A stretch of 63,572 nucleotides of DNA from Armatimonadota bacterium. Lineage in GTDB: Bacteria; Sysuimicrobiota; Sysuimicrobiia; Sysuimicrobiales; Kaftiobacteriaceae. Location: positions 10,006 through 73,577 of the forward strand of contig JAVHLZ010000012.1 of the NCBI GenBank assembly GCA_031081675.1, written 5' to 3'. A program made the translations under genes and the position numbers. Every line of letters starts with the position of its first letter. Position 1 is the stretch's first letter. This document shows positions 1 through 63,572 of this stretch, in pieces. Below the pieces are notes generated by a model. The model ran no database searches, was not told the DNA's origin, and worked only from the letters and a program-made list of their open reading frames with translations.

Positions 1-876
1 TTTGGAGGATGCGACCACCTCGAAGTACGGGGCCAGTTCCGCGAGCAGCTGGGGCCGGCTCGGCGGAGGGCCATCGAAGCCCAGCCAGTCGGCCATCTTC
101 GAATACACCTGGCTCAGCTGGTTGGCCACCGTGCGCGGGCTGCGGCCCAGCCGGCGAGCGATCCCTGCGTTGTCCAGACCCTGACAGGCCAGGCGCGCCA
201 CCTCCCGCTCCGCCGGGGTGAGCCAGCGCTCCACGAACTCCCGCCGGCGCCGCATGCGCTCCCCCCGGACGATCTCCTCGTACCGACGGATGGCCTCCAT
301 GGGGTCGTCCAGCTCGGCCAGGACCGCCAGCATGAGGCCGGAGTCGGTCCAGCGCAGCACGGGCACGGGGACCAGGTACGCGGTCTCGCCCGGCTGGAGG
401 TGCATGCGCCGCTCGGCCCCGGGCTGCCAGCCTTCGCTCAGCAGGTGCCAGGCGCGATCCTCCGGCCCGAACAGGAGCTGGGCCACTACCATGGCCGCCA
501 CCCCCATGACCTTCCGACCTCCGGCCAGGGACAGGTGGACCACCGGGTGGGCTCGTTTGCCGTCCCGCACCGCGCGGTACAAGGCGGCCAGCAGCCCGCG
601 GACGTCCGCCTCGGAGCGGAAGTCCTCCAGAGGGCCGTCCGGACCCCGTACGGGTACCGCGCGCAGGTGCACACCAGGGTAAAGGCCTGAGGCGAACTCC
701 TCCCGGATGGCCCGCAGGCCTGCCTGCACCGCCTTCGAGGCAGTGTGGACTACGATGACTTCACGGATGGAGCGGCGCTGCGCCAGAAGCAGATCAAGGG
801 TGATGGTGACCACCTGGGGCTCGTGGCCTAGCGTGGCCACGAGCCCCTCCCCGCGGGACCCCATGCGGCCCCTCAT
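1..876 (-). CDS. NE0113-type CARF domain fused to LuxR-type HTH (partial, 3' end cut)
   Basis: No other gene in the window resembles this one. 292 codons are visible and the frame is still open at base 1. Residues about 12-150 look like the CRISPR-associated NE0113 (PF09623/TIGR02584) CARF family: an N-terminal strand and loop VATLGHEPQVVTITL, then IREVIVVHT, and the signature HLSLAGGRKVMG (114-125) followed by LLFGPEDRAWHLLSEGW. Residues about 220-262 are a LuxR/GerE helix-turn-helix, with LTPAEREVARLACQGLDNAG and then IARRLGRSPRTVANQLSQVY. No phospho-receiver domain is present. Known CARF domains bind cyclic oligoadenylates made by type III CRISPR-Cas10, so I infer a ligand-responsive transcription factor. 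I chose ATG at 876, with AGGA about 6 nt upstream; ATG at 864 is also in frame. The open frame continues upstream, so a longer N-terminus is possible. Domain calls rest on motif recognition only. Confidence 0.75.
   Translation of the reverse strand, partial: MRGRMGSRGEGLVATLGHEPQVVTITLDLLLAQRRSIREVIVVHTASKAVQAGLRAIREEFASGLYPGVHLRAVPVRGPDGPLEDFRSEADVRGLLAALYRAVRDGKRAHPVVHLSLAGGRKVMGVAAMVVAQLLFGPEDRAWHLLSEGWQPGAERRMHLQPGETAYLVPVPVLRWTDSGLMLAVLAELDDPMEAIRRYEEIVRGERMRRRREFVERWLTPAEREVARLACQGLDNAGIARRLGRSPRTVANQLSQVYSKMADWLGFDGPPPSRPQLLAELAPYFEVVASSK
816..847. repeat. Perfect 13-bp inverted repeat inside the CARF-LuxR gene
   Basis: Arms GGGGCTCGTGGCC (816-828) and GGCCACGAGCCCC (835-847) are perfect complements around a 6-nt loop TAGCGT. 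The repeat lies 29-60 nt downstream of the proposed ATG and encodes the conserved first CARF strand and loop. It could fold as an mRNA hairpin near the start codon or serve as a dyad operator. It may also be a by-product of codon choice in GC-rich DNA. Confidence 0.6.
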
Positions 877-1215
877 GGCGGTCCTGGGCTGCGCGGCTGG
901 CAGCACCCTGCCCCCCGGTGCGGGATCCTGCAAAAGGCTAGCAATGCTGTTCCGTATCTGCCCTGGTAGTTCCTGCCCTGGGATGGTGATTCGCTTTGCA
1001 TGAACACCATCCGGAGAACGGTCGGGGGCCGCCAGCACGGCGCCCGTCCGTGCAGAACCACAAGCCAAGCTCGGAGATGTGCGTTTGTAGGCAACGCCAC
1101 CCGCAGCGCCACCGGCTGTCACCGGATACGCGATCTCTGCGAGTTCTCGACCCGGACGGGAGACAGCGTTATCGGGGGAAGGCGAAGACTACGAGATCCT
1201 GCGTCTGAAGCGGGT
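877..1215. other. Non-coding stretch between the CARF-LuxR gene and tRNA-Ile
   Basis: I see no convincing gene here. The frame of the CARF-LuxR gene stays open on the minus strand, but no stretch of it is recognisable. I found no clear -35/-10 pair for that gene. Its transcript could start at the tRNA promoter or at an unrecognised site. Confidence 0.4.
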
Positions 1216-1292
1216 TGGTGGGCCCTCGTGGACTCGAACCACGGACCTCACCCTTATCAGGGGTGCGCTCTCACCACCTGAGCTAAGGGCCC
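1216..1292 (-). tRNA. tRNA-Ile (anticodon GAT), CCA encoded
   Basis: The minus strand reads GGGCCCTTAGCTCAGGTGG at the 5' end, an anticodon arm with CTGATAA (anticodon GAT), a T-loop GGTTCGAGTCC, and a 7-bp acceptor stem GGGCCCT/AGGGCCC. The discriminator A and the CCA tail are encoded (1216-1219). All four arms close. A promoter is readable just upstream at 1312-1341. Confidence 0.95.
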
Positions 1293-1311
1293 ACGGTGGG
1301 AACCCAGTGCC

Positions 1312-1341
1312 AGTATAGGCGCGGGCGCCGGCGGGAGTCAA
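1312..1341 (-). promoter_or_regulatory. Sigma-70-type promoter of tRNA-Ile
   Basis: Reading the minus strand, TTGACT (complement of 1336-1341) is followed after 18 nt by TATACT (complement of 1312-1317). The -10 box lies 19 nt upstream of the mature tRNA 5' end. Confidence 0.7.
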
Positions 1342-1376
1342 ATGACGACTCCGCGGGCGGTGTGGGAGGAAACGGG

Positions 1377-1612
1377 TCCCCTCACCCTCACCCTCTCCCC
1401 AACGGGGAGAGGGAACGGGATAAGGGAGCGGGTTTATTCGTGGCTGCGGTGCGCGCCCCTCACCCTCGCCCTCTCCCCAACGGGGAGAGGGATCGAAGTC
1501 AAGGGGAAAGAGGGTGGGGAGTCTCCTCACCCTTACCCTCTCCCCACAGGGGAGAGGGACCGAAGTCGAGGGGAGAGGGATCGAAGTCAAGGGGAGAGGG
1601 GATCGAAATATA
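1377..1612. repeat. Cluster of dispersed palindromic repeats (CTCACCCT...CCCTCTCCCC-N-GGGGAGAGGG)
   Basis: Three copies of a unit reading about CCTCACCCTCACCCTCTCCCC, then AACGGGGAGAGGG, lie at about 1379-1413, 1458-1492 and 1525-1560. Each contains the inverted repeat CCCTCTCCCC/GGGGAGAGGG and can form a hairpin. The third is followed by short direct repeats of AGTCRAGGGGAGAGGGATCGA (about 1560-1606). The cluster sits between the tyrS stop codon and the tRNA-Ile promoter. It resembles REP-like intergenic elements rather than a CRISPR array, because there are no unique equal-length spacers. Confidence 0.8.
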
Positions 1613-1649
1613 AGGATGAGAGGCCGGGCAAAGAGGGGATCGGTGAGGG

Positions 1650-2867
1650 TCAGCGCAGGCGGATCCGGACGAAGCGGCGGCGGCCGACCCGCAGGACCAG
1701 GCCGTCGCGCACCTCCACGTCGGCGTCGATATCGGAGATGCGGCTGCCGTCTATGCTGACCCCGCCCTGGGCGATCAGCCGCCGGGCCTCACTGCGCGAG
1801 GGGGCCAGCCCCGTGCGGACCAGCAGCCCCACCACCGGCAGCCGCCCCGCGCGCAGTTCCCCCCGTCCGATGGTCGCTTCGGGGACCTCGTCGGGGAGCT
1901 CCCTGTCCACGAAGATCCGCTCGAAGGCCCGCTCCGCCCGCTCGGCGGCCTCCTTTCCGTGCCAGACGGCCACGATCTCCCGCGCCAGGCGGGCCTTGGC
2001 GTCCCGGGGGTGCACGGTGCCGTCCTGCAGCCCCCGCTCCAGGGCCCGCACTTCCTCCAGGGGCACGTCGGTGCAGAACTCGAAGTAGTGGGCGATCAGT
2101 CCGTCGGGCAGGGACATCACCTTCCCGTACATCTCCTCGGGCGGGTCGGTGATCCCGATGGCATTGCCCAGCGACTTGCTCATCTTCTCCACGCCGTCCA
2201 GCCCCACCAGCAGGGGCGTCAGCACCACCACCTGGGGCTCCTGCCCGAACTCCCGCTGCAGCTCGCGGCCCATCAGGTTGTTGAACTTCTGGTCGGTGCC
2301 GCCCAGTTCCACGTCGGCCTGCAGCTGCACCGAATCCATGGCCTGGCACAGCGGGTACAGCAGTTCGTGCAGGAAGACGGGCACGCCCGCGCGCATCCGC
2401 GTGGCGAAGTCGTCCCGCTCCAGGATGCGGGCCACGGTGACCTTGCTGGCCAGGCGGATGACGTCCTCAAACCTCATCGGCGCCAGCCACTGGCTGTTGA
2501 ACACCACCCGGGTGCGGGCGGGGTCCAGGATCCGGCTGTACTGGTCCCGGTAGGTGGCGGCGTTGCGCTCGATCTCCTCCCGGGTCAGCATCGGCCGGGT
2601 CTTCTTGCGTTCGCTGGGGTCGCCGATCATGCCGGTGAAGTCGCCCACCACCAGGATGGCCTCGTGGCCCAGGTCCTGAAACTGGCGCAGCTTGCGCAGG
2701 ACCACCGCGATGCCCAGGTGAATGTCGGGCGCGCTGGGGTCGATACCCAGCTTCACCCGCAGGGGACGGCCCTGCCGCAGCTTGGCCAGCAGGTCCTCCT
2801 CGGTGATGATCTCCGCTGTGCCCCGGCGCAGCAGGGCCAGCTGCTCTTCCGGAGAGAGCGCGCCCAT
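1650..2867 (-). CDS. tyrS: Tyrosine--tRNA ligase
   Basis: The product charges tRNA-Tyr with tyrosine in the cytoplasm. It is 405 aa, a normal length for the TyrS/TyrZ class I synthetases. The N-terminal Rossmann domain shows LGIDPSAPDIHLGIAVVLRK at the HIGH site (H50-L-G-I53), then GDFTGMIGDPSERKKTR. The KMSKS loop is intact at about 228-232. The C-terminal S4 RNA-binding domain (about 345-400) includes SRSEARRLIAQGGVSIDG. One oddity is that the last position of HIGH is Ile instead of the usual His (codon ATC). An extended -10 box sits only 10 nt before the ATG. It is the last gene of the mutS2 direction; the downstream flank is repeat DNA. Confidence 0.96.
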   Translation of the reverse strand: MGALSPEEQLALLRRGTAEIITEEDLLAKLRQGRPLRVKLGIDPSAPDIHLGIAVVLRKLRQFQDLGHEAILVVGDFTGMIGDPSERKKTRPMLTREEIERNAATYRDQYSRILDPARTRVVFNSQWLAPMRFEDVIRLASKVTVARILERDDFATRMRAGVPVFLHELLYPLCQAMDSVQLQADVELGGTDQKFNNLMGRELQREFGQEPQVVVLTPLLVGLDGVEKMSKSLGNAIGITDPPEEMYGKVMSLPDGLIAHYFEFCTDVPLEEVRALERGLQDGTVHPRDAKARLAREIVAVWHGKEAAERAERAFERIFVDRELPDEVPEATIGRGELRAGRLPVVGLLVRTGLAPSRSEARRLIAQGGVSIDGSRISDIDADVEVRDGLVLRVGRRRFVRIRLR

Positions 2868-2877
2868 GGTCGCGACG

Positions 2878-2886
2878 ATTATACCA
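2878..2886 (-). promoter_or_regulatory. Extended -10 promoter of tyrS
   Basis: The minus strand reads TGGTATAAT (complement of 2878-2886), an extended -10 element. The hexamer ends 10 nt before the tyrS ATG, so the expected transcript leader is only a few nucleotides. I see no clear -35. Confidence 0.55.
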
Positions 2887-2913
2887 GCGCCGGCCGGGCC
2901 AGGCGAGGCTGCC

Positions 2914-5268
2914 TCAGGCGGTGGCCAGCTCCACGACGGTGACGCCGTCGCCGCCCTCGCCCGGCCCGCCCGGGCGGAAGGCCCGCACGTGGGGGTGGTC
3001 GCGCAGGAACTGGTGCACTGCCCGCCGCAGCGCCCCGGTGCCCTTGCCGTGGATCACCGTCACCTGCGCCAGCCCCGCCAAAAACGCGTCGTCCAGGTAC
3101 CGGTCCAGCACGGCTGTGGCCTCGTCGGCGGTCAGGCCCCGCAGGTTCACCGACAGCGGCACCGCGGCAGGTGCCTGGCGCAGCACCGGCTCCTCCCGCG
3201 CCGGGCCGGCCACCGCGGCCGGCGGGGGCGCCGCGCGGAGGGAGGCCAGGGGCGCGCGGACCCGCAGGGGGCCGGCCTGGACCTCCACCTCCCCACGCCC
3301 GTCGGGGCCGGCCACCACCGTGCCGATCCGCCCCAGGGGGACCACGTAGACGTCCTGGCCGGGATGCGCCTCCTGCAGCGGCTCGCCCGCGGGCTCGACC
3401 TCCGTGCGCGCCCGCAGGTCGTCGGCCAGCTGCCGCAGCCGGTCGCGGGCCTGCTGGACCGTGCGGGGGTCCGGACTCTCCCGGAGGGCGCGCACCAACG
3501 CGTCCACTTCGCTCCGGGCCGACCGCAGCAGGGCCTCCACCTCCTCGCGCGCCTTCCGCAGGGCCTGCGCCCGCTCGGCCCGCAGCCGCTCCAGCTCCTG
3601 GCGCGCCCGGGCCAGCACGGCCTCGGCCTCCTCCCGCCGGCGGGCCGCCTCGGCCCGGTCGTGTTCGGAGGCCCGTCGGTCGGCCTCAAGGTCGCTGAGG
3701 ATCCTGTCCAGCACGCCGGCCTGGGGGCCCAGCAGCTCCCGGGCCCGCTCCACGATGTCTGCCGCCAGCCCCAGCCGCCGGGCGATGTCCAGGGCGTTGC
3801 TGCGCCCGGGCAGGCCGATCCGCAGCCGGTAGGTCGGGCGCAGGGTGACCGGGTCGAACTCCACCGAGGCGTTCTCGATCCCGGGATGCGTCCAGGCCAG
3901 CGCCTTGAGTTCGTTGTAGTGGGTGGTCACCACCGTGCGGGCGCCGCGGCCGTGCAGGTGCTCGATGACGGCCCGCGCCAGGGCCACGCCCTCGGTCGGG
4001 TCGGTCCCGGCGCCGATCTCGTCGAGCAGGACCAGCGCCGACACGCCGCCGGCGGCGGCGGCGCGGTCCACCTGGTGCAGGATCTGCACGATGGCGCCCA
4101 TGTGGGAGGAGAAGGTGCTCAGCGACTGCTCGATGCTCTGCTCGTCGCCGATGTCGGCGAACACCTGCGCGAACACCGCCACCTCCGAGCCGGGCTCGGC
4201 GGGGATGAACAGCCCGGCCTGGGCCATCAGGGTCAGCAGGCCCACGGTCTTGAGGGTGACGGTCTTGCCGCCGGTATTGGGGCCGGTGATGACCAGGGTC
4301 GTAAACCGCTCGCCCAGCTCCACGTCGATGGGGACCACCTCGCCCGCCAGCAGCGGGTGGCGGGCGCGGCGCAGCCGCAGCACGCCGTCGGTGCGCACCG
4401 CCGGCGCCGCAGCGCCCTGGGTGGCCCCCAGGCGCGCCCGGGCCACCGCGCAGTCGAGGTGGCCCAGGATCTCGTAGGCGGCGGCGATGCCGTCGGCCTG
4501 CTGGCCCACCTGGGCCGACAGCTCGCGCAGCAGGCGCTGGACCTCCTGGCGCTCCTCGATCTCCAGCTCCCGCAGACGGTTGCCCAGGGGGACGACGACC
4601 AGAGGCTCCATGAAGGCGGTGGCGCCGCTGCTGGAGTGATCGTGGAGGATCCCGGGAAACTGCCCCTTGAACTCCGCCCGTACCGGCACCACGTAGCGGC
4701 CGGCGCGGGTGGTGATCACCGCATCCTGCAGCATCCGGCCGTACGGGCCTCGGATCACCGCCTCCAGGGTCTCCCGCAGGCGGCCGTGGACCGCCTGCTG
4801 CTCGCGGCGCAGGCGGGCCAGGTGCGGGCTGGCGGCGTCGGGGATGGTGCCGTCGGGGGCGACGGTGCGGCGGATCGCCGCCTCCAGCGCCTCGAACGCG
4901 CCCATCCGCGCCGCCTGCTCGGCCAGGGCGGGGGCGCGCGCCCGCCGGGCCAGCACGTAGCCCCGGCACTGGCGGATCGTGGCCAGGGTGTCGGCCAGCG
5001 CCAGCAGGTCGGAGGGGTCCAGCGCGGCCCCCAGGCGGGCCCGGTGGAGCATCTCCCGCACGTCGGCGGTGCCGCGCAAGGGAATCTCTCCCTCGGCGAC
5101 CAGCGCCGCGGCTTCGGCGGTCTCGGCCAGGGCGGCGCGGACCCGCCCGGGATCCGGGGACGGGCGCAGGGCCTCCGCCAGCTCCCGGCCGCGGGCGGTC
5201 ACCGTCAGCGCCGCCAGACGGGCGACGATGGCGGGGAACTCCAGCACCCGCAGGGTGCGGTCATCCAC
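2914..5268 (-). CDS. mutS2: MutS2 ATPase with Smr domain
   Basis: 784 aa, the usual MutS2 length. MutS2 proteins are DNA- or ribosome-associated ATPases (anti-recombination; ribosome-collision rescue in Bacillus). The N-terminal core begins [18 protein letters not shown]. The ATPase shows Walker A TGPNTGGKTVTLK and Walker B ALVLLDEIGAGTDPTEGVAL. A long Glu/Arg-rich coiled coil follows (about 500-600). The C-terminal Smr domain has VNLRGLTADEA and VIHGKGTGALRRAV. There is no mismatch-recognition domain, as expected for MutS2. I chose GTG at 5268: it overlaps the upstream stop (GTGGATGA) and has GGAGG about 9 nt before it. An upstream ATG at 5310 lies inside the preceding gene. Confidence 0.95.
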   Translation of the reverse strand: MDDRTLRVLEFPAIVARLAALTVTARGRELAEALRPSPDPGRVRAALAETAEAAALVAEGEIPLRGTADVREMLHRARLGAALDPSDLLALADTLATIRQCRGYVLARRARAPALAEQAARMGAFEALEAAIRRTVAPDGTIPDAASPHLARLRREQQAVHGRLRETLEAVIRGPYGRMLQDAVITTRAGRYVVPVRAEFKGQFPGILHDHSSSGATAFMEPLVVVPLGNRLRELEIEERQEVQRLLRELSAQVGQQADGIAAAYEILGHLDCAVARARLGATQGAAAPAVRTDGVLRLRRARHPLLAGEVVPIDVELGERFTTLVITGPNTGGKTVTLKTVGLLTLMAQAGLFIPAEPGSEVAVFAQVFADIGDEQSIEQSLSTFSSHMGAIVQILHQVDRAAAAGGVSALVLLDEIGAGTDPTEGVALARAVIEHLHGRGARTVVTTHYNELKALAWTHPGIENASVEFDPVTLRPTYRLRIGLPGRSNALDIARRLGLAADIVERARELLGPQAGVLDRILSDLEADRRASEHDRAEAARRREEAEAVLARARQELERLRAERAQALRKAREEVEALLRSARSEVDALVRALRESPDPRTVQQARDRLRQLADDLRARTEVEPAGEPLQEAHPGQDVYVVPLGRIGTVVAGPDGRGEVEVQAGPLRVRAPLASLRAAPPPAAVAGPAREEPVLRQAPAAVPLSVNLRGLTADEATAVLDRYLDDAFLAGLAQVTVIHGKGTGALRRAVHQFLRDHPHVRAFRPGGPGEGGDGVTVVELATA

Positions 5269-6181
5269 CGGCGGGTCCCTCCAGCCAGGCCAGCAGCGCG
5301 GGCGCCACATCGGTCAGGCTGCTGATGCGGGCGCCCACCTCGGACCGGCCCGCGCCGACCAGCAGCGTGGGCACGGGGTTGCGGGTGTGGGTGGGTGTGG
5401 TGGCGTCCTCGATGTTGCCGTGATCGCTGGTGAGCGCCACCAGGGTGGAGGCCAGGTCGGCGGCGTCCAGCACGCCGGCCAGCAGCTCGTCCAGCATCTC
5501 CACCGCCCGCCGCCGGTCGAGGGCGACCCGCCCGTGGGCAGCCAGGTCGGTCAGGAAAAACTCGAACACGGTCAGGTGATGGGACATGGCAAGCGCGGCC
5601 AGGTGGCGCCCGCACCGGCGGGGCGTGACCGCCGGCACGTCGTATCCCCACGCCCGCGGGCGGGCGTTGGTCAGGTCGTGAAAGACCGCGCGCCCGGCGC
5701 GCAGGTCCTCCACCCCGCGCAGGGTCACCCCGGCCGCCAGGGCGGCGTAGGTGATGGCCGCGTGGCGCAGCCGGCCGCCGGCGACGGCGGCGAAGTACTC
5801 GGGGGTGTAGGCGTTGGCCAGGGCTGCCTCCCGGCCGCCGGCCCGCACGCGGGCGAACAGGCTGGACGTCTCCAGCAGGCCCCGCAGGGCTGCGGTGGGA
5901 TAGGCGGTGATGTGGCGGCCGGCCAGGCGGGCGGCGTTGACGCCGGTGAGGAGCGCGGTCTGCCCGGTGGCGCTCTGGGGCAGACCCTCCACCCCCAGGG
6001 TGGCGTCGGTGGGCACCAGCAGGACGCCGTCCCGTTCCAGCGGACCGGTGATCCCCGCCAGCGGCCGGCCCAGCAGGGCCCGCAGGCACGGGGTGCGGGC
6101 GGCGGCCACGGGGTTGGTCTGCGGATCGTCCGGGCCCAGCCCCAGGCCGTCCACGAACAGCAGCAGCGCGCGGCGGTTCAC
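5261..6181 (-). CDS. AlkP-superfamily metalloenzyme, phosphoglycerate mutase-like
   Basis: 306 aa starting at GTG 6181, which overlaps the mpg stop (GTGA). The N-terminus [14 protein letters not shown] carries the metal-binding Asp of the alkaline phosphatase/iPGM superfamily. [17 protein letters not shown] matches the catalytic Ser/Thr region (S-A-T-G-Q). The C-terminal SDHGNIED followed by [13 protein letters not shown] gives the metal-binding Asp-His and His. It is shorter than GpmI (about 510 aa) and lacks an obvious large phosphatase insertion, so it belongs with uncharacterised PF01676-type metalloenzymes. The substrate is unknown. Its position between mpg and mutS2, with overlaps on both sides, says only that it is co-transcribed with repair genes. 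Confidence 0.8.
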
Positions 6182-6870
6182 GGCCGGCTGACGCAGGGAT
6201 GGCCCGGGATGTAGTAGCGCCACAGCCGGTCGGTGGCCACCCGGATCCCGATGCGGGGACTGCGGGCCACCGGCACCGGGCCGGTGCGGCCCCGGGCCAC
6301 GTACAGGGGCGGGCGGGTGAGGTCGGCCCCGTTGTGGGCGGCGGTGATGCCCAGGGCCTGGGTGAGCCGTCCCGGCCCCGACGCCAGCAGGCGGACGTCG
6401 TCGGTGCCGCGGCGGCGGCGCATCAGCTCGATCCCCTCCACCGGCTCCAGGGCCCGCAGGAGGACCGCCCCGGCCCGTCCCGGAGGTTCGGTCACCACGT
6501 TCACGCAGTAGTGGTTCCCATAGGTGAAGTAGACGTAGGCCGTCCCCGGCCGCCCCCACATGATGGCGCTGCGGGGCGTGCGCCGGTACGCGTGGCTGGC
6601 CGGGTCGCGGGGCCCCCGGTAGGCCTCGACCTCCACGATGCGCCCGGCCACGACGCCCTCGGGCGTCTCGTGGACCAGCAGGTGACCCAGCAGGTCCCGG
6701 GCGACCTGCAGCGTGCTGCGGGCGAAGAACCGACGCGGAAGGGGGACATATCGGCGGGCCCGCGGGCGCGCGGGACGGCGGGGGCGCGGCGCGGTCACCC
6801 CTCGGGCGGGCGGTCGCGCGGGGAGACGTGACGGCGGCGCCGCAGACCTCCGGGCCAGGAGTTGCCTCAT
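6178..6870 (-). CDS. mpg: 3-methyladenine DNA glycosylase (AAG/MPG family)
   Basis: This monofunctional glycosylase removes alkylated purines from DNA in base-excision repair. [17 protein letters not shown] starts the fold. [20 protein letters not shown] contains the family's catalytic Glu region. [18 protein letters not shown] holds the intercalating Tyr strand, and [15 protein letters not shown] closes the fold. The frame is open to 6960, but that extension is intergenic repeat DNA. I chose ATG 6870, which has AGGGGAG 6 nt upstream; ATG 6876 is the alternative. The product is 230 aa with a basic, Arg/Pro-rich 45-residue N-terminal extension. The stop overlaps the next gene's GTG. Confidence 0.93.
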
Positions 6871-6904
6871 CGCCATCTCCCCTTGTTCCCGCCTCACCGT
6901 ACCG

Positions 6905-6960
6905 ACGCTCACCAGTCCAACGCTCAACGTGTCAACGCTCCACCGTTTCACCATCCGCAA
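6905..6960. repeat. Intergenic CAACGCT/CAACGTG repeat patch (copy A)
   Basis: A run of degenerate short units (TCCAACGCTC, TCAACGTG, TCAACGCTC, ACCGTTTCACC) lies between polX and mpg. The same motif (GTTGAAGCGT and its complement) recurs at about 23224-23335 and 34339-34435. Confidence 0.6.
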
Positions 6961-8673
6961 TTACCGCCGCAGCCAGTCGCGCAGCTCCGCCAGCGGGCGG
7001 GTGTTCAGGACGTGCTCTTTCTGGAGCCAGGCGCGGCGGGCGATGCCGATGCCGAACTGCATGTACCGCAGCTGGTAGCGGTTGTGGGCGTCGGTGCTGA
7101 TCACCAGCATCACGCCCCGCTCGCGGGCCATCTTCGCGTGGGTGTCGTTGAGGTCCAGCCGCTCGGGGGAGGCGTTGATCTCGACGGCGGTGCCGGTGCG
7201 GCGGGCGGCGTCCAGGATCGCCTCCATATCCACCTCGTAGGGATCCCGCTGGCCCAGCAGCCGGCCCGTGGGGTGGCCCAGGATGTCGGTGTGAGGGTTC
7301 TCCAGGGCCCGGATGATCCGCTCGGTCATCTCCTGGCGGCCCATCTTCAGCCGCGAGTGTACCGAACACACCACCACATCCAGCTCCCGGAGGACGTCGT
7401 CGGGATAGTCCAGCCGCCCGTCGGGCAGGATGTCGCACTCGGTGCCCATGAGCACGGCGATCCCCACCTTGTCGGAGACCTGGCGGGCCACGCGGGCATG
7501 GGCCCGCAGCTCGTCCACGGGGACCCCGCCCACGAACTTCAGGGACTGGGAGTGGTCGGTGACGGCGATGTACTCATAGCCCAGCGCCCGGGCGGCCCGG
7601 GCCATCTCCTCCAGGGTATCCGCGCCGTCGCTCCACCGGGTGTGCATCTGCAGGTCCCCGCGGATGTCCGCCAGTTCCACCAGGCGGGGCAGCGCGCCCC
7701 GCTCGGCCAGCTCGATTTCTCCCTGGTCCTCCCGGATCTCGGGGGGGATCCAGGGCAGCCCCACGGCCGCGTACACCTCCTCCTCGGTGCGCCCGGCGAT
7801 GCGCTGGTCCCCGGGCGTGCGGAACACCCCGTACTCGTTGATCTTCAGCCCCCGCCGCACCGCGCGCTCCCGCAGCTTCACGTTGTGGTCCTTGCTGCCG
7901 GTGAAGTACTGCAGCGCCGCCCCGAAGCACTCGGGCTCCACCACCCGCACGTCGGCCTGGATGCCCACGTCCAGGATCACGCTGCTGCGGGTGGGCCCGC
8001 GGGCCAGGACCTGGCGCACCCGGGGGAAGGTGGTGAAGACCTCCATCACCGGATCGGGCCGGGCGCTGGTGACCAGGATGTCGATGTCGCCGATGGTCTC
8101 CTTCATCCGGCGCAGGCTGCCGGCCAGGCTGATCTGGTCGACCCCCGGCGTGGCCCGCAGGGCCTCCAGCAGATCCTGAGCGTGCGGCAGGACCTGGCCG
8201 ATGGGGAGGCGCTCCTTGGTCCGCCGCAGCAGCGCGATCCCCTTGAGAATGTTCTCCTCGGTCTTGGCGCCCATGCGCGGCAGGGTGCGGATGCGGCCTT
8301 CCCGGGCCGCCTGCTCCAGCTGATCAATGGTGGTGATGCCAAGCTTCTGATAGAGCAGCAGGGCGGTCTTGGGGCCCACCTCGGGGACGGACATCAGGGT
8401 GGTCAGTCCTGGAGGCAGCTGGGCTTTCAGCTCCTCGTAGTACTTGCAGGTGCCGGTCTCCAGGTACTCGCGGATCTTCTCGGCGATCCCCTTGCCGATG
8501 CCGGGGATCTCCTCCAGCTCGCCCCGGGCGGCGATGGCGGCCACGTCTTCGGTGAGGCCTTCCAGCGCCCGGGCGGCGCGGCGGTAGGCGGTGATGCGGA
8601 AGGGGGATTCGCCCTTGATCTCCAGCATGTCGGCGATGTCGTTGAACATCGCCGCGATTTCCCGGTTCTTCAT
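6961..8673 (-). CDS. polX: DNA polymerase/3'-5' exonuclease PolX
   Basis: 570 aa, the standard bacterial PolX length. The polymerase beta-like half has an 8-kDa domain (MKNREIAAMFNDIADMLEIK), helix-hairpin-helix motifs EIPGIGKGIAEKI and VPEVGPKTALLLY, and the palm motif GSLRRMKETIGDIDILV, whose GS and DxD bind nucleotide and metal. The C-terminal PHP domain (about 340-570) begins DLQMHTRWSDGADTLEEMA and continues GYEYIAVTDHSQS; it is the Mn-dependent exonuclease in this family. It likely acts in base-excision gap filling, in keeping with mpg next door. I chose ATG 8673; the longer frame to 8937 is unsupported. Confidence 0.95.
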   Translation of the reverse strand: MKNREIAAMFNDIADMLEIKGESPFRITAYRRAARALEGLTEDVAAIAARGELEEIPGIGKGIAEKIREYLETGTCKYYEELKAQLPPGLTTLMSVPEVGPKTALLLYQKLGITTIDQLEQAAREGRIRTLPRMGAKTEENILKGIALLRRTKERLPIGQVLPHAQDLLEALRATPGVDQISLAGSLRRMKETIGDIDILVTSARPDPVMEVFTTFPRVRQVLARGPTRSSVILDVGIQADVRVVEPECFGAALQYFTGSKDHNVKLRERAVRRGLKINEYGVFRTPGDQRIAGRTEEEVYAAVGLPWIPPEIREDQGEIELAERGALPRLVELADIRGDLQMHTRWSDGADTLEEMARAARALGYEYIAVTDHSQSLKFVGGVPVDELRAHARVARQVSDKVGIAVLMGTECDILPDGRLDYPDDVLRELDVVVCSVHSRLKMGRQEMTERIIRALENPHTDILGHPTGRLLGQRDPYEVDMEAILDAARRTGTAVEINASPERLDLNDTHAKMARERGVMLVISTDAHNRYQLRYMQFGIGIARRAWLQKEHVLNTRPLAELRDWLRR

Positions 8674-8815
8674 GGCGGATCCGGACCTGCCCGGGGCCGG
8701 CCCGCGCGGGCCTCGGCCCCGATCCGGCGGTCCCGAGGGATGGTTTCGCAGCGCCGCGTGACCCCCCTCCGCCCCGACGTGACCCTCCCCGTGGGCGCGC
8801 GGATGCGGCAGGCTC

Positions 8816-9325
8816 CTAGAAGCGGGTCGGCTCGGCCCCAAAGGGCCGCAGGAACGGAGGCAGGACCTTCGCCAGGGCGCGGGCGCCGTCCCGGTGCACC
8901 CGGATCGCGTGCGGGGCCAGCACCGAGCGCGCCGCATCCCGGGAGACCGGATCGTGCAGCGGGGTGGCCAGCAGCCACCCGAGCACCGCCGCCGACAGCA
9001 GCGCCGCCGCCGCCGCGCCCACCACCAGGCCGGCCAGGCGGGATGACACCGACGCCGATCCCCGCTCCAGGACGGCGCTGGCCAGCGCGCCCACGAAGAC
9101 GTACACGCCCACCAGCAGGACCGCGTAGGCCACCGCGCCCGCCCACGGCGCCGACAGCCGGACGGCGCGCAGGGCCAGGGCCAGCGACGGGTACCAGGCC
9201 GACGCCGCCAGGTATCCTCCGAAGACGCCCACCGCGCTCGCCAGGGCCACCCCCACGCCCCGGCGCAGGCCGCGCAGCGCCCCCAGCGCGAGGACGGCCA
9301 CGATGGCCCAGTCCAGCCAGGTCAC
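8816..9325 (-). CDS. cvpA: CvpA-family membrane protein
   Basis: 169 aa with four predicted membrane segments (about 5-35, 55-80, 88-105 and 115-130). It opens TWLDWAIVAVLALGALRGLRRG, the typical CvpA start followed by a Gly/Arg loop. Related proteins are needed for colicin V production in E. coli and envelope integrity elsewhere. The pheT-cvpA-polX-mutS2 order is common in Bacillota (often with zapA, absent here). The GTG at 9325 has no Shine-Dalgarno, but TATAAT lies 6 nt upstream, suggesting a leaderless transcript. Confidence 0.8.
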   Translation of the reverse strand: MTWLDWAIVAVLALGALRGLRRGVGVALASAVGVFGGYLAASAWYPSLALALRAVRLSAPWAGAVAYAVLLVGVYVFVGALASAVLERGSASVSSRLAGLVVGAAAAALLSAAVLGWLLATPLHDPVSRDAARSVLAPHAIRVHRDGARALAKVLPPFLRPFGAEPTRF

Positions 9326-9331
9326 GGACCG

Positions 9332-9337
9332 ATTATA
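9332..9337 (-). promoter_or_regulatory. -10 box directly upstream of cvpA (leaderless type)
   Basis: TATAAT on the minus strand (complement of 9332-9337) ends 6 nt before the cvpA GTG and 1 nt before the pheT stop codon. That spacing would put the transcription start at the start codon. No clear -35 is visible. Confidence 0.5.
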
Positions 9338-11398
9338 CTACCGGATCACGGCCCGCAGCCGCTGGGCCAGCGCCGCGGCGACGGCGGCCACCGCCGCATC
9401 CACGTCGTCGGCCGAGAGGGTGCGCTCCGGGGACCGGAAGGTAAGCGCATACGCCAGGCTGCGGTGGCCGGGCGGAACCGGAGGCCCGGTGTAGACGTCG
9501 AACAGATCCGCCGCTTCCAGGTACGGCCCGGCGGCGTCGGCGATGACCCGGCGCACGTCCGCCGCCGGGACGTCGGCGGCCACCACCACGGCCAGGTCGC
9601 GGCGCACCGCCGGAAACCGCGGGGGCGGGCTGAAGCGGGGGCTGAACACGGCCCGCGCGAGGATCGCCTCCAGGTCCAGGTGCGCCACGTAGACCGCGTC
9701 GGGCAGGTCGAAGGCCGCGGCCACCTCGGGGTGCAGTTCGCCCAGGCTGCCCGCCTCCTCCCCGTCCAGCACCAGCCGCGCCGCCCGGCCCGGGCGCAGC
9801 CAGGGCACCTCCGCCGCCGCGATCTCGGCGCCGGCGATGCGCAGTTCGTCCAGCAGCGCCTCGATGACGCCCTTGAGGTGGTAGTAGGACGCGCGGACCG
9901 CCTCCTCAGGGAGGTTCCACGCGCCGGCCATCAGCCGGCCGGTCATCACCACGCCCAGCCGGCGGCGCTCGGCGACGGCGTCCCCCGCGGGGTGGAAGGT
10001 GCGGCCGATCTCAAACAGGGGGACGTCGGTCACCCGCCGGCTGACGTTCGCCCGCGCGGCGTCCAGCAGGCCCACCAGAAGGGTCGTGCGGAGATGGGTG
10101 TGGTCGTCCACCAGGGGGTTGCGCAGGGCCACCATCTGCCGCCAGGGGTGCTCGGGGGGCAGCCGCAGGCGGTCCAGCGCCCGCGGGTGCGTCAGGGAGA
10201 TGGTAAGGGCCTCGGTGAGGCCGCACCGGATCAGGATCTCCCGCACCGCCGCCTCCGCCCGCAGCACGGGAGCCCGGGATCCCGGGGACGTCACCTCCAG
10301 CGGCAGGGTCTCGGGGATGCGGTCGTAGCCGTGGTGGCGGGCCACCTCTTCGATGACGTCTTCGGCGCGCTCCACGTCCCGGCGGAACGACGGCACCTGC
10401 ACCACCACCCGCTCGCCCGCCCGCCGGACGCCAAAGCCCAGGCGGGTGAGAATGGCCGCGCCCTCGTCGGGGTCGATCTCCACGCCCAGCAGCCGGCGGA
10501 CCTGCCCCCAGGCCAGGTCGACCGTCCGCCCCGGCTGAGGGTGCGGATACAGGTCCAGGGGCCGGGGCAGGACCCGTCCCCCGGCGACCTCCTGCAGCAG
10601 GCGCTGGGCGCGGGCGGAAGCCGCGGCCACGGCGCCCACGTCCACCCCGCGCTCGAACCTGGCGCTGCTCTCGGTGCGCACGCCCAGCCGCTTGCTGGTC
10701 CGGCGGATCTGCGGCGGGTGCCAAGCGGCGGCTTCCAGGAGCACCCGGCGGGTGTCCGGCCGGATCTCGGTGTCGGCGCCGCCGATGACCCCGGCGATGC
10801 CCACCGCCCGCTCGGCGTCGGCGACCACCAGGACCTGGTCGTCGAGGGTGCGCTCGACCCCGTCCAGGGTCACCAGGCGCTCGCCGGGACGGGCCAGGCG
10901 GACCACCAGCCGGCCTCCGCGGATCCGGTCGTAGTCAAACGCGTGCATGGGCTGGCCGAGCTCCAGCATCACGTAGTTGGTGACGTCCACCACCGTGTTG
11001 ATGCTGCGCACCCCGCACGCCTCCAGGCGCCGCGCCATCCATTCGGGCGACGGACCGACCCGCACGTCGGTGATCACCGCCGCCGTGAAACGCGGGCACA
11101 GCGCCGGTTCGCGCACCTCCACCTGCGCGAACGCGGACGTGGGCGGGCCCTCCCGCACCGGCTCCGCCGCGGGAACGCGCACCACCCCGCCGGTGGCGGC
11201 GGCCAGTTCCCGGGCCACCCCCAGGTGGCTCATCAGATCGCCCCGGTTGGCCGGGATCTCCAGGTCGAAGACGGCGTCGTCACCCGCCGCCTCCACCGCA
11301 TCCACGCCGATGCCCAGCATGGGCAGCCGCTCGGCCATCTCGCCCACCGACCAGGGAATGTCCACCAGTTCCCGCAACCAGGACAGCAGGACTTTCAC
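9338..11398 (-). CDS. pheT: Phenylalanine--tRNA ligase beta subunit lacking the tRNA-binding insert
   Basis: 686 aa against about 790-800 aa for most bacterial PheT. The product forms the alpha2-beta2 PheRS. The N-terminal strand MKVLLSWLRELVDIPWSVGEMAERLPMLGIGVDAVE runs almost directly into DLEIPANRGDLMSHLGVARE. The EMAP/Arc1p-like OB-fold that normally sits between these segments (about residues 40-150) is therefore absent. B3/B4 editing (SINTVVDVTNYVMLELGQPMHAFD), B5 and the FDX-ACB anticodon-binding C-terminus (FPAVRRDLAVVV) are present. There is no frameshift signature; the join is clean. It follows pheS by 42 nt. Confidence 0.95.
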   Translation of the reverse strand: MKVLLSWLRELVDIPWSVGEMAERLPMLGIGVDAVEAAGDDAVFDLEIPANRGDLMSHLGVARELAAATGGVVRVPAAEPVREGPPTSAFAQVEVREPALCPRFTAAVITDVRVGPSPEWMARRLEACGVRSINTVVDVTNYVMLELGQPMHAFDYDRIRGGRLVVRLARPGERLVTLDGVERTLDDQVLVVADAERAVGIAGVIGGADTEIRPDTRRVLLEAAAWHPPQIRRTSKRLGVRTESSARFERGVDVGAVAAASARAQRLLQEVAGGRVLPRPLDLYPHPQPGRTVDLAWGQVRRLLGVEIDPDEGAAILTRLGFGVRRAGERVVVQVPSFRRDVERAEDVIEEVARHHGYDRIPETLPLEVTSPGSRAPVLRAEAAVREILIRCGLTEALTISLTHPRALDRLRLPPEHPWRQMVALRNPLVDDHTHLRTTLLVGLLDAARANVSRRVTDVPLFEIGRTFHPAGDAVAERRRLGVVMTGRLMAGAWNLPEEAVRASYYHLKGVIEALLDELRIAGAEIAAAEVPWLRPGRAARLVLDGEEAGSLGELHPEVAAAFDLPDAVYVAHLDLEAILARAVFSPRFSPPPRFPAVRRDLAVVVAADVPAADVRRVIADAAGPYLEAADLFDVYTGPPVPPGHRSLAYALTFRSPERTLSADDVDAAVAAVAAALAQRLRAVIR

Positions 11399-11440
11399 CC
11401 GCCACCTCCCCCTGCCGGGCGCGTCACCATCCGCTCCCCT

Positions 11441-12430
11441 TCAGAACTGCTCCAGCAGCCGCAGGTCATTCTCCCAGAACAGGCGGATGTCGGGGATGCC
11501 ATACCGCACCATGGCCGGCCGGTCCACGCCCAGGCCGAAGGCCAGGGCCGTGTAGCGCGCGGGGTCGATGCCGGCCATCTCCAGCACCCGGGGGTGGAAC
11601 ATGCCGCACCCCCCCAGCTCCAGCCACCGGCCGCCGTACCACACGGCCACCTCGGCGCTGGGTTCGGTGAAGGGGAAGTAGCTGGGGACAAACCGGGTCA
11701 CCGCGTCGGGGCCGAACATCTGGCGGGCGAAGGACGCCAGCACGCCTTTGAGGTCAGCCATGGTCACCCGCTCGCCCACCATGAAGCCATCCACCTGATG
11801 AAACAGGGGCATGTGGGTCGCGTCGGGAGCGTCCCGCCGGTAACAGCGCCCGAAGGTCAGCACCCGCATGGGCGGCCGGCGGACGGCCATGACCCGCACG
11901 TCCACCACGGTGGTGTGGGTGCGCAGCAGCAGGTCGTCGGTGATGTAGAACGAATCCTGGGCGTCCCGGGCGGGGTGGTCGCGGCCCATGTTCAGCCGCT
12001 CGAAGTTGAACTCGTCGGTTTCCACCTCGGTGCCGTCCACGATCTCAAAGCCCATGCCGTAGAAGATCTCCAGCATCTCCTCCAGGGTGCGGGTCAGGAC
12101 GTGGCGCCGCCCCAGGCGCCAGCGTCGCCCCGGAAGGGTCACGTCCAGCGCCCCGACGGCCAGGCGCGTCCGGTCGGCCCGAGCGGCCAGTTCGGCCCGC
12201 CGGCGGGCGACGGCGTCCTCCAGGCGCCGGCGCAGGTCGTTCAGGCGCCGGCCCACCTCGGCCCGCCGATCCGGGGGCAGCTGGGGAAGGCGGTCAAAGG
12301 CGCGGGCCAGCAGTCCGCGGCGGCCCAGAAACCGGCGGCGGACATCGTCCACCTCCTCGGGCGTGCCGGCCGCCTCCAAGGCCGCCACAGCCTCCCGCTC
12401 CAGCCTGTCCAGGTCCTCGCCGACGGCCAT
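11441..12430 (-). CDS. pheS: Phenylalanine--tRNA ligase alpha subunit
   Basis: This is the catalytic subunit of class II PheRS. From ATG 12430 (GGGAGGAG upstream) it is 329 aa. An N-terminal coiled coil (about 1-85) precedes the class II core: motif 2 VLTFGRCYRRDAPDATHMPLF with its FHQVDGF neighbour, and motif 3 ALAFGLGVDRPAMVRYGI near the end. The frame is open to 12529, but that part is the T-box terminator and is not coding. Expression should follow uncharged tRNA-Phe through the leader upstream. Confidence 0.97.
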   Translation of the reverse strand: MAVGEDLDRLEREAVAALEAAGTPEEVDDVRRRFLGRRGLLARAFDRLPQLPPDRRAEVGRRLNDLRRRLEDAVARRRAELAARADRTRLAVGALDVTLPGRRWRLGRRHVLTRTLEEMLEIFYGMGFEIVDGTEVETDEFNFERLNMGRDHPARDAQDSFYITDDLLLRTHTTVVDVRVMAVRRPPMRVLTFGRCYRRDAPDATHMPLFHQVDGFMVGERVTMADLKGVLASFARQMFGPDAVTRFVPSYFPFTEPSAEVAVWYGGRWLELGGCGMFHPRVLEMAGIDPARYTALAFGLGVDRPAMVRYGIPDIRLFWENDLRLLEQF

Positions 12431-12464
12431 GCCGCTCCTCCCTCTCCGGTGATCTCGCACAAAC

Positions 12465-12740
12465 AGCGGCGCCGCCTTCCTCCCCAAGGGCGAAAGCGGC
12501 GCTTCCGCGGTACCACCTTGCTTCCGCACCGGCCGAGGCGCGCGTGTGCCCGGCCGGTCCGGCGCTTGACCCCTGTCGCGGGGGGATCCGGACCGCCTAC
12601 CGGGCCTCGGGATCGCCCGAGGCCGTTCAGCGATCGGCTCGGGAGGGAACTTCCCCCGTCCGGCTCCCGGGAAGGCTGTCCAGCCCTCGGCCTTCCCTCT
12701 CTGGCGGGTCCGGACGGAGTACTCGCTCCGTCACAGCCGA
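12465..12740 (-). promoter_or_regulatory. T-box leader of pheST
   Basis: The minus strand carries the invariant T-box AAGGTGGTACCGCGG (GGTGGTACCGCGG = 12505-12517). A terminator stem follows, GCGCCGC/GCGGCGC (12496-12502 with 12469-12475), ending in a weak U-run CTGTTT. Upstream are an AGAGAG-containing stem I with a GGGAAGGC/GCCTTCCC arm and a possible specifier TTC (complement of 12647-12649) in GGGAAGTTCCC. T-box leaders read tRNA charging; UUC fits tRNA-Phe and the pheS gene downstream. The leader starts right after the stop of the small YqzL-like gene. The specifier assignment is uncertain. Confidence 0.85.
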
Positions 12741-12744
12741 CGAT

Positions 12745-12873
12745 TCAGTTCAGGGACACCGTGAGGATCACCACGCCACCCAGCGGCCGGCACCGCCGGT
12801 AAGCCAGGTACGCCCAGATGGAACCCGTGCACTCGAACAGCCGCCACAACATCTCCCGAGTCATCAGCTGCAC
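12745..12873 (-). CDS. YqzL-like small protein
   Basis: 42 aa: MTREMLWRLFECTGSIWAYL followed by a basic tail and a hydrophobic C-terminus (LGGVVILTVSL). The core xxWxxFExTGSIxAYL matches the YqzL family of short Bacillota proteins of unknown function. GTG 12873 is preferred, with GGAGGGAGGG about 5 nt upstream; ATG 12864 is also possible. An extended -10 box lies 72 nt upstream. The gene ends just before the pheST T-box, so both may share a transcript. The longer frame to 13884 is a shadow of the methyltransferase gene. Confidence 0.6.
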   Translation of the reverse strand: MQLMTREMLWRLFECTGSIWAYLAYRRCRPLGGVVILTVSLN

Positions 12874-12944
12874 GGTCCCTCCCTCCTTCACGGACCATCC
12901 GGCCCGCGTCGGGCGTGCGTCCTCCGTGTGCGCTGTTTGCACGA

Positions 12945-12953
12945 AGTATAGCA
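12945..12953 (-). promoter_or_regulatory. Extended -10 promoter upstream of the YqzL-like gene and pheST
   Basis: The minus strand reads TGCTATACT (complement of 12945-12953). The same nonamer heads the rpsB operon. No good -35 is present in the purine/pyrimidine tract upstream. Confidence 0.55.
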
Positions 12954-12958
12954 CAAAG

Positions 12959-13100
12959 CAAGGGAAGAGGGGAAAGGGAAGAGGGAAGAAGGAACTGACG
13001 AAAAACTGTACCTCTCTGCCCTCTTTTCCCCCTCTTCCCTCAATCACGCCCTCTCTCCCCTCTTCCCTCTTCCCTCTTCCTTCTTCCCTCTCTCCCACCG
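12959..13100. repeat. GGGAAGA / TCTTCCC low-complexity tract
   Basis: The left half is purine-rich on the plus strand (AAGGGAAGAGGGGAAAGGG) and the right half pyrimidine-rich (CCCTCTTCCCTCTTCCC), so the two halves are imperfect inverted repeats. The tract runs into the last codons of the methyltransferase gene. A related TTCCCTTTTCCC tract lies at about 49945-49988. Confidence 0.7.
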
Positions 13101-13877
13101 CCTGGCCTCGTACAGCAGCAGGCCGGCGGCCAGGGCCACGTTGAGGGATTCGGCCCGGCCGTACAGGGGGATGCGCACGGTCGTCTCGGCCGCGTCGCGC
13201 CATGCCGGATCGGGCCCGCGCGCCTCGCTGCCCACCACCAGGGCCACCGGGCGGGAGTAGTCGGCCTCGGTGTACTCCACCTCCCCCCGCGGGTCGGCGA
13301 CCAGCACGCGCACGCCGCGCCCGGCGAGGAGATCGCGCGCCTGCGCCGGGGGGACGGCCTTCACGGGCAGGTGGAACAGCGACCCCATCGAGGCCCGCAC
13401 GACCTTGGGGTGGTGCGGGTCCACCCCGCCGGTGACCAGCACGCCGGTGGCCCCGGCGGCGTCCGCCGCCCGGATGATGGCCCCCAGGTTGCCGGGATCC
13501 TGCACCCCGTCTGCCACCGTCAGCAGCAGGTCGGGCGAGGCCAGCAACGCCTGCTCGTCCACGGTCGGCCGGTGGACGACCGCCACGAGCCCCTGGGGAG
13601 TCTCCACCTGGCTGCAGGCGGCGACCACGTGGGGGGCGGCCGGGACCAGCCGGGCGCCCTGCTGCCGCGCCCGCGCGAGCACCGCCGCCGCGCGGCCGGT
13701 GGCGGCGTCCGGATCGTAGACCAGGACCTCGATGGGAATCCCGGCGTCCAGGACCTCTTCCAGCAGGCGGATCCCTTCGACCAGCAGGCGCCCTTCCGCC
13801 TCCCGCGCCTCCCGCTCGGCCAGGGCGCGGATGCGGCGCACGAGGGGGTGGCGGGTGCTGGTCAGGACGGGCTTCAC
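13044..13877 (-). CDS. TrmH/SpoU-family RNA 2'-O-methyltransferase
   Basis: 277 aa from GTG 13877. It is an SPOUT knot methyltransferase of the 23S rRNA RlmB type. The N-terminal substrate-binding domain shows HPLVRRIRALAEREAREAEG and then LLVEGIRLLEEVL. The three SpoU motifs are GVQDPGNLGAIIRAADAAG, ALVVGSEARGP and IPLYGRAESLNVALAAGLLL. Neighbours (rplT, pheS) match the common rplT-rlmB-pheS order. The last 17 residues (RGKKEEGRGKRGERA-like) are encoded by the GA-rich repeat and are not family sequence, so the original stop was probably overrun. The start is uncertain: the ATG at 13964 adds 29 atypical residues. Confidence 0.88.
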   Translation of the reverse strand: MKPVLTSTRHPLVRRIRALAEREAREAEGRLLVEGIRLLEEVLDAGIPIEVLVYDPDAATGRAAAVLARARQQGARLVPAAPHVVAACSQVETPQGLVAVVHRPTVDEQALLASPDLLLTVADGVQDPGNLGAIIRAADAAGATGVLVTGGVDPHHPKVVRASMGSLFHLPVKAVPPAQARDLLAGRGVRVLVADPRGEVEYTEADYSRPVALVVGSEARGPDPAWRDAAETTVRIPLYGRAESLNVALAAGLLLYEARRWERGKKEEGRGKRGERA

Positions 13878-14009
13878 AAGGCAAAATCCGGCGTGGCGGG
13901 ATCCGGGGGGACGCGCCGGACCGGAAACTACTGGATCACCGCTCCGGCGCGTCCACGCTGCCACGTGTCCGGCGGCGTGCGCCCGCCCAGGGCGCCGGCG
14001 TGTGCCCGC

Positions 14010-14657
14010 TCAGAGCGCCGACTCCAGGCGCGCCAGGGCCTGCTTTTCGCCGAACACCACCAGCACGTCGCCGGCCCGCAGCTGGGTCTCCCCGCCGGGC
14101 GCCACCAGGATCTGGCTGTCCCTCTTCAGCAGCAGGATGTTGACCCCGTACCGGGCCCGGAGGTCCAGGTCGCTCAGGGTCTTGCCCTCGAACCGCTGGC
14201 CCACGCTGACCTCCTCCACCAGCAGGTTGGGCGACAGCTCCAGCAGGTCCACCACGTGCCGGCTGGCCAGGCTGCGGGCCACCCGCACCGCCATGTCCCG
14301 CTCCGGCCGGATGACCTGGTCGGCGCCCACCTTCTCCAGCACCCGGGCCTGCAGCTCGTCCACCGCCTTGCTGACCACCTTGCGGCAGCCCATCTCCTTG
14401 AGGATCAGGGTGGTGAGGATGCTCTCCTGGATGCCGGCGCCGATGGCCACCACCACCGCGTCAAAGTTGGTGATGCCCACCGCCCGCAGGGCTTCCGGGT
14501 CGGTGGAGTCCAGCTGGACGGCGTGGGTGCAGCAGTCCTGCACCCGGCGCAGGGAGTCCTCGTCCTTGTCGATGGCCAGCACGTTGTGGCCCATCTCATA
14601 CAGGGTGCGGACCACGTTGCTGCCGAACCGGCCGATGCCGATGACCGCAAAGTCCAT
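14010..14657 (-). CDS. ktrA: Trk/Ktr potassium uptake regulator (RCK domain)
   Basis: 215 aa with RCK-N (1-130) and RCK-C (140-215) domains. The NAD/nucleotide-binding motif GIGRFGSNVVRTL is followed by the acidic strand end AIDKDED. It is the cytoplasmic gating subunit for the KtrB-type channel encoded immediately upstream. ATG 14657 has GGGAGGCGA before it and its own promoter at 14689-14717. The open frame extends to 14855, but those residues are not RCK-like. Confidence 0.93.
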   Translation of the reverse strand: MDFAVIGIGRFGSNVVRTLYEMGHNVLAIDKDEDSLRRVQDCCTHAVQLDSTDPEALRAVGITNFDAVVVAIGAGIQESILTTLILKEMGCRKVVSKAVDELQARVLEKVGADQVIRPERDMAVRVARSLASRHVVDLLELSPNLLVEEVSVGQRFEGKTLSDLDLRARYGVNILLLKRDSQILVAPGGETQLRAGDVLVVFGEKQALARLESAL

Positions 14658-14688
14658 CGCCCGTCGCCTCCCGACGGTCCACCCCGGT

Positions 14689-14717
14689 AGGATACCAGGA
14701 CCCCTGCGCGCTCTCAA
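14689..14717 (-). promoter_or_regulatory. Promoter of ktrA
   Basis: On the minus strand TTGAGA (complement of 14712-14717) precedes TATCCT (complement of 14689-14694) by 17 nt, with TGG just before the -10 box. It would allow ktrA expression independent of ktrB. Confidence 0.55.
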
Positions 14718-14877
14718 TAACCGCGCCCGGCCGACGCCTCGGCCCCCGACCCGCCCACTCCACCCGCACCGGGAGGTGGGGCAGCCGCGCCCCGCCACCG
14801 GCTGGACCCACGCGACCCCCGGAGGCGGCCGCAGGGCGAGCCCGGGCCCTGACACCCGGACGGCGTGTCGGGGTGGG

Positions 14878-16233
14878 CTAGCCGATGTACACCCGCTCCT
14901 CGGGATAGCGGAAGTCGGCCGGCCGCTGGCGGCGGGTGAGCGCGAAGGCCACCGTCAGCAGCCCCACACGTCCGGTGAACACCGTCGCCATCACCAGAAT
15001 GCGGCCCACGGGACTCAGGTGGGGCGTGAGGCCCGTGGACAGGCCGACGGTGCCGAAGGCGGAAGCGATTTCAAACAGCGCGGGAACGAACGCCACCCCT
15101 TCGGTGAGGGCCAGCAGGGTGCCCATGGTCAGGACGAAGGCGATCCCCAGGAGCGCGATGGTGACGGCCTTGTAGACGACCACCGGCGGCAGCCGCCGCC
15201 GGAACAGCTCGGGATCGGGCCGGCCGCGCAGCATGGACAGGATCACCGCCAGAGGCGCCACGAACGTCGTGGTCTTGATGCCGCCCCCGGTGCCGCCGGG
15301 GGAGGCGCCGATGAACATCAGGACCACCAGCAGGATCAGCGTCGGCTCCCGCATCCGGCCGATGTCCACGGTGTTGAAGCCGGCGGTGCGGGGCGTCACG
15401 CTCTGGAAGAAAGCCGCCAGCACTTTCCGCCCCCAGGAGAGCCCTCCCAGGGTGGCGGGGTTGGCGGACTCCAGGGCCAGGATCAGCGCCGTGCCCGCGG
15501 CGATCAGCACCGCGGTGGTGGTCAGCACCACCCGGGCGTGCAGGGTGTAGCGCCGGGGGCGGGGCAGGTCGGCCAGGACGGTGAACCCCAGCCCGCCGGC
15601 GACGATCAGCGCCGCCAGGGTCAGGTTCACCGGGACGTCGGCGGCGAACGCCGTCAGGCTCCGGAACCCGCCCATGAGGTCGAAGCCGGCGTTGTTGAAC
15701 GCCGAGATGCTGTGGAAGACGCTGTAGTACAGGCCGCGGCCCCACCCGAAGCGCGGGACCCACCGGAGCGCCAGCACCACGGCGCCGGCCGCCTCGATGG
15801 CCAGGGTCGTCAGCACCACCATCCGGGTGAGGCGCACGACCCCGCCGATGGTGTAGAGGTTGTAGGCCTCCTGCAGGACCAGGCGCTCCCGCAGGCCGAT
15901 GCGCCGTCCCACGGCCATCGCCAGCAGGGTGGCCACGGTCATGTACCCCAGGCCGCCCAGCTGGATCAGGGTGAGGATCACCACCTCCCCGAAGGTGGAG
16001 TAGTGATCGGCGGTGTCCACCACCACCAGCCCCGTCACGCAGGTGGCCGAGGTGGCGGTGAACAGGGCGGTCAGGAACGGGGTGCGGGTCCCGTCGGCGG
16101 ACGCCGCCGGCAGGGACAGGGCGACAGCCCCCGCCACGATGACGGCCGCAAATCCGGCGATGATGGACTGGGCGGGGGTGAACTCCAGTCGGGCGAAGGC
16201 CGGCCGCGCGGGCACCACCCGGGCCATGGTCAC
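14878..16233 (-). CDS. ktrB: Trk/Ktr potassium uptake channel subunit
   Basis: 451 aa with about ten membrane segments arranged as four M1-P-M2 repeats. Pore-loop glycines are visible in ATSATCVTGLVV, SAFNNAGFDL, TPRTAGFNT and SAFGTVGLSTG. These are the K+ filter positions of the TrkH/KtrB/HKT superfamily. It works with the RCK protein encoded next. It begins 40 nt after rplT, so it may be read from the infC promoter. Start ATG 16233 or 16227. Confidence 0.93.
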   Translation of the reverse strand: MTMARVVPARPAFARLEFTPAQSIIAGFAAVIVAGAVALSLPAASADGTRTPFLTALFTATSATCVTGLVVVDTADHYSTFGEVVILTLIQLGGLGYMTVATLLAMAVGRRIGLRERLVLQEAYNLYTIGGVVRLTRMVVLTTLAIEAAGAVVLALRWVPRFGWGRGLYYSVFHSISAFNNAGFDLMGGFRSLTAFAADVPVNLTLAALIVAGGLGFTVLADLPRPRRYTLHARVVLTTTAVLIAAGTALILALESANPATLGGLSWGRKVLAAFFQSVTPRTAGFNTVDIGRMREPTLILLVVLMFIGASPGGTGGGIKTTTFVAPLAVILSMLRGRPDPELFRRRLPPVVVYKAVTIALLGIAFVLTMGTLLALTEGVAFVPALFEIASAFGTVGLSTGLTPHLSPVGRILVMATVFTGRVGLLTVAFALTRRQRPADFRYPEERVYIG

Positions 16234-16273
16234 GCGCCTCCAGTGGCCGGGCGGGCACCCGGCGCCGGAGGGC

Positions 16274-16633
16274 CTAGGACTTCAGCCCCTCTTTGGCCCG
16301 GGCCACCAGGTCGGCAAACGCGGCCCGGTCGGTGACGGCCAGGTCGGCCAGCACTTTCCGGTTGACGGCGATCCCCGACTGCCGCAGGCCGCGGATCAGC
16401 CGGCTGTAGGTGACGCCGTTGGCCCGGGCCGCGGCGTTGATGCGGGCGATCCACAGGCGCCGGAAGTCGCGCTTGCGCTTGCGGCGGTCCCGGTAGGCGG
16501 CCGCCAGGGCCCGGAGCACGTACTGGTTCGCCAGCTTGAACCAGCGGCTCTTGGCGCCGTAGTAGCCGCGGGCCAGCTTGAGAATCTTCTTGTGGCGGCG
16601 GCGTACCACCACGCCGCGCTTGACCCGTGCCAT
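16274..16633 (-). CDS. rplT: 50S ribosomal protein L20
   Basis: 119 aa, full length. It starts [30 protein letters not shown]-like and continues with the classic [26 protein letters not shown]-type helix. It is an early 23S rRNA assembly protein and, in other bacteria, an autoregulator of the infC-rpmI-rplT operon. It lies 117 nt after rpmI. Confidence 0.98.
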
Positions 16634-16750
16634 CGCCCGTCACCTCATGGTGCCCGGGGATCGGCGTGCGGGGTGCGGGGGCGAAGGCGCAGGCGCGCCC
16701 CGGCGCCCGCTCCCCGGACCGCGATCACCGGTCCCCGGTGTCGTGTCGCC

Positions 16751-16948
16751 TCACCGGTAGGGCAGCAGCCCCTCGATGGTCCGCCGGTCGTGGGGGTGCA
16801 CCGGCACCCGGCGGCGCAGGGACCGCAGCCGCTTGGGGGACTTGTGCACTTTCAGGTGTCCCGCCATCTGGCGGCGCCGCAGAAGCTTGCCGCCGGCTGA
16901 CACCTGGATGCGCTTGGCCGCGCCCTGATGGGTGCGGGCCTTGCCCAT
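16751..16948 (-). CDS. rpmI: 50S ribosomal protein L35
   Basis: 65 aa, standard length, very basic. It starts MGKARTHQGAAKRIQVSAGG and contains HLKVHKSPKRLRSLRRRVPV. It lies between infC (13 nt gap) and rplT in the universal order. Confidence 0.97.
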   Translation of the reverse strand: MGKARTHQGAAKRIQVSAGGKLLRRRQMAGHLKVHKSPKRLRSLRRRVPVHPHDRRTIEGLLPYR

Positions 16949-16961
16949 GCCGCGTCCCTCC

Positions 16962-17468
16962 CTAGCCCTTCTTGGGCGTCAGGATCATGATCATGTTGCG
17001 TCCTTCCAGCACCGGCGGGCGCTCGATGGTCCCCACGTCCGCGACCGCCTCGGCCAGCCGCAGCAGCAGCTGCTCGCCGGCCTTGGGGTAGGCCATCTCC
17101 CGCCCGCGGAACCAGACCGAGGCGCGCACCTTGTTGCCCGCCCGCAGGAACTCGTGCACGTGGCGCACCTTCACCTGAAAGTCGTGCTCGCCGATCTTGG
17201 GGCTCAGCCGCATCCCCTTGATCTCCCCCGCCCGACGGTGGCCGCCCCGGCTGCGCTTCTGCTGCTCGTACTTGTACCGGCCGTAGTCGATGATCCGGCA
17301 CACCGGCGGCACCGAGGTGGGGGCGACCTCCACCAGGTCCAGATCGGCCTCCCGGGCGCGGGCCAGCGCCTCCTGGATGCTCATGATGCCCAGCTGCTCC
17401 CCGTTGGGTCCGATGACCCGGACCTCCCGGGCCCGGATCCGTTCGTTAACGCGTGGCTCGCGCTCGAT
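16962..17468 (-). CDS. infC: Translation initiation factor IF-3 with AUC start codon
   Basis: 168 aa. IF-3 monitors initiator tRNA and start codon on the 30S subunit. The first ATG in the frame (17384) would remove the N-terminal domain strand. The conserved N-terminus REPRVNERIRAREVRVIGPN continues upstream to ATC at 17466-17468, preceded by GGGAGG with 9 nt spacing. I therefore take ATC as the start; infC typically uses a rare AUU/AUC codon that IF-3 itself discriminates against, giving autoregulation. IIDYGRYKYEQQKR and the C-terminal domain IKGMRLSPKIGEHDF are intact. Confidence 0.95.
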   Translation of the reverse strand: MEREPRVNERIRAREVRVIGPNGEQLGIMSIQEALARAREADLDLVEVAPTSVPPVCRIIDYGRYKYEQQKRSRGGHRRAGEIKGMRLSPKIGEHDFQVKVRHVHEFLRAGNKVRASVWFRGREMAYPKAGEQLLLRLAEAVADVGTIERPPVLEGRNMIMILTPKKG

Positions 17469-17598
17469 GCTCGAGGGCCTCCCGTCTCATCCGCCCGTCC
17501 GCCGGCCGGCAGCAAAAACGGGAATGGCCGCCGCCATCCCCGCGTCGTCACGTCGTCGGTCTGTCGGTCCTGACCGGCGCGACCCCCGTCGGCCGGTG

Positions 17599-17615
17599 AG
17601 AAGCGGATGGCTTCT
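17599..17615 (-). promoter_or_regulatory. Leader hairpin upstream of infC
   Basis: The minus-strand transcript contains AGAAGC-CATCC-GCTTCT, a 6-bp stem with a 5-nt loop. It lies within the first 40 nt of the transcript, between the promoter and the AUC start. It may belong to a ribosomal-protein (L20-type) leader; I cannot match it to a known structure. Confidence 0.35.
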
Positions 17616-17637
17616 ACTTAGGGCCACGACGGCTGGC

Positions 17638-17666
17638 AGTATAACACAGCCCTCCGGCACCGTCAA
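17638..17666 (-). promoter_or_regulatory. Strong promoter of infC-rpmI-rplT
   Basis: The minus strand reads TTGACG (complement of 17661-17666), a 17-nt spacer, then TATACT (complement of 17638-17643), with TG one base before the -10 (TGTTATACT). This is one of the best sigma-70-type promoters in the window. It leaves a leader of about 160 nt before the infC start. Confidence 0.8.
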
Positions 17667-17676
17667 CGCGCGGCCG

Positions 17677-18711
17677 TCAGCGGGCCGGGGCCGCCGCGGC
17701 GCGGGACGCGGCCTGGACCGCCCGGTCCACGTCGGCGGGACTGATGTGGCGGTGGGTCACGCACCGGACCACCTGGGGGGCGGTGGGCAGTGCCAGCACG
17801 CCTTCCCGCCGCCAGCGGGCGCAGAAGTCGGCGGCGGTGTCGGGCGGACGCACGGTGACCAGGACGATGTTGGTCCGCACCCGGTCCAGGTCCACCGCCA
17901 GCCCCGGGACCCGCGCCAGGCCCTCGGCCAGCCGGCGGGCCGCGGCGTGGTCTTCGGCCAGGCGGGCCACCATCGTGCGCAGGGCCACCACCCCCGCCGC
18001 GGCGATGACCCCCGCCTGGCGCATCCCCCCGCCCACCATCTTGCGGTACCGGCGGGCCTGGTCGATGAAGGGGCGGCTGCCCACCAGCACGGACCCCACC
18101 GGGGCCGACAGCCCCTTGCTGACGCAGAACATCGCCGAGTCGGCGTGGGCGACCAGCGCCCGGGCCGGCACCCCCAGGGCCACGGCGGCATTGAAGATGC
18201 GGGCGCCGTCCACGTGCACCCGCAGCCCGGCCTCCCGGGCTGCCCGGCAGGTCGCCTCCATCTCCGCCGGCCCGAAGGGGATGCCGCCGGCGCGGTTGTG
18301 GGTGTTCTCCAGGCACAGCAGCCGGGGCACCGGGAAGTGGATGTTGGGCGGGCGGACGGCCTCGCGCACCTGCTCGGGGCTGATGTAGCCCAGCCGCCCG
18401 GGGATGGGCCGGGGGATCACCCCGGCCACCGCCGACATGGACCCCACCTCGTAGTAGTAGGTGTGGGCCTCGGCTTCCACCAGCACCTCGTCTCCCCGGC
18501 GGGTGTGGGTGAGGATCGCCACCAGGTTGGCCATGGTGCCGCTGGGGACAAACAGGCCGGCCTCCTGGCCCAGCATCTCCGCCGCCAGCTCCTCCAGCTC
18601 CCGGACGGTGGGGTCCTCGCCGAAGACGTCGTCCCCCACGGCGGCGCGGGCCATGGCCTCCCGCATCTCCGGCGTAGGCTGGGTGACGGTGTCGCTGCGC
18701 AGGTCGATCAT
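17677..18711 (-). CDS. ltaE: Low-specificity L-threonine aldolase
   Basis: 344 aa from ATG 18711. It is a PLP fold-type I enzyme that cleaves L-threonine or allo-threonine to glycine and acetaldehyde. [19 protein letters not shown] is the family N-terminus. [11 protein letters not shown] and [10 protein letters not shown] follow. [15 protein letters not shown] holds the PLP-ring Asp and Arg. [17 protein letters not shown] carries the Schiff-base Lys. An upstream GTG at 18756 overlaps the preceding stop and would add 15 Pro/Asp-rich residues; neither start has a strong Shine-Dalgarno. It is the last gene of the mtnP group. Confidence 0.93.
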
Positions 18712-18752
18712 GCCCGCCGGCGCGCGGTCAGACGGGTCGGGGGGGTCGGGGA

Positions 18753-19064
18753 TCACTCCAGCGGCAGGCGCGCGGCCTGGTACAGGGCGATGCCCTTGTT
18801 GGCGATGGCGGAGGCCACCGCTCCCATGATCACCAGCAGGGCGCCTTTGACGGCCAGGACGGCGGGGGCGGCCAGCAGCCGGGTCGCCGAGAGGCCGTCG
18901 CCGGCGGCCACCAGATCCCGATAGGCCAGGCCGAACACGCCCAGCAGCAGGACCACCCCCAGGCCGAAGACCGCCAGGCCCAGGCTCTTGCCGGCCGCAT
19001 CCACCGGGGCCGGCGCACGGCTTGACGCCAGCGACTGCGCCATCTGCTGCGCCACCGCGATCAC
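18753..19064 (-). CDS. Small two-helix membrane protein, unknown function
   Basis: 103 aa from GTG 19064, which overlaps the mtnP stop (GTGA). It has an Ala/Ser-rich N-terminal 25 residues and two membrane helices (about 28-48, [20 protein letters not shown]; about 68-88, [20 protein letters not shown]). I do not recognise the family. Overlaps on both sides couple it to mtnP and possibly to the threonine aldolase gene. Confidence 0.65.
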
Positions 19065-19861
19065 CCCACCCGGGCGTGCGCGAGGGCCGTCGCGCAGGGG
19101 CACGTCCGCTCCGCCGGAATGGCGGCCACCATGCGCAGGATCAGCTCCCGCAGGCGCGCCGTGTTTTCCTTGAACTTCTCCAGCACCTCCTGGGCCGTCA
19201 CCGGACGCGCGGCGGGGTCTCCCTCGACCCCGACGTCGTAGTCGGTGATCAGCGAGAGGTTCACGTAGCACATCTCCTGCTCCCGGGCCAGGGCGCACTC
19301 GGGGTACTGGGTCATGTTGATCACCTCCCACCCCTGGGCCCGGAACCACCGGCTTTCGGACCGGGTGGAAAAACGGGGGCCCTGGATCACCACCACGGTG
19401 CCACCGTCGTGCACCCGCCACTCCATGGCCCGCGCCGTCTGCACCGCCACCGCCCGCAGGGTGGGACAGTAGGGGTCGGCCATGCTGACGTGGGTCACCA
19501 CCGGTCCGTCGTAGAAGGTATCCCGGCGCCCCCGGGTCCGGTCCACGTACTGGTCGCACACCACCAGGTCGCCGGGGTGGATGTGCGGCTGGAGGCTGCC
19601 GGCGGCGCAGGGTCCCAGGACGCGGGTGCACCCCAGCGTCTTGAGGGCGTAGATGTTGGCCCGGTAGTTGATGGCGTGGGGCGGCAGGGTGTGGTGCCGG
19701 CCGTGCCGGGGCACAAACGCCACCCGCCTTCCCCCCACCTCGCCCACGGTCACCACGTCACTGGGAGGGCCGTAGGGCGTGTCCACCCGCAGCTCCCGGG
19801 CGTCCTCCAGCAGCGCGTACAATCCCGACCCTCCGATGACGCCGATCTCCGCCTCGGCCAT
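19061..19861 (-). CDS. mtnP: S-methyl-5'-thioadenosine phosphorylase
   Basis: 266 aa. It phosphorolyses methylthioadenosine to adenine and methylthioribose-1-phosphate in methionine salvage. [16 protein letters not shown] is the N-terminal phosphate loop. [55 protein letters not shown] and [15 protein letters not shown] follow. The NMT motif favours MTA over guanosine/inosine substrates. It is consistent with metK (SAM synthesis) elsewhere in the window. Confidence 0.93.
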
Positions 19862-19948
19862 GGCCGACCTCGTTCCGCGTGCGGTTGTGGTGGGGTAGAC
19901 CGGTAAGTTGTTCGCCGCCGGGACGCGCGGACCCTTGCGGGGCGGATG

Positions 19949-20713
19949 TCAGGAAGGCGGGCCCAGGACCCGGTCCGCCAGCGCCGGCAGGATGGCCGCC
20001 GCCCGGCCCCGCAGGACGACCCGGGCGCGGTGGTCCAGGGGCGTGGGTTCGTCGTTGACGATGATCAGGGTGGCCCCGCGCCGCACCGCGTTCTCGGGCA
20101 GCCAGGCGGCGGGGGTGACCTGCAGGGACGAGCCCACCACCAGGACGGCGTCCGCCTGCGCGCAGAGCTCCTCCGCCTCCCGGTAGGCCTGCTCGGGCAG
20201 CAGCTCCTCGAAGAGGACCACGTTGGGTTTGACGGGCCTCCCGCAGCGCGGGCAGGACGGCAGCTCGCCCCGGTCCAGCGCCGCGGTGATCACCTCGATC
20301 GGTCCGGTCCAGTGGCAGTCCGGGCAGGCGGCCTCGCGCAGGTTCCCGTGGAGCTCGATCACCCGCCGGCTGCCCGCCGCCTGATGCAGGCCGTCCACGT
20401 TCTGGGTGATGACCGCCCTCAGGCGCCCGGCCTCTTCCAGCCGGGCCAGGGCGCGGTGCCCGGCGTGGGGGCGGGCGTGGGCCAGCAGGGCCAGGCGCCG
20501 GCGGTAGAAGTCGTAAAACCGGTGCGGGGTCCGCCGGAACGCCGACAGGGTGGCCACCTCCAGCGGGTCGAACTCGGCCCACAGGCCGGTGGGGGACCGG
20601 AAGTCGGGCAGGCCCGACTCGGTGCTCATCCCCGCGCCGGTGAACGCCACCGCCGACCGGGCGGCGGCCAGCGCCGCCGCGGCCCGGTCCAGAAGATCCG
20701 CCTCAGCCGTCAT
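19949..20713 (-). CDS. cobB: NAD-dependent protein deacylase (sirtuin)
   Basis: 254 aa, a bacterial CobB/Sir2 enzyme that removes acyl groups from lysines using NAD. The Rossmann motif AFTGAGMSTESGLPDFRSP, the catalytic TQNVDGLHQAAGS and IELHG, and the zinc-binding C-P-D-C and C-P-R-C pairs are all present, as is GSSLQVTPAAWLP. The start overlaps the end of the LarA-like gene by 11 nt. No acetyl-CoA synthetase, its classic target, is in the window. Confidence 0.94.
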   Translation of the reverse strand: MTAEADLLDRAAAALAAARSAVAFTGAGMSTESGLPDFRSPTGLWAEFDPLEVATLSAFRRTPHRFYDFYRRRLALLAHARPHAGHRALARLEEAGRLRAVITQNVDGLHQAAGSRRVIELHGNLREAACPDCHWTGPIEVITAALDRGELPSCPRCGRPVKPNVVLFEELLPEQAYREAEELCAQADAVLVVGSSLQVTPAAWLPENAVRRGATLIIVNDEPTPLDHRARVVLRGRAAAILPALADRVLGPPS

Positions 20714-22013
20714 CCACGCCTGCCAGGGTCCCGTCGTCGGTGAACGCCAGGGGGACGGGCTCGCCGACCTCTATATCGGGACGGCCGCGCAGCTCGGGCA
20801 GCACCGCCTCCGACACCCACAGGACCTCCAGGTGGGCCGTGGAGCGGATGCGGGCCACCCGCGCCTGCCGCGGGTCTGTAGCCAGGCTGGCCAGGGCCGC
20901 CGCGATGGCGTCGCGGTCGGTGGGCATGGTCACCGGCACGAACGCGCGCTCCAGGTAGGTGCTGGTCACGGCGTTGGCGTAGGTGGCCACGGGATCCAGA
21001 GCGTCCACCAGGCGGCGGGTGACGACATCCGCCAGCCCCACCCCCTGGGCGTTGCCCTCCGAGGCCGCAGACAGCCGCAGGCAGACGATGCGGCGGATGC
21101 GGGGGGCGGGCGGCTCCGGCACGCCCGGCAGCCGCCACCGGCCGATGACGTTGACATCCATGCCGGTGCCGCTGATGTCCTTGCCCATCCGGTCCACGAT
21201 GAGCACGTCCAGCTCGTCCACCGGCAGGCGCGGCAGCAGCTCCTGGGCCCGCCGGTACAGCTCCCGCTCCCGGTGCGGGATGCGGTCGGCCGGCACCGCC
21301 TCCAGCAGCGCCACCTCGTCGTAGGCGTTCTCCACCACCGCCAGCCCACCCAGGATCCGCCCGCGGGCCAGCAGCACGCCGGCCAGCTCCTCGATGGCGG
21401 CGGCCATGCGGTCGGGTCCCTGCCGGTGGATCTGGGCCGCGCCCGGCGCCTTGCCCAGCCCCACCGCCATCATCTTCAGCAGGCCGCTGCCGAACGGCCC
21501 GGCAAACGCGGTGTGGGGTTTGATCCGGTTGACCACCAGGATGGCGTCGCAGGAGGCGGCGGCGGCGTCGCAGTAGGCCACCATCCCCCCGGCCGTGCGG
21601 CCGACCTCCACCACGGCCATGTCGGTGAGGACCGGTGCTCCCACCGATGCCTCGGTGATGCCCAGGTGGGCCAGCAGCGCCCGCTGGCCCTCGCTGGTGG
21701 CGCCGCCGTGGCTGCCCATGGCCGCCACCACCACGGGCTCGGCGCCGCGCTCGCGCAGCCAGCCGACCACCGCCCGGAGGATGTCGGGGATGCGGGCGAT
21801 CCCCCGGCTGCCCGCCGTGACCGCCACCCGGCGGCCGCGCAGGTCGCCGGCGGGCAGGCGGTCCAGTTCCTCCCGCACGGCGCGCGGGATGTCGTCCACC
21901 CGCGGCCGGGGATACCGCACCCGGACCGGCGCCAGGGCCGGAAAGGCCTCCACCCGCACCGGCAGGGGGAAAGGGGCGGGCGCAGCCAGCAGCGACCGCC
22001 ACGGAGCACCCAT
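20703..22013 (-). CDS. LarA-like (nickel-dependent lactate racemase family) protein
   Basis: 436 aa. The N-terminal half matches the LarA/DUF2088 fold: VAVTAGSRGIARIPDILRAV, VVVAAMGSHGGAT, and the metal/cofactor region VNRIKPHTAFAGPFGSGLLK. LarA proteins use a nickel-pincer nucleotide to racemise 2-hydroxy acids. Whether this one binds that cofactor is unclear; no larB, larC or larE lies nearby. The C-terminal half (from about 250) includes VDRMGKDISGTGMDVNVIGR. It sits 30 nt after an alcohol dehydrogenase gene, so a hydroxy acid or alcohol substrate is plausible. Confidence 0.75.
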   Translation of the reverse strand: MGAPWRSLLAAPAPFPLPVRVEAFPALAPVRVRYPRPRVDDIPRAVREELDRLPAGDLRGRRVAVTAGSRGIARIPDILRAVVGWLRERGAEPVVVAAMGSHGGATSEGQRALLAHLGITEASVGAPVLTDMAVVEVGRTAGGMVAYCDAAAASCDAILVVNRIKPHTAFAGPFGSGLLKMMAVGLGKAPGAAQIHRQGPDRMAAAIEELAGVLLARGRILGGLAVVENAYDEVALLEAVPADRIPHRERELYRRAQELLPRLPVDELDVLIVDRMGKDISGTGMDVNVIGRWRLPGVPEPPAPRIRRIVCLRLSAASEGNAQGVGLADVVTRRLVDALDPVATYANAVTSTYLERAFVPVTMPTDRDAIAAALASLATDPRQARVARIRSTAHLEVLWVSEAVLPELRGRPDIEVGEPVPLAFTDDGTLAGVDDG

Positions 22014-22043
22014 CGACCACCCCGTCGAGCCGTCCGCGCGGGC

Positions 22044-23201
22044 TCAGTAGGCCGCCTCGTACAGGGCGACGATGTCCTGGTACGTGGTGGCCCGCGGGTT
22101 GACCAGCACGTTGCCGCTCTTCATGGCGTCCTCGGCCATCCGGGGGATCCCGTCCCGGGACACGCCGACGTCCCGCAGCCGCTCGGGAATCCCCACGTCC
22201 CGGGCCAGCCGGCGCACCGCCTCCACGGCGGCCTCGGCGGCCTGGCGGGATCCCAGCCCCTCCACCCGTTCGCCCAGCGCCTGGGCCACCTGGGGATAGG
22301 TGTCGTAACAGGCCACCATATTCCACGCCATCACGTACGGCAGCAGGATGGCGTTGGCCACCCCGTGGGGGACGTCGTAGTGCGCGCCCAGCGGGTGGGA
22401 CATGGCGTGCACGTTGCCCAGCCGGGTGCGGGTGAAGGCCAGGGCGGCCATGGTGGACGCCAGCAGCATGGTGGTCCGGGCCTCCAGGTTCCTGCCGTTG
22501 GCGTAGGCGGCCCGCAGGGCCCGGCCGATCAGGCGCATCGCCTCCAGGGCCAGGCTCTTGGCGATGGGGTTGTAGGCCGTGTTGGTGTAGCACTCCACGG
22601 CGTGGGTCAGGGCGTCCATGCCGGTGGCGGCGGTGAGCCCCGGCGGCATGGTGAGGGTCAGCTCGGGGTCGCACAGGGCCACGGGGGGCACCAGGTGCGG
22701 GCTGCCGACGGTCATCTTGATCCGGCGCTCGCGGTCGGTGATGACGGCGAAGGTGGTGACCTCGCTGCCGGTGCCGGCGGTGGTGGGGATGGCCACCACC
22801 GGAGCCGTGGGGCCCGGGACCTTGCCCAGGCCCTCGTAGTCGCGCACCCCGCCTCCGTGGGAGGCCAGCACGGCCACCATCTTGCCCACATCCATGGCGC
22901 TGCCTCCGCCCACCGCCACCACGAACGCCGCCCGGGCGCGGCGGAACGCCTCGGCGGCCGCGTGCACCGTCTCCACGCTGGGGTTGGCCTCCACCTGGGT
23001 GAAGTCCTCGGCGGTCACGCCGGCGTCCCGGAGCAGCGACAGGACCCGGTCCACAATGCCTGCCTGGGCGATGCCGGGGTCGGACACCACCAGGGCTCGA
23101 CTGCCCAGTCCGGCCACCGCCTCCGGCAGCCGGCCGACCGCCCCGGGCCCGAAGGTCAGACGGGTGGGGGCCTCAAACGCGAACAGCTGAGAGGCCGTCA
23201 C
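22044..23201 (-). CDS. Iron-containing alcohol dehydrogenase
   Basis: 385 aa, a group III NAD(P)-dependent dehydrogenase. The dinucleotide-binding VAVGGGSAMDVGK, the PTTAGTGSEVTTFAVIT loop and the metal site are all present: D and H in GMDALTHAVECY, and H in GNVHAMSHPLGAHYDVPHG. It oxidises small alcohols or reduces aldehydes; the substrate cannot be told from sequence. The GTG start lies upstream of the LarA-like gene in the same direction, and it is probably the first gene of that group. Confidence 0.92.
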   Translation of the reverse strand: MTASQLFAFEAPTRLTFGPGAVGRLPEAVAGLGSRALVVSDPGIAQAGIVDRVLSLLRDAGVTAEDFTQVEANPSVETVHAAAEAFRRARAAFVVAVGGGSAMDVGKMVAVLASHGGGVRDYEGLGKVPGPTAPVVAIPTTAGTGSEVTTFAVITDRERRIKMTVGSPHLVPPVALCDPELTLTMPPGLTAATGMDALTHAVECYTNTAYNPIAKSLALEAMRLIGRALRAAYANGRNLEARTTMLLASTMAALAFTRTRLGNVHAMSHPLGAHYDVPHGVANAILLPYVMAWNMVACYDTYPQVAQALGERVEGLGSRQAAEAAVEAVRRLARDVGIPERLRDVGVSRDGIPRMAEDAMKSGNVLVNPRATTYQDIVALYEAAY

Positions 23202-23223
23202 GGTGTGCGCCTCCTCTGCAGAT

Positions 23224-23335
23224 CGTTGAACGTCGGCCCGTTGAATCGTTGAAGCGTCGGACCATGGGACCGCCGCGCCCCGACGTTGTCACGTGTCAAC
23301 GCTTCAACGCGCCAACGTTTTAACGTTCCAACATC
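23224..23335. repeat. GTTGAAGCGT repeat patch with inverted halves (copy B)
   Basis: The left half contains GTTGAACGTCGG, CGTTGAATCG and CGTTGAAGCGT (23247-23257). The right half contains the complement ACGCTTCAACG (23299-23309) plus CCAACGTTTTAACGTTCCAAC. The 11-bp arms are perfect, and weaker pairing extends on both sides, so the patch can fold into a long stem. It fills the gap between the VWA cluster and the alcohol dehydrogenase gene. Confidence 0.7.
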
Positions 23336-23337
23336 TC

Positions 23338-26064
23338 TCACTCCTCGGTGTTCCCCCGGCCGTGGGGGCGGTCCTGCTGCGCCTTCAGTTTGGCAATGTA
23401 CAGCCGCGCGGCCTGCTGCATGGACGCCGACGCCTCCGGGGGAGGCTGCAGCAGCGCCCACCGGTCGGCCTCCGCGTACTGGCGGTCCTCCTCCTCTTCC
23501 TGCGCCCCGCCGGTCCGGGCCAGGCGAGCCCGCAACGACGCGGCCAGGGCGGTCAGGTGGACGCCCAGCACCGGCAGACGCCGCAGGGTCACCTCCGCCG
23601 CGAACAGGCCCACGGCGAGGGCGGTCAGGGCGGGCCACGCCGGCGCCGCCGCCGGGGAGCCGCGGCCCGGCGCCACGGCCTCGCGGGGGGAAGCCAGCAG
23701 GCGTCCGCCGGTAGCCTCGACCACCTGGGCCAGGACCGGAGGGGAAGACGTGGGTGGGCGCAGCTCCGGCGAGGCGGGCACCACCACGCCGGCGGTCCGC
23801 ACGCGCACGGTTCCCGAGCGGTCGCGCGCCGCCACGGTCAGCGCGTAGGCGCCCGGCTGGGCCAGATCCACGGCTCCCTCGTAGCGGCCGGGGCCGGTCT
23901 GGACCAGATCCGCCTCCGCCGGGGCGGGACCGTCCAGGAGCGCGCGCACCTGCAGGCCGTCCACGGGCTCGCCGTCCGCGGTCACGGCGTCGACGACAAC
24001 CCGGGGCGGCGTGGTGTGCGTGTCCAGGACCGCCGTGAGGTCGTCGTCCTCATCCCGCAGCGCCCAGCGCACCAGCCGGGTGAAGAAGCGGGCGGCGTCC
24101 GGCCAGGCCATCCAGGCGGACGCCCACCGGTCGGTGGCGTCGGAGGTATAGGCCACCGCCCGGCCCAGGCCGCGCTGCCAGGTGGCCAGCACGGGGTCCT
24201 CCTGGGCGGACACCAGGTGCACGGTGGCCGCGGCCTTGGGGGCGGTCGCCACGTACCCCCGCAGGGGCGGGAAGGCGAAGCCGTCCGCCAGGCCGCGGCG
24301 GGCCACCCGGGGGACGAACGGCTCTTCCACCAGGTAGGCCCGGGAGGCGATCAGGGCCTCGGCGGTGAGGATCTGGGGGATGGTGTACACGTCCCGGGCG
24401 GCGTAGTACCGACCGCCGCCCCAGCGGGCGATGCTCCGCATCAGGCTCTCGTCGGCGTCGGTGCCGATGGCCACGGCGGTCACGGTGATCCTGTCCTGCG
24501 CCATGCGGCTCACCAGTCCCTGGAAGTCGCCGGGATCGGTCTGCCCGTCAGACAGGACGATCACGTGGCGGACCCGGGCCGAGGCCGTCCGCAGGTAGTC
24601 GTAGGCCAGGCGCAGGGCGGGATACATGTTGGTGCCGCCCCCGGCCACCAGGCGCGCCACCTGGTCCATGACCTGCTCCCGGTGCCGCGCCTCGGTGGGC
24701 GCGGCCAGCCAGCGGGCGTCCTGGTCGAAGGCGATGACGCCGATGATGTCGCGCTCGCCCAGCAGGTCGATCACCGCCTGGGCGGTTTCCTTGGCCAGGT
24801 CCACCTTGGCGATCTGCTGGCCGAAGGCGCCCATGCTGCCGGAGGTGTCGATGACCAGCACGATGGCCAGGGAGGGCATCGCCAGGCGGTGGCGGACGTC
24901 CATGGCCACCGGCAGCGCATCCTCCAGCGGGGTGCCGGCGTAGCCGCCCACCCCGTAGCTGTGGGGTCCGCCCACCACCACCAGCCCGCCGCCCGCCCGC
25001 TCCACGTAGTCCCGCAGGGCGCCCAGCTGGGCGGGCGAGAGGTCTGTGGCCGGCACGTCGTCCAGCACCACCGCCGCCGCCTCGGCGAAGGCAAAGACGC
25101 CAGCCGGCAGCGCCTGCGGCGCCAGACCCCGCACCCGCACGCCCGCGGCCTCCAGCCACCGACCCAGAGGACCCGGCGCGGAGGCCACGTACCAGACCAC
25201 CGGCTGCCCGCGCACCCGCACCGCCGCCTCGGCGCGGTTGTTGGCCGCCGAGGTATCGGGGGTGGCGGCGATGGTGGCGGCGTACAGGAGCGTGCCCTCG
25301 CGGCGGGCCTGCTGGGGGATGCGCACCACGCTCCGCCCGGCGGGCACCTGGAGGGACCGCCGGGCGACGACGCCGTCCGGGCCGCTGACCGCAAGGTCCA
25401 CCTGCGCGGGCGCCGTGGCCTCCAGCGCCACGGCCACGTCAAACCGTTCTCCCACCCGCACCTCGGTAGGAGCGGTCACCGCGTCCACCAGCACCTCCGC
25501 CGGCGGGGGAGCGTCGAGGGACACCGCCGAGACTTCCACCCCGGCGGCCCGCGCCAGGGCAAGGGCTCCGGCCAGGTCTCCCCGGGTGGGGCGGCCGTCG
25601 GACAGGATCACGACCCGCCGGCTGCCCTCGGGCGGCAGAACGCCCAGCGCGGCCCGGATGGCCGCGGCCAGGTCGGTGGCGTGGCCGGGCGGCCGGCTGA
25701 CGAACGCCAGCAGCGGATCGGCCGACGGCACCTCCTCGACCACCGCGTCGGCTCCGAACACCACCAGCCCGATCCGGTCTCCCGGCCGCCGCAGGGCGGA
25801 TGCGTCCCGCACGAACCGTTCCGCCGCCTGCCGCTGCGCGGCCCGGACGCTGTCCGAGACATCAACGGCAAAGACGACCGTGAGGTCGCCTCCGGGCCGC
25901 CGCACCGCCGGATGGGCGGCCGCCAGGGCCAGCGCCGCCAGCACGGCCAGCCGCAGGACGAGGGCGCCCCGGGGCAGCGCGCGGCGGGCCGCCAGAGCCA
26001 CCGCCACGGGCACGGCAACCAGCAGCAGAACAGCGGCGGGATGGTCCACCCGCACCGGCGTCAC
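23338..26064 (-). CDS. Large membrane protein with two VWA domains and a GATase-like domain
   Basis: 908 aa from GTG 26064, which overlaps the previous stop (GTGA). An N-terminal membrane segment (VLLLVAVPVAVALAAR) is followed by a first von Willebrand A domain with MIDAS VVFAVDVSDSVRAAQ. A glutamine amidotransferase-like segment follows (VVLDDVPATDLSPAQL, VVVGGPHSYGVGGYAG), then a second VWA domain with MIDAS LVIDTSGSMGAFG and VIVLSDGQTDPGDF. A C-terminal membrane helix (ALTALAVGLFAAEVTL) precedes a charged cytoplasmic tail. This is the YfbK/BatB-like architecture found with MoxR ATPases; a role in metal-dependent protein assembly or envelope stress is inferred. The frame to 26613 is a shadow. 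Confidence 0.85.
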   Translation of the reverse strand: MTPVRVDHPAAVLLLVAVPVAVALAARRALPRGALVLRLAVLAALALAAAHPAVRRPGGDLTVVFAVDVSDSVRAAQRQAAERFVRDASALRRPGDRIGLVVFGADAVVEEVPSADPLLAFVSRPPGHATDLAAAIRAALGVLPPEGSRRVVILSDGRPTRGDLAGALALARAAGVEVSAVSLDAPPPAEVLVDAVTAPTEVRVGERFDVAVALEATAPAQVDLAVSGPDGVVARRSLQVPAGRSVVRIPQQARREGTLLYAATIAATPDTSAANNRAEAAVRVRGQPVVWYVASAPGPLGRWLEAAGVRVRGLAPQALPAGVFAFAEAAAVVLDDVPATDLSPAQLGALRDYVERAGGGLVVVGGPHSYGVGGYAGTPLEDALPVAMDVRHRLAMPSLAIVLVIDTSGSMGAFGQQIAKVDLAKETAQAVIDLLGERDIIGVIAFDQDARWLAAPTEARHREQVMDQVARLVAGGGTNMYPALRLAYDYLRTASARVRHVIVLSDGQTDPGDFQGLVSRMAQDRITVTAVAIGTDADESLMRSIARWGGGRYYAARDVYTIPQILTAEALIASRAYLVEEPFVPRVARRGLADGFAFPPLRGYVATAPKAAATVHLVSAQEDPVLATWQRGLGRAVAYTSDATDRWASAWMAWPDAARFFTRLVRWALRDEDDDLTAVLDTHTTPPRVVVDAVTADGEPVDGLQVRALLDGPAPAEADLVQTGPGRYEGAVDLAQPGAYALTVAARDRSGTVRVRTAGVVVPASPELRPPTSSPPVLAQVVEATGGRLLASPREAVAPGRGSPAAAPAWPALTALAVGLFAAEVTLRRLPVLGVHLTALAASLRARLARTGGAQEEEEDRQYAEADRWALLQPPPEASASMQQAARLYIAKLKAQQDRPHGRGNTEE

Positions 26065-27845
26065 CGGCGCACCCCCACATGCCGCAGCCGCGGAACCGGT
26101 CCGGCGGGCGCGCGGCGGGGCTGGGTTCGCAGGTACACCGCCCACTCGATGACGGCCAGGACCACCGCCGCCGCCAGGACACCGGGGGACACATCCACGG
26201 CCCGCGATGCCGCCGGTGCGGTCGGTCGGCCCGCCCCGCCCGAGGGCGGAGGAAACACCGGGGCGATGTCCGACTCCTCGGGCGGCGGCAGGGCGGCGAT
26301 CAGCCGGACGCTGTCGCCGTCGCGCAGACGGTACAGGCCCGCGCGCTCGACCACCAGGCTCACCGCCCCTCCCCGGGCGGGCAGAACCTGCGTCCCCCCG
26401 CCCGGTCCCGTCATGGTGACCGCCGCGGCCGCTGCCGGCACCGTGAAGGGCTCGCCGACCCGGACGGCGGCGGGCATGTCTCCCAGCCAGGCCAGGGCGT
26501 TGCGCACGAAGATGGGAAACGCCGCGTGCAGGGGAACGTCGGTCTGGTCCAGCGCCGCCGCCAGGACGACCGCGCGGATTCCTCGCCCCTCGTAGGCCCA
26601 GATCAGGGGCCACTGCCCTTCCGCCAGGACCTCGCCGCCCGCCGGGCGCAGCGCCAGGGCGCGGGAGACGGTCACGTCCTGGAAGTCCACAAAGCGCATC
26701 ACGGGATGAGCGGCCGACCAGCGGACGACCTCTAGCTGCGCGGCCTCCCCCTCCACCGCGACGGGCAGGGGCGGGGCCACCGTCCCCACCAGGAGATAAC
26801 GTCCGGGCGGCAGGTCCGACAGGGGCAGACGGTTGATGACCACCACGTCCGCCCGGGCCAGCTCCTGCGCCGTCGCCGGCACCACCTCGGCGCCGGAGGC
26901 GGCCAGGGCCTCCAGGAGGGCGCGGTCCTCCTCCCCGGCCACCGCCACCCGCACGCGGGGCGGCAGGACCGCCACGGCGGCATCATCGACCGGCAGGTCG
27001 TCCTCCGCGTCCAGGCGGGCGGTGAGGACCCCCGTTCCCAATCCCCGCAGGGCCACCGCCGAGGACCCGCCGGCGGGCACGGAGACGTCCTGGCGCAGGA
27101 CCGGCCGGCCCTCCACAGAGACCTCCAGCGGCACCCGCGCCGGGACGCGCCCGGCGTTGATCACCCGCACCACCGCCGCGGTCCCTGAGGGCAGGCGGTC
27201 GGCCGCGATCCCCGCGATGCCGACGTTGCGGTCGGAGGTTCCGACGATCCGGTAGTCCACGCCCGGGACCGAGGGGCCGGCGCGGTCGGTGAACACCACC
27301 ACCCTCCCCGACTCCCCGCCGGGCAGCCTCGCCAGCGCCGCCGCCACGGCCTGGTCCATCGCCGCGGCGCCGTCCGTGGGCCGCAAGGCGTCCAGGGCCC
27401 GCAGCGCCCGGGCGGGCGCACCCGGCCCTTCGCGCAGCGCGGCCTGGGGACCGGCTTCGATGAGGGCGACCGGTCCCGCCGCCCGGCGGATCTCTTCGCG
27501 GGCCAGCCGGCGCGCGCGCTCGAACCGGGACGGCGCCACGTCGGTGGCCTGCATGCTGGCGGAGGTGTCCACGACCACCACCAGCGGACCCGCGGCCGGA
27601 ACCGGCCGCAGGGGACGGGCCAGGGCCAGCACGCCCAGGGTCAGGATCAGCAGCTGGAGGGCCAGCAGCAGGCTGTGCTCCAGGCGGCGCAGGGGCCGCC
27701 GGGCGCGCAGGTCCCGGGCGGCCCGCTGCCACAGCAGGACGGAGCTCACCGGCACCTCCTGCCGCCGGGCCCGCAGCAGGTACAGCAGCAGGACCGCCGG
27801 CAGGATCAGCAGGCCCCACAGCGCCGCCGGCGCGCCCAGGGTCAC
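26061..27845 (-). CDS. BatA-type VWA membrane protein
   Basis: 594 aa from GTG 27845 (GTGA overlap with the DUF58 gene). The N-terminal BatA-type region has two membrane helices (ALWGLLILPAVLLLYLLRAR; LLLALQLLILTLGVLALARP) around VPVSSVLLWQRA. A VWA domain follows with MIDAS VVVVDTSASMQATD. A beta-rich middle part and a GATase-like segment follow, ending in a C-terminal helix (GVLAAAVVLAVIEWAVYL). It probably faces the outside with its VWA domain and partners the MoxR ATPase. Confidence 0.85.
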   Translation of the reverse strand: MTLGAPAALWGLLILPAVLLLYLLRARRQEVPVSSVLLWQRAARDLRARRPLRRLEHSLLLALQLLILTLGVLALARPLRPVPAAGPLVVVVDTSASMQATDVAPSRFERARRLAREEIRRAAGPVALIEAGPQAALREGPGAPARALRALDALRPTDGAAAMDQAVAAALARLPGGESGRVVVFTDRAGPSVPGVDYRIVGTSDRNVGIAGIAADRLPSGTAAVVRVINAGRVPARVPLEVSVEGRPVLRQDVSVPAGGSSAVALRGLGTGVLTARLDAEDDLPVDDAAVAVLPPRVRVAVAGEEDRALLEALAASGAEVVPATAQELARADVVVINRLPLSDLPPGRYLLVGTVAPPLPVAVEGEAAQLEVVRWSAAHPVMRFVDFQDVTVSRALALRPAGGEVLAEGQWPLIWAYEGRGIRAVVLAAALDQTDVPLHAAFPIFVRNALAWLGDMPAAVRVGEPFTVPAAAAAVTMTGPGGGTQVLPARGGAVSLVVERAGLYRLRDGDSVRLIAALPPPEESDIAPVFPPPSGGAGRPTAPAASRAVDVSPGVLAAAVVLAVIEWAVYLRTQPRRAPAGPVPRLRHVGVRR

Positions 27846-28732
27846 CGGAACAGCCCTCCCATGCGCAGGTAGCGCAGCACCAGGTCCTCCACCGGCACGG
27901 ACGTGGTGATGCGGACGTAGTCGATCTGGTGGCGCAGGCAGAACTCCTCCACGCCCCGGAGGTAGGCGTCCCGCGCCCGGGCGTAGGCCTCCAGGGCCGG
28001 CCCGTCCACCGTCACCTCCACCCCGGCGCGGGTCTCCCGGTCCACCAGCCGCAGGTCCCCGCGCACCTGGGGGTCCAGCTCGTCGTCGGCCAGGACGTGG
28101 ATGACGAACGGCTCGAAGCGGTGGGCCCGGGCCAGGGTGAGCCCGTCCTCGTACCCGCCGGGGAACAGCAGGTCGCTGAGCAGCACCAGCAGGCCCCGCC
28201 GGCGCGTGCGGTGGACGTACTCCCGCAGGGTCTGGCGCAGGTCGCTGGCGGCAGCCGGCGCCGGGTCGGCGGCGTCGGCGAGGAAGGCCATCAGGCGCAC
28301 GGTCTGGCCGCGTCCCCGGACCGGGGGCAGCAGGCGGCGCACCCGGTCGGCGAAGAACACCACGCCCACCCTGTCGAGCCCGAGCAGGCCCACGTATCCG
28401 ATGGCGGCGGCCACCCGGGCGGCGTACAGGGCCTTGCTGGGCTGGCCCCACGCCATCGAGGCGCTGACGTCCACCAGCAGGTGGACGTTGATGTCCTCCT
28501 CCTCGCTGAAGAGCTTGACGAACAGCCGGTCCAGCCGCGAGTAGATGTTCCAGTCGATGTGGCGGTAGTCGTCGCCCACCTGGTAGGAGCGGTAGTCGGC
28601 GAACTCCACCCCCCGCCCCAGCGTGCGGCTGCGGCGCTCGCCGCGCAGGACACCCCGCACCGGTCGGCGCGCCCGCAGGGCCAGCGCCTCCAGCCGGCGC
28701 AGGAATGCCGGATCAAGCAGCACGGCGCTCAT
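27842..28732 (-). CDS. DUF58 domain protein (MoxR partner)
   Basis: 296 aa. The DUF58 signature is clear: GRGVEFADYRSYQVGDDYRHIDWNIYSR. It is followed by a VWA-like fold with VHLLVDVSASMAWG. These proteins are encoded directly after MoxR-type AAA ATPases and are thought to be their adaptors or substrates. The gene is followed by two VWA genes with stop/start overlaps. Confidence 0.92.
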   Translation of the reverse strand: MSAVLLDPAFLRRLEALALRARRPVRGVLRGERRSRTLGRGVEFADYRSYQVGDDYRHIDWNIYSRLDRLFVKLFSEEEDINVHLLVDVSASMAWGQPSKALYAARVAAAIGYVGLLGLDRVGVVFFADRVRRLLPPVRGRGQTVRLMAFLADAADPAPAAASDLRQTLREYVHRTRRRGLLVLLSDLLFPGGYEDGLTLARAHRFEPFVIHVLADDELDPQVRGDLRLVDRETRAGVEVTVDGPALEAYARARDAYLRGVEEFCLRHQIDYVRITTSVPVEDLVLRYLRMGGLFR

Positions 28733-28810
28733 GGGACGACGCTGACGGGTGGAGGTGGAAGGTCAACAACACCGGCGCGCTCTCCTCCCCCGAACCCCGA
28801 ACCCGCCCCG

Positions 28811-29818
28811 TCAGGCCCGCGCGCCCTCCCGGGTGGGGGTCTCCTCCAGCACGTTGCGGACGACGGTGTCGGGGTCGATTCCCTCGGCTTCCCCCTCGAA
28901 GTTGAGGATGATCCGGTGGCGCAGGGCCGGCAGCGCCAGGGCGTGGATGTCGGCGAACGCCACGTTGGCCCGCCCGGCCATCAGGGCGCGCACCTTGCCG
29001 GCCAGGATCAGCGCCTGCGCTCCCCGGGGGCTGCTGCCGTAGCGGACGTAGCGGCGGGCCAGCGACGATCCGGCGGTGTGCGGGTGGGTCGCCCGCACCA
29101 GCCGGGCCGCGTAGGCCTTGACGTGGGACGCCACCTCCACCTGGCGGACCAGCCGCATCATGGCCCGCAGGCGCGGCGCCGACGCCACCACCTCGACGGC
29201 CGGCAGGGAGGCGGAGGTGGTGCGGTCGATGATCTCCACCAGGTCGTCCACGCCCGGGAACTCCGCCCGCAGCTTGAACAGGAACCGGTCCAGCTGCGCC
29301 TCCGGGAGAGGGTACGTGCCCTCCATCTCGATGGGGTTCTGGGTGGCCAGGACGAAGAAGGGCTCCTCCAGGGGATACGAGGTGCCTCCGACGGTGACGG
29401 CGTGCTCCTGCATCGCCTCCAGCAGGGCCGACTGGGTCTTGGGGGTGGCGCGGTTGATCTCGTCGGCCAGCAGGACCTGGGTGAAGATCGGCCCCCGCTG
29501 GAACTCGAAGTACCGCCGCCCTTCGGCGTCCTGCATGACCACCGTGGTGCCCACGATGTCGGCCGGCATCAGGTCCGGGGTGAACTGGATGCGCGAAAAG
29601 CGCAGGGCCAGGGTCTGGGCCACCGTCTTGACCAGCAGGGTCTTGCCCAGCCCCGGCACGCCTTCCAGCAGCACGTGCCCGCCCGCCAGCAGCGCCACCA
29701 GGACCTGGTCGATCAGCTCCTGGTGGCCGACGATCACCCGCTGCACCTCCCGGCGGATGCGGTCCACCGTGGCGGCAAACTCCTCGGGCGTCAGGTCCAG
29801 GGTTCCGTCTTCAGCCAC
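28811..29818 (-). CDS. MoxR-family AAA+ ATPase
   Basis: 335 aa from GTG 29818 with GGGAGGTGG upstream. Walker A is GGHVLLEGVPGLGKTLLVKT. Walker B is QVLLADEINRATPKTQSALL. The ATQNPIEMEGTYPLPEAQLD sensor region and the lid domain are present. MoxR ATPases act as chaperones for metallo-enzyme or VWA-protein maturation. It lies 24 nt after the DUF4175-like gene and upstream of DUF58. Confidence 0.95.
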   Translation of the reverse strand: MAEDGTLDLTPEEFAATVDRIRREVQRVIVGHQELIDQVLVALLAGGHVLLEGVPGLGKTLLVKTVAQTLALRFSRIQFTPDLMPADIVGTTVVMQDAEGRRYFEFQRGPIFTQVLLADEINRATPKTQSALLEAMQEHAVTVGGTSYPLEEPFFVLATQNPIEMEGTYPLPEAQLDRFLFKLRAEFPGVDDLVEIIDRTTSASLPAVEVVASAPRLRAMMRLVRQVEVASHVKAYAARLVRATHPHTAGSSLARRYVRYGSSPRGAQALILAGKVRALMAGRANVAFADIHALALPALRHRIILNFEGEAEGIDPDTVVRNVLEETPTREGARA

Positions 29819-29842
29819 CGCGCCACCTCCCGCGATTCTCCC

Positions 29843-31363
29843 TCAGCGCAGACCGGCCAGGCGACGGAAGTAGTCCTGCACGATGCGGCGGTACGCCGCC
29901 GGCACGCGGGCGCGCTGGAGGGCCCTGTCGGCCCGGACCACCACCGCCGGCGGCACGCGCGCCGGCTGGACCCTCGTGGCCGACAGACGGCCGGGGCCGA
30001 CCACTTCGGAGGCCGTCGCCTCCCCCTGTCCGGGCGCTCCCCGCACGCGCTGAGGGATCTTCTCCACATCCAGCCGCGGGGTCGGCGGTCCCGCCTGCTC
30101 GCCGGCGCGGCCGGTCCCCGGAAGGGATCCCTCGCGGGATCCCTGGGGTGGAGGCTCGCCGGCGTCCGCATCCGCCACCGGCGACCGATCGCCGGGCGCT
30201 ACCGCCTCGGAGGAGTCGGCGCCCGGGGTCTCGGCCGCGGCGGAGGACGACCCGGAGGCGATCCGGGCCATCGAGCTGTCCAGCTCCTGCTGGGCGCGCT
30301 CCAGCCCTTCCCGGTCGGCGGCCAGGCCCTCCAGGCCGGCCAGCCAGCGCAGAGCCTGGGTGAGCGACTCGCCGGCTCCGGAGACGTCCCCGTCGTCCAG
30401 CTGCTGCCGGGCCCGCCGGAGCTGCTGGCGGACCTCGGCCGGCGCGGTGCCCTCCCCCTCGCGGAGGACCTCTCCCAGCCTGTCCAGGCCCTCCCGGGCC
30501 GCCGCCGGGTCGTCCGACTGCAGATGGGAGAGCGCTTCCTGCAGCTGACGGATCTGGCGCTGCAGGGCCGAGCGGCGCAGCGAGTCCGGGGGCGCGCCGG
30601 CGGGCGTCGCCGACGCCTGCTCCAGGCGTCGGTCCAGATCCTGGCGCCACTGGTGCACCTCCCGGGCCAGATCGGCGACGCGCGCCAGGGCGGCGGCGCG
30701 GTCAAGCCGCTCCTGGCGCAGCCTCTCTCCCACTGCCCGCATCTCCCGCGCGGCCCGGCGGGTCAGGGGCAGGCGGTCGGCCCGGGCCTGCCGTTCGAGG
30801 ATGCGGCTCACCCGCTCCAGACGCGCCGCCTCCCGCCGGATGACCTGCTGGGCGCGGTGGGCCGGGGTGCCGGGAATCGCCAGACCGCGCAGGGGCCAGG
30901 CGGCCAGGGCCACCACCAGGAGCGGCACCCACGCCAGGAGGCGGGGAGGCCGCACCGGCAGGACCGCGCGCAGGTCGGCTCCGTGCAGGTGGGCCACGGC
31001 GTCGGCGACCACCCGCGGGGCCAGCGGGCCCGCCGGACGCCGGGCGACCTCCACGGCCGTGCTGGCGCGTTCGTCCAGGCCCAGCACGTCATCCAGGACG
31101 CGGGCCGCCGCCAGCTCATCCGGGCGGCGGCACACGGCCGCAGCCAGAGCCGCGCAGGCCGCGGCGACCGCGGACCGGAAAACGGCCGCGGCAACGGAGG
31201 GGGGCGCCAGGGGCACGACGAGACCGGCGGCCAGCAGCAGGACATGGGCGGACAGGGTGAGCACGGAGGCGACGGCTGCCCACTCCAGCGCCCGTCGGGC
31301 GGCCAGCCGCCATGCGGCCCGGGCGGTGACCCGCGCCAGGGTGGGGTGCACGACCGATCCCAT
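29843..31363 (-). CDS. DUF4175-like membrane and coiled-coil protein
   Basis: 506 aa from ATG 31363. Two or three membrane segments lie within the first 150 residues (AAVASVLTLSAHVLLLAAGL; LLAWVPLLVVALAAWPL). A long Arg/Glu/Gln-rich coiled coil follows (about 175-380), then a disordered Pro/Gly/Ala linker and a conserved-looking C-terminus (VPAAYRRIVQDYFRRLAGLR). The topology and genomic place match DUF4175-type proteins of MoxR/Bat clusters. The frame continues to 31969 but is not coding there. A TGCTATCAT extended -10 lies 6 nt before the ATG. Confidence 0.75.
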   Translation of the reverse strand: MGSVVHPTLARVTARAAWRLAARRALEWAAVASVLTLSAHVLLLAAGLVVPLAPPSVAAAVFRSAVAAACAALAAAVCRRPDELAAARVLDDVLGLDERASTAVEVARRPAGPLAPRVVADAVAHLHGADLRAVLPVRPPRLLAWVPLLVVALAAWPLRGLAIPGTPAHRAQQVIRREAARLERVSRILERQARADRLPLTRRAAREMRAVGERLRQERLDRAAALARVADLAREVHQWRQDLDRRLEQASATPAGAPPDSLRRSALQRQIRQLQEALSHLQSDDPAAAREGLDRLGEVLREGEGTAPAEVRQQLRRARQQLDDGDVSGAGESLTQALRWLAGLEGLAADREGLERAQQELDSSMARIASGSSSAAAETPGADSSEAVAPGDRSPVADADAGEPPPQGSREGSLPGTGRAGEQAGPPTPRLDVEKIPQRVRGAPGQGEATASEVVGPGRLSATRVQPARVPPAVVVRADRALQRARVPAAYRRIVQDYFRRLAGLR

Positions 31364-31369
31364 AGGACG

Positions 31370-31378
31370 ATGATAGCA
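31370..31378 (-). promoter_or_regulatory. Extended -10 box directly upstream of the DUF4175-like gene
   Basis: The minus strand reads TGCTATCAT (complement of 31370-31378). The hexamer ends 6 nt before ATG 31363, so a leaderless transcript is expected. It may be an internal promoter for the DUF4175-MoxR-DUF58-VWA part of the cluster. Confidence 0.45.
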
Positions 31379-31461
31379 CCCCGAGCCGCTCAGTTCGCCG
31401 GTCGGGTCGCCCCCTCCGCTCCCTCCGGTGCGCGGTCCACCCGCCCGGCGGCCGCTGCACC

Positions 31462-32181
31462 TCACTCCCGCACCCAGCGGCGGCGGATCGCCTGCACCCG
31501 CAGGCGCAGCAGCATGCCGCAGCCGGCGGCCACGGCCAGGTAGCCCGCCGCCACCAGCCCATGGACCGGACGCCATCCCTCCCGCACCAGCGCCGACAGC
31601 GCCGGTACCGGGCCCGCCAGGCTCCAGGGGGCGGGCAGGGCCGACGGGACCAGAAACAGCACCCCCACAGTGGTCCAGTGGGCCAGGCTGCGCAGCACGT
31701 CGGACTCCAGCAGCGCCGCATACAGGGACCCGGCCGCGCCCGCGGCGGTCGCCACCGGCACGATCACCACGGCCGCCTGTCCGACCAGGACAGGGGAGTC
31801 GCCTCGCAGGCCGGCGGTAACCACCAGAAAGGGGGCGGCCAGCGCGGTCTGCAGAGCCGCGAGGGCGCCTGCGGAGAGGACCTTCCCCGCGGCGATATCG
31901 CGGGCCCGCAGAGACGACGCCGCCAGGTCCCACGCCGGCTTCTCGCCATTCATCACGATCTCGCCGCACCCGCTGGCCGAGGCGACATAGGTCACCGACG
32001 CCGCAGCCACCACCAGCACGGCGATCACGAGCCCTTCCCGCCGTACCTCCTCCCGCCCCACGTCGGGGGGAAGCGCCAGCAACGCCAGGACCGCCAGGAC
32101 TGCCAGGACCACCGTGTGCGCGGCGACGGCCCGGGAGCCGCCCAGGCGGTACCGGAGCTCGGATCGCAGCACGGGGTTCAC
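31462..32181 (-). CDS. ABC-2-like membrane permease
   Basis: 239 aa with six predicted membrane helices and a short basic N-terminus (NPVLRSELRYRLGGSR), typical of ABC-2 type permeases. GTG 32181 overlaps the stop of the preceding gene (GTGA). No ABC ATPase gene lies in the cluster, so it either uses a distant ATPase or has lost transport. The assignment is by topology only. Confidence 0.6.
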   Translation of the reverse strand: MNPVLRSELRYRLGGSRAVAAHTVVLAVLAVLALLALPPDVGREEVRREGLVIAVLVVAAASVTYVASASGCGEIVMNGEKPAWDLAASSLRARDIAAGKVLSAGALAALQTALAAPFLVVTAGLRGDSPVLVGQAAVVIVPVATAAGAAGSLYAALLESDVLRSLAHWTTVGVLFLVPSALPAPWSLAGPVPALSALVREGWRPVHGLVAAGYLAVAAGCGMLLRLRVQAIRRRWVRE

Positions 32182-33926
32182 GGCCGCACCGCCAGAGGCA
32201 CCACGACCAGGTGGTGGACCATCACGGAGGAGGTGTCCGACCGCACCACCACCCGTTCGTCAGCCACCCATCCCACCAGCCAGCCTTCCGCAGGCGGCGC
32301 AGCGGCGAGCGCGGCCAGGACCTCGTCCAGCAGGCGGTCGGGCACGCGCGCGGGCGGGGCAGGCGCCCGCTGCACAGGTCTCCACCCGGTGGGGTCGAGG
32401 ATCACGGTGCCGTCGGCGGTCAGGCGCGACAGCGCCGCCACCTGGCCGGCCCGCACGATCCGCGGGGACTCGATGGACGCGCCGGACAGGTTGCGCACGG
32501 AGAGCTCCAGGCCCTCGGGCCTCTCGCGGAGGGTGCCCTGGACGGGGAACTCGACCATCTGCCGCAGGCCGACCTGCAGCCCGGGCGGTGGCACCTCCCC
32601 GACCGCCGTCGCCGGGTCCTCAAAGGCGACGGGCAGGTGGACTGCGGGCGCGAAGACGCCGCCGGGGGGAGCGCGCAGGCGCACCCGCGCTCCGTACGGC
32701 GCGTAGACGGCCACGACTCCCTGCACGCGCGCCCACGGCGTGCCCGGCAGCCGCTCGGCCACCGAGACCTGCACCACCGCCGTGGCGGCGTCCCGCACGG
32801 ACAGGGAGAAGGCGCGCATGGCGGACGCGCCGGCCACCGACAGGGCCAGCACGGCCACCCAGCCGTAGCGGCCCGGGCCGGCCCGCCGCAGCACGGCCCG
32901 GGCCAGCAGGATGTACGCCGCCGACAGCGCCGCCAGAGCTGCCGGCAGGCTCCCGGGCAGCGGGCGCGTGGCCGGCAGCGCCCCGGACAGATCACCGATC
33001 ACCGGCGCCGCGGCCGGGGCCTCCAGCACCTCGCGCCACAGACCAGCCTGGCCGGGCCACGTGCGCAGCCGTGGGTCAAAGGCGTCCCACCCCCAGATGG
33101 TCACGATCCCGGCCCCGTACCGCCACCGGGCCATCAGGGCGCGGGCGGGCGACGGGAAGACCTCAGCGCCGGGGCGGGGCCTCAGCAGCGCTGCCGGGAT
33201 CCCCGGCGGCAGACCGGGCAGATCCTCGGGGCTCGTGGTGGTCACCCCCACAGGTTGTCCGGGCAGCATCTCCTCCAGCCACGGGGCCCGCAGGGAGAGC
33301 AGGCGCTCGGCCCCGGTGAGGACCAGGCGGCCGCCCTGCACGACCCACTGGACGAGCGCCTCCCGCTGCGAGGCGGTGAGCGCCTCCGGATCCACGTCCC
33401 GCAGGACCACGGCCGCGGCCGACGCGTACTGCTGCCAGCGGTCCGGCAGGTCATCCGTCCTGAAGTAGACCGGGCCCAGCCGCCCTGCGCCCCCCAGATG
33501 CTCCAGCCCGGCGGCCTCCCGGGACACGGCCAGCACCACCGCATCCACCACCCGCGAGGACCGCAGGTCCACCTCGGTGCGCGCCTGGATCGCCCCTGCC
33601 TCCAGCCGGACCACGGGTGGCCGGCGCGCCGTGGGCAGGACGATATCCACACTCAGGACATGGGGCCCGCCGGACGGCAGACGCACCGGCCGCCGGAAGA
33701 CCATCGGCGGACCTCCGGAGGGGGAGGGAACCTCCACCACCAGGGAGCCGTCGATGGGGACCGCCGTCCGTACCTCCACCCGCAGCGGGATCCATCCGGA
33801 CACGGTCACCCAGCCCGACCAGCCGGCCGACGCCCGAACCTCCACCGCCTCCTGGCCGGCGGCCGAAGCGGCAGCCAGGGCGACCAGCGGGACGACAACG
33901 CGGCAGGCGCGCAGAAGGCGGCGCAC
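32178..33926 (-). CDS. Exported membrane-anchored protein of the MoxR/VWA cluster
   Basis: 582 aa. A signal peptide (RRLLRACRVVVPLVALAAASAAG) is followed by a beta-rich domain (WSGWVTVSGWIPLRVEV). A GATase-like segment follows (SAAAVVLRDVDPEALTASQ, GGRLVLTGAERLL). Two membrane helices occur at about 325-375 (LPAALAALSAAYILLARAVL; YGWVAVLALSVAGASAM), with a further soluble domain after them. I do not recognise a named family. The segment order resembles that of the two VWA proteins in the cluster, minus a clear MIDAS, so it is probably a partner in the same complex. Confidence 0.65.
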   Translation of the reverse strand: MRRLLRACRVVVPLVALAAASAAGQEAVEVRASAGWSGWVTVSGWIPLRVEVRTAVPIDGSLVVEVPSPSGGPPMVFRRPVRLPSGGPHVLSVDIVLPTARRPPVVRLEAGAIQARTEVDLRSSRVVDAVVLAVSREAAGLEHLGGAGRLGPVYFRTDDLPDRWQQYASAAAVVLRDVDPEALTASQREALVQWVVQGGRLVLTGAERLLSLRAPWLEEMLPGQPVGVTTTSPEDLPGLPPGIPAALLRPRPGAEVFPSPARALMARWRYGAGIVTIWGWDAFDPRLRTWPGQAGLWREVLEAPAAAPVIGDLSGALPATRPLPGSLPAALAALSAAYILLARAVLRRAGPGRYGWVAVLALSVAGASAMRAFSLSVRDAATAVVQVSVAERLPGTPWARVQGVVAVYAPYGARVRLRAPPGGVFAPAVHLPVAFEDPATAVGEVPPPGLQVGLRQMVEFPVQGTLRERPEGLELSVRNLSGASIESPRIVRAGQVAALSRLTADGTVILDPTGWRPVQRAPAPPARVPDRLLDEVLAALAAAPPAEGWLVGWVADERVVVRSDTSSVMVHHLVVVPLAVRP

Positions 33927-34020
33927 GACACACCCGGCTGTGGTCTTTTGGCGCCGGGCCCCCTGCGCCCTGCCCCCCGGCGGTGACGCCGGCGCGCTCA
34001 GGCAGACCGGAACCGGAGGG

Positions 34021-34266
34021 TCAGGAGGAGGTCTTCGAGGACGACTCGGTGCGGGGAGATGGCGTGCCCTCGCCGTTGGAAGACGCCGACGGCTTGCGGT
34101 AGTCAGTGGCGTGGAAGCCCGACCCCTTGAAAATCAGCCCGACGGAGCTGAACACGCGGCGCGCCGGTCCGCCGCAGAGGGGACACGGGCCGGGAGTCTC
34201 GCCCACGGCGTGATACACCTCGAAGTGGTGGTTACAGTGCGCGCACCGGTACTCGTACAGAGGCAT
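34021..34266 (-). CDS. FmdB-family zinc ribbon protein
   Basis: 81 aa. It begins MPLYEYRCAHCNHHFEVYH, and a second pair, CPLCGG, completes the four-Cys zinc ribbon typical of FmdB. The hydrophobic FSSVGLIFKGSGFHATDY and the Ser-rich tail are also typical. FmdB-like proteins are small putative regulators of unknown mechanism. It has its own promoter at 34305-34333. Confidence 0.92.
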   Translation of the reverse strand: MPLYEYRCAHCNHHFEVYHAVGETPGPCPLCGGPARRVFSSVGLIFKGSGFHATDYRKPSASSNGEGTPSPRTESSSKTSS

Positions 34267-34304
34267 CGCCGAATCCCTTCCTGGACGGAACCACTCGGTA
34301 CCCT

Positions 34305-34333
34305 AGTATCAAAGCCCGCCCCGCGGCTGTCAA
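34305..34333 (-). promoter_or_regulatory. Promoter of the FmdB-family gene
   Basis: The minus strand reads TTGACA (complement of 34328-34333), a 17-nt spacer, then GATACT (complement of 34305-34310). The -35 is a perfect consensus. Confidence 0.7.
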
Positions 34334-34338
34334 GGCCC

Positions 34339-34435
34339 TGAACCTGCGTTGAGCCGTTGAAGCGTCCAACCGTGGGAGCGTTGAAGCGTCCGAGCGTTGG
34401 AGAGTTGAAGTAGGGCGTTTCAACGTTCGTCTCCC
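34339..34435. repeat. GTTGAAGCGT repeat patch (copy C)
   Basis: Degenerate direct units CGTTGAGC, CGTTGAAGCGTCC, GCGTTGAAGCGTCCGAGCG, TTGGAGAGTTGAAG and the inverse CGTTTCAACGTTCG fill the gap between the lipoprotein gene and the FmdB promoter. The unit is the same as in copies A and B. Confidence 0.65.
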
Positions 34436-35485
34436 CTACCTCCGCGCCAGCCGCGCCACCCAGATGGGGCCGACCGTGTCGCCGGTGTTGGTGCCGAACG
34501 CGAGCGCCCGACCCGACGGAGACCACACCACCGACAGGGCGGGGCCGGGGATCTCCAGCGCGAACGCCGCCACCACCAGGCGGCCTGACCCGTCGGCGTC
34601 GGCCACCAGCACCTCCGCCCGGCCGTCGGGGCTGACGTCGGCGTATGCCACCTTGTCCGACTGGGGGGACCACCCCACGCCGCTCAGGCGCCCGGCGGCC
34701 AGCGTCAGGCGCCCGGTGCCGTCCAGGCGCCTGACCACCAGGCGCGCCCCCGGGGCGTCCGGCAACACCACGGCCAGATGGCGCCCCGACGGAGACAGGA
34801 CCAGCGCGCCGGCCGGGCCCTCCAGGGGGATCCGCCGGCGGTCCGGATAGGCGATCCGCACGCGCCAGGCCTCGGTGATGGTGCGCCCGTCCGGGCTGAA
34901 GGCGACCAGCAGGTACAGGCTGTCGGGAAACCACTGGACGTCCGCGATCCGGCGGCCGTCGGCAGGCAGGAACACCTGGCGGCGAAATCCCCCGTCGCGG
35001 TTGGTCAGCCACAGTTCGTCCGCAACCCGCCCGCCGTCCTGGCGTTGCAGGACGACCGCCATCCGGTCGCTGCCCGGAGCCCAGGCGGCACGCACCGCCC
35101 GCCCGGGCAGCGCCAGGCGTCGCCGGGCCGTGCCGTCGGGGCGCAGCGTCCACACCGCGCCCTCGTCCACCACCGCCAGCAGGCCCAGGGGGCCTGACCA
35201 CGACAGCGACCGCCCCGTCCGGACCGTCAGCACGGGCCGCGGGGGTCCGTCCAGGGGGTGGACCCAGATCTGCCCGCCGGCGGCGTACGCCAGGGCGGCA
35301 CCGTCGGGAGACCACACCGCGGGCGAGCGGGCGGGCCGATCTGCCACCCGGCGGACATCGACCACCCGCAGCTGGCGGGTACTCTCGGGCGCGGGCGGAC
35401 GGCTGACCTCACAGCCGACGGCCAGCGCGGCGGCCAGGGTCAGGGCGACGGCGCGCCCGCGCGCTGGACTCCTCACAGACGGCAC
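34436..35485 (-). CDS. Beta-propeller (TolB/PD40-like) lipoprotein
   Basis: 349 aa from GTG 35485. A lipoprotein signal peptide VALTLAAALAVGC has its lipobox Cys at about 25. The rest is a six- or seven-bladed propeller with repeated WSPDGAALAYA, WAPGSDRMAV, FSPDGRT, LSPSGRHLAV, WSPQSDKVAY and WSPSGRALAF, the PD40/TolB-like blade motif. It is likely a surface-anchored binding or scaffolding protein of unknown ligand. It follows metK closely (9 nt). Confidence 0.8.
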   Translation of the reverse strand: MPSVRSPARGRAVALTLAAALAVGCEVSRPPAPESTRQLRVVDVRRVADRPARSPAVWSPDGAALAYAAGGQIWVHPLDGPPRPVLTVRTGRSLSWSGPLGLLAVVDEGAVWTLRPDGTARRRLALPGRAVRAAWAPGSDRMAVVLQRQDGGRVADELWLTNRDGGFRRQVFLPADGRRIADVQWFPDSLYLLVAFSPDGRTITEAWRVRIAYPDRRRIPLEGPAGALVLSPSGRHLAVVLPDAPGARLVVRRLDGTGRLTLAAGRLSGVGWSPQSDKVAYADVSPDGRAEVLVADADGSGRLVVAAFALEIPGPALSVVWSPSGRALAFGTNTGDTVGPIWVARLARR

Positions 35486-35494
35486 AGCGGGAGG

Positions 35495-36700
35495 CTAGAC
35501 CACCGGGTACTTGCCCTCGGCCAGCTCGCGGGTGAGCTGGCGGATGTTGGCCAGCTCCCGCTCCAGGATCTCCTGCACCCGGCGGACGGCCACGGCGCGG
35601 CGGGCGCGCTTTTCCAGGATGATCTGCGCCGCCGCCACCTTGGGCTGGTCGATGGGGGCGCCGATCTGGCTGAGCATCCACACGTAGACCTCCCGGATGC
35701 CGGGCACCTCCCGGTAGATCCGGTCGGCCACCTGGTGGGTGAGGATGGTGTAGATCTTGCCCACGTGGGAGACGGGGTTCTTGCCCGCCGCCGCCTCGGT
35801 GCCCATGGGGCGGTTGAGGGCGATGACCCCGTTCACCTTGTTGCCCCGGCCGATCTGGCCGCTGTCCCCGCCCTCGGCGGACGTGCCGGTCACGGACAGG
35901 TACATGCCGCCCAGGCCGCGCCCGGGCATGTCCAGGGTATTCAGGTCCAGGGTGATCTTCGTGAGGGTGCGGGCTTCAGACCGCACGTACTCCTCCACCG
36001 CCTCGTGGATCTGCGCCTTGCGGCGGAAGTAGGTCTCCTCCGAGTCGATGAACCGGTCCACGAAGGCCACCGCGGCCGTCAGCGACAGCTCGTCGCCCCG
36101 CCGGAACCCCATGACCTTGATGTCCTCGCCGGCCTCGGGAAACTGCTCCTTGAACGCCGGCGAGTTCATGTACCGTTCGGTGAGCAGGACCAGCCGCTCG
36201 GTCTCGGTGAGGGGCGCGTAGCCCACCGCCGCCGACGTGTCGTTGGCCCCGGGGGCGTTCCGGCGGAAGATGTCCACCAGCTCGGGCGATCCGGGCTTGA
36301 TCTGGACGTCGTACCGGACGTGCTCGTCGGGATCCACGAACCGCAGGTGCTCCCGGATCCACCGCTTGGCCGTGGAGATGGCGATCTCCTCAATGGGCAC
36401 CCGCTGGCCGTCGATCTCGAAGGTGGCGCGGTCGCCGAAGATCAGGCGCATGGGCTCCAGGATCCGGCCCCCGCCCAGCCGGACCTCGGCGGTCCCCGCC
36501 ACCAGGAAGGCCTTGTCGATGTTGTGGTGCAGAATGGCCCCGCAGCGCCGCAGGTACTCGCGGCTCAGCTCGATGCTGACCCGCTCCATGATGGCATCGC
36601 AGATGGAGTCGGGGTGGCCCACCCCCTTGCGCTCCACGATCTCCACCTGGTGCTCGGACACCGGCTTGCCGGACAGGACCTCCACCGTGATCTGCCGCAC
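35495..36700 (-). CDS. metK: S-adenosylmethionine synthetase, archaeal type
   Basis: 401 aa. The protein makes SAM from methionine and ATP. It belongs to the archaeal AdoMet synthetase family (PF01941), not the usual bacterial MetK: VEIVERKGVGHPDSICDAIM, ILHHNIDKAFLVAG, NAPGANDTSAAVGYAPLTE, MGFRRGDELSLTAAVAFVDR and SAEGGDSGQIGRGNKVNG are family hallmarks. GTG 36700 has GGAGG upstream. It lies 67 nt after a rhomboid gene in the rpsB direction. Archaeal-type MetK is scattered among bacteria, usually explained by transfer. Confidence 0.94.
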   Translation of the reverse strand: MRQITVEVLSGKPVSEHQVEIVERKGVGHPDSICDAIMERVSIELSREYLRRCGAILHHNIDKAFLVAGTAEVRLGGGRILEPMRLIFGDRATFEIDGQRVPIEEIAISTAKRWIREHLRFVDPDEHVRYDVQIKPGSPELVDIFRRNAPGANDTSAAVGYAPLTETERLVLLTERYMNSPAFKEQFPEAGEDIKVMGFRRGDELSLTAAVAFVDRFIDSEETYFRRKAQIHEAVEEYVRSEARTLTKITLDLNTLDMPGRGLGGMYLSVTGTSAEGGDSGQIGRGNKVNGVIALNRPMGTEAAAGKNPVSHVGKIYTILTHQVADRIYREVPGIREVYVWMLSQIGAPIDQPKVAAAQIILEKRARRAVAVRRVQEILERELANIRQLTRELAEGKYPVV

Positions 36701-36767
36701 CGGGACCTCCTCGCCGCCGCGTCCGGGGAATGGATTCGCGCCCGCCGGCTCCGCTCCTACCCGCCGG

Positions 36768-37427
36768 TCACCACCGTGGGCGCCGGCGGCGCACGAACAC
36801 GGGGACCAGCAGCACGCCGGCCACGAAGCCGCCCACGTGGGCCCACCAGGCCACCATCTCGGCCTGGCCGTCCAGGCTGGCCAGCCCGGACACCAGTTGC
36901 AGGACGAACCACAGGGGCAGGAACACCACCGCGGGCACGGCCACCACCCGGGTGAACAGACCCATGGGTACCAGCGAGAGGATCCGGGCCCGGGGGAACA
37001 GGACCAGGTAAGCTCCCAGAACGCCGGCCACGGCGCCGCTGGCGCCCACCAGGGGCCGGTCCGACAGGGGCGCCAGCAGCGTGTGGGTCAGGACGGCGGC
37101 CACCCCCGACAGCAGGTAGAAGGCCACAAACCCCATGTGGCCCATCAGGTCCTCCACGTTGTCGCCGAAGATCCACAGGTACAGCATGTTCCCCAGCAGA
37201 TGGACCCACCCGCCGTGCAGGAACATGTGGGTCACCAGGGTGGGGGCCGCCCCCAGGGGATCCGCCAGCAGCCGCGCCGGCACCGCCCCGTAGGCGGTGA
37301 TGAACGCCAGCAGGGCGGGGCCGTCCAGGGACGCCATGCGCAGGAACACGGCCACGCAGGCCCCGATGAGGGCCACGGTGGCCACCGGCGGGGAGCGGGA
37401 GGGGTTGTCGTCGCGGAGGGGGATCAT
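36768..37427 (-). CDS. Rhomboid-family intramembrane serine protease
   Basis: 219 aa with six membrane helices. Catalytic Ser is in LVGASGAVAGVLGAYL, catalytic His in WWAHVGGFVAG, and the family's HMFLHGGWVHLLGNMLYLW loop is intact. It would cleave membrane proteins; the target is unknown. The start (ATGA) overlaps the mgtC stop. Confidence 0.94.
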   Translation of the reverse strand: MIPLRDDNPSRSPPVATVALIGACVAVFLRMASLDGPALLAFITAYGAVPARLLADPLGAAPTLVTHMFLHGGWVHLLGNMLYLWIFGDNVEDLMGHMGFVAFYLLSGVAAVLTHTLLAPLSDRPLVGASGAVAGVLGAYLVLFPRARILSLVPMGLFTRVVAVPAVVFLPLWFVLQLVSGLASLDGQAEMVAWWAHVGGFVAGVLLVPVFVRRRRPRW

Positions 37428-38092
37428 GCGGCGGTGTCTTCCCAGCGTACCGCCTCGACCCCGTCCACGTCCCCCAGCGCCACCAGCACCTCGTCGCGGC
37501 TCAGCCGGGGCGGCAGGCGCACGCCGAGGGTAAGGACCACCTTCTCGTCCTGCCGCCCGGACATGTCCACGTGCTCGATGTTCACGCCCAGGCTGCCCAG
37601 CAGGGTGCCGACGCGGCCGATCTGGCCCGGCCGGTCCGCGATGACCAGCGAGAGGTGGCCCACGCCCCGGCGCGGAATGCGGGCCTCAAAGCCCTTGAAC
37701 AGGGTCAGGACCGCCGCCACGATGGCCGTGGTGAGGATGGCGCCGATGTAGTACCCCACGCCCACCGCCGTCCCGATGGCGGCCACCGTCCACAGGCTGG
37801 CCGCGGTCGTCAGGCCCTGGACGCTGGCCCCCGTGCGCCAGATGGTGCCGGCGCCCAGGAAGCCGATGCCCACCACGATGTTGCTCGCCACCCGGGCGGG
37901 GTCGGCTCCGGTCCCAAAGAAGCCCACCGCCGAGATCAGGGTGAACAGGGCGGCCCCCACGCACACCAGGATGTGGGTGCGGAAGCCCGCAGGTTTCTCG
38001 GCGCTCTCCCGCTGCCAGCCGATCAGTCCGCCCAGCACCAGGGCCAGGCCCAGCCGCAGGGCGGCCACGCCGATGTGCTCCAGCACCGTCAT
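37424..38092 (-). CDS. MgtC/SapB-family membrane protein
   Basis: 222 aa from ATG 38092, which overlaps the ispG stop (ATGA). The MgtC membrane domain has ALVLGGLIGWQRES, FRTHILVCVGAALFTLIS, NIVVGIGFLGAGTIWR and GLTTAASLWTVAAIG. The C-terminal 80 residues form an ACT-like domain (LSLVIADRPGQIGRVGTLLG) with a ligand-binding look. MgtC proteins are linked to Mg limitation and membrane potential. The frame upstream to 38542 is a shadow of ispG. Confidence 0.93.
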   Translation of the reverse strand: MTVLEHIGVAALRLGLALVLGGLIGWQRESAEKPAGFRTHILVCVGAALFTLISAVGFFGTGADPARVASNIVVGIGFLGAGTIWRTGASVQGLTTAASLWTVAAIGTAVGVGYYIGAILTTAIVAAVLTLFKGFEARIPRRGVGHLSLVIADRPGQIGRVGTLLGSLGVNIEHVDMSGRQDEKVVLTLGVRLPPRLSRDEVLVALGDVDGVEAVRWEDTAA

Positions 38093-39171
38093 GCTCCCGC
38101 CGCCTTCTCCCGGGCCAGCGCCTCCACCTGCTCCATCAGGGCGTCCACCAGGCGGTCTTCGGGCAGGCTGGCGATGATCTTCCCGCCCCGGAACAGCAGC
38201 CCCATGCCCCGCCCGCAGGCGATCCCCAGGTCGGCCATCCGCGCTTCGCCGGGCCCGTTGACGGCGCACCCCATCACCGCCACCTTGACGGGGGCGTTCA
38301 GCCGGGCCAGCCGCCGCTCGACCTCCTGGGCGATGGCGATGATGTCCACCTCGGCGCGCCCGCAGGACGGGCAGGCCACCAGCTGCACGCCCCGGGTGCG
38401 CAGGCCCAGGCTCTTGAGGATTTCGTATGCCACCCGCACCTCCTCCACCGGATCGGCCGCCAGGGAGACCCGGATGGTGTCCCCGATGCCCCGGGAGAGG
38501 ATGGCGCCGATGCCCACGGCGGACTTGATCCCCCCCGCCCACGCGGTGCCCGCCTCGGTGATGCCCACGTGCAGGGGGTAGTCCACCTGCTCGCTGATCA
38601 TGGTGTAGGCCTCGATGGCCATGGGCACGTCCGAGGCCTTCACCGACACCACGATGTCGTGAAAGTCCAGGTCCTGCAGGACCTGGATGTCCTCCAGGGC
38701 GCTGCTCACCAGCGCCTCGGCGCAGGGGCGGCCGAACCGGCGCAGGATGGCCTTGCTGAGGGACCCGACGTTGGCGCCCACCCGGATGGGCACGCCGCGC
38801 TCCTTGGCGGCCCGGGCCACGATGCGCGTGCGCTCCCGGCTGCCGATGTTGCCGGGGTTGATGCGCAGCTTGTCCACCCCCGCCTCCAGGGCGGCCAGGG
38901 CCAGCCGGTAGTCGAAGTGGATGTCGGCCACGATGGGGATGGGGCTGCGGGGCCGGATCTGCGCCAGGGCCTGGGCGGCTTCCCGGTCAGGGACGGCCAG
39001 GCGGACGATCTCGCAGCCTTCGGCGGCCAGCTGGTAGATCTGGGCCAGGGTCCCCTCCACATCGCGGGTGTCGGTGACGGTCATGGACTGCACCGCGATG
39101 GGCGCGCCGCCGCCGATCTCCACGCGGCCCACCCGCACCCGCCGGGTCTGCTCTCGCGGCCGCAGACTCAT
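38089..39171 (-). CDS. ispG: 4-hydroxy-3-methylbut-2-en-1-yl diphosphate synthase
   Basis: 360 aa, the standard short bacterial form. The 4Fe-4S enzyme converts MEcPP to HMBPP in the MEP pathway. VQSMTVTDTRDVEGTL starts the TIM barrel. DKLRINPGNIG and HVGITEAGT are typical. The cluster ligands are Cys in VACPSCGRAE and VMGCAVNGPGEA. With dxr two genes upstream it shows that the organism makes isoprenoids by the MEP route. Confidence 0.96.
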   Translation of the reverse strand: MSLRPREQTRRVRVGRVEIGGGAPIAVQSMTVTDTRDVEGTLAQIYQLAAEGCEIVRLAVPDREAAQALAQIRPRSPIPIVADIHFDYRLALAALEAGVDKLRINPGNIGSRERTRIVARAAKERGVPIRVGANVGSLSKAILRRFGRPCAEALVSSALEDIQVLQDLDFHDIVVSVKASDVPMAIEAYTMISEQVDYPLHVGITEAGTAWAGGIKSAVGIGAILSRGIGDTIRVSLAADPVEEVRVAYEILKSLGLRTRGVQLVACPSCGRAEVDIIAIAQEVERRLARLNAPVKVAVMGCAVNGPGEARMADLGIACGRGMGLLFRGGKIIASLPEDRLVDALMEQVEALAREKAAGA

Positions 39172-39190
39172 CGCCGTCTCCCCCGCCCGC

Positions 39191-40252
39191 TCACAGGCGC
39201 CCCAGGTCCCGCACGGTCAGCACCACCAGGAGCAGCATGAGCAGCGCAAACCCCACCAGGTGAATGTAGCCTTCCCGCCGGGGGTCCACCGGACGCCGCC
39301 GGATGGCCTCCACCACCAGGAACAGCAACCGCCCTCCGTCCAGCGCCGGCACCGGCAGCAGGTTGAAGAGTCCCACCATGATGCTGAGCAAGGCGGCCGT
39401 GTACACGAAGGGCTCCGCGCCGACCTGGGCCGCCTCTCCCAGAAATCGCACCGCGTCCACGGGGCCGGACAGTTCGCGGAAGAATGTCCCGCGGCGGACC
39501 AAGGCCGCCACCGCCCCGCCGATGGCGGCCGCGTACTGTCCGGTGGTGGTCACCCCCCACCACAGGGCCCGCCCCGGACCCATGGGCTGGCGCACCGACT
39601 CCGGGCGGAACCCGATAAGCCCGATCCCCTGGCGCTGGTCGCGGATGGTGGTGACCTCCACCTCAAACCGCCGCCCGTCGCGCTCCACGGTCAGCCGCAG
39701 GCGCTCGTGGGGACGGCGGTGGATGGTCTCGATGACCTGCTCGCCGTCGGCCATGGGCTGCCCGTCGATGGCCGCGATCCGGTCGCCCGCCCGCAGGCCG
39801 ACCGCCGCCGCCGGACAGGTGACCCGGCGGCCGTCGTCAGAGCAGACGGTGAGGACCTGTCCGATGCGGGTGCTGATCCCCACCGGCACCCCCAGGGCGG
39901 CGGCCAGGCCGGCGAACAGCAGCACCGCCAGGACCAGGTTCATCACCGGGCCGGCCAGCACCACGGCCATGCGCTGCCAGACCGACTTGCTGCGCAGGCT
40001 GCCGGACCCGCTCGCGCCCTCTGCATCCTCCCCCGCCAGCCTCACATAGCCGCCCAGGGGGAGAACGTTGACCGCGTACACCGTCTCCCCGCGGCGTATC
40101 CGCACCAGCGGCGGCCCGAATCCCAGGGCGAACGCCAGCACGGTGACGCCGGTACGCCGGGCGATCAGGAAGTGCCCCAGCTCGTGGGCGAAGATCATCA
40201 GCCCGAAGGCGACGATGGCCCACCCCAGGTTCACCGGCTGCACGCCGCTCAT
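39191..40252 (-). CDS. rseP: Site-2 membrane metalloprotease, RseP/RasP family
   Basis: 353 aa. HELGH at 23-27 is the zinc motif in the first membrane helix. A central PDZ domain (about 115-190) and the LDG motif in LLPVPALDGGRLLFLV complete the site. It performs intramembrane cleavage of anti-sigma factors or signal peptides. The ATGA start overlaps the dxr stop. The cdsA-dxr-rseP-ispG order is typical. Confidence 0.95.
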   Translation of the reverse strand: MSGVQPVNLGWAIVAFGLMIFAHELGHFLIARRTGVTVLAFALGFGPPLVRIRRGETVYAVNVLPLGGYVRLAGEDAEGASGSGSLRSKSVWQRMAVVLAGPVMNLVLAVLLFAGLAAALGVPVGISTRIGQVLTVCSDDGRRVTCPAAAVGLRAGDRIAAIDGQPMADGEQVIETIHRRPHERLRLTVERDGRRFEVEVTTIRDQRQGIGLIGFRPESVRQPMGPGRALWWGVTTTGQYAAAIGGAVAALVRRGTFFRELSGPVDAVRFLGEAAQVGAEPFVYTAALLSIMVGLFNLLPVPALDGGRLLFLVVEAIRRRPVDPRREGYIHLVGFALLMLLLVVLTVRDLGRL

Positions 40253-41445
40253 GGATCACCCGCCCGGGCGGGGCCCGGGCCGGCGCGCGCCGGATCTCCC
40301 CGGGCGTACGTCCGGGCCCAGGCGTCGGCGGCCAGGATCTCCTCCACCGTGGGAGAGCTCACCGGCCGGTGGGCGTCGAGGGTCCGGCGGACGATCGCCG
40401 GGATGTCCAGAAACCTGATGCGGCCCTGCAGGAACAGCTCCACAGCCACCTCGTTGCTGGCGTTGAGCACGGCCGGCATGGTGCCGCCGGCGGCCAGCGC
40501 CTCGTAGGCATACCCCAGGCAAGGATACCGCGCCGGGTCGGGCCGTTCAAAGGTCAGGGTCAGGCGATCCCAGTCCACCGACGGCGCCGGCAGCGGCCGG
40601 CGATCCCCGCCCCGCAGGGCGTAGGCGATGACGGGGCGCATGTCCGGAGGAGCCAGCTGGGCCTTCACGCTGCCGTCGACGAACTCCACCAGGGAGTGGA
40701 CGATGCTCTGGGGGTGAATGACCACCTCGATGCGCTCCGGGGGGACGCCGAACAGGTGATGGGCCTCGATCACCTCCAGCCCCTTGTTCATCAGCGTGGC
40801 CGAATCCACCGTGATCTTGGGGCCCATCCTCCAGGTGGGGTGCGCCAGGGCGTCGTCCGGGCGCGCGGCCGCCAGCGCCTCGCGCGGCCAGCGCAGGAAT
40901 GGCCCGCCCGAGGCGGTCAGCAGGATCCTGCGCACCGCGTCGGGCGACTCGCCGCGCAGGCACTGGGCGATGGCCACATGCTCGCTGTCCACCGGCAGCA
41001 CCCGCCGGCCCCGCGCCCGCGCCTCGCCCATGACCACAGCGCCGGCGGCCACCAGCACCTCCTTGGTGGCCAGGGCCACGTCGCGGCCGGCCCGCAGCGC
41101 GGCCAGGGTGGGCAGCAACCCGGCGGCACCCACCACCGCCACCAGAACCACGTCCGCCTCCCCCCAGGCGGCCAGGGCCTCCAGGGCGTGGGGGCCCGAC
41201 AGCAGCTGCACGCCGGACGGCAGCTCCGAACGCAGCTCGGCGGCGGCCTGCGGGTCGTCCAGCGCCACCACCTCGGGACGGAATCGGCGGACCTGCTCGG
41301 CGAGCGCGGAGGCGTTCCGGCGCGCGCCCACGCCCACCACCTCGAACTCCCCGGTCTGCTCCACCACCTCCAGGGCCTGGCGGCCGATGCTGCCGGTGCT
41401 GCCCAGGATCACCAGACGCCGTCGGCGCTCCACGGCCGAGCTCAC
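40249..41445 (-). CDS. dxr: 1-deoxy-D-xylulose 5-phosphate reductoisomerase
   Basis: 398 aa from GTG 41445 (GTGA overlap with cdsA). This is the second enzyme of the MEP pathway. NADPH-binding VILGSTGSIGRQALEVV, VALATKEVLVAAG, VDSEHVAIAQCL, LTASGGPF, MGPKITVDSATLMNKGLEVI and VLNASNEVAVELFL cover the cofactor, metal and substrate sites. The longer frame to 42195 is a shadow. Confidence 0.97.
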   Translation of the reverse strand: MSSAVERRRRLVILGSTGSIGRQALEVVEQTGEFEVVGVGARRNASALAEQVRRFRPEVVALDDPQAAAELRSELPSGVQLLSGPHALEALAAWGEADVVLVAVVGAAGLLPTLAALRAGRDVALATKEVLVAAGAVVMGEARARGRRVLPVDSEHVAIAQCLRGESPDAVRRILLTASGGPFLRWPREALAAARPDDALAHPTWRMGPKITVDSATLMNKGLEVIEAHHLFGVPPERIEVVIHPQSIVHSLVEFVDGSVKAQLAPPDMRPVIAYALRGGDRRPLPAPSVDWDRLTLTFERPDPARYPCLGYAYEALAAGGTMPAVLNASNEVAVELFLQGRIRFLDIPAIVRRTLDAHRPVSSPTVEEILAADAWARTYARGDPARAGPGPARAGDP

Positions 41446-42287
41446 CGCCCCCAGGCGGCGGCCAGCAGGTAGCCCACCGGCGCGGCCACCAGCATGCCGT
41501 CGAACCTGTCCAGGACCCCGCCGTGGCCGGGCAGCAGCGCGCCGGAGTCCTTGACCCCGGCGGCGCGCTTGAGGGCGGACTCCAGCAGGTCGCCGGCCTG
41601 GGCGCTGGCGCTGACGACGACGCCGAACACCGCCCCGCTTCCGGAAGACAGGCCCAGTATCGAGGCGGTCCCCATTCCCACCGCCAGGCCCGCGGCCAGG
41701 CCGGCCGCCGCACCCTCCCAGCTCTTGCCCGGGCTGATCCGCGGGGCCAGCCGGTGGCGGCCGGCGGCGAGCCCGACGGCGTACGCCGCCACATCCACCG
41801 TCCAGATCGTGACCACAAACGCCAGGACCTCCCCCGCGCCCGCCTCCGCGCGCCAGCGCGCCAGCAGCCCCAGGGGGACGCCGAGGTACGTCGGGGCCAT
41901 CAGCGCGGGGAGGAACGGACTCCCGGCCACCGGTCCGGCGGACGGGCGCCCGACGCCCCGATACGCCCACGCCGCCAGGACGGTCGTCACCGCCCACACG
42001 GCCAGCAGGGCCTCCGTCGCGGGGAGCGAAGCGCGCGCCGCCACGGCCGCCGCGGCAGCCGTGGCCGGGAGCGTCAGGCCGTCCGCCCGCCCGGAGCGCT
42101 GCGGAGCCGACGGCGGGCGCAGGCGCACCAGTTCCCACCACCCCAGGATCCCCACGGCGGCCAGAAGCGCGATCCACCACCCGCCTCCGGCCCACAGGGC
42201 GGCCACCACCAGCGGAATGCCGGCCACGGCGGTCGCAGTGCGCCGGCCCAGCTGGGCCCCGGCGAGCCGACGGCGAACGTCAGCCAC
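41442..42287 (-). CDS. cdsA: Phosphatidate cytidylyltransferase
   Basis: 281 aa with about eight membrane helices. It makes CDP-diacylglycerol for phospholipid synthesis. The C-terminal CdsA signature is complete: SALKRAAGVKDSGALLPGHG, then GVLDRFDGML. The start overlaps the uppS stop by 8 nt. Confidence 0.95.
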   Translation of the reverse strand: MADVRRRLAGAQLGRRTATAVAGIPLVVAALWAGGGWWIALLAAVGILGWWELVRLRPPSAPQRSGRADGLTLPATAAAAAVAARASLPATEALLAVWAVTTVLAAWAYRGVGRPSAGPVAGSPFLPALMAPTYLGVPLGLLARWRAEAGAGEVLAFVVTIWTVDVAAYAVGLAAGRHRLAPRISPGKSWEGAAAGLAAGLAVGMGTASILGLSSGSGAVFGVVVSASAQAGDLLESALKRAAGVKDSGALLPGHGGVLDRFDGMLVAAPVGYLLAAAWGR

Positions 42288-43041
42288 CCAGACTGTCCTC
42301 CACGCCGCCGAACCGGCGGCGACGCTGCTGGTACTCGGCGATGGCGGCCTCCAGGTGGCTGCGGGAGAAGTCGGGCCAGTAGACGTCGCAGAAGTACAGC
42401 TCGGTGTAGGCGATCTGCCACAGGAGGAAGTTGGAGACCCTCTGCTCCCCGCCGGTGCGGATGAGCAGGTCGGGATCGGGCAGCCCGGCCGTATACAGGT
42501 AGCGGTCCACCAGGGCCTCGTCGATGGCCTCCGGCCGCAGCGCTCCGCGGGCCACGTCGGCGGCCACCCGGCGCAGGGCGGTCACGATCTCGGCCCGCCC
42601 GCCGTAGTTGTAGGCCACGTTGAGGACCAGCGCGCCGTTTTCCCGGGTGCGCTCCACCACGTCCGCGATCTGGTCCCGCAACGCGGGATCCAGCGACTGG
42701 AGATCGCCGCTGACCCGCAGCTGCACCCCGGCGCGCAACAGGTCCGACGCCTCTTCCCGCACCGCCTCGGCCAGCAGCGCCATCAGCGCGGTCACTTCCT
42801 CGGCGGGCCGACGCCAGTTTTCGGTGGAAAACGCGTACAGGGTCAGGACCCGCACCCCCAGGTCGCGGCAGGCGTCCACGGTGCGGCGCGCCGCCTCCAG
42901 GCCGGCCCGGTGGCCGGCGACCCGGGGCAGCCCCCGGGAGGCGGCCCACCGGCCGTTGCCGTCCATGATGATGGCGACGTGGGCCGGCATGCGGTCCGGG
43001 TCCAGGAGGACACCGGAAGGACGAACATCCGGGCGGCTCAC
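42280..43041 (-). CDS. uppS: Isoprenyl (undecaprenyl) diphosphate synthase
   Basis: 253 aa from GTG 43041 (GTGA overlap). This cis-prenyltransferase builds the lipid carrier for peptidoglycan. HVAIIMDGNGRWA contains the catalytic Asp. VLTLYAFSTENWRRP, NVAYNYGGRAEI, DLLIRTGGEQRVSNFLLWQ and YTELYFCDVYWPDF are family motifs. Frame upstream to 43389 is not coding. Confidence 0.96.
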   Translation of the reverse strand: MSRPDVRPSGVLLDPDRMPAHVAIIMDGNGRWAASRGLPRVAGHRAGLEAARRTVDACRDLGVRVLTLYAFSTENWRRPAEEVTALMALLAEAVREEASDLLRAGVQLRVSGDLQSLDPALRDQIADVVERTRENGALVLNVAYNYGGRAEIVTALRRVAADVARGALRPEAIDEALVDRYLYTAGLPDPDLLIRTGGEQRVSNFLLWQIAYTELYFCDVYWPDFSRSHLEAAIAEYQQRRRRFGGVEDSLGG

Positions 43042-43286
43042 GGCTCGGCCGGCGCGGCGATCCGTTCGGGGGTCACCACCAGGTCCACGCCCCCCTCCGG
43101 ATCCCGGCGCACCCGGATCACCCGCAGGGGGCCCTCCAGGGCCACCGGGAACGGCGGGCGGGTCTCCCGCACCGACCGCACCGGCACGCCGGCGGCGGCC
43201 AGGCGCGCGAGGGCCTGCTCGATCTCCAGGCCCACCACGTCGGTGGGGTCGGGGCGGGACGTCGCAGGGGCGGGCGGGGCCGTCAC
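43038..43286 (-). CDS. Small PASTA-like protein between frr and uppS
   Basis: 82 aa from GTG 43286, with 4-nt overlaps to frr and uppS. After a Pro/Ala/Thr-rich 15-residue start comes one compact domain: VVGLEIEQALARLAAAGVPV, then VIRVRRDPEGGVDLVVTPE. The pattern (V-x-G-hydrophobic-x-x-x-x-A-x-x-x-L-x-x-A-G, then strand-turn-strand) resembles a single PASTA domain. No signal peptide or membrane helix is present. I do not know a named family at this position. Codon use and coupling argue that it is a real gene. Confidence 0.65.
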   Translation of the reverse strand: MTAPPAPATSRPDPTDVVGLEIEQALARLAAAGVPVRSVRETRPPFPVALEGPLRVIRVRRDPEGGVDLVVTPERIAAPAEP

Positions 43287-43840
43287 AGCTCCATGATCTC
43301 CTTGTCCTTGGCCTGGAGCAGGGCGTCGATCTCGCCGATGAAGCGGTCGGTGAGCTTCTGCAGCTCGTCCAGGGCCCGCCGGGCTTCATCCTCGGAGATC
43401 TCGCCGTCGTCTTCCAGGCGCTCGATCATCTCCTTGGCCTCCCGGCGCACGTTGCGGATGGCCACGCGCCCTTCCTCGGCGTGCTTGTGGGCCACCTTGA
43501 CCAGTTCCCGCCTCCGCTCCTCGGTGAGGGGCGGGATCGGCACGCGCACGTGCACCCCGTCGCTGGTGGGAACCAGCCCCAGGTCGCTCTTGAGGATCGC
43601 CTTCTCGACCTCTTTGACGAACTTGCGGTCCCAGGGCTGGATGACCAGCAGCCGCGGTTCCGGCACCGTCACCGTGGCCATCTGGGTGATGGGGGTGGGA
43701 ACCCCGTAGTACTCCACCCGGATCTGTTCCAGCAGGGCGGGGCTGGCGCGGCCGGTCCGCAGGGCGGCCAGCTCGTGGCGGGTGGCCTCCACCGCTTTCT
43801 GCATCCGGGTGCGGGCGTCGGCCAGCACCTCCGCAATCAC
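43283..43840 (-). CDS. frr: Ribosome recycling factor
   Basis: 185 aa, standard length, from GTG 43840 (GTGA overlap with pyrH). It splits post-termination ribosomes together with [58 protein letters not shown] and [13 protein letters not shown] are diagnostic. Confidence 0.97.
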
Positions 43841-44586
43841 CGTCGCACCCCTCCTCCCTGGGTGACCAGCGTGCCCACGTCCTCCCCCAGGACGGCCCGA
43901 CGGATGTTGCCCGGCTGGGCCACGTCGAAGACGATGATGTCCATGTTGTTGTCCTTGCACAGCGCCACGGCCGTGGCGTCCATCACCTTCAGGTCCCGGT
44001 TCAGCACGTCCATGTATTCCAGCCGGCGGAACAGGACGGCGTCGGGGTAGACGTTGGGATCCTTGTCGTAGACGCCGGCCACCCCCTTCTTGGCCATGAG
44101 GACCGCGTCGGCCTCGATCTCGATGGCGCGCAGGGCGGCGGCCGTATCGGTGGTGAAATAGGGGCTGCCGGTCCCGCCGGCAAAGATGACCACCCGCCCC
44201 TTCTCCAGGTGGCGGATGGCGCGGCGGCGGATGTAGGGCTCGGCGATCTGGTGCATCTCCAGGGCGGTCTGCACCCGGGTCACCAGCCCTTCTTTTTCCA
44301 TGATGTCCTGCAGGGCCAGGGCGTTGATGACCGTGGCCAGCATGCCCATGTAGTGGCCGGTCACCGGGTCGATGCCCAGCCGGGCCGACAGGTCGGCCCC
44401 GCGCACCAGGTTGCCCCCGCCGACCACGATGGCCACCTGGACGCCCTGGGCCATCACGTCCTTGACCTCCCGGGCCACCAGGCGCAGGACGCCGGGATCC
44501 AGCCCCGTGCGGCCCTCGCCGGCGAGGGCTTCGCCGCTGAGCTTGAGCAGAACGCGCCGGTATCTGGGAGAGGGGACCGAGGTCAT
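43837..44586 (-). CDS. pyrH: UMP kinase
   Basis: 249 aa from ATG 44586. It is an amino-acid-kinase-fold enzyme making [68 protein letters not shown] and [14 protein letters not shown] are present. It lies between tsf and frr as usual. Confidence 0.97.
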
Positions 44587-44605
44587 GGGGGCCCTCCCCT
44601 CGTCG

Positions 44606-45196
44606 TCACTCCCCGACCCGGAATCGGGCAAACCGCCGGACCCGGATGTTCTCCCCCAGGCGGGCGATGGCCTCGGTGATGATGTCCCGGACCCGGCGCG
44701 ACTCATCCCGGATGAACGGCTGCTCCAGCAGCACCACGTCCTGGAACCACCTCTCCAGCCGCCCGTCCACCGCCGCCGCCGGCTTGCCGGCCAGCTCGGC
44801 GGCGAACTGGCGGCGCTGGGCCTCCACCACGTCGGCCGGCACCTCCTCCCGGCTCACGTAGAGGGGAGCCGATGCGGTCACCTGCATCGCCAGGTCCCGG
44901 GCCAGGCGCCGGAAGTCGTCGGTGCGGGCCACGAAGTCCGTCTCGCAGTTGACCTCCACCAACGCCCCCACCCGCCCGCCGGTGTGGACGTACGCCTCCA
45001 CCAGCCCCTCGGCGGCCACCCGGCCGGCCTTGCGGGCCGCGACGGCCACGCCCCGGGCCCGCAGGATCTCCACGGCGCGCTCCAGGTCGCCGCCGGCTTC
45101 CCGCAGCGCCGCCCGGCAGTCCATCACGCCGGCCCCGGTGCGGGCGCGCAGTTCCTTGATCAACTCGATCCCGATCTCCGACACTGTGGGGTCCAC
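44606..45196 (-). CDS. tsf: Elongation factor Ts, short form
   Basis: 196 aa, the compact Thermus-like length rather than about 280-300 aa as in E. coli. It exchanges GDP on EF-Tu. [19 protein letters not shown] is the UBA-type N-terminus. [19 protein letters not shown] is the core motif. The C-terminal dimerisation subdomain is reduced. GTG 45196 follows the rpsB stop TAG directly. Confidence 0.96.
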
Positions 45197-46039
45197 CTAC
45201 CGCTCCTCCTCCGCCAGCTCCACCGGCTCGGCTTCGGGCAGGATCTCCTCGACCAGACCCTCCTCGGCCAGGACCTCCTCCGGCACCTCTTCCGGCGCCT
45301 CCGGGGCCTCGGCCGGGGCCGCGGCCGGCGCCTCCTCGACCACCTCGCGCTTGCGCCGCTCCTCCAGGCCCTCCAGGCAGGCGTTGGCGATCCGGCTGGT
45401 GATCAGCCGCACCGCCCGGATGGCGTCGTCGTTGCCGGGGATGGGATAGTCCACCTCGTCGGGATCGCAGTTGGTGTCCACGATGGCCACCACCGGGATC
45501 CCCAGCTTGCGCGCTTCGGCCACCGCGATGTGCTCCTTGCGGGTGTCCACCACATAGACCACGGCGGGCAGGGTGGTCATGTTCTTCACCCCGCCCAGGT
45601 ACTTCTCCAGCCGGGCCAGCTCCTCCAGCAGCCGGGCCTGCTCCCTCTTGGGCAGCACGTCCAGGTGGCCACGGTCGCGCATGTCCTCGATCTCCCGCAG
45701 CCGTTCCACCCGCCGGCGGATCGTCTGGAAGTTGGTCAGCATCCCGCCCAGCCACCGCACGGCGACGTAGGGCTGCTGGGCCCGGGTGGCCTCCTCCCGG
45801 ATGGCGTCCTGCGCCTGCTTCTTCGTCCCCACGAACAGGCACGTCCCGCCGGCGGCCACGGCCTCCCGGACGAACTGGTAGGCCTGCTCGATCATGGGGA
45901 CGGTCTTCTGCAGGTCGATGATGTGGATGCCGTTGCGCTCGGTGAAGATGTAGCGGGCCATCTTGGGGTTCCACCGGCGGGTCTGGTGCCCGAAGTGGAC
46001 CCCGGCCTCCAGCAACTGCTTCATGGTCACAACCGGCAC
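45197..46039 (-). CDS. rpsB: 30S ribosomal protein S2 with acidic C-terminal tail
   Basis: 280 aa from GTG 46039, giving [20 protein letters not shown], the usual start, with GGAGG 8 nt upstream; ATG 46024 is an internal alternative. [33 protein letters not shown] and [20 protein letters not shown] are diagnostic. The last about 45 residues are Glu/Ala/Pro-rich (for example [17 protein letters not shown]), a lineage-specific acidic tail. The frame to 47617 is a shadow through xerC. Confidence 0.96.
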
Positions 46040-46153
46040 GATCTGTCCCTCCTCCTGGTTGTCTCCTCCGCCTCCGTCCTCCCCCGCCGGACCCCGAAGG
46101 GACCCCCGGCGGAGTCGGGAGGCGTGCGATCTCCGGGCCCGCCACAGACGACC

Positions 46154-46178
46154 GCGCCCCGGCGGCGACCCGGGGCGC
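46154..46178 (-). promoter_or_regulatory. Hairpin in the rpsB 5' leader
   Basis: GCGCCCCGG (46154-46162) and CCGGGGCGC (46170-46178) form a perfect 9-bp stem with a 7-nt loop. It lies about 25 nt downstream of the -10 box in a 165-nt leader before rpsB. It could be part of an S2-type autoregulatory leader. Confidence 0.4.
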
Positions 46179-46204
46179 CCATCGCCGTGCGGCGAGCCCG
46201 CCGT

Positions 46205-46234
46205 AGTATAGCACACCTTCTCCGGCGGCGTCAG
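46205..46234 (-). promoter_or_regulatory. Promoter of the rpsB-tsf-pyrH-frr operon
   Basis: The minus strand reads CTGACG (complement of 46229-46234), an 18-nt spacer, then TATACT (complement of 46205-46210), with TGC giving an extended -10. The same TGCTATACT occurs upstream of the YqzL-like gene. Confidence 0.65.
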
Positions 46235-47160
46235 GCCCGCGGGTGCGCCCGGTCGTACACGCGCTTGAGCCAGTCCCGGGAGACGTGGGTGTAGACCTGG
46301 GTGGTGCGCAGAGAGGCGTGGCCCAGCAGTTCCTGAACCGCCCGCAGGTCGGCTCCTCCATCCAGCAGATGGGTGGCGAAGGTGTGGCGCAGCACGTGGG
46401 GGCTCACCCGGCGGGCCAGGGCCGCCTGGCGGATGGCCCGGAGGACGATCACCCGCACGCCCCGGTCGGTGAGCGGGCCGCCGCGGGCGTTCACGAAGAC
46501 CGCGTCGGTGCGCCGCGCCCCCACCAGCTGCGGCCGGGCCCGGGTCAGGTAGTGGTCCAGGGCCTCGCGGGCCGCCGCGGTCAGCAGGACGATGCGCTCC
46601 CGGCGCCCCTTGCCCAGCACCCGGATCTCTCCCTCCCACTGCAGGTCGGCCAGCCGCAGGCCCACCAGTTCGGCCACGCGCATCCCGGTGGCGTACAGGA
46701 CCTCCAGCAGCGCCCGGTCGCGCAGGCCCCGGGGGGTGGTCACGTCGGGCGCGGCCAGGACCGCCCGCACTTCCTCGGGGGTGAGGAACTGCGGCAGCCG
46801 CCGCGGCCGGCGGGGCGGACCCACCAGGCTCATCGGATTGCGGGTCACGATCCCCTCGCGGTACAGGAACCGGAAGAACCCTCGCAGGGCCGACAGCCGT
46901 CGGGCGATGGAACTGCGGGCGTATCGGCGGTCCAGCTCCACCACGTACCGGCGGGCCACCTCCGGGGTGACCTGATCCCAGCGGACCAGGCCCTGCCGGC
47001 GGAGGAACGCGGCAAACGCCCGCAGGTCCCGGGCGTAGGCAGCCAGGGTGTGGGCCGAGGCGTCGCGCTCTCCCTCCAGCGCCCGCAGGTAGGCGGCCAC
47101 GTCCGGAGGGACGTCCGCCGGCGGATCGGGGACGCGGCCGGAGGGGGCGGCGGGGCTCAT
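46231..47160 (-). CDS. xerC: XerC/XerD-type tyrosine recombinase
   Basis: 309 aa from ATG 47160, overlapping the topA stop (ATGA). The N-terminal SAM-like domain ([19 protein letters not shown]) precedes the catalytic domain. Arg is in [14 protein letters not shown], Lys in [11 protein letters not shown], HxxR in [17 protein letters not shown], His in [11 protein letters not shown] and the nucleophile Tyr in VYTHVS. It resolves chromosome dimers at dif. The topA-xerC order, as in Bacillota, supports a housekeeping rather than an integrase role. Confidence 0.93.
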
Positions 47161-49400
47161 GGAGCCGGCCGGTCCTCTCCCCCCGGCCGGGCGTCGTCGG
47201 CGGCGGGAGGAGGCGCCGGCTCGGAATAGCCGCAGGCCCGGTCGGGGCAGCGCAGCTCGCTGCGGCGGGCGGTCTGGTGCACGACCAGAACCTGCGCCCC
47301 GCAGCGCGGACACGGGCGGTCGGTGGGCCGGTCCCAGCTGGTGAAGTCGCACGCCGGGTAGGTGCTGCAGCCGTAAAAGGTGCGGCCCCGGCGCGAGCGG
47401 CGCTCGACGATCTCTCCCACCCGGCAGCGCGGGCAGGGCACGCCGATGCCCAGGGGGCGGGTGTAGGTGCATCCGGGGAACCCCGAGCAGGCGATGAACT
47501 CGCCGAACCGGCCGTGTTTGCGGACCAGCGGGCGGCCGCAGGACGGACAGGGTTCGCCGATCTCCACCACGGGCGTCTCCACCGGGGCGATCTTCTGCTC
47601 GGCCGCCAGCAGGTCATGCTGGAACGGCGTCCAGAAGTCGCTGACCACCCTGCGCCAGTCCAGCTGGCCCTCCTCCACCTGGTCCAGCTCCTCCTCCAGG
47701 GCCGCGGTGAAGTCGTAGTCCATCACGTCGGCAAAGTGCTCCACCAGCAGGTCGTTGACCAGACGGCCGAGGGGCGTGGGGTGCAGCCGCCGGTTGACCG
47801 AGCGCACGTATCCCCGGCGCTTGATGGTCTCGATGGTGGGCGCGTAGGTGCTGGGCCGACCGATCCCGCGCTCCTCCAGCGCCCGCACCAGCGACGCCTC
47901 GGTGTACCGGGGCGGCGGCTGGGTGAAGTGCTGCTGGGGCTCCAGCCGCTCCAGGGCCAGCACATCACCCACGGCCAGCTCGGGCAGCCAGCTGTCGGCG
48001 CCCTCGTCGGCGTCCACGTCCCGGTAGACCGCGAGAAAGCCCGGGAAGGTGACCCGGGAGCCCGTGGCCCGGAACCGGTACGCTCCGGCGGCAATGTCCA
48101 CGGCCAGGGTGTCCAGGACCGCCGACGCCATCTGGCTGGCCACGAACCGCTCCCAGATCAGGCGGTACAACCGGTACTGGTCCGGCCGCAGGTAGGGCCG
48201 CACCCGGTCGGGCGTGCGGTGCACCGAGGTGGGGCGGATGGCCTCGTGGGCCTCCTGGGCGGTCCGCCGCGAGCGGTACGCCCGGGGCGCGTCGGGGACG
48301 TAGGCGGCTCCGTAGGTGGCCGCGATGAACTCCCGCGCCTCGCGCTGGGCCGCCTCAGCCACCCGCACCGAGTCGGTACGCATGTAGGTGATCAGGCCCA
48401 CGGTCCCCTCGGGGCCCAGGTCCACGCCCTCGTACAGCTGCTGGGCCACGCTCATGGTGCGGGCCGCCGTGTAGCCCAGCCGCCGGTTCGCCTCCTGCTG
48501 CAGGGTGCTGGTGGTGAACGGCGGCGCGGGGTGGCGGAACTGGTCCTTGCGGCGGACGTCGGCGACGGTCCAGACCACCCCGTCCAGCGCGGCCAGGACC
48601 GCGTCCACATCCTGCCGGGTGCGCAGGACCTCCACGCCTTCGTCGGCGGGGGTGCCGTACCGGACCCCGTTGCGCCCGACCAGGCGGGCGGCGAACGTCC
48701 CGCCGGCGGCGCGCAGGTGCGCCAGCAGGGTCCAGTACTCCTGGGGGATGAAGGCCTCGATCTCCTTCTCCCGGTCCACCACCAGCCGCACGGCCACCGA
48801 CTGCACCCGTCCCGCCGACAGCCCGCCCCGCACCTTCCGCCACAGCAGCGGGCTGAGCTTGTAGCCCACCAGCCGGTCCAGGACCCGGCGGGCCTGCTGG
48901 GCGTGGACCAGGTTCAGGTCGATGTCCCGGGGATGGGCCAGGGCCCGCTCCACGGCGTCTTTGGTGACCTCGTGGAACTCGATGCGCTTGATGGCCGGGT
49001 TGACCGGGCGCAGGACGTCGCTGAGGTGCCAGGAGATGGCCTCGCCTTCCCGGTCGGGGTCGGTGGCCATGTAGACGGCGCTGGCCCGGCGGGCGGCCTC
49101 CTTGAGCTCCTTGAGGATGGCGGCTTTGCCCTTGATGACCACGTAGCGGGGCGCAAAGCCGTTGTCCACGTCCACGCCCAGACGGCTGCGCGGGAGGTCC
49201 TTGACGTGCCCCATGGACGCTACGACCTCGTAGCGGCGGTCCAGCAGCTTCTTCAGCGTGCGCGCCTTGGTGGGCGACTCCACCACCACCAGGGCGCGCT
49301 GCCCGGCCCGGCGCCCCGGGCGGGGCACACGGGGCCCCTGGCGGGCGGCCGGGACCGGCCCGTCGGCCTGCGGACTCTGGGACGGCGATCGAGTACCCAT
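47157..49400 (-). CDS. topA: DNA topoisomerase I
   Basis: 747 aa from ATG 49400. It relaxes negative supercoils. The Toprim domain begins [19 protein letters not shown] and has [37 protein letters not shown] follows. The nucleophile Tyr lies in [14 protein letters not shown]. Three C-terminal four-Cys zinc ribbons start at [16 protein letters not shown] and CPRCGAQV. The N-terminal 30 residues are a basic, Pro-rich extension; an alternative ATG at 49427 adds nine more. Confidence 0.96.
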
Positions 49401-49430
49401 GGTCAGGTGGATCGCGGCCGCTCGCATCGA

Positions 49431-49456
49431 ACAGCCGGCGCGGGGGCGCCGGCTGT
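49431..49456. repeat. Perfect 11-bp hairpin upstream of topA
   Basis: ACAGCCGGCGC (49431-49441) and GCGCCGGCTGT (49446-49456) pair around a 4-nt loop. It lies in the divergent topA/pspC intergenic region, 31-56 nt upstream of the topA ATG. There is no U-run on either side. It may be a leader hairpin or a supercoiling-sensitive cruciform. Confidence 0.55.
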
Positions 49457-49591
49457 CAATCTCCTCTCTACCTTATCACAGGCCGTCAAGGCCGCCGGGA
49501 TCCGGCCCCCGCCGGATGCGCGCCGCGCCGGTCCTGTGTTAGCGTAAAAAGCAGGCCGGCCGGGCGGCGCGGCCGGAGGGAGGAGAGTCCG

Positions 49592-49936
49592 ATGGCGCGA
49601 CGGCTGACCCGCAGCCCGCACAACCGCATCCTGCTGGGCGTGGCCGGAGGCCTGGCCGAGCACCTGCGCGTGGATCCCGCGGTGATCCGCGCGCTGTTCC
49701 TGCTGCTGGCGTTTGCCAGCGGGATCGGCGTCCTGGCCTACGTGGCGCTGGCGCTGCTGCTGCCGCGCTCGGAGGACGCACCCGGTGAGGCGCTGGCTGT
49801 CCTCACCGACAACCTGCGGGCCGCGCCGGGCGACCTGCTGGACGCCGGGCGGCGGGTGCTGGCGATCCTCCGCGGGGAGTCCCTTCCGCCGGGAGAACGC
49901 CCCGGCCCCGGACGCGAGCAGACCCCCGGCCACTGA
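49592..49936 (+). CDS. PspC-domain membrane protein
   Basis: 114 aa. LTRSPHNRILLGVAGGLAEH, then LRVDPAVIRALFLLLAF is the PspC signature, with one or two membrane helices (about 32-60). A helical tail follows. PspC proteins sense or stabilise the inner membrane under stress; no pspA or pspB is nearby. GGAGGGAGGAGAG lies 5 nt before the ATG. It is the only plus-strand gene before the sugar locus and is convergent with a DoxX gene. Confidence 0.85.
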   Translation: MARRLTRSPHNRILLGVAGGLAEHLRVDPAVIRALFLLLAFASGIGVLAYVALALLLPRSEDAPGEALAVLTDNLRAAPGDLLDAGRRVLAILRGESLPPGERPGPGREQTPGH

Positions 49937-49939
49937 CCC

Positions 49940-49988
49940 CGTCCGTCTCTTCCCTTTTCCCTTTTCCCTCTTCCCTTCTCCCTTTTCA
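49940..49988. repeat. CTTCCCTTTTCCC low-complexity tract
   Basis: A pyrimidine-rich tract (CTCTTCCCTTTTCCCTTTTCC and following) lies between the convergent pspC and DoxX genes and touches the DoxX stop codon. It resembles the tract at 12959-13100. Confidence 0.6.
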
Positions 49989-50423
49989 GATCCTCAGCCC
50001 CCAGGCCGCGTCCAGGGAGTAGGCGCCACCGCCCAGCAGCATCAGGGCGAGCGCGCCGGCCAGCAGCACGAAGTCAAACTCCCACCCGGTGGTGTCCATG
50101 GCCATGAAGCGTACGCCCCGACCGGCCTTGGCTTTGAGGATGGCCACCAGCATGTCGATGGCGAACAGCAGCCCCAGCCACCGGGTGGCCAGCCCCAGGA
50201 TCAGGGCGATCCCGCCCCAGAACTCGAGCACCGCCACCACCCAGGCGAAGAACAGCGGCGCCGGGATCCCCATCATGCCCAGGAACTTGGCAAAGCCGGC
50301 CGCTCCGCCGACGGGTGGGACCCGGAAAAACTTGGGATAACCGTGATAGATGAAGACCACGCCCAGGGCCACCCGCAGGACCAGCAGCCCCCAGTGGCCC
50401 GCCTGACCGAACACTGCCTCCAT
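49986..50423 (-). CDS. DoxX-family membrane protein (first copy)
   Basis: 145 aa with four membrane helices. GLLVLRVALGVVFIYHGYPK, a mid-loop Phe-Pro-Ala segment (GIPAPLFFAWVVAVLEFWGG) and the terminal GALALMLLGGG match DoxX. Family members are quinol-oxidase-linked or redox-related membrane proteins. It lies just downstream of lon. Confidence 0.85.
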   Translation of the reverse strand: MEAVFGQAGHWGLLVLRVALGVVFIYHGYPKFFRVPPVGGAAGFAKFLGMMGIPAPLFFAWVVAVLEFWGGIALILGLATRWLGLLFAIDMLVAILKAKAGRGVRFMAMDTTGWEFDFVLLAGALALMLLGGGAYSLDAAWGLRI

Positions 50424-50450
50424 TTCCGTCCCCCCTCCCGCGGACCGTAT

Positions 50451-52805
50451 TCAGGTCACCGCCACCGGCTCCGGCTGCAGCGCGATGGCCAGCGCCTCCT
50501 CGATGGTCCGCACGAACCGGACCTCCAGCTGCGCCCGTACCTCCTCCGGGATCTCCCGCATCTCGGCGGCGTTGCGCGCCGGCAGGATGACCGTCCGCAG
50601 CCCGGCCTGTTGCGCCGCCAGCAGCTTCTGGCGGATCCCGCCCACCGGCAGAACCTGACCCTGCAGGGTGATCTCCCCCGTCATCGCCACATCCGCCCGC
50701 ACCGGCCGCCCCGACAGCAGTGAGACCAGGGCCGCGACCATCGCCACCCCCGCCGACGGGCCGTCTTTGGGGGTGGCGCCCGCCGGCACGTGGATGTGCA
50801 CCTCGTGGCCCCGCAGCCGCCCCGGGTCCACGCCCAGCGCCGGCCCGGCGGAGCGCACGTAGCTGAGGGCGATCTGCGCCGACTCCTTCATCACCTCCCC
50901 CAGGTGTCCGGTGAGGGTCAGCCGTTCCTCGCCCGGCATGCGGGCCGCCTCTACGAAGATGGCCTCGCCCCCGGTGGGGGTGACCGCCAGACCCGTGGCC
51001 ACCCCCGGACGCCCGGTGCGCTCGGCCAGCTCGGAGGCAAAGCGCGGGACTCCGAGGTAGTCCGGCACGCGGGCGGCGTCCACGAGGACCGGAGGCGCCA
51101 GTCGCCCGTCGGCTACCGCGGTGGCCACCTTGCGCAGGACACGGCCGATCTCCCGTTCCAGCTGGCGCACCCCGGCTTCCCGGGTGTAGTCGCGAATGAT
51201 GGCGCGCACCGCGTCATCGGTGAAAGCCACCTCCTCTTCCCGCAGCCCGCTGAGAGCCCGCTGGCGGGGGAGCAGAAAGCCCCGGGCGATGTGGATCTTG
51301 TCGTGTTCGGTGTAGCCGTCCAGGTGCAGGACCTCCATGCGATCCCGCAGGGCCGGGGGAATCGGGTCCAGCAGGTTGGCGGTGGTGATGAACATCACCC
51401 GGGACAGGTCGAAGTCCACGTCCAGGTAGTGGTCGCGGAAGTGAGCGTTCTGGGCCGGGTCCAGCACCTCCAGCAGCGCCGCCGCCGGATCCCCCCGCCA
51501 GTCGGCGCCGATCTTGTCCACCTCGTCCAGCATGAACACCGGATTGTTGGTCCCCGCCCGCCGGATGGCCTGGATGATGCGGCCGGGCATCGCGCCCACG
51601 TACGTGCGGCGGTGGCCCCGGATCTCGGCTTCGTCCCGGATGCCGCCCAGGGACATGCGGGTGAATTTCCGCCCCAGGGCGCGGGCGATGCTCTGGCCCA
51701 GGGACGTCTTGCCCACGCCCGGCGGGCCCACAAAGCACAGGATCACCGGACCGTCGGCGCCGCCGGTGCCCCGCTCGGCGCGCAGCTTGCGCACCGCCAG
51801 GTGCTCCAGGATGCGCTCTTTGACCTCCCCGAGGTCGTAGTGGTCCTCGTCCAGCACGGCCCGGGCCCGGGCGATGTCGATCTCTTCGGGGTCCGACCGC
51901 TGCCAGGGCAGGTCCACCAGCCACTCCAGGTAGGTCTTGATGACGCTGTACTCGGCCGCCTGGGGCGGCAGGCGTTCCAGGCGCGCCAGCTCCCGCAGCG
52001 CCTCCCGCCGCGCCTCCTCGGGCATCCCGGAGGCCTCGATGCGCTGGCGGTAGCGCTCGATCTCGGCGGCCCCGTCGTCCTCCTCGCCCAGTTCCCGGCG
52101 GATCGCCTGCAGCTGCTCCCGCAGGATGTACTCCCGCTGGGTCTTCTCCACCGCCTCCCGCACCCGGGAGCGGATTTCCTCTTTGAGTTCCTGCAGCTGG
52201 ATCTGGCGCTGGAAGAACGCCAGGACCTTCTGCAGGCGCTCGGCGAGGTCAACGGTCTGCAGCAGGTCGGCCCGCTCGGCAAACGACATCTCGGGCGCAT
52301 ACCCTGCGCTGTCGGCCAGCTGGCCGGGGTGGCTGATGCCGCGGACGAAGTTCAGCACCTCCTGGGGGATGCCCGGCTGGCGGCTGACGAACAGCTCGAT
52401 GGCAGCCAGGACCCGCAGCCGCAGCTGTTCCACCTCCGGGGGCCACGTCTGCGGGTCCGGGCGCGCCTCGTAGGTGAACCGCAGGCAGGGGTCGTCCTGC
52501 ACCAGCTGGCCCAGCACCGCCCGGTGGAGGGCGCGGATCAGGACCCCCCGCTCGGCGGGGCCGCCGTGGGAGACCCGCTCAATGCGCGCCACGACCCCCA
52601 CCGGCAGCAGCCGCTCGGCCAGGGAGCGGTCCTCGGCGTCCGGGTGCGCGGGCACCAGCAGAGCCAGGTGGTCCCCCCGCACGGCCTCGTCCACGGCCGC
52701 GGCGCCGGCCGCGTCGCTCACCGGGAGGGTGAGGGCCATGGATGGCAGGACCACCACGCCCGGCAGGGCGATGGCGGGCAACGTCGGACGGTCCGCGGCG
52801 CTCAT
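50451..52805 (-). CDS. lon: ATP-dependent protease Lon
   Basis: 784 aa, full length. The N-terminal LAN domain starts LPAIALPGVVVLPSMALTLP. The AAA+ module has Walker A CFVGPPGVGKTSLGQSIARA and Walker B NPVFMLDEVDKIG. The Ser-Lys protease domain has the nucleophile in PKDGPSAGVAMV and the Lys in GGIRQKLLAAQQAG. It degrades misfolded and regulatory proteins. It lies between two DoxX genes, downstream of an ArsR regulator. Confidence 0.97.
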   Translation of the reverse strand: MSAADRPTLPAIALPGVVVLPSMALTLPVSDAAGAAAVDEAVRGDHLALLVPAHPDAEDRSLAERLLPVGVVARIERVSHGGPAERGVLIRALHRAVLGQLVQDDPCLRFTYEARPDPQTWPPEVEQLRLRVLAAIELFVSRQPGIPQEVLNFVRGISHPGQLADSAGYAPEMSFAERADLLQTVDLAERLQKVLAFFQRQIQLQELKEEIRSRVREAVEKTQREYILREQLQAIRRELGEEDDGAAEIERYRQRIEASGMPEEARREALRELARLERLPPQAAEYSVIKTYLEWLVDLPWQRSDPEEIDIARARAVLDEDHYDLGEVKERILEHLAVRKLRAERGTGGADGPVILCFVGPPGVGKTSLGQSIARALGRKFTRMSLGGIRDEAEIRGHRRTYVGAMPGRIIQAIRRAGTNNPVFMLDEVDKIGADWRGDPAAALLEVLDPAQNAHFRDHYLDVDFDLSRVMFITTANLLDPIPPALRDRMEVLHLDGYTEHDKIHIARGFLLPRQRALSGLREEEVAFTDDAVRAIIRDYTREAGVRQLEREIGRVLRKVATAVADGRLAPPVLVDAARVPDYLGVPRFASELAERTGRPGVATGLAVTPTGGEAIFVEAARMPGEERLTLTGHLGEVMKESAQIALSYVRSAGPALGVDPGRLRGHEVHIHVPAGATPKDGPSAGVAMVAALVSLLSGRPVRADVAMTGEITLQGQVLPVGGIRQKLLAAQQAGLRTVILPARNAAEMREIPEEVRAQLEVRFVRTIEEALAIALQPEPVAVT

Positions 52806-52838
52806 CCCCTCACCCCCACCCGCTCCCCTACCGCGCGC

Positions 52839-53231
52839 CTACCGCGCCAGGCTCAGCGGCCAGGGCTGCGGGACAGCCAGCAGGATCCACGCCGACGCCA
52901 GCAGGGCCAGGTTCTTGGTGAAGTTCACCATCTGCACGACCCGCTGCAGGGGGTCCTGCACCGCCCAGAAGTCGTGCATCCAGAATGTCACGGGGACGAA
53001 AAAGACCGTCAGGGCGGCCACGCCCACCGCGGGGTACACGCCCAGCAAGACCGTCAGCCCGCCCACCAGGAGCATCGCGCCGGTCACGACCACCAGCACC
53101 CGGGCGGCCGGCACGCCCTTACTGGCCGCCCACCGGCTCATCTCGTCGAGCCGGGTGAGGTGGTTGACGGCGTTGAACAGGTAAAAGACGCCCAGGATGA
53201 TGCGGCCGATGAGAAACAGGACTTGAACCAT
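52839..53231 (-). CDS. DoxX-family membrane protein (second copy)
   Basis: 130 aa with four membrane helices, starting VQVLFLIGRIILGVFYLFNA, with VFFVPVTFWMHDFWAVQDP in the third loop. It differs clearly from the copy downstream of lon. The ATG has GAGGT 6-7 nt upstream, and a 16-bp perfect palindrome lies just before the gene. Confidence 0.85.
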   Translation of the reverse strand: MVQVLFLIGRIILGVFYLFNAVNHLTRLDEMSRWAASKGVPAARVLVVVTGAMLLVGGLTVLLGVYPAVGVAALTVFFVPVTFWMHDFWAVQDPLQRVVQMVNFTKNLALLASAWILLAVPQPWPLSLAR

Positions 53232-53246
53232 ACCTGTGCACCTCGA

Positions 53247-53262
53247 TTTTAGAATTCTAAAA
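53247..53262. promoter_or_regulatory. 16-bp perfect palindrome, probable ArsR-family operator
   Basis: TTTTAGAATTCTAAAA is a perfect dyad, strikingly AT-rich in this genome. It lies in the 57-nt gap between an ArsR-type regulator gene and the DoxX gene, 16 nt before the DoxX start codon. ArsR/SmtB repressors bind such short dyads, so the neighbour is the obvious candidate. Confidence 0.7.
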
Positions 53263-53288
53263 ACGTAAAACTCATCCTCCCGCGAAAT

Positions 53289-53588
53289 CTATTCCGGCGG
53301 CGGCGCCCGCCACCCCCCCAGGGCTCTCTCCAGCAGGGGGCGGTTGAGCCGGAAGAAGTGGTAGGGTCCTTCGCGACGCACCCGCATCAGCCCGCACTCC
53401 TGGAGGACGCGGAAGTGGTGCGACAGGGCCGGTGCGCTGAGGGCGAACAGCCGGGACAGGTCCCGGCAGGCGACCTCCTCCCGTTCCATCAGCACCCGCA
53501 CGATCCGGTACCGGGTGGGATCCCCCAGGGCCCGGAAGATCCGCACCATCTGGCGCTCTCCGCTCTCCCGCCGCGACGTTGAGGTCAT
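53289..53588 (-). CDS. ArsR-family winged-helix repressor
   Basis: 99 aa from ATG 53588; the ATG at 53636 adds 16 unlikely residues. The winged helix has MVRIFRALGDPTRYRIVRVL, ACRDLSRLFALSAPALSHHF (recognition helix) and RVRREGPYHFFRL (wing). There are no Cys metal-binding pairs of the arsenic or zinc type (only isolated Cys), so the signal is probably not a classical metal. It is followed by the palindrome and the DoxX-lon genes. Confidence 0.9.
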   Translation of the reverse strand: MTSTSRRESGERQMVRIFRALGDPTRYRIVRVLMEREEVACRDLSRLFALSAPALSHHFRVLQECGLMRVRREGPYHFFRLNRPLLERALGGWRAPPPE

Positions 53589-53632
53589 AGTTAAAAAACC
53601 ATGGAACACCTTACCCGGCCAGGTCTCTCCTG

Positions 53633-53806
53633 TCAAGAGGCCGCCCCGTCATCCACCGCGGCCTCCACCTCGATCTCCACCAGCATCTCCGGGTGGACCA
53701 GAGAGGCCACGCCCACCAGGGTGGCCGCCGACCGCGCGCCAGCGAGGTAGCGGCTGAGGGCCTCGGCCGCCTCCTCCCAGCGGCTCCTGTCGGCAAGGTC
53801 AGTCAC
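53633..53806 (-). pseudogene. RidA-family C-terminal remnant
   Basis: 57 aa from a GTG that overlaps the kinase stop (GTGA). VTDLADRSRWEEAAEALSRY, then SAATLVGVASLVHPEMLVEIEVEA matches the C-terminal half of RidA (enamine/imine deaminase), including the strand ending V-E-I-E. The N-terminal half, with its substrate-contacting residues, is missing: the upstream DNA is kinase coding sequence. It is probably a remnant after deletion, unless the small protein has been kept as a separate coupled gene. Confidence 0.6.
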
Positions 53807-55314
53807 CTCGAGCCGGCGTCGGCGTCCTCGTCCTGATCCACGGGGGGAAACAGCGGCGCCACGGCTGCGTACACAGCGGCGTACAGCCGGTAGCTCCTCT
53901 CGTACCGCGCCGCCCGGGAGGCCTGGGGCCGGACGGTGACCACGGCGGGGTTGGCCTGCTGGGCCGCCGCCAGCGGGTCGGCGGCAGCACCCACCGCCGC
54001 GGCAGCCAGGAGCATGGCGCCCAGGGAGGCGGCTTCGGTCTGGACGGGCACGGCGACCGGGCGGGCGGTCACGTCGGCCGTGATCTCCCGCCACAGGGCG
54101 CTGCGGGCGGCGCCGCCGGCCGAGACCAGAGTAGTCACGGCCACCCCGATCCGGTGCAGTTCCTCCAGGCATGCCCGCACCTCGTATGCCACGCCCTCCA
54201 GGACGCTGCGCACCAGATCTCCCAGGTCGTGGGACAGCGTCAACCCGAACCACACCCCCCGGGCGGCCGGATTCCACCGGGGGGCGCGGGCGCCGGCGAA
54301 GAACGGCAGCAGGAGCAGCCCCCGGGCGCCGGGCGGGCTGTCCTGAGCCAGCGCGTCCAGCACCGGGTAGTCCAGGCGTCCTGCCAGGATCCGATCCCGC
54401 AGCCACCGCAGGATCGCCCCCGAGGCGCCCAGGCCCTGTTCGAGCAGGTACTGCCCGGGCAGGCAGTGGGCCGAACACAGGACTCCCGGGCCCAGGACCT
54501 CGGGGACCTGGGGGACGGCCACGGAGACGTTGGTGGTGGTCCCGGTGGACACCATGGCCGTCTCCCCGGCCAGCCCCAGGCCCAGTGCCTCGCACGCCCG
54601 ATCGCCGGCACCCACGGCCACCGGAGTCCCGGGTGTCAGCCCCAGGGCGGAGGCCGCGGGAGGCTGCAGGGCGCCGGGGGCGGAGGACGACGGGTACAGC
54701 GGGGGAAAGCGGGAGAGGTCCACCCCCACCGCCTCGGCCATCTCCGGCCACCACGTCAGGCGGCGGATGTCGAACAGCAGCGTGCGGGACGCCAGCGAGG
54801 GGTCCGTGACCGGCGTGCCCGTGAGCCGGTGGTACAGAAAGTCCCGCGGCTGGAGGAAGTAGCGCGTCCGGCTGTACAGCTCCGGCTGGTGGCGGCGCAG
54901 CCACAGCAGCCGGCAGGCGGTGAAGGTGGGGTCGGCCCGCAGGCCGGTGCGCTCCCGCAGCTCATCCCCGAACCGTTCCGCCAGCACCCGCGCCTCCGCA
55001 GTGGCCCGGCGGTCCATCCAGATGATGCATGGACCCAGCGGCGTCCCGCGGTCGTCCACCGGCACCACGCCCTCCCGCTGGGACGACAGGCCCACGGCGA
55101 CCGTCCGCACCGCGCCCGCGGCCTCCCGGGCCCGCCGCGCGGCGGCCACCGCCGCCGTCCACCACTCCTCCGGGTCCTGCTCGGCCCACCCGGGCCGCGG
55201 GTGGCGCGTGGGGTACTCCGCGGACGCGGCGGCCAGCGGACGGCCGTCCAGATCGAACCACGTGGCCTTGCAGGCGGTGGTCCCCAGGTCCAGGGTGAGA
55301 ACGGCGTCGCGCAC
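53803..55314 (-). CDS. FGGY-family carbohydrate kinase, xylulokinase-like
   Basis: 503 aa from GTG 55314. The FGGY N-domain has AVLTLDLGTTACKATWFDLD, VGLSSQREGVVPVD and IIWMDRRA. The C-domain has VAVGAGDRACEALGLGLAGE, VSTGTTTNVSVAVP and LVSAGGAARSALWREITADV. Length and motifs fit xylulokinase or related sugar kinases. The substrate is unproven. It diverges from the GntR regulator whose operon carries iolB and aldolases, so it could phosphorylate the keto-sugar acid that these process. The frame to 56187 is a shadow. Confidence 0.88.
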   Translation of the reverse strand: MRDAVLTLDLGTTACKATWFDLDGRPLAAASAEYPTRHPRPGWAEQDPEEWWTAAVAAARRAREAAGAVRTVAVGLSSQREGVVPVDDRGTPLGPCIIWMDRRATAEARVLAERFGDELRERTGLRADPTFTACRLLWLRRHQPELYSRTRYFLQPRDFLYHRLTGTPVTDPSLASRTLLFDIRRLTWWPEMAEAVGVDLSRFPPLYPSSSAPGALQPPAASALGLTPGTPVAVGAGDRACEALGLGLAGETAMVSTGTTTNVSVAVPQVPEVLGPGVLCSAHCLPGQYLLEQGLGASGAILRWLRDRILAGRLDYPVLDALAQDSPPGARGLLLLPFFAGARAPRWNPAARGVWFGLTLSHDLGDLVRSVLEGVAYEVRACLEELHRIGVAVTTLVSAGGAARSALWREITADVTARPVAVPVQTEAASLGAMLLAAAAVGAAADPLAAAQQANPAVVTVRPQASRAARYERSYRLYAAVYAAVAPLFPPVDQDEDADAGSR

Positions 55315-55401
55315 GTGCCCCCAGTTCGCGCCGGCCCCGGGCTGTCCCTGTGCCGGCCCCAGCCCGGGGGGGATCCGCCGGGCTCGCGGCGCCCGTCGCC
55401 C

Positions 55402-55430
55402 TTGACCGGCGCCGCGCCAGCGGGTAAAGT
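55402..55430 (+). promoter_or_regulatory. Promoter of the gntR-aldolase-iolB-ABC operon
   Basis: TTGACC (55402-55407), a 17-nt spacer, then TAAAGT (55425-55430). The predicted transcription start is near 55437, about 10 nt before the gntR ATG, and the dyad at 55442-55455 lies just after it. Confidence 0.65.
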
Positions 55431-55441
55431 GAAAAGCAGAC

Positions 55442-55455
55442 GTCAGATGTCTGAC
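55442..55455. promoter_or_regulatory. Dyad operator overlapping the gntR start codon
   Basis: GTCAGA-TG-TCTGAC is a 6-bp inverted repeat with a 2-nt centre; the ATG lies inside it. A second nested dyad, CAGAC...GTCTG, overlaps. GntR/HutC regulators bind dyads with the GT...AC pattern. Its place just after the predicted start fits autorepression. Confidence 0.6.
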
Positions 55456-56262
55456 AAAGTCCTCTCCCGGTTGCGGTCCCGATCCCGCCAGCTGCTGCCG
55501 GCGCTGGTCCGGGACGCGTTGCGGGAGTGGATCGCCGACCGCCGCCTGCGCCCGGGCGACCGGATGCCGCCTGAGCCCGCCCTGGCCAGCCTGCTGGGGG
55601 TGAGCCGGGCGACCCTGCGGGAGGCCATCCGGGTGCTGGAGATGGAAGGCGTGCTGTCCCGGGCCCGCGGCGTGGGCACCTTCGTCGCCGCCTCCCCGTT
55701 CCTGCGCAACAACCTGGGCGAGAACTGGGGAGTCACCGACCTCATCCGATCGAGCGGCTACACCCCCGGCACGGCCGAGAAGGTCGTCCGCATCAGTCCG
55801 GGATCCCCGTCGGTGTGCTCGTCGCTGGGTCTGCCCGCCGGGGCGCCCGTGGTGGTGCTGGAGCGCCTGCGGACGGCCGACGGCCGGCCGGTGGTTCTGT
55901 CCACCGACATCTTCTCCGCCGACCTGCTGCCGCGCCGGGAGGACCCGCTGGCCGGACTGGGGGAGTCGCTGTACGAGTGGCTGCGGCGCAGTGCCGGAGT
56001 GGTCGTCCACCACGGGCGCGCGCGGCTCCGCCCGGTGCGGGCGGTCGGCAGCCTGGCCCGGCGCCTCCGCGTCCGCCGGGGGACCCCCCTGCTGTTCCTG
56101 GAACAGGTCGACTACACCGCCGACGGCCGCCCGGTGCTCCTCTCGATGGAATACCACGTGCCTGACGTCTTCGAGTTCACGATCCACCGGGTGAACGCGC
56201 CCGCGCCGGCACCGGGACCGCCGCGGCCGGCGGTGGCGCGGGCGGAACGGGTGCGCCCATGA
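55447..56262 (+). CDS. GntR/HutC-family transcriptional regulator
   Basis: 271 aa. The N-terminal winged helix has ALREWIADRRLRPGDRMPPE, then LLGVSRATLREAIRVLEMEG and RARGVGTFVA. The C-terminal UTRA effector domain (about 100-250) has VVRISPGSPSVCSSLGLPAG, VVLERLRTADGRPVVLSTDI and RPVLLSMEYHVPDVFEF. The effector is likely a sugar phosphate or sugar acid. The ATG lies within a dyad. Its stop overlaps the aldolase start (ATGA), so it heads the operon it probably controls. The tail is Pro/Ala-rich. Confidence 0.92.
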   Translation: MSDKVLSRLRSRSRQLLPALVRDALREWIADRRLRPGDRMPPEPALASLLGVSRATLREAIRVLEMEGVLSRARGVGTFVAASPFLRNNLGENWGVTDLIRSSGYTPGTAEKVVRISPGSPSVCSSLGLPAGAPVVVLERLRTADGRPVVLSTDIFSADLLPRREDPLAGLGESLYEWLRRSAGVVVHHGRARLRPVRAVGSLARRLRVRRGTPLLFLEQVDYTADGRPVLLSMEYHVPDVFEFTIHRVNAPAPAPGPPRPAVARAERVRP

Positions 56263-57110
56263 GTCCTCCTGTCGGCAAGGTGATCCGTCTGCGGCGCCTC
56301 ATCGAACCCCGCTATGGCACATGCGTGGTCTGCGCCCTGGACCACGGCATGACGGCTCCGCAGCTGCCGCCGGGGATCATCGACATCGAGACCCGGGCCC
56401 GCCAGGCCCTGGCCGGCGGCGCCAACGTCCTGATGCTGGGCGCCGGGATGGCCGCCCGCGTGGCTCCCGCGTTGCCCCCCGACGCCTCCGTGGCCCTCAT
56501 GCTGTCCGCCTCGGCCGCCGGCCTGCCCGGGGGACCCGCGGTGGTGCCCATCAACTCCGTGGAGTGGGCGCTGCGGCTGGGCGCCGACGCGGTGGTCGTG
56601 TATGTCGCCCTGGCCGGTCCGGACGAGCGGGAGATGATCCACTATGTGGCCCAGGTCGCCGAGGCGTGCGACCGCTGGGGCATGCCGTTCATCGCCGAGG
56701 CGGAGTTCCCCAACGCCTACGCCAGCCTGGACCGGCAGGCGGGCGCGTGGGGGGCGGACTACCTGATGCGCAACGCCCGCCTGTGCGCCGAACTGGGCGC
56801 GGATATCGTCAAGGTCAACTGGAGCGGCGATGAGGCCAGCTTCGCGCGGATCGTCGAGGCCACCCGGGTCCCGGTCATCCTGGCGGGCGGGCCGGTGATC
56901 GACGACCGGGAGTTGCTGGTCCGGATGGAGCAGGCCCGCCGGGCCGGCGCCATCGGCTGCTCGGTCGGCCGCAACATCTTCCAGCATCCGCACCCCGAGG
57001 CCATGACCCGGGCGCTGTGCCGCGTCATCCGGGATCGGTGGTCGGCCGACCACGCGTGGGCCGAGCTCCAGGACGCCGTCGCCGCGGCGAGGGCGACCGG
57101 GGAGTCGTGA
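56259..57110 (+). CDS. Class I (DhnA/LacD/LsrF-type) aldolase
   Basis: 283 aa TIM barrel of the DeoC/LacD aldolase superfamily. YGTCVVCALDHGMTA holds the substrate-binding Asp-His, and ELGADIVKVNWSGDEASFAR carries the Schiff-base Lys. VPVILAGGPVIDDRELL and IGCSVGRNIFQHPHPEAM form the phosphate-binding loops. Related enzymes are archaeal-type fructose-bisphosphate aldolase and LsrF. In some inositol pathways a class I aldolase domain is fused to IolC. Here it is a separate gene next to a class II aldolase and IolB. Confidence 0.88.
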   Translation: MSPPVGKVIRLRRLIEPRYGTCVVCALDHGMTAPQLPPGIIDIETRARQALAGGANVLMLGAGMAARVAPALPPDASVALMLSASAAGLPGGPAVVPINSVEWALRLGADAVVVYVALAGPDEREMIHYVAQVAEACDRWGMPFIAEAEFPNAYASLDRQAGAWGADYLMRNARLCAELGADIVKVNWSGDEASFARIVEATRVPVILAGGPVIDDRELLVRMEQARRAGAIGCSVGRNIFQHPHPEAMTRALCRVIRDRWSADHAWAELQDAVAAARATGES

Positions 57111-57116
57111 GCGCCG

Positions 57117-57947
57117 ATGGGCGTGGCCACCCTGGCCGAACTGGTCGCCGACGCCCGCCGCCGGGGGCGGGCGGTGGGGGCGTTCACCTGCCTGAACCTG
57201 GAGACCGCGACCGCCATCGTCACAGTCGCCGGCGAGCTGCGCGCGCCGGTGGCGGTCGCCTTCACCGCCCGCCACAGCTCCTGGGTGGATCTGCCGGCCC
57301 TGGCGGCCGCGGCGCGGTCGCTGGCCGAGCGTGCGCCGGTCCCCGTGGCGCTGCACCTGGATCACGCCGACGACCTGGACACGATCCGGCTGGCCCTGCA
57401 GTGCGGGTTCACCTCGGTCATGGTCGGGGATGCGGCCGGGCCCGGGGGTGAGCCGCGGGAGTTCGTGCGCGCCGCGGTGGCCCTGGCGCGGCAGTACGGG
57501 GCCACGGTGGAGGCGGAACTGACGCCCATCCCCCAGAAGGAGTCTCTGGGCGGTGCCCCGCCGGCGTCGCTGACCGATCCCGATGAGGCCGCGCGCTTCG
57601 CGCGGCTCACGGGCGTGGACGTCCTGGCGGTGGCGGTGGGAAACGTCCACCACCAGGACCCGGGAGAAGCGCGCCTGGACCTGCCGCGCCTGCGGGCCCT
57701 GGCGGCCGCGGTGCCCTGCGCCCTCTCCCTGCACGGAGGGTCGGGGGTGGCCGACCCGCTGTTGCGGGACGCGATCGCGGCCGGAATCGGCAAGGTGAGC
57801 TTTTTCACCCGGTTGGCCCGGTCGGCTCTGGCCGCGCTGGGAGAGCGCGTGGCGGCCGGCGCGGACCTGCCGGAGCTGCTGCGCACCCTCCGCCGCGCGT
57901 ATGAAGAGGCCGTGCGGGAGCGCCTGCGAGCTCTGACCGAGGGGTGA
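57117..57947 (+). CDS. Class II aldolase, FbaA/GatY/IolJ-like
   Basis: 276 aa, a zinc-dependent aldolase of the fructose/tagatose-bisphosphate family. VPVALHLDHADDLDTIRLAL gives the catalytic Asp and zinc His; GFTSVMVGDAAG, VEAELTPI, AVAVGNVHHQDPGEA and LSLHGGSGVAD give the remaining zinc and phosphate sites. The usual VEGELG is VEAELT here. Given iolB immediately downstream, a 6-phospho-5-dehydro-2-deoxygluconate aldolase (IolJ) role is plausible. Confidence 0.88.
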   Translation: MGVATLAELVADARRRGRAVGAFTCLNLETATAIVTVAGELRAPVAVAFTARHSSWVDLPALAAAARSLAERAPVPVALHLDHADDLDTIRLALQCGFTSVMVGDAAGPGGEPREFVRAAVALARQYGATVEAELTPIPQKESLGGAPPASLTDPDEAARFARLTGVDVLAVAVGNVHHQDPGEARLDLPRLRALAAAVPCALSLHGGSGVADPLLRDAIAAGIGKVSFFTRLARSALAALGERVAAGADLPELLRTLRRAYEEAVRERLRALTEG

Positions 57948-57957
57948 GAACACGCCG

Positions 57958-58839
57958 ATGCGCACACCATCCGAATCGGGCGCCGATGCCGGGACGACCG
58001 ACCTGCACCGGCACGTGGACCCCTCCCCGGGGTACACCCGCGCCGTGGAACCCGGACAGGCCGGGCTACGCTACCTGGACTTCGGCCTGCTGGTCCTGTC
58101 GCCCCACCACCCCCGCTACAGCCTGCCCTGCCGTGAGCGCGAGGTCGCGGTGGTCCTCCTGGAGGGATCGGGGACGGTGGCGGTGGACGGACAGGGGCAG
58201 CGCGTGGAGTGGGCGGTGGGGCCGCGGTCCAACGTCTTCGACGCCCTCCCCTGGGCCGTCTACGCCCCCCCGGGCGCGACCGTCAGCGCCTCCGCCGCGG
58301 ACGGCCTGGTGGCGGTCGTCGTGGGCGCCCCCGCCGATCGCCCCGGCCAGCCGGCCCTGATCCGCCCGGACGAGGTCGTGGTCCGCACCGTGGGCCGGGA
58401 CAACTGGACCCGCCAGGTGCGCACCATCCTCGACCTGCCTGCAAGCCAGCGGCTGCTGGTGGGCGAGACGGTCAATCCGCCCGGGAACTGGTCCAGCTAC
58501 CCGCCCCACAAGCACGACCGCGACGCCCCGACCGAGCTCCCCATGGAAGAGGTGTATTACTATCGGCTGCGGCCGCCCCAGGGGTTTGCCCTCCAGCGGG
58601 TGTACACGGCCCCGGAGGACCCTAGCCCGCTGGACGCGTGCTACGTGATCCGCTCGGGCGACCTGGTCGCCCTGCCCCGGGGCTTCCACCCGGTGGTGGC
58701 GGCGGCCGGATACGAACTGTACTATCTGTGGGCCCTGTCGGGGGCGCGGGTGGTCTACGGGCGGTGGGCCGATGACCCCGCCCACGCCTGGATCCGGACA
58801 CAGGAGGGCGCCGACCCGCCTCTCTGGGGAAGGAGGTGA
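57958..58839 (+). CDS. iolB: 5-deoxy-glucuronate isomerase
   Basis: 293 aa, double cupin of the IolB/KduI family. IolB converts 5-deoxy-glucuronate to 5-dehydro-2-deoxy-gluconate in inositol breakdown. The metal site is clear: YPPHKHDRDAPTELPMEEVY, then YYRLRPPQGFALQRVY, DLVALPRGFHPVVAAAGYEL and YYLWALSG. It lies 10 nt after the aldolase gene and 44 nt before the ABC binding protein. iolG, iolE and iolD are not in the window. Confidence 0.93.
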   Translation: MRTPSESGADAGTTDLHRHVDPSPGYTRAVEPGQAGLRYLDFGLLVLSPHHPRYSLPCREREVAVVLLEGSGTVAVDGQGQRVEWAVGPRSNVFDALPWAVYAPPGATVSASAADGLVAVVVGAPADRPGQPALIRPDEVVVRTVGRDNWTRQVRTILDLPASQRLLVGETVNPPGNWSSYPPHKHDRDAPTELPMEEVYYYRLRPPQGFALQRVYTAPEDPSPLDACYVIRSGDLVALPRGFHPVVAAAGYELYYLWALSGARVVYGRWADDPAHAWIRTQEGADPPLWGRR

Positions 58840-58883
58840 CAGCCGCCGTCTGCCGTCAGCACCAGGACGAAGGAGGTGGACAG

Positions 58884-60191
58884 GTGAAAGCGCACCGGGT
58901 TGTGATCGCCGCTGTTGTGTGCCTGGTGGTCGCAGGGGCGGCGGGAGCGTTCGCCCAGCCGCGGCGCACGCTGACCCTGTGGTACCCGGCCGGGGAGATC
59001 ACCCAGAGCACCCTGCCCCTGCGCGATCCCACGGTCTTCGCGCCCTTTGAGGCCACCAGCAACGTCAAGATCGAGATGGTGGCCGTGGACTACGACACCA
59101 TGCAGCAGAAGATCTTTGCCGCCGCCGCCGCCGGCAACATCGCCGACATCCTGTTCATCGACACCTCCTGGCTGCCCGGCTTCCTCAAGGAAGACCTGCT
59201 GGAGCAGGTGGACCCCGTCAAGGCCCGGCGCTGGCTGGCCTCGGTTTCGCCGGAGATTGTCACGCTGTCCGACTACGGCGGCGGGACCATGTGGGGGTAC
59301 CCGCAGATGGGACACGACATCTACGGGCTGACCTGGAACAAGCAGCAGTTCCGGGACGCGGGGCTGGATCCCGACAGGCCTCCGCAGACCTGGGATGAGC
59401 TGCGGGACTACTGCCGCCGGCTGGTCAAGCGCGACGCCGCCGGCAACATCGTCCGGGTAGGCTACGCCATCCGCCACGTGGGCCATCCTCACGGCGTGGT
59501 CCACAAGCACCTGTGGGCCATCTGGGGCGCGGGCGCCGACCTCATTGACAACCCCAACGCCCTGCGGGGGGGCCGCGTCATGTTCAACAACGAGGCCGGC
59601 CGGGCCGCCCTGCGCCTGGTCCTGGACATGCTCCAGGTGGACAAGTGCACCAGCCTGAACTTCCCCGACCCCCGCGCCGCCTTCCTCAGCGGCATCGCCT
59701 CCATGCAGATCAGCGAGACGGTCAGCATCCGCGCCCGCCAGCCGCGGGAGGCTCCGGGCATGCCGTGGACGTCCGGATGGGGCATGTGGCTGCCTCCGGC
59801 CCGGCGGGCGGGGGACCGCCCCGTCACGCTGCTGGGGGCGTGGCTGTTCTCGGTGCCGCGGGCCGCGCGCCACAAGGACATGGCGTGGCGGGCCGTGGAG
59901 TGGCTGAACAGCGAGATCAACGACTACCGCCTGGCCAGCCGGTTCAATCTGACGCCCCGCTACAAGTCCAACTGGGCCAAAGACCCGTTCAAGTCCGACA
60001 GCTACGTCCAGACCCTGCTGAAGATGGCGCCCTACGGGCGCCGGCTGCCGATCAACCTGGGGCTGAACGGCATCATGGACGCCCTGGGCGGGGCGATCCA
60101 GAAGGCCTGGCACGGCGAGGCCACCGTCGAGGCCGCCCTGGCGGAGGCCGAGCGGCTGGCCAACAAAGCCATCCAGGATGCGATGAAGTAG
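58884..60191 (+). CDS. CUT1-type ABC sugar-binding protein
   Basis: 435 aa from GTG 58884 with AAGGAGGTGG 4 nt upstream. The signal peptide VVIAAVVCLVVAGAAGAFAQ is probably cleaved after AFA. The mature protein is an extracellular solute-binding protein of the MalE/UgpB class: LTLWYPAG, AAAAAGNIADILFIDTSWLP, YGLTWNKQQFRDAGLDPDRP, PQTWDELRDYCRRLVKRD. The ligand is unknown; the operon suggests a cyclitol, sugar acid or oligosaccharide. Confidence 0.9.
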   Translation: MKAHRVVIAAVVCLVVAGAAGAFAQPRRTLTLWYPAGEITQSTLPLRDPTVFAPFEATSNVKIEMVAVDYDTMQQKIFAAAAAGNIADILFIDTSWLPGFLKEDLLEQVDPVKARRWLASVSPEIVTLSDYGGGTMWGYPQMGHDIYGLTWNKQQFRDAGLDPDRPPQTWDELRDYCRRLVKRDAAGNIVRVGYAIRHVGHPHGVVHKHLWAIWGAGADLIDNPNALRGGRVMFNNEAGRAALRLVLDMLQVDKCTSLNFPDPRAAFLSGIASMQISETVSIRARQPREAPGMPWTSGWGMWLPPARRAGDRPVTLLGAWLFSVPRAARHKDMAWRAVEWLNSEINDYRLASRFNLTPRYKSNWAKDPFKSDSYVQTLLKMAPYGRRLPINLGLNGIMDALGGAIQKAWHGEATVEAALAEAERLANKAIQDAMK

Positions 60192-60248
60192 TCCTCGGGG
60201 GGACCGGCGACCTCCGGTCCCCCCATCACCTTCCGGAGCGATTCGCTG

Positions 60249-61163
60249 ATGGTCTCCGCGTGGGCACCGGTGGTCCGGGCGGTAGTCCGCGCCTACCGAC
60301 GCCACTACCTGCATGCCTACCTGTTCATCAGTCCCGTGCTGGTGGCGTTCGGCCTGTTTCGCGTGTGGCCCGCCCTGCAGACCCTGTACTTCAGCGCCTT
60401 CCGGGTGGAGCTGGCGCGCCGGCGGCTGGTGTACGTGGGAGTGGAAAACTTCGCCGAGCTGCTCCACGATGAGATCTTCCGCCAGGCGGTCACCAACACG
60501 CTCCTGTATGCGGTGGCCATCGTGCCCACTGCGGCGGCCCTGGGGCTGATCCTGGCGGTGCTGTTCACCGAACGCTTCCCGGCCCGCGAGCTGCTCAAGG
60601 CCGTCTACTTCGCGCCCATGGTGACCAGCACCGTGGCCGCCGCGGTGGTGTGGTGGTGGCTGTACAATCCCCAGTACGGCCTGTTCAACGCGCTGCTGCG
60701 GATGGCGCACCTGCCCCCCTCCCCCTGGTTGCTGTCGACCCGCACCGCCTTGCTCTCGGTGATTCTCTTCAGCATCTGGAAGACGGTGGGCTACAACATG
60801 GTCATCTACATCGCGGGCCTGCAGGCCATTCCCGCCGAGTTCTACGAGGCAGCGACTCTGGATGGAGCGGGTCCCCTGCAGCAGTTCTGGCGCATCACCC
60901 TCCCGCTGCTGGCGCCGGTCACGGCCTTCCTGCTGATCTACAATGGCATCTTCGCGTTTCAGGTCTTCGACCAGGTCTACGTGCTCACCGGTGGCGGCCC
61001 TGCCAATGCCACCAACGTGGTCGTGCTGGAGATCTACCGGCAGGCGTTCCAGCGCTACCGGTTCGGCTACGCGGCGGCCGAGGCGGTGGTGCTGTTCGTC
61101 TTCATCCTGGCCATCACCATCCTCCAGTTCCGGACCAGCCGCCGGTTTGAGGTGACCTACTGA
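60249..61163 (+). CDS. ABC sugar permease, MalF/UgpA type
   Basis: 304 aa with six membrane helices. YLHAYLFISPVLVAFGLFRV begins the first. The EAA loop EFYEAATLDGAGPLQQFWRI, then TLPLLAPV docks the ATPase. It pairs with the permease downstream, whose ATG overlaps its stop. Confidence 0.94.
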   Translation: MVSAWAPVVRAVVRAYRRHYLHAYLFISPVLVAFGLFRVWPALQTLYFSAFRVELARRRLVYVGVENFAELLHDEIFRQAVTNTLLYAVAIVPTAAALGLILAVLFTERFPARELLKAVYFAPMVTSTVAAAVVWWWLYNPQYGLFNALLRMAHLPPSPWLLSTRTALLSVILFSIWKTVGYNMVIYIAGLQAIPAEFYEAATLDGAGPLQQFWRITLPLLAPVTAFLLIYNGIFAFQVFDQVYVLTGGGPANATNVVVLEIYRQAFQRYRFGYAAAEAVVLFVFILAITILQFRTSRRFEVTY

Positions 61164-61987
61164 TGGCGGGGCGCGCCCTGGGCCGGTGGCTGGCCTTCCT
61201 GGTGGTGGCCGCGGGGGCGGTGGTCATGGTGCTGCCGTTCTACTGGATGGTGGTCACGGCGGTCAGCCCGGCCCCGGAGATCATCGCCTTCCCGCCCCGC
61301 TGGATCCCCAGCCGCCTGGTGGGGGACCACTTCCGGGAAGCCTGGGCCCGGGCCCCCTGGCTGGTGTACTACAAGAACAGCCTGGTGGTGGCCACCGTGT
61401 CGGTGGGCTGCTCGGTGCTGTTCGGCCTGTTCGCCGGGTACGCGTTTGCGGTCTACCGCTTCCCGCTGCAGAACCTGTTCTTCCTGCTGATCCTGGCCAC
61501 GCTGATGGTGCCGGTGCAGGTCACCAGCGTGGCCCTGTACGTGTTCCTAGCCCGGCTGGGCTGGGTGGACACCTACCAGGGGATCCTGGCCCCCAACTTC
61601 GCCAGCGCCTTTGCCGTCTACCTCATCCGGCAGGCGGTGCAGACGGTGCCCACCGACCTTCTGGACGCGGCCCGCATCGACGGCGCCGGCGAGGCGCAGA
61701 TCGTCGTGCGGGTGGTGGCTCCCCTCATCAAGCCCGTGCTGGCGGCGGTGGCCATGCTGCTGTTCCTGAGCAGCTGGAACGACTTCCTGTGGCCGGTCAT
61801 CGTCATCAACTCCGAACGCATGCGCACCCTGCCCGTGGGAATCGCCCTCTTCAAGGACCCCTACGGGTTCATCAACTACGGCCCGCTGATGGCCGCCACG
61901 GTGATCACCGTGGCCCCCATGCTAATCGCCTACGCGGTCTCCCAGCGCTACATGATCCGGGGGATCGCCATGACGGGACTGCGCTGA
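61163..61987 (+). CDS. ABC sugar permease, MalG/UgpE type
   Basis: 274 aa with six membrane helices. VVMVLPFYWMVVTAVSP is in the first helix region, and the EAA loop is LLDAARIDGAGEAQIVVRVV, then APLIKPVL. No ABC ATPase gene follows, so a shared MsmX/UgpC-like ATPase elsewhere is expected. It is convergent with the MFS gene, with a CCCGCCGGCGGG palindrome right after the stop. Confidence 0.94.
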   Translation: MAGRALGRWLAFLVVAAGAVVMVLPFYWMVVTAVSPAPEIIAFPPRWIPSRLVGDHFREAWARAPWLVYYKNSLVVATVSVGCSVLFGLFAGYAFAVYRFPLQNLFFLLILATLMVPVQVTSVALYVFLARLGWVDTYQGILAPNFASAFAVYLIRQAVQTVPTDLLDAARIDGAGEAQIVVRVVAPLIKPVLAAVAMLLFLSSWNDFLWPVIVINSERMRTLPVGIALFKDPYGFINYGPLMAATVITVAPMLIAYAVSQRYMIRGIAMTGLR

Positions 61988-62011
61988 CCCGCCGGCGGGG
62001 CCTGCAGACAC

Positions 62012-63184
62012 TCACCGGCCCGCGGTCGCCTCGGGGGCCGGCACTGACGGCCGCACCCGCGCCGCCAGACCGGCGGTCACCAGGATCACGCCGGCCGCGC
62101 TGCCGAAGGCGGCGGTCTCACCGACGGCACCCAGCAGCCCGTTGCCCCACACCGGTCCGATGGCCCGCCCCAGCCCCTCCAGGGAGGACGCGACCCCCTG
62201 GACGCGGCCCTGCTCGCCGGGCGGGGCGGACAGGCTGATCAGGCTGGTCAGGGCGGGTGTGGCCAGCGCCGCTCCCACGGCGGCCGGCACCAGCGCCAGC
62301 ACGAAAGGAGCCACGCGGTGAGTTCCCGACGCGACTGCGAGCCCGCCTCCCGCCAGCAGGAGCCCCACGACCAGGGTACGGCGCTCGCCCAGGCGGCGGA
62401 CCACAGGACCCACCAGGGCCACCTGCACGACCGCCCCGATGGTTCCCACCAGCGCCAGCAGGTACCCGGTCTGAGGCACGTCAAAACCGAAGCGCCGGGC
62501 GCCGAACAGGGCGAACGCCGTCTGATAGACCGAGATGCTGGCCCAATAGAGAAAGTCCGCCGCCAGCAGCCGCCCCAGCACCGGGTGAGCCAGCGCCGCG
62601 GGGAGATCTGTCCAGCCGCCCGGGCGGCGGGCGGAGACCCGGTGGACGGTCTCCGGCAACAGCCGGTACGCCAGCAGCGCGGCCAGGGCGGCGATCCCGG
62701 CGGCGGCCCAGGCGGGGGCCGCATAAGAGATACGGCTGAGGGCTCCCCCCAGGGCGGGGCCGGCGATGAAACCCACCCCGAACGCCGCTCCCAGGAGGCC
62801 GTAGCCCCGGGCGCGGTGTTCTTCGGAGGTGACATCGCCGATGTAGGCCCGCGCCGTGGAGATGTTGCCGCCCGACAGGCCGTCAATGATCCGGGCCAGG
62901 AACAGCACCGGCACGCTGCGGGCCAGCGCCAGCACGACGAAGCTGGCCACCGTGCCCAGCAGGCTGACGATGAGGACCGGCCGGCGGCCGTAGCGGTCCG
63001 AGAGGTCTCCCAGCACCGGCGCGGCCACCAGCTGCGCCAGCGAAAAGGAGGCGAACAGCCAGCCCACCTCCAGCGGGGTGGCGCCCATCCGGGTGGCGTA
63101 GAACGGCAGCAGGGGGATGATGATGCCAAACCCCAGGAGGTTGACCAGGACGATCAGGAAGATCAGCAGGAGCGGGCGACTCAC
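62012..63184 (-). CDS. MFS transporter, multidrug (TetA/Bcr-like)
   Basis: 390 aa with twelve membrane helices. The loop 2-3 signature is VLGDLSDRYGRRPVLIV. FLARIIDGLSGGNISTARAY, then IGDVTSEEHRARGYGLLGAA matches the DHA1/TetA-type motif C region. It is probably a proton-driven efflux pump. GTG 63184 has AGAGG only 2 nt away and a TACAGT -10-like box 7 nt upstream, consistent with leaderless expression. It is not obviously linked to the sugar operon. Confidence 0.9.
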   Translation of the reverse strand: MSRPLLLIFLIVLVNLLGFGIIIPLLPFYATRMGATPLEVGWLFASFSLAQLVAAPVLGDLSDRYGRRPVLIVSLLGTVASFVVLALARSVPVLFLARIIDGLSGGNISTARAYIGDVTSEEHRARGYGLLGAAFGVGFIAGPALGGALSRISYAAPAWAAAGIAALAALLAYRLLPETVHRVSARRPGGWTDLPAALAHPVLGRLLAADFLYWASISVYQTAFALFGARRFGFDVPQTGYLLALVGTIGAVVQVALVGPVVRRLGERRTLVVGLLLAGGGLAVASGTHRVAPFVLALVPAAVGAALATPALTSLISLSAPPGEQGRVQGVASSLEGLGRAIGPVWGNGLLGAVGETAAFGSAAGVILVTAGLAARVRPSVPAPEATAGR

Positions 63185-63451
63185 GGCCTCTACTGTACCG
63201 GCCGGGCGTCATGGCCGTCCAGCGGAAGCCGACACTCCCGCTTGGGGGCCGCCACCCGCACAGGGGTGGGCCCCTCAGAGCGTACGCACCAATCAGGCGA
63301 ATGGGTCCGTCCGCTTCGGCCGACGGTCCACTCCCGCTCGACCTGGTGCGGGAGGGCCGGCCGCCTCTTCGGATCTCGCGGCCTGTCTCATCTTTTGCGG
63401 GCATGCCTCAACGGCGGCCCTGCCACCGGGGGGCGACCGCGTGCGAGAGGC
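63185..63451. other. Intergenic region, nothing recognised
   Basis: 267 nt between the MFS gene and a partial gene at the right edge. A weak -10-like TACAGT (complement of 63192-63197) for the MFS gene is all I can point to. The open frame on the plus strand shows no recognisable protein. Confidence 0.4.
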
Positions 63452-63572
63452 TCACGGACCCGACCGCAGATGTTCTTCCGCGATGCGGCGGGCAGCGGCA
63501 TCCATCGTCATACCGTCCACCGCCGCCATCTCAAACACCCGCCGCATAGCCCCCTGCACGCTCTGCACGACT
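63452..63572 (-). CDS. C-terminal fragment of a possible Glu/Leu/Phe/Val dehydrogenase (partial)
   Basis: 39 codons are visible before a TGA stop: VQSVQGAMRRVFEMAAVDGM, then TMDAAARRIAEEHLRSGP. The pattern of a helix with x-RR-V-F-x-x-A, then Gly and a second helix A-A-x-R-I-A-E-E resembles the C-terminus of leucine/valine dehydrogenases. The fragment is short, so the family call is tentative. The 5' part lies outside the window. Confidence 0.35.
   Translation of the reverse strand, partial: VVQSVQGAMRRVFEMAAVDGMTMDAAARRIAEEHLRSGP

What the first reader, a model, noticed from the sequence alone, without database searches (positions are those of the whole stretch)
1..876. CRISPR-type CARF domain (NE0113 family) fused to a LuxR-type DNA-binding domain
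Seen: an N-terminal fold with HLSLAGGRKVMG and LLFGPEDRAWHLLSE, and a C-terminal LuxR/GerE HTH in one frame, with no receiver domain. Known: NE0113-type CARF domains accompany type III CRISPR and sense cyclic oligoadenylate; the CARF transcription factors I know of (Csa3 and relatives) carry winged helices. Inference: a second-messenger-responsive LuxR-like regulator that could couple phage sensing by Cas10 to transcription of accessory or host genes. I do not know a described system with this architecture. The regulated locus may lie just left of the window.
Basis: partly seen in the sequence, partly recalled or inferred. Interest (0 to 1): 0.92.

Follow-up and report, generated by a model that had tools for sequence, protein, structure and literature searches.

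The report
CARF–LuxR regulator heading type III CRISPR
This gene encodes a protein that joins a sensor domain for the alarm molecules made by type III CRISPR to a LuxR-type DNA-binding domain, and it sits at the head of a type III CRISPR operon, so it is most likely a switch that turns phage detection into gene regulation, in a known but unstudied family that public databases label as a ring nuclease.

Summary
The protein is PF09623/CARF (E 5e-42) plus LuxR/GerE HTH (E 3e-8) in one frame; the AlphaFold model (pLDDT 88) matches solved CARF domains (Cad1, Crn1/Sso2081, Csa3) and FixJ. The window begins at a 100-N scaffold gap. A relative confirms the join.

The family is widespread: 57 of 400 sampled Chloroflexota genomes. 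Of those, 53 carry Cas10, against 51 of the other 343. 38 of 66 genes lie within 10 kb upstream of cas10 on its strand, across III-A, III-B and III-D-like loci.

CARF motif II (cOA binding) is kept; the ring-nuclease signature GxS/T is absent in 39 of 39. The likeliest function is a non-degrading cOA sensor that regulates its own type III operon. Ligand, operator and sign are inferred.

New are the LuxR output, motif-I loss, operon-head position, and one copy heading a DISARM operon in a genome without detected Cas10.

The parts
1..876 (-). CARF-LuxR gene, 292 codons seen; 3' end lost in the 100-N gap just left of base 1
   Evidence: synteny with G035 across the gap
292..822 (-). CARF domain (PF09623), aa 19-195
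   Evidence: E 5e-42; fold matches
805..837 (-). CARF motif I stretch ATLGHEPQVVT, aa 14-24; E19 stands where Sso2081 has Ser11
511..522 (-). CARF motif II GGRK, aa 119-122 (cOA binding)
223..303 (-). long helix aa 192-218 linking CARF and HTH, possible dimer helix
   Evidence: AlphaFold model
94..222 (-). LuxR/GerE-type HTH, aa 219-261
   Evidence: NarL and FixJ matches
877..1215 (.). upstream stretch between the gene and tRNA-Ile (1216-1292, minus strand), likely regulatory; holds an 8-bp inverted repeat 981-988/1005-1012 that may be chance (p about 0.2)
   Evidence: no sigma-70 consensus

Best explanation
The protein is a one-component transcription factor for type III CRISPR signalling. 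When Cas10 of the neighbouring Csm complex sees phage RNA it makes cyclic oligoadenylate (probably cA4). The CARF dimer binds the ring through motif II without cutting it. The long helix passes the change to the paired LuxR-type HTHs, which bind DNA upstream of the gene and change transcription of the operon it heads (carf-luxR, small secreted protein, cas6, cas10, csm2-5, CARF-HEPN nuclease, cas1). Positive feedback that boosts the defence is my preferred sign. Shown here: the two domains, the fold, the position at the head of type III operons, the cyclase motif of the Cas10s, retention of motif II and loss of motif I. Inferred: ligand, dimerisation, DNA site, direction of regulation.
For: Domains above curated cut-offs; fold matches to cA4/cA6-binding Cad1, Sso2081, Csa3-cA4 and FixJ; type III-A locus on the same strand, join supported by synteny in G035; first gene before csm1 in Rhodothermus marinus; 53 of 57 carrier genomes have Cas10 against 51 of 343 others; 38 of 66 genes within 10 kb upstream of cas10 on the same strand; GGDD in all 16 linked Cas10s inspected; motif II kept and motif I lost; GerE match in 37 of 39 members.
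Against: No ligand or DNA-binding data. No conserved operator found. G010 keeps an intact copy without detected Cas10, so the signal may not always come from a resident type III system.
Confidence: 0.6

Rival explanations
1. It is a ring nuclease, as NCBI names its relatives, whose main job is to destroy cOA; the HTH only localises or autoregulates it.
For: NCBI product name 'CRISPR-associated ring nuclease' for the Rhodothermus relative; nearest solved sequences include Crn1/Sso2081; Csx14 is listed as a predicted ring nuclease (PMC12409355).
Against: Motif I GxS/T, held to mark degrading CARFs (PMC10018336), is absent in 39 of 39, while 5 of 6 canonical NE0113 proteins keep it. Csx15, a separate predicted ring nuclease, is often in the same locus.
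Confidence: 0.12
2. It is a transcription factor, but its ligand is not cOA or its main targets lie outside the type III operon (other defence genes).
For: Intact copies away from local Cas10: G010 at the head of a DISARM operon, G036 beside ureD, Chloroflexota loci with a Card1-like gene and csx15 but no nearby Cas10.
Against: Strong statistical link to Cas10 and operon-head position; motif II is kept even in G010.
Confidence: 0.17
3. The HTH is a structural module and does not bind DNA; the protein is a cOA sponge or an adaptor.
For: Many CARF effectors carry an HTH-like module between CARF and effector (PMC4012209).
Against: There is no further effector domain here; GerE is recognised in 37 of 39 members and A240 and T249 are invariant.
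Confidence: 0.08

Closest known systems
PADLOC CARF3--CARF (PDLC01851, PDLC01855)
   Same: Full-length match, E 8e-113 for the window protein; 39 of 39 family members match.
   Different: The label records only CARF; the LuxR output and function are not named.
Csx14 (TIGR03642)
   Same: CARF part, 82.7 bits for the window protein and 95.1 for L013.
   Different: The model covers only 124 positions of the CARF; treated in the literature as a predicted ring nuclease of the Crn1 family.
Csa3
   Same: CARF plus DNA-binding HTH; lacks the GxS/T motif and ring-nuclease activity (PMC8844856); fold match.
   Different: Csa3 has a MarR-like winged HTH and is tied to type I systems; here the HTH is LuxR-type and the link is to type III.
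Crn1/Sso2081 ring nuclease
   Same: Closest solved sequence of the CARF part; motif II identical.
   Different: Motif I GTS replaced by G-x-E/Q; LuxR domain added.
NarL/FixJ LuxR-type response regulators
   Same: Output domain by sequence and fold.
   Different: CARF takes the place of the receiver domain.

Membership tests
CARF superfamily, PF09623 (Cas_NE0113) | Pfam gathering score and CARF Rossmann core | tested here: met
   144.5 bits against 23; fold matches
NE0113 equivalog, TIGR02584 | score above 80.65 | tested here: not met
   31.3 bits
Csx14, TIGR03642 | score above 90.35 | tested here: inconclusive
   window protein 82.7 (below), L013 relative 95.1 (above), all 39 members match at E <= 0.001
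Crn1-type ring nuclease | motif I G-x-S/T | tested here: not met
   G-x-E/Q/K/N in 39 of 39; NF040581 29.3 bits against cut-off 125
Crn1-type ring nuclease | motif II G-R-K | tested here: met
   G120-R121-K122
Csa3 | CARF with winged HTH | tested here: not met
   HTH is GerE/LuxR by Pfam and fold; no TIGR01884 match for the window protein
LuxR/GerE DNA-binding domain | PF00196 above 23.5 bits | tested here: met
   33.7 bits; NarL, FixJ matches
PADLOC CARF3--CARF | full-length profile match | tested here: met
   E 8e-113, aa 10-287 of 292
cOA-responsive transcription factor | linkage to a cOA-competent type III system | tested here: met
   cas10 with GGDD in the same locus and in relatives
cOA-responsive transcription factor | cOA binding and cOA-dependent gene regulation | not testable with these tools
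   needs biochemistry

The most novel reading that the evidence does not exclude
CARF-LuxR proteins are a portable, non-degrading cOA switch that heads different defence operons: type III CRISPR in most genomes, Card1/Csx15 cassettes in some, DISARM in one. An RNA-guided alarm would then induce other defence systems at the transcriptional level.
Probability: 0.22. Interest if true: 0.8.

Novelty: new variant of a known kind. Interest (0 to 1): 0.57.

Why it matters
Most known outputs of type III signalling are destructive enzymes; the transcriptional branch is known mainly from Csa3 in archaea and the CalpL/T/S sigma cascade. Here a widespread bacterial family pairs the cOA sensor with a very well understood class of bacterial output domain and stands first in the operon, so feedback control of type III immunity becomes directly testable. 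It also suggests that the public label 'ring nuclease' for these proteins is wrong, which affects surveys that predict signal turnover from annotation. A compact cOA-responsive LuxR factor could also serve as a transcriptional reporter for RNA detection.

Tried and rejected
(2) Operator search: alignment of upstream stretches of near relatives and of a Chloroflexota subgroup, inverted-repeat scans and a promoter scan gave no conserved palindrome; the 8-bp repeat at 981-1012 has p about 0.2. Some Chloroflexota upstreams share a TGCTATCAT-like block, which looks like an extended -10 element, not an operator. (3) The idea that the N gap joins unrelated pieces was rejected: G035 has the same gene order with unbroken sequence across it. 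(4) A phage-borne origin was not supported: no match in phage records and no relative confirmed in viral contigs (only two short peptide patterns were used, so this is weak). (5) Csx15 as a partner in the window genome: not found in its phylum, but no control rang, so inconclusive. (6) Makarova 2020 (CARF classification) and Shah 2019 are not held, so I could not check whether they mention the HTH of this clade. (7) A dimer prediction was not possible; the model is a monomer.

Full report
1. Observation. The minus-strand frame from 876 to base 1 encodes 292 residues. Pfam gives Cas_NE0113 over aa 19-195 (E 5e-42, 144.5 bits against a cut-off of 23) and GerE over aa 219-261 (E 2.9e-8, 33.7 against 23.5). 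The quoted motifs are there. Comparison with sequences of solved structures finds the ring nuclease Sso2081 for the N-terminal part and NarL for the C-terminal part; with a nine-sequence profile these reach 1.4e-11 and 5e-6. AlphaFold gives a confident monomer (pLDDT 88): a CARF core, a long helix 192-218, then the LuxR-type helices and a C-terminal helix. Foldseek against the PDB returns Cad1 CARF domains bound to cA4 or cA6, Sso2081, Csa3 with cA4 (6wxq) and FixJ.

2. What lies left of the window. The window starts at contig 12 position 10006 of a 2.29-Mb genome. Positions 9906-10005 are a run of 100 N, so the last codons of the gene are lost. Beyond it, on the same strand, follow the end of a small gene, then cas6, cas10/csm1 (HD domain, GGDD cyclase motif), csm2, csm3, csm4, csm5, a TIGR02710 CARF-HEPN protein and cas1, near the contig end. 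The scaffold join is credible: in relative G035 an intact carf-luxR (77% identical) is followed, without a gap, by the same small gene, by cas6 (76% identical) and by a broken cas10. The small gene encodes about 115 aa with an apparent signal peptide and no Pfam match.

3. Spread and linkage. In the window's phylum, strong relatives are found in 5 of 22 genera; one related record there is named Armatimonadota. Relatives also occur in a Peptococcaceae bin, an Anaerolineae bin and on two Rhodothermus marinus plasmids. In pRMAR01 the gene is the first before csm1-csm5 and starts about 110 bp after a 12-repeat CRISPR array. In the phylum of the Anaerolineae genome (Chloroflexota), 57 of 400 sampled genomes carry the family. 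Of these, 53 have a Cas10 palm domain at E <= 1e-8, against 51 of the other 343 (Fisher p 6e-32; related genomes are not independent). Of 66 genes, 45 have cas10 within 10 kb, and 38 of those are upstream of it on the same strand. Many of the rest lie on short contigs. The gene stands before csm, cmr or csx10-type modules alike, and Csx15, a predicted ring nuclease, is often in the same locus. All 16 linked Cas10s I inspected keep GGDD.

4. Sensor chemistry. In Sso2081, motif I (Gly9-Thr10-Ser11) positions the ring for cutting and motif II (Gly104-Arg105-Lys106) binds it and stabilises the intermediate; the authors support motif I as the sign that separates degrading from non-degrading CARFs (PMC10018336). 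Our alignment puts E19 on Ser11 and G120-R121-K122 on motif II. Across 39 members position 19 is Q, E, K or N, never S or T; R121 is kept in 38 and position 122 is K or R in all. Canonical NE0113/Csm6 proteins used as a contrast keep G-x-S/T in 5 of 6, one of them in the same R. marinus locus. I infer a cOA sensor that does not, or only poorly, degrade its ligand, like Csa3 (PMC8844856). The annotation 'CRISPR-associated ring nuclease' is then probably misleading. This is sequence inference, not assay.

5. Mechanism. The best-supported reading is a one-component regulator gated by cOA and acting on the operon it heads. Sign and operator are unknown: I found no conserved operator and no sigma-70 consensus. 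Positive feedback is a preference from the usual behaviour of LuxR-type factors, not a result.

6. Exceptions. G010 (four contigs, 97% complete) has an intact copy but no Cas10 by two searches. There the gene lies 152 bp upstream, on the same strand, of drmMII, drmA and drmB, a DISARM system. G036 has an intact copy beside ureD; Cas10 occurs elsewhere in that genome. Both branch beside the window's protein inside the type III-linked clade (support for the G010+G036 pair is only 89/78), so the relocation looks derived. Three Chloroflexota loci (L098, L099, L100) show carf-luxR with a Card1-like CARF protein and csx15 without nearby Cas10. One DISARM case is an anecdote until others are found.

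7. Known or new. The family exists as full-length PADLOC profiles named CARF3--CARF, matched by 39 of 39, and as Csx14 matches around the cut-off. Makarova 2014 predicted that NE0113-type CARF proteins without an effector regulate transcription. Hoikkala 2025 folds Csx14 into Crn1 and caps ring nucleases at 250 aa, which would leave these ~300-aa proteins out. The 2025 classification lists transcriptional regulators among cOA outputs. No paper in the library that I could find describes a LuxR-type output on a CARF domain; the 2020 CARF classification is not held, so this is a limited negative.

Noticed in passing
L026 (G010:C1) 2451-10929, minus strand: Intact CARF-LuxR gene 152 bp upstream of a DISARM operon (drmMII, drmA, drmB) in a genome with no detected Cas10.
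   Followed up: partly
L002 9639-9905 (minus strand, just left of the window gap); L025 about 10424-10768; L029 about 800-1100: Small conserved gene (about 115 aa, apparent signal peptide, no Pfam match) between carf-luxR and cas6 in three loci.
   Followed up: partly
L098, L099, L100: Cassettes of carf-luxR, a Card1-like CARF gene and csx15 with no Cas10 nearby.
   Followed up: partly
L029 (G035:C9) and L025 (G035:C1): G035 has one broken carf-luxR copy and one intact copy next to a broken cas10: the regulator outlives its type III locus.
   Followed up: partly
L031 12939-13980: Rhodothermus marinus plasmid: the CARF-LuxR gene starts about 110 bp after a 12-repeat CRISPR array.
   Followed up: no
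window 1378-1600: Several copies of a palindromic CCTCACCCTC(A/G)CCCTCTCCCCAACGGGGAGAGGGA-like intergenic repeat between tRNA-Ile and the tyrosyl-tRNA-synthetase-like gene.
   Followed up: no
L096 1406-3142: A 579-aa frame with two CARF-like matches lies beside a CARF-LuxR gene on the other strand.
   Followed up: no
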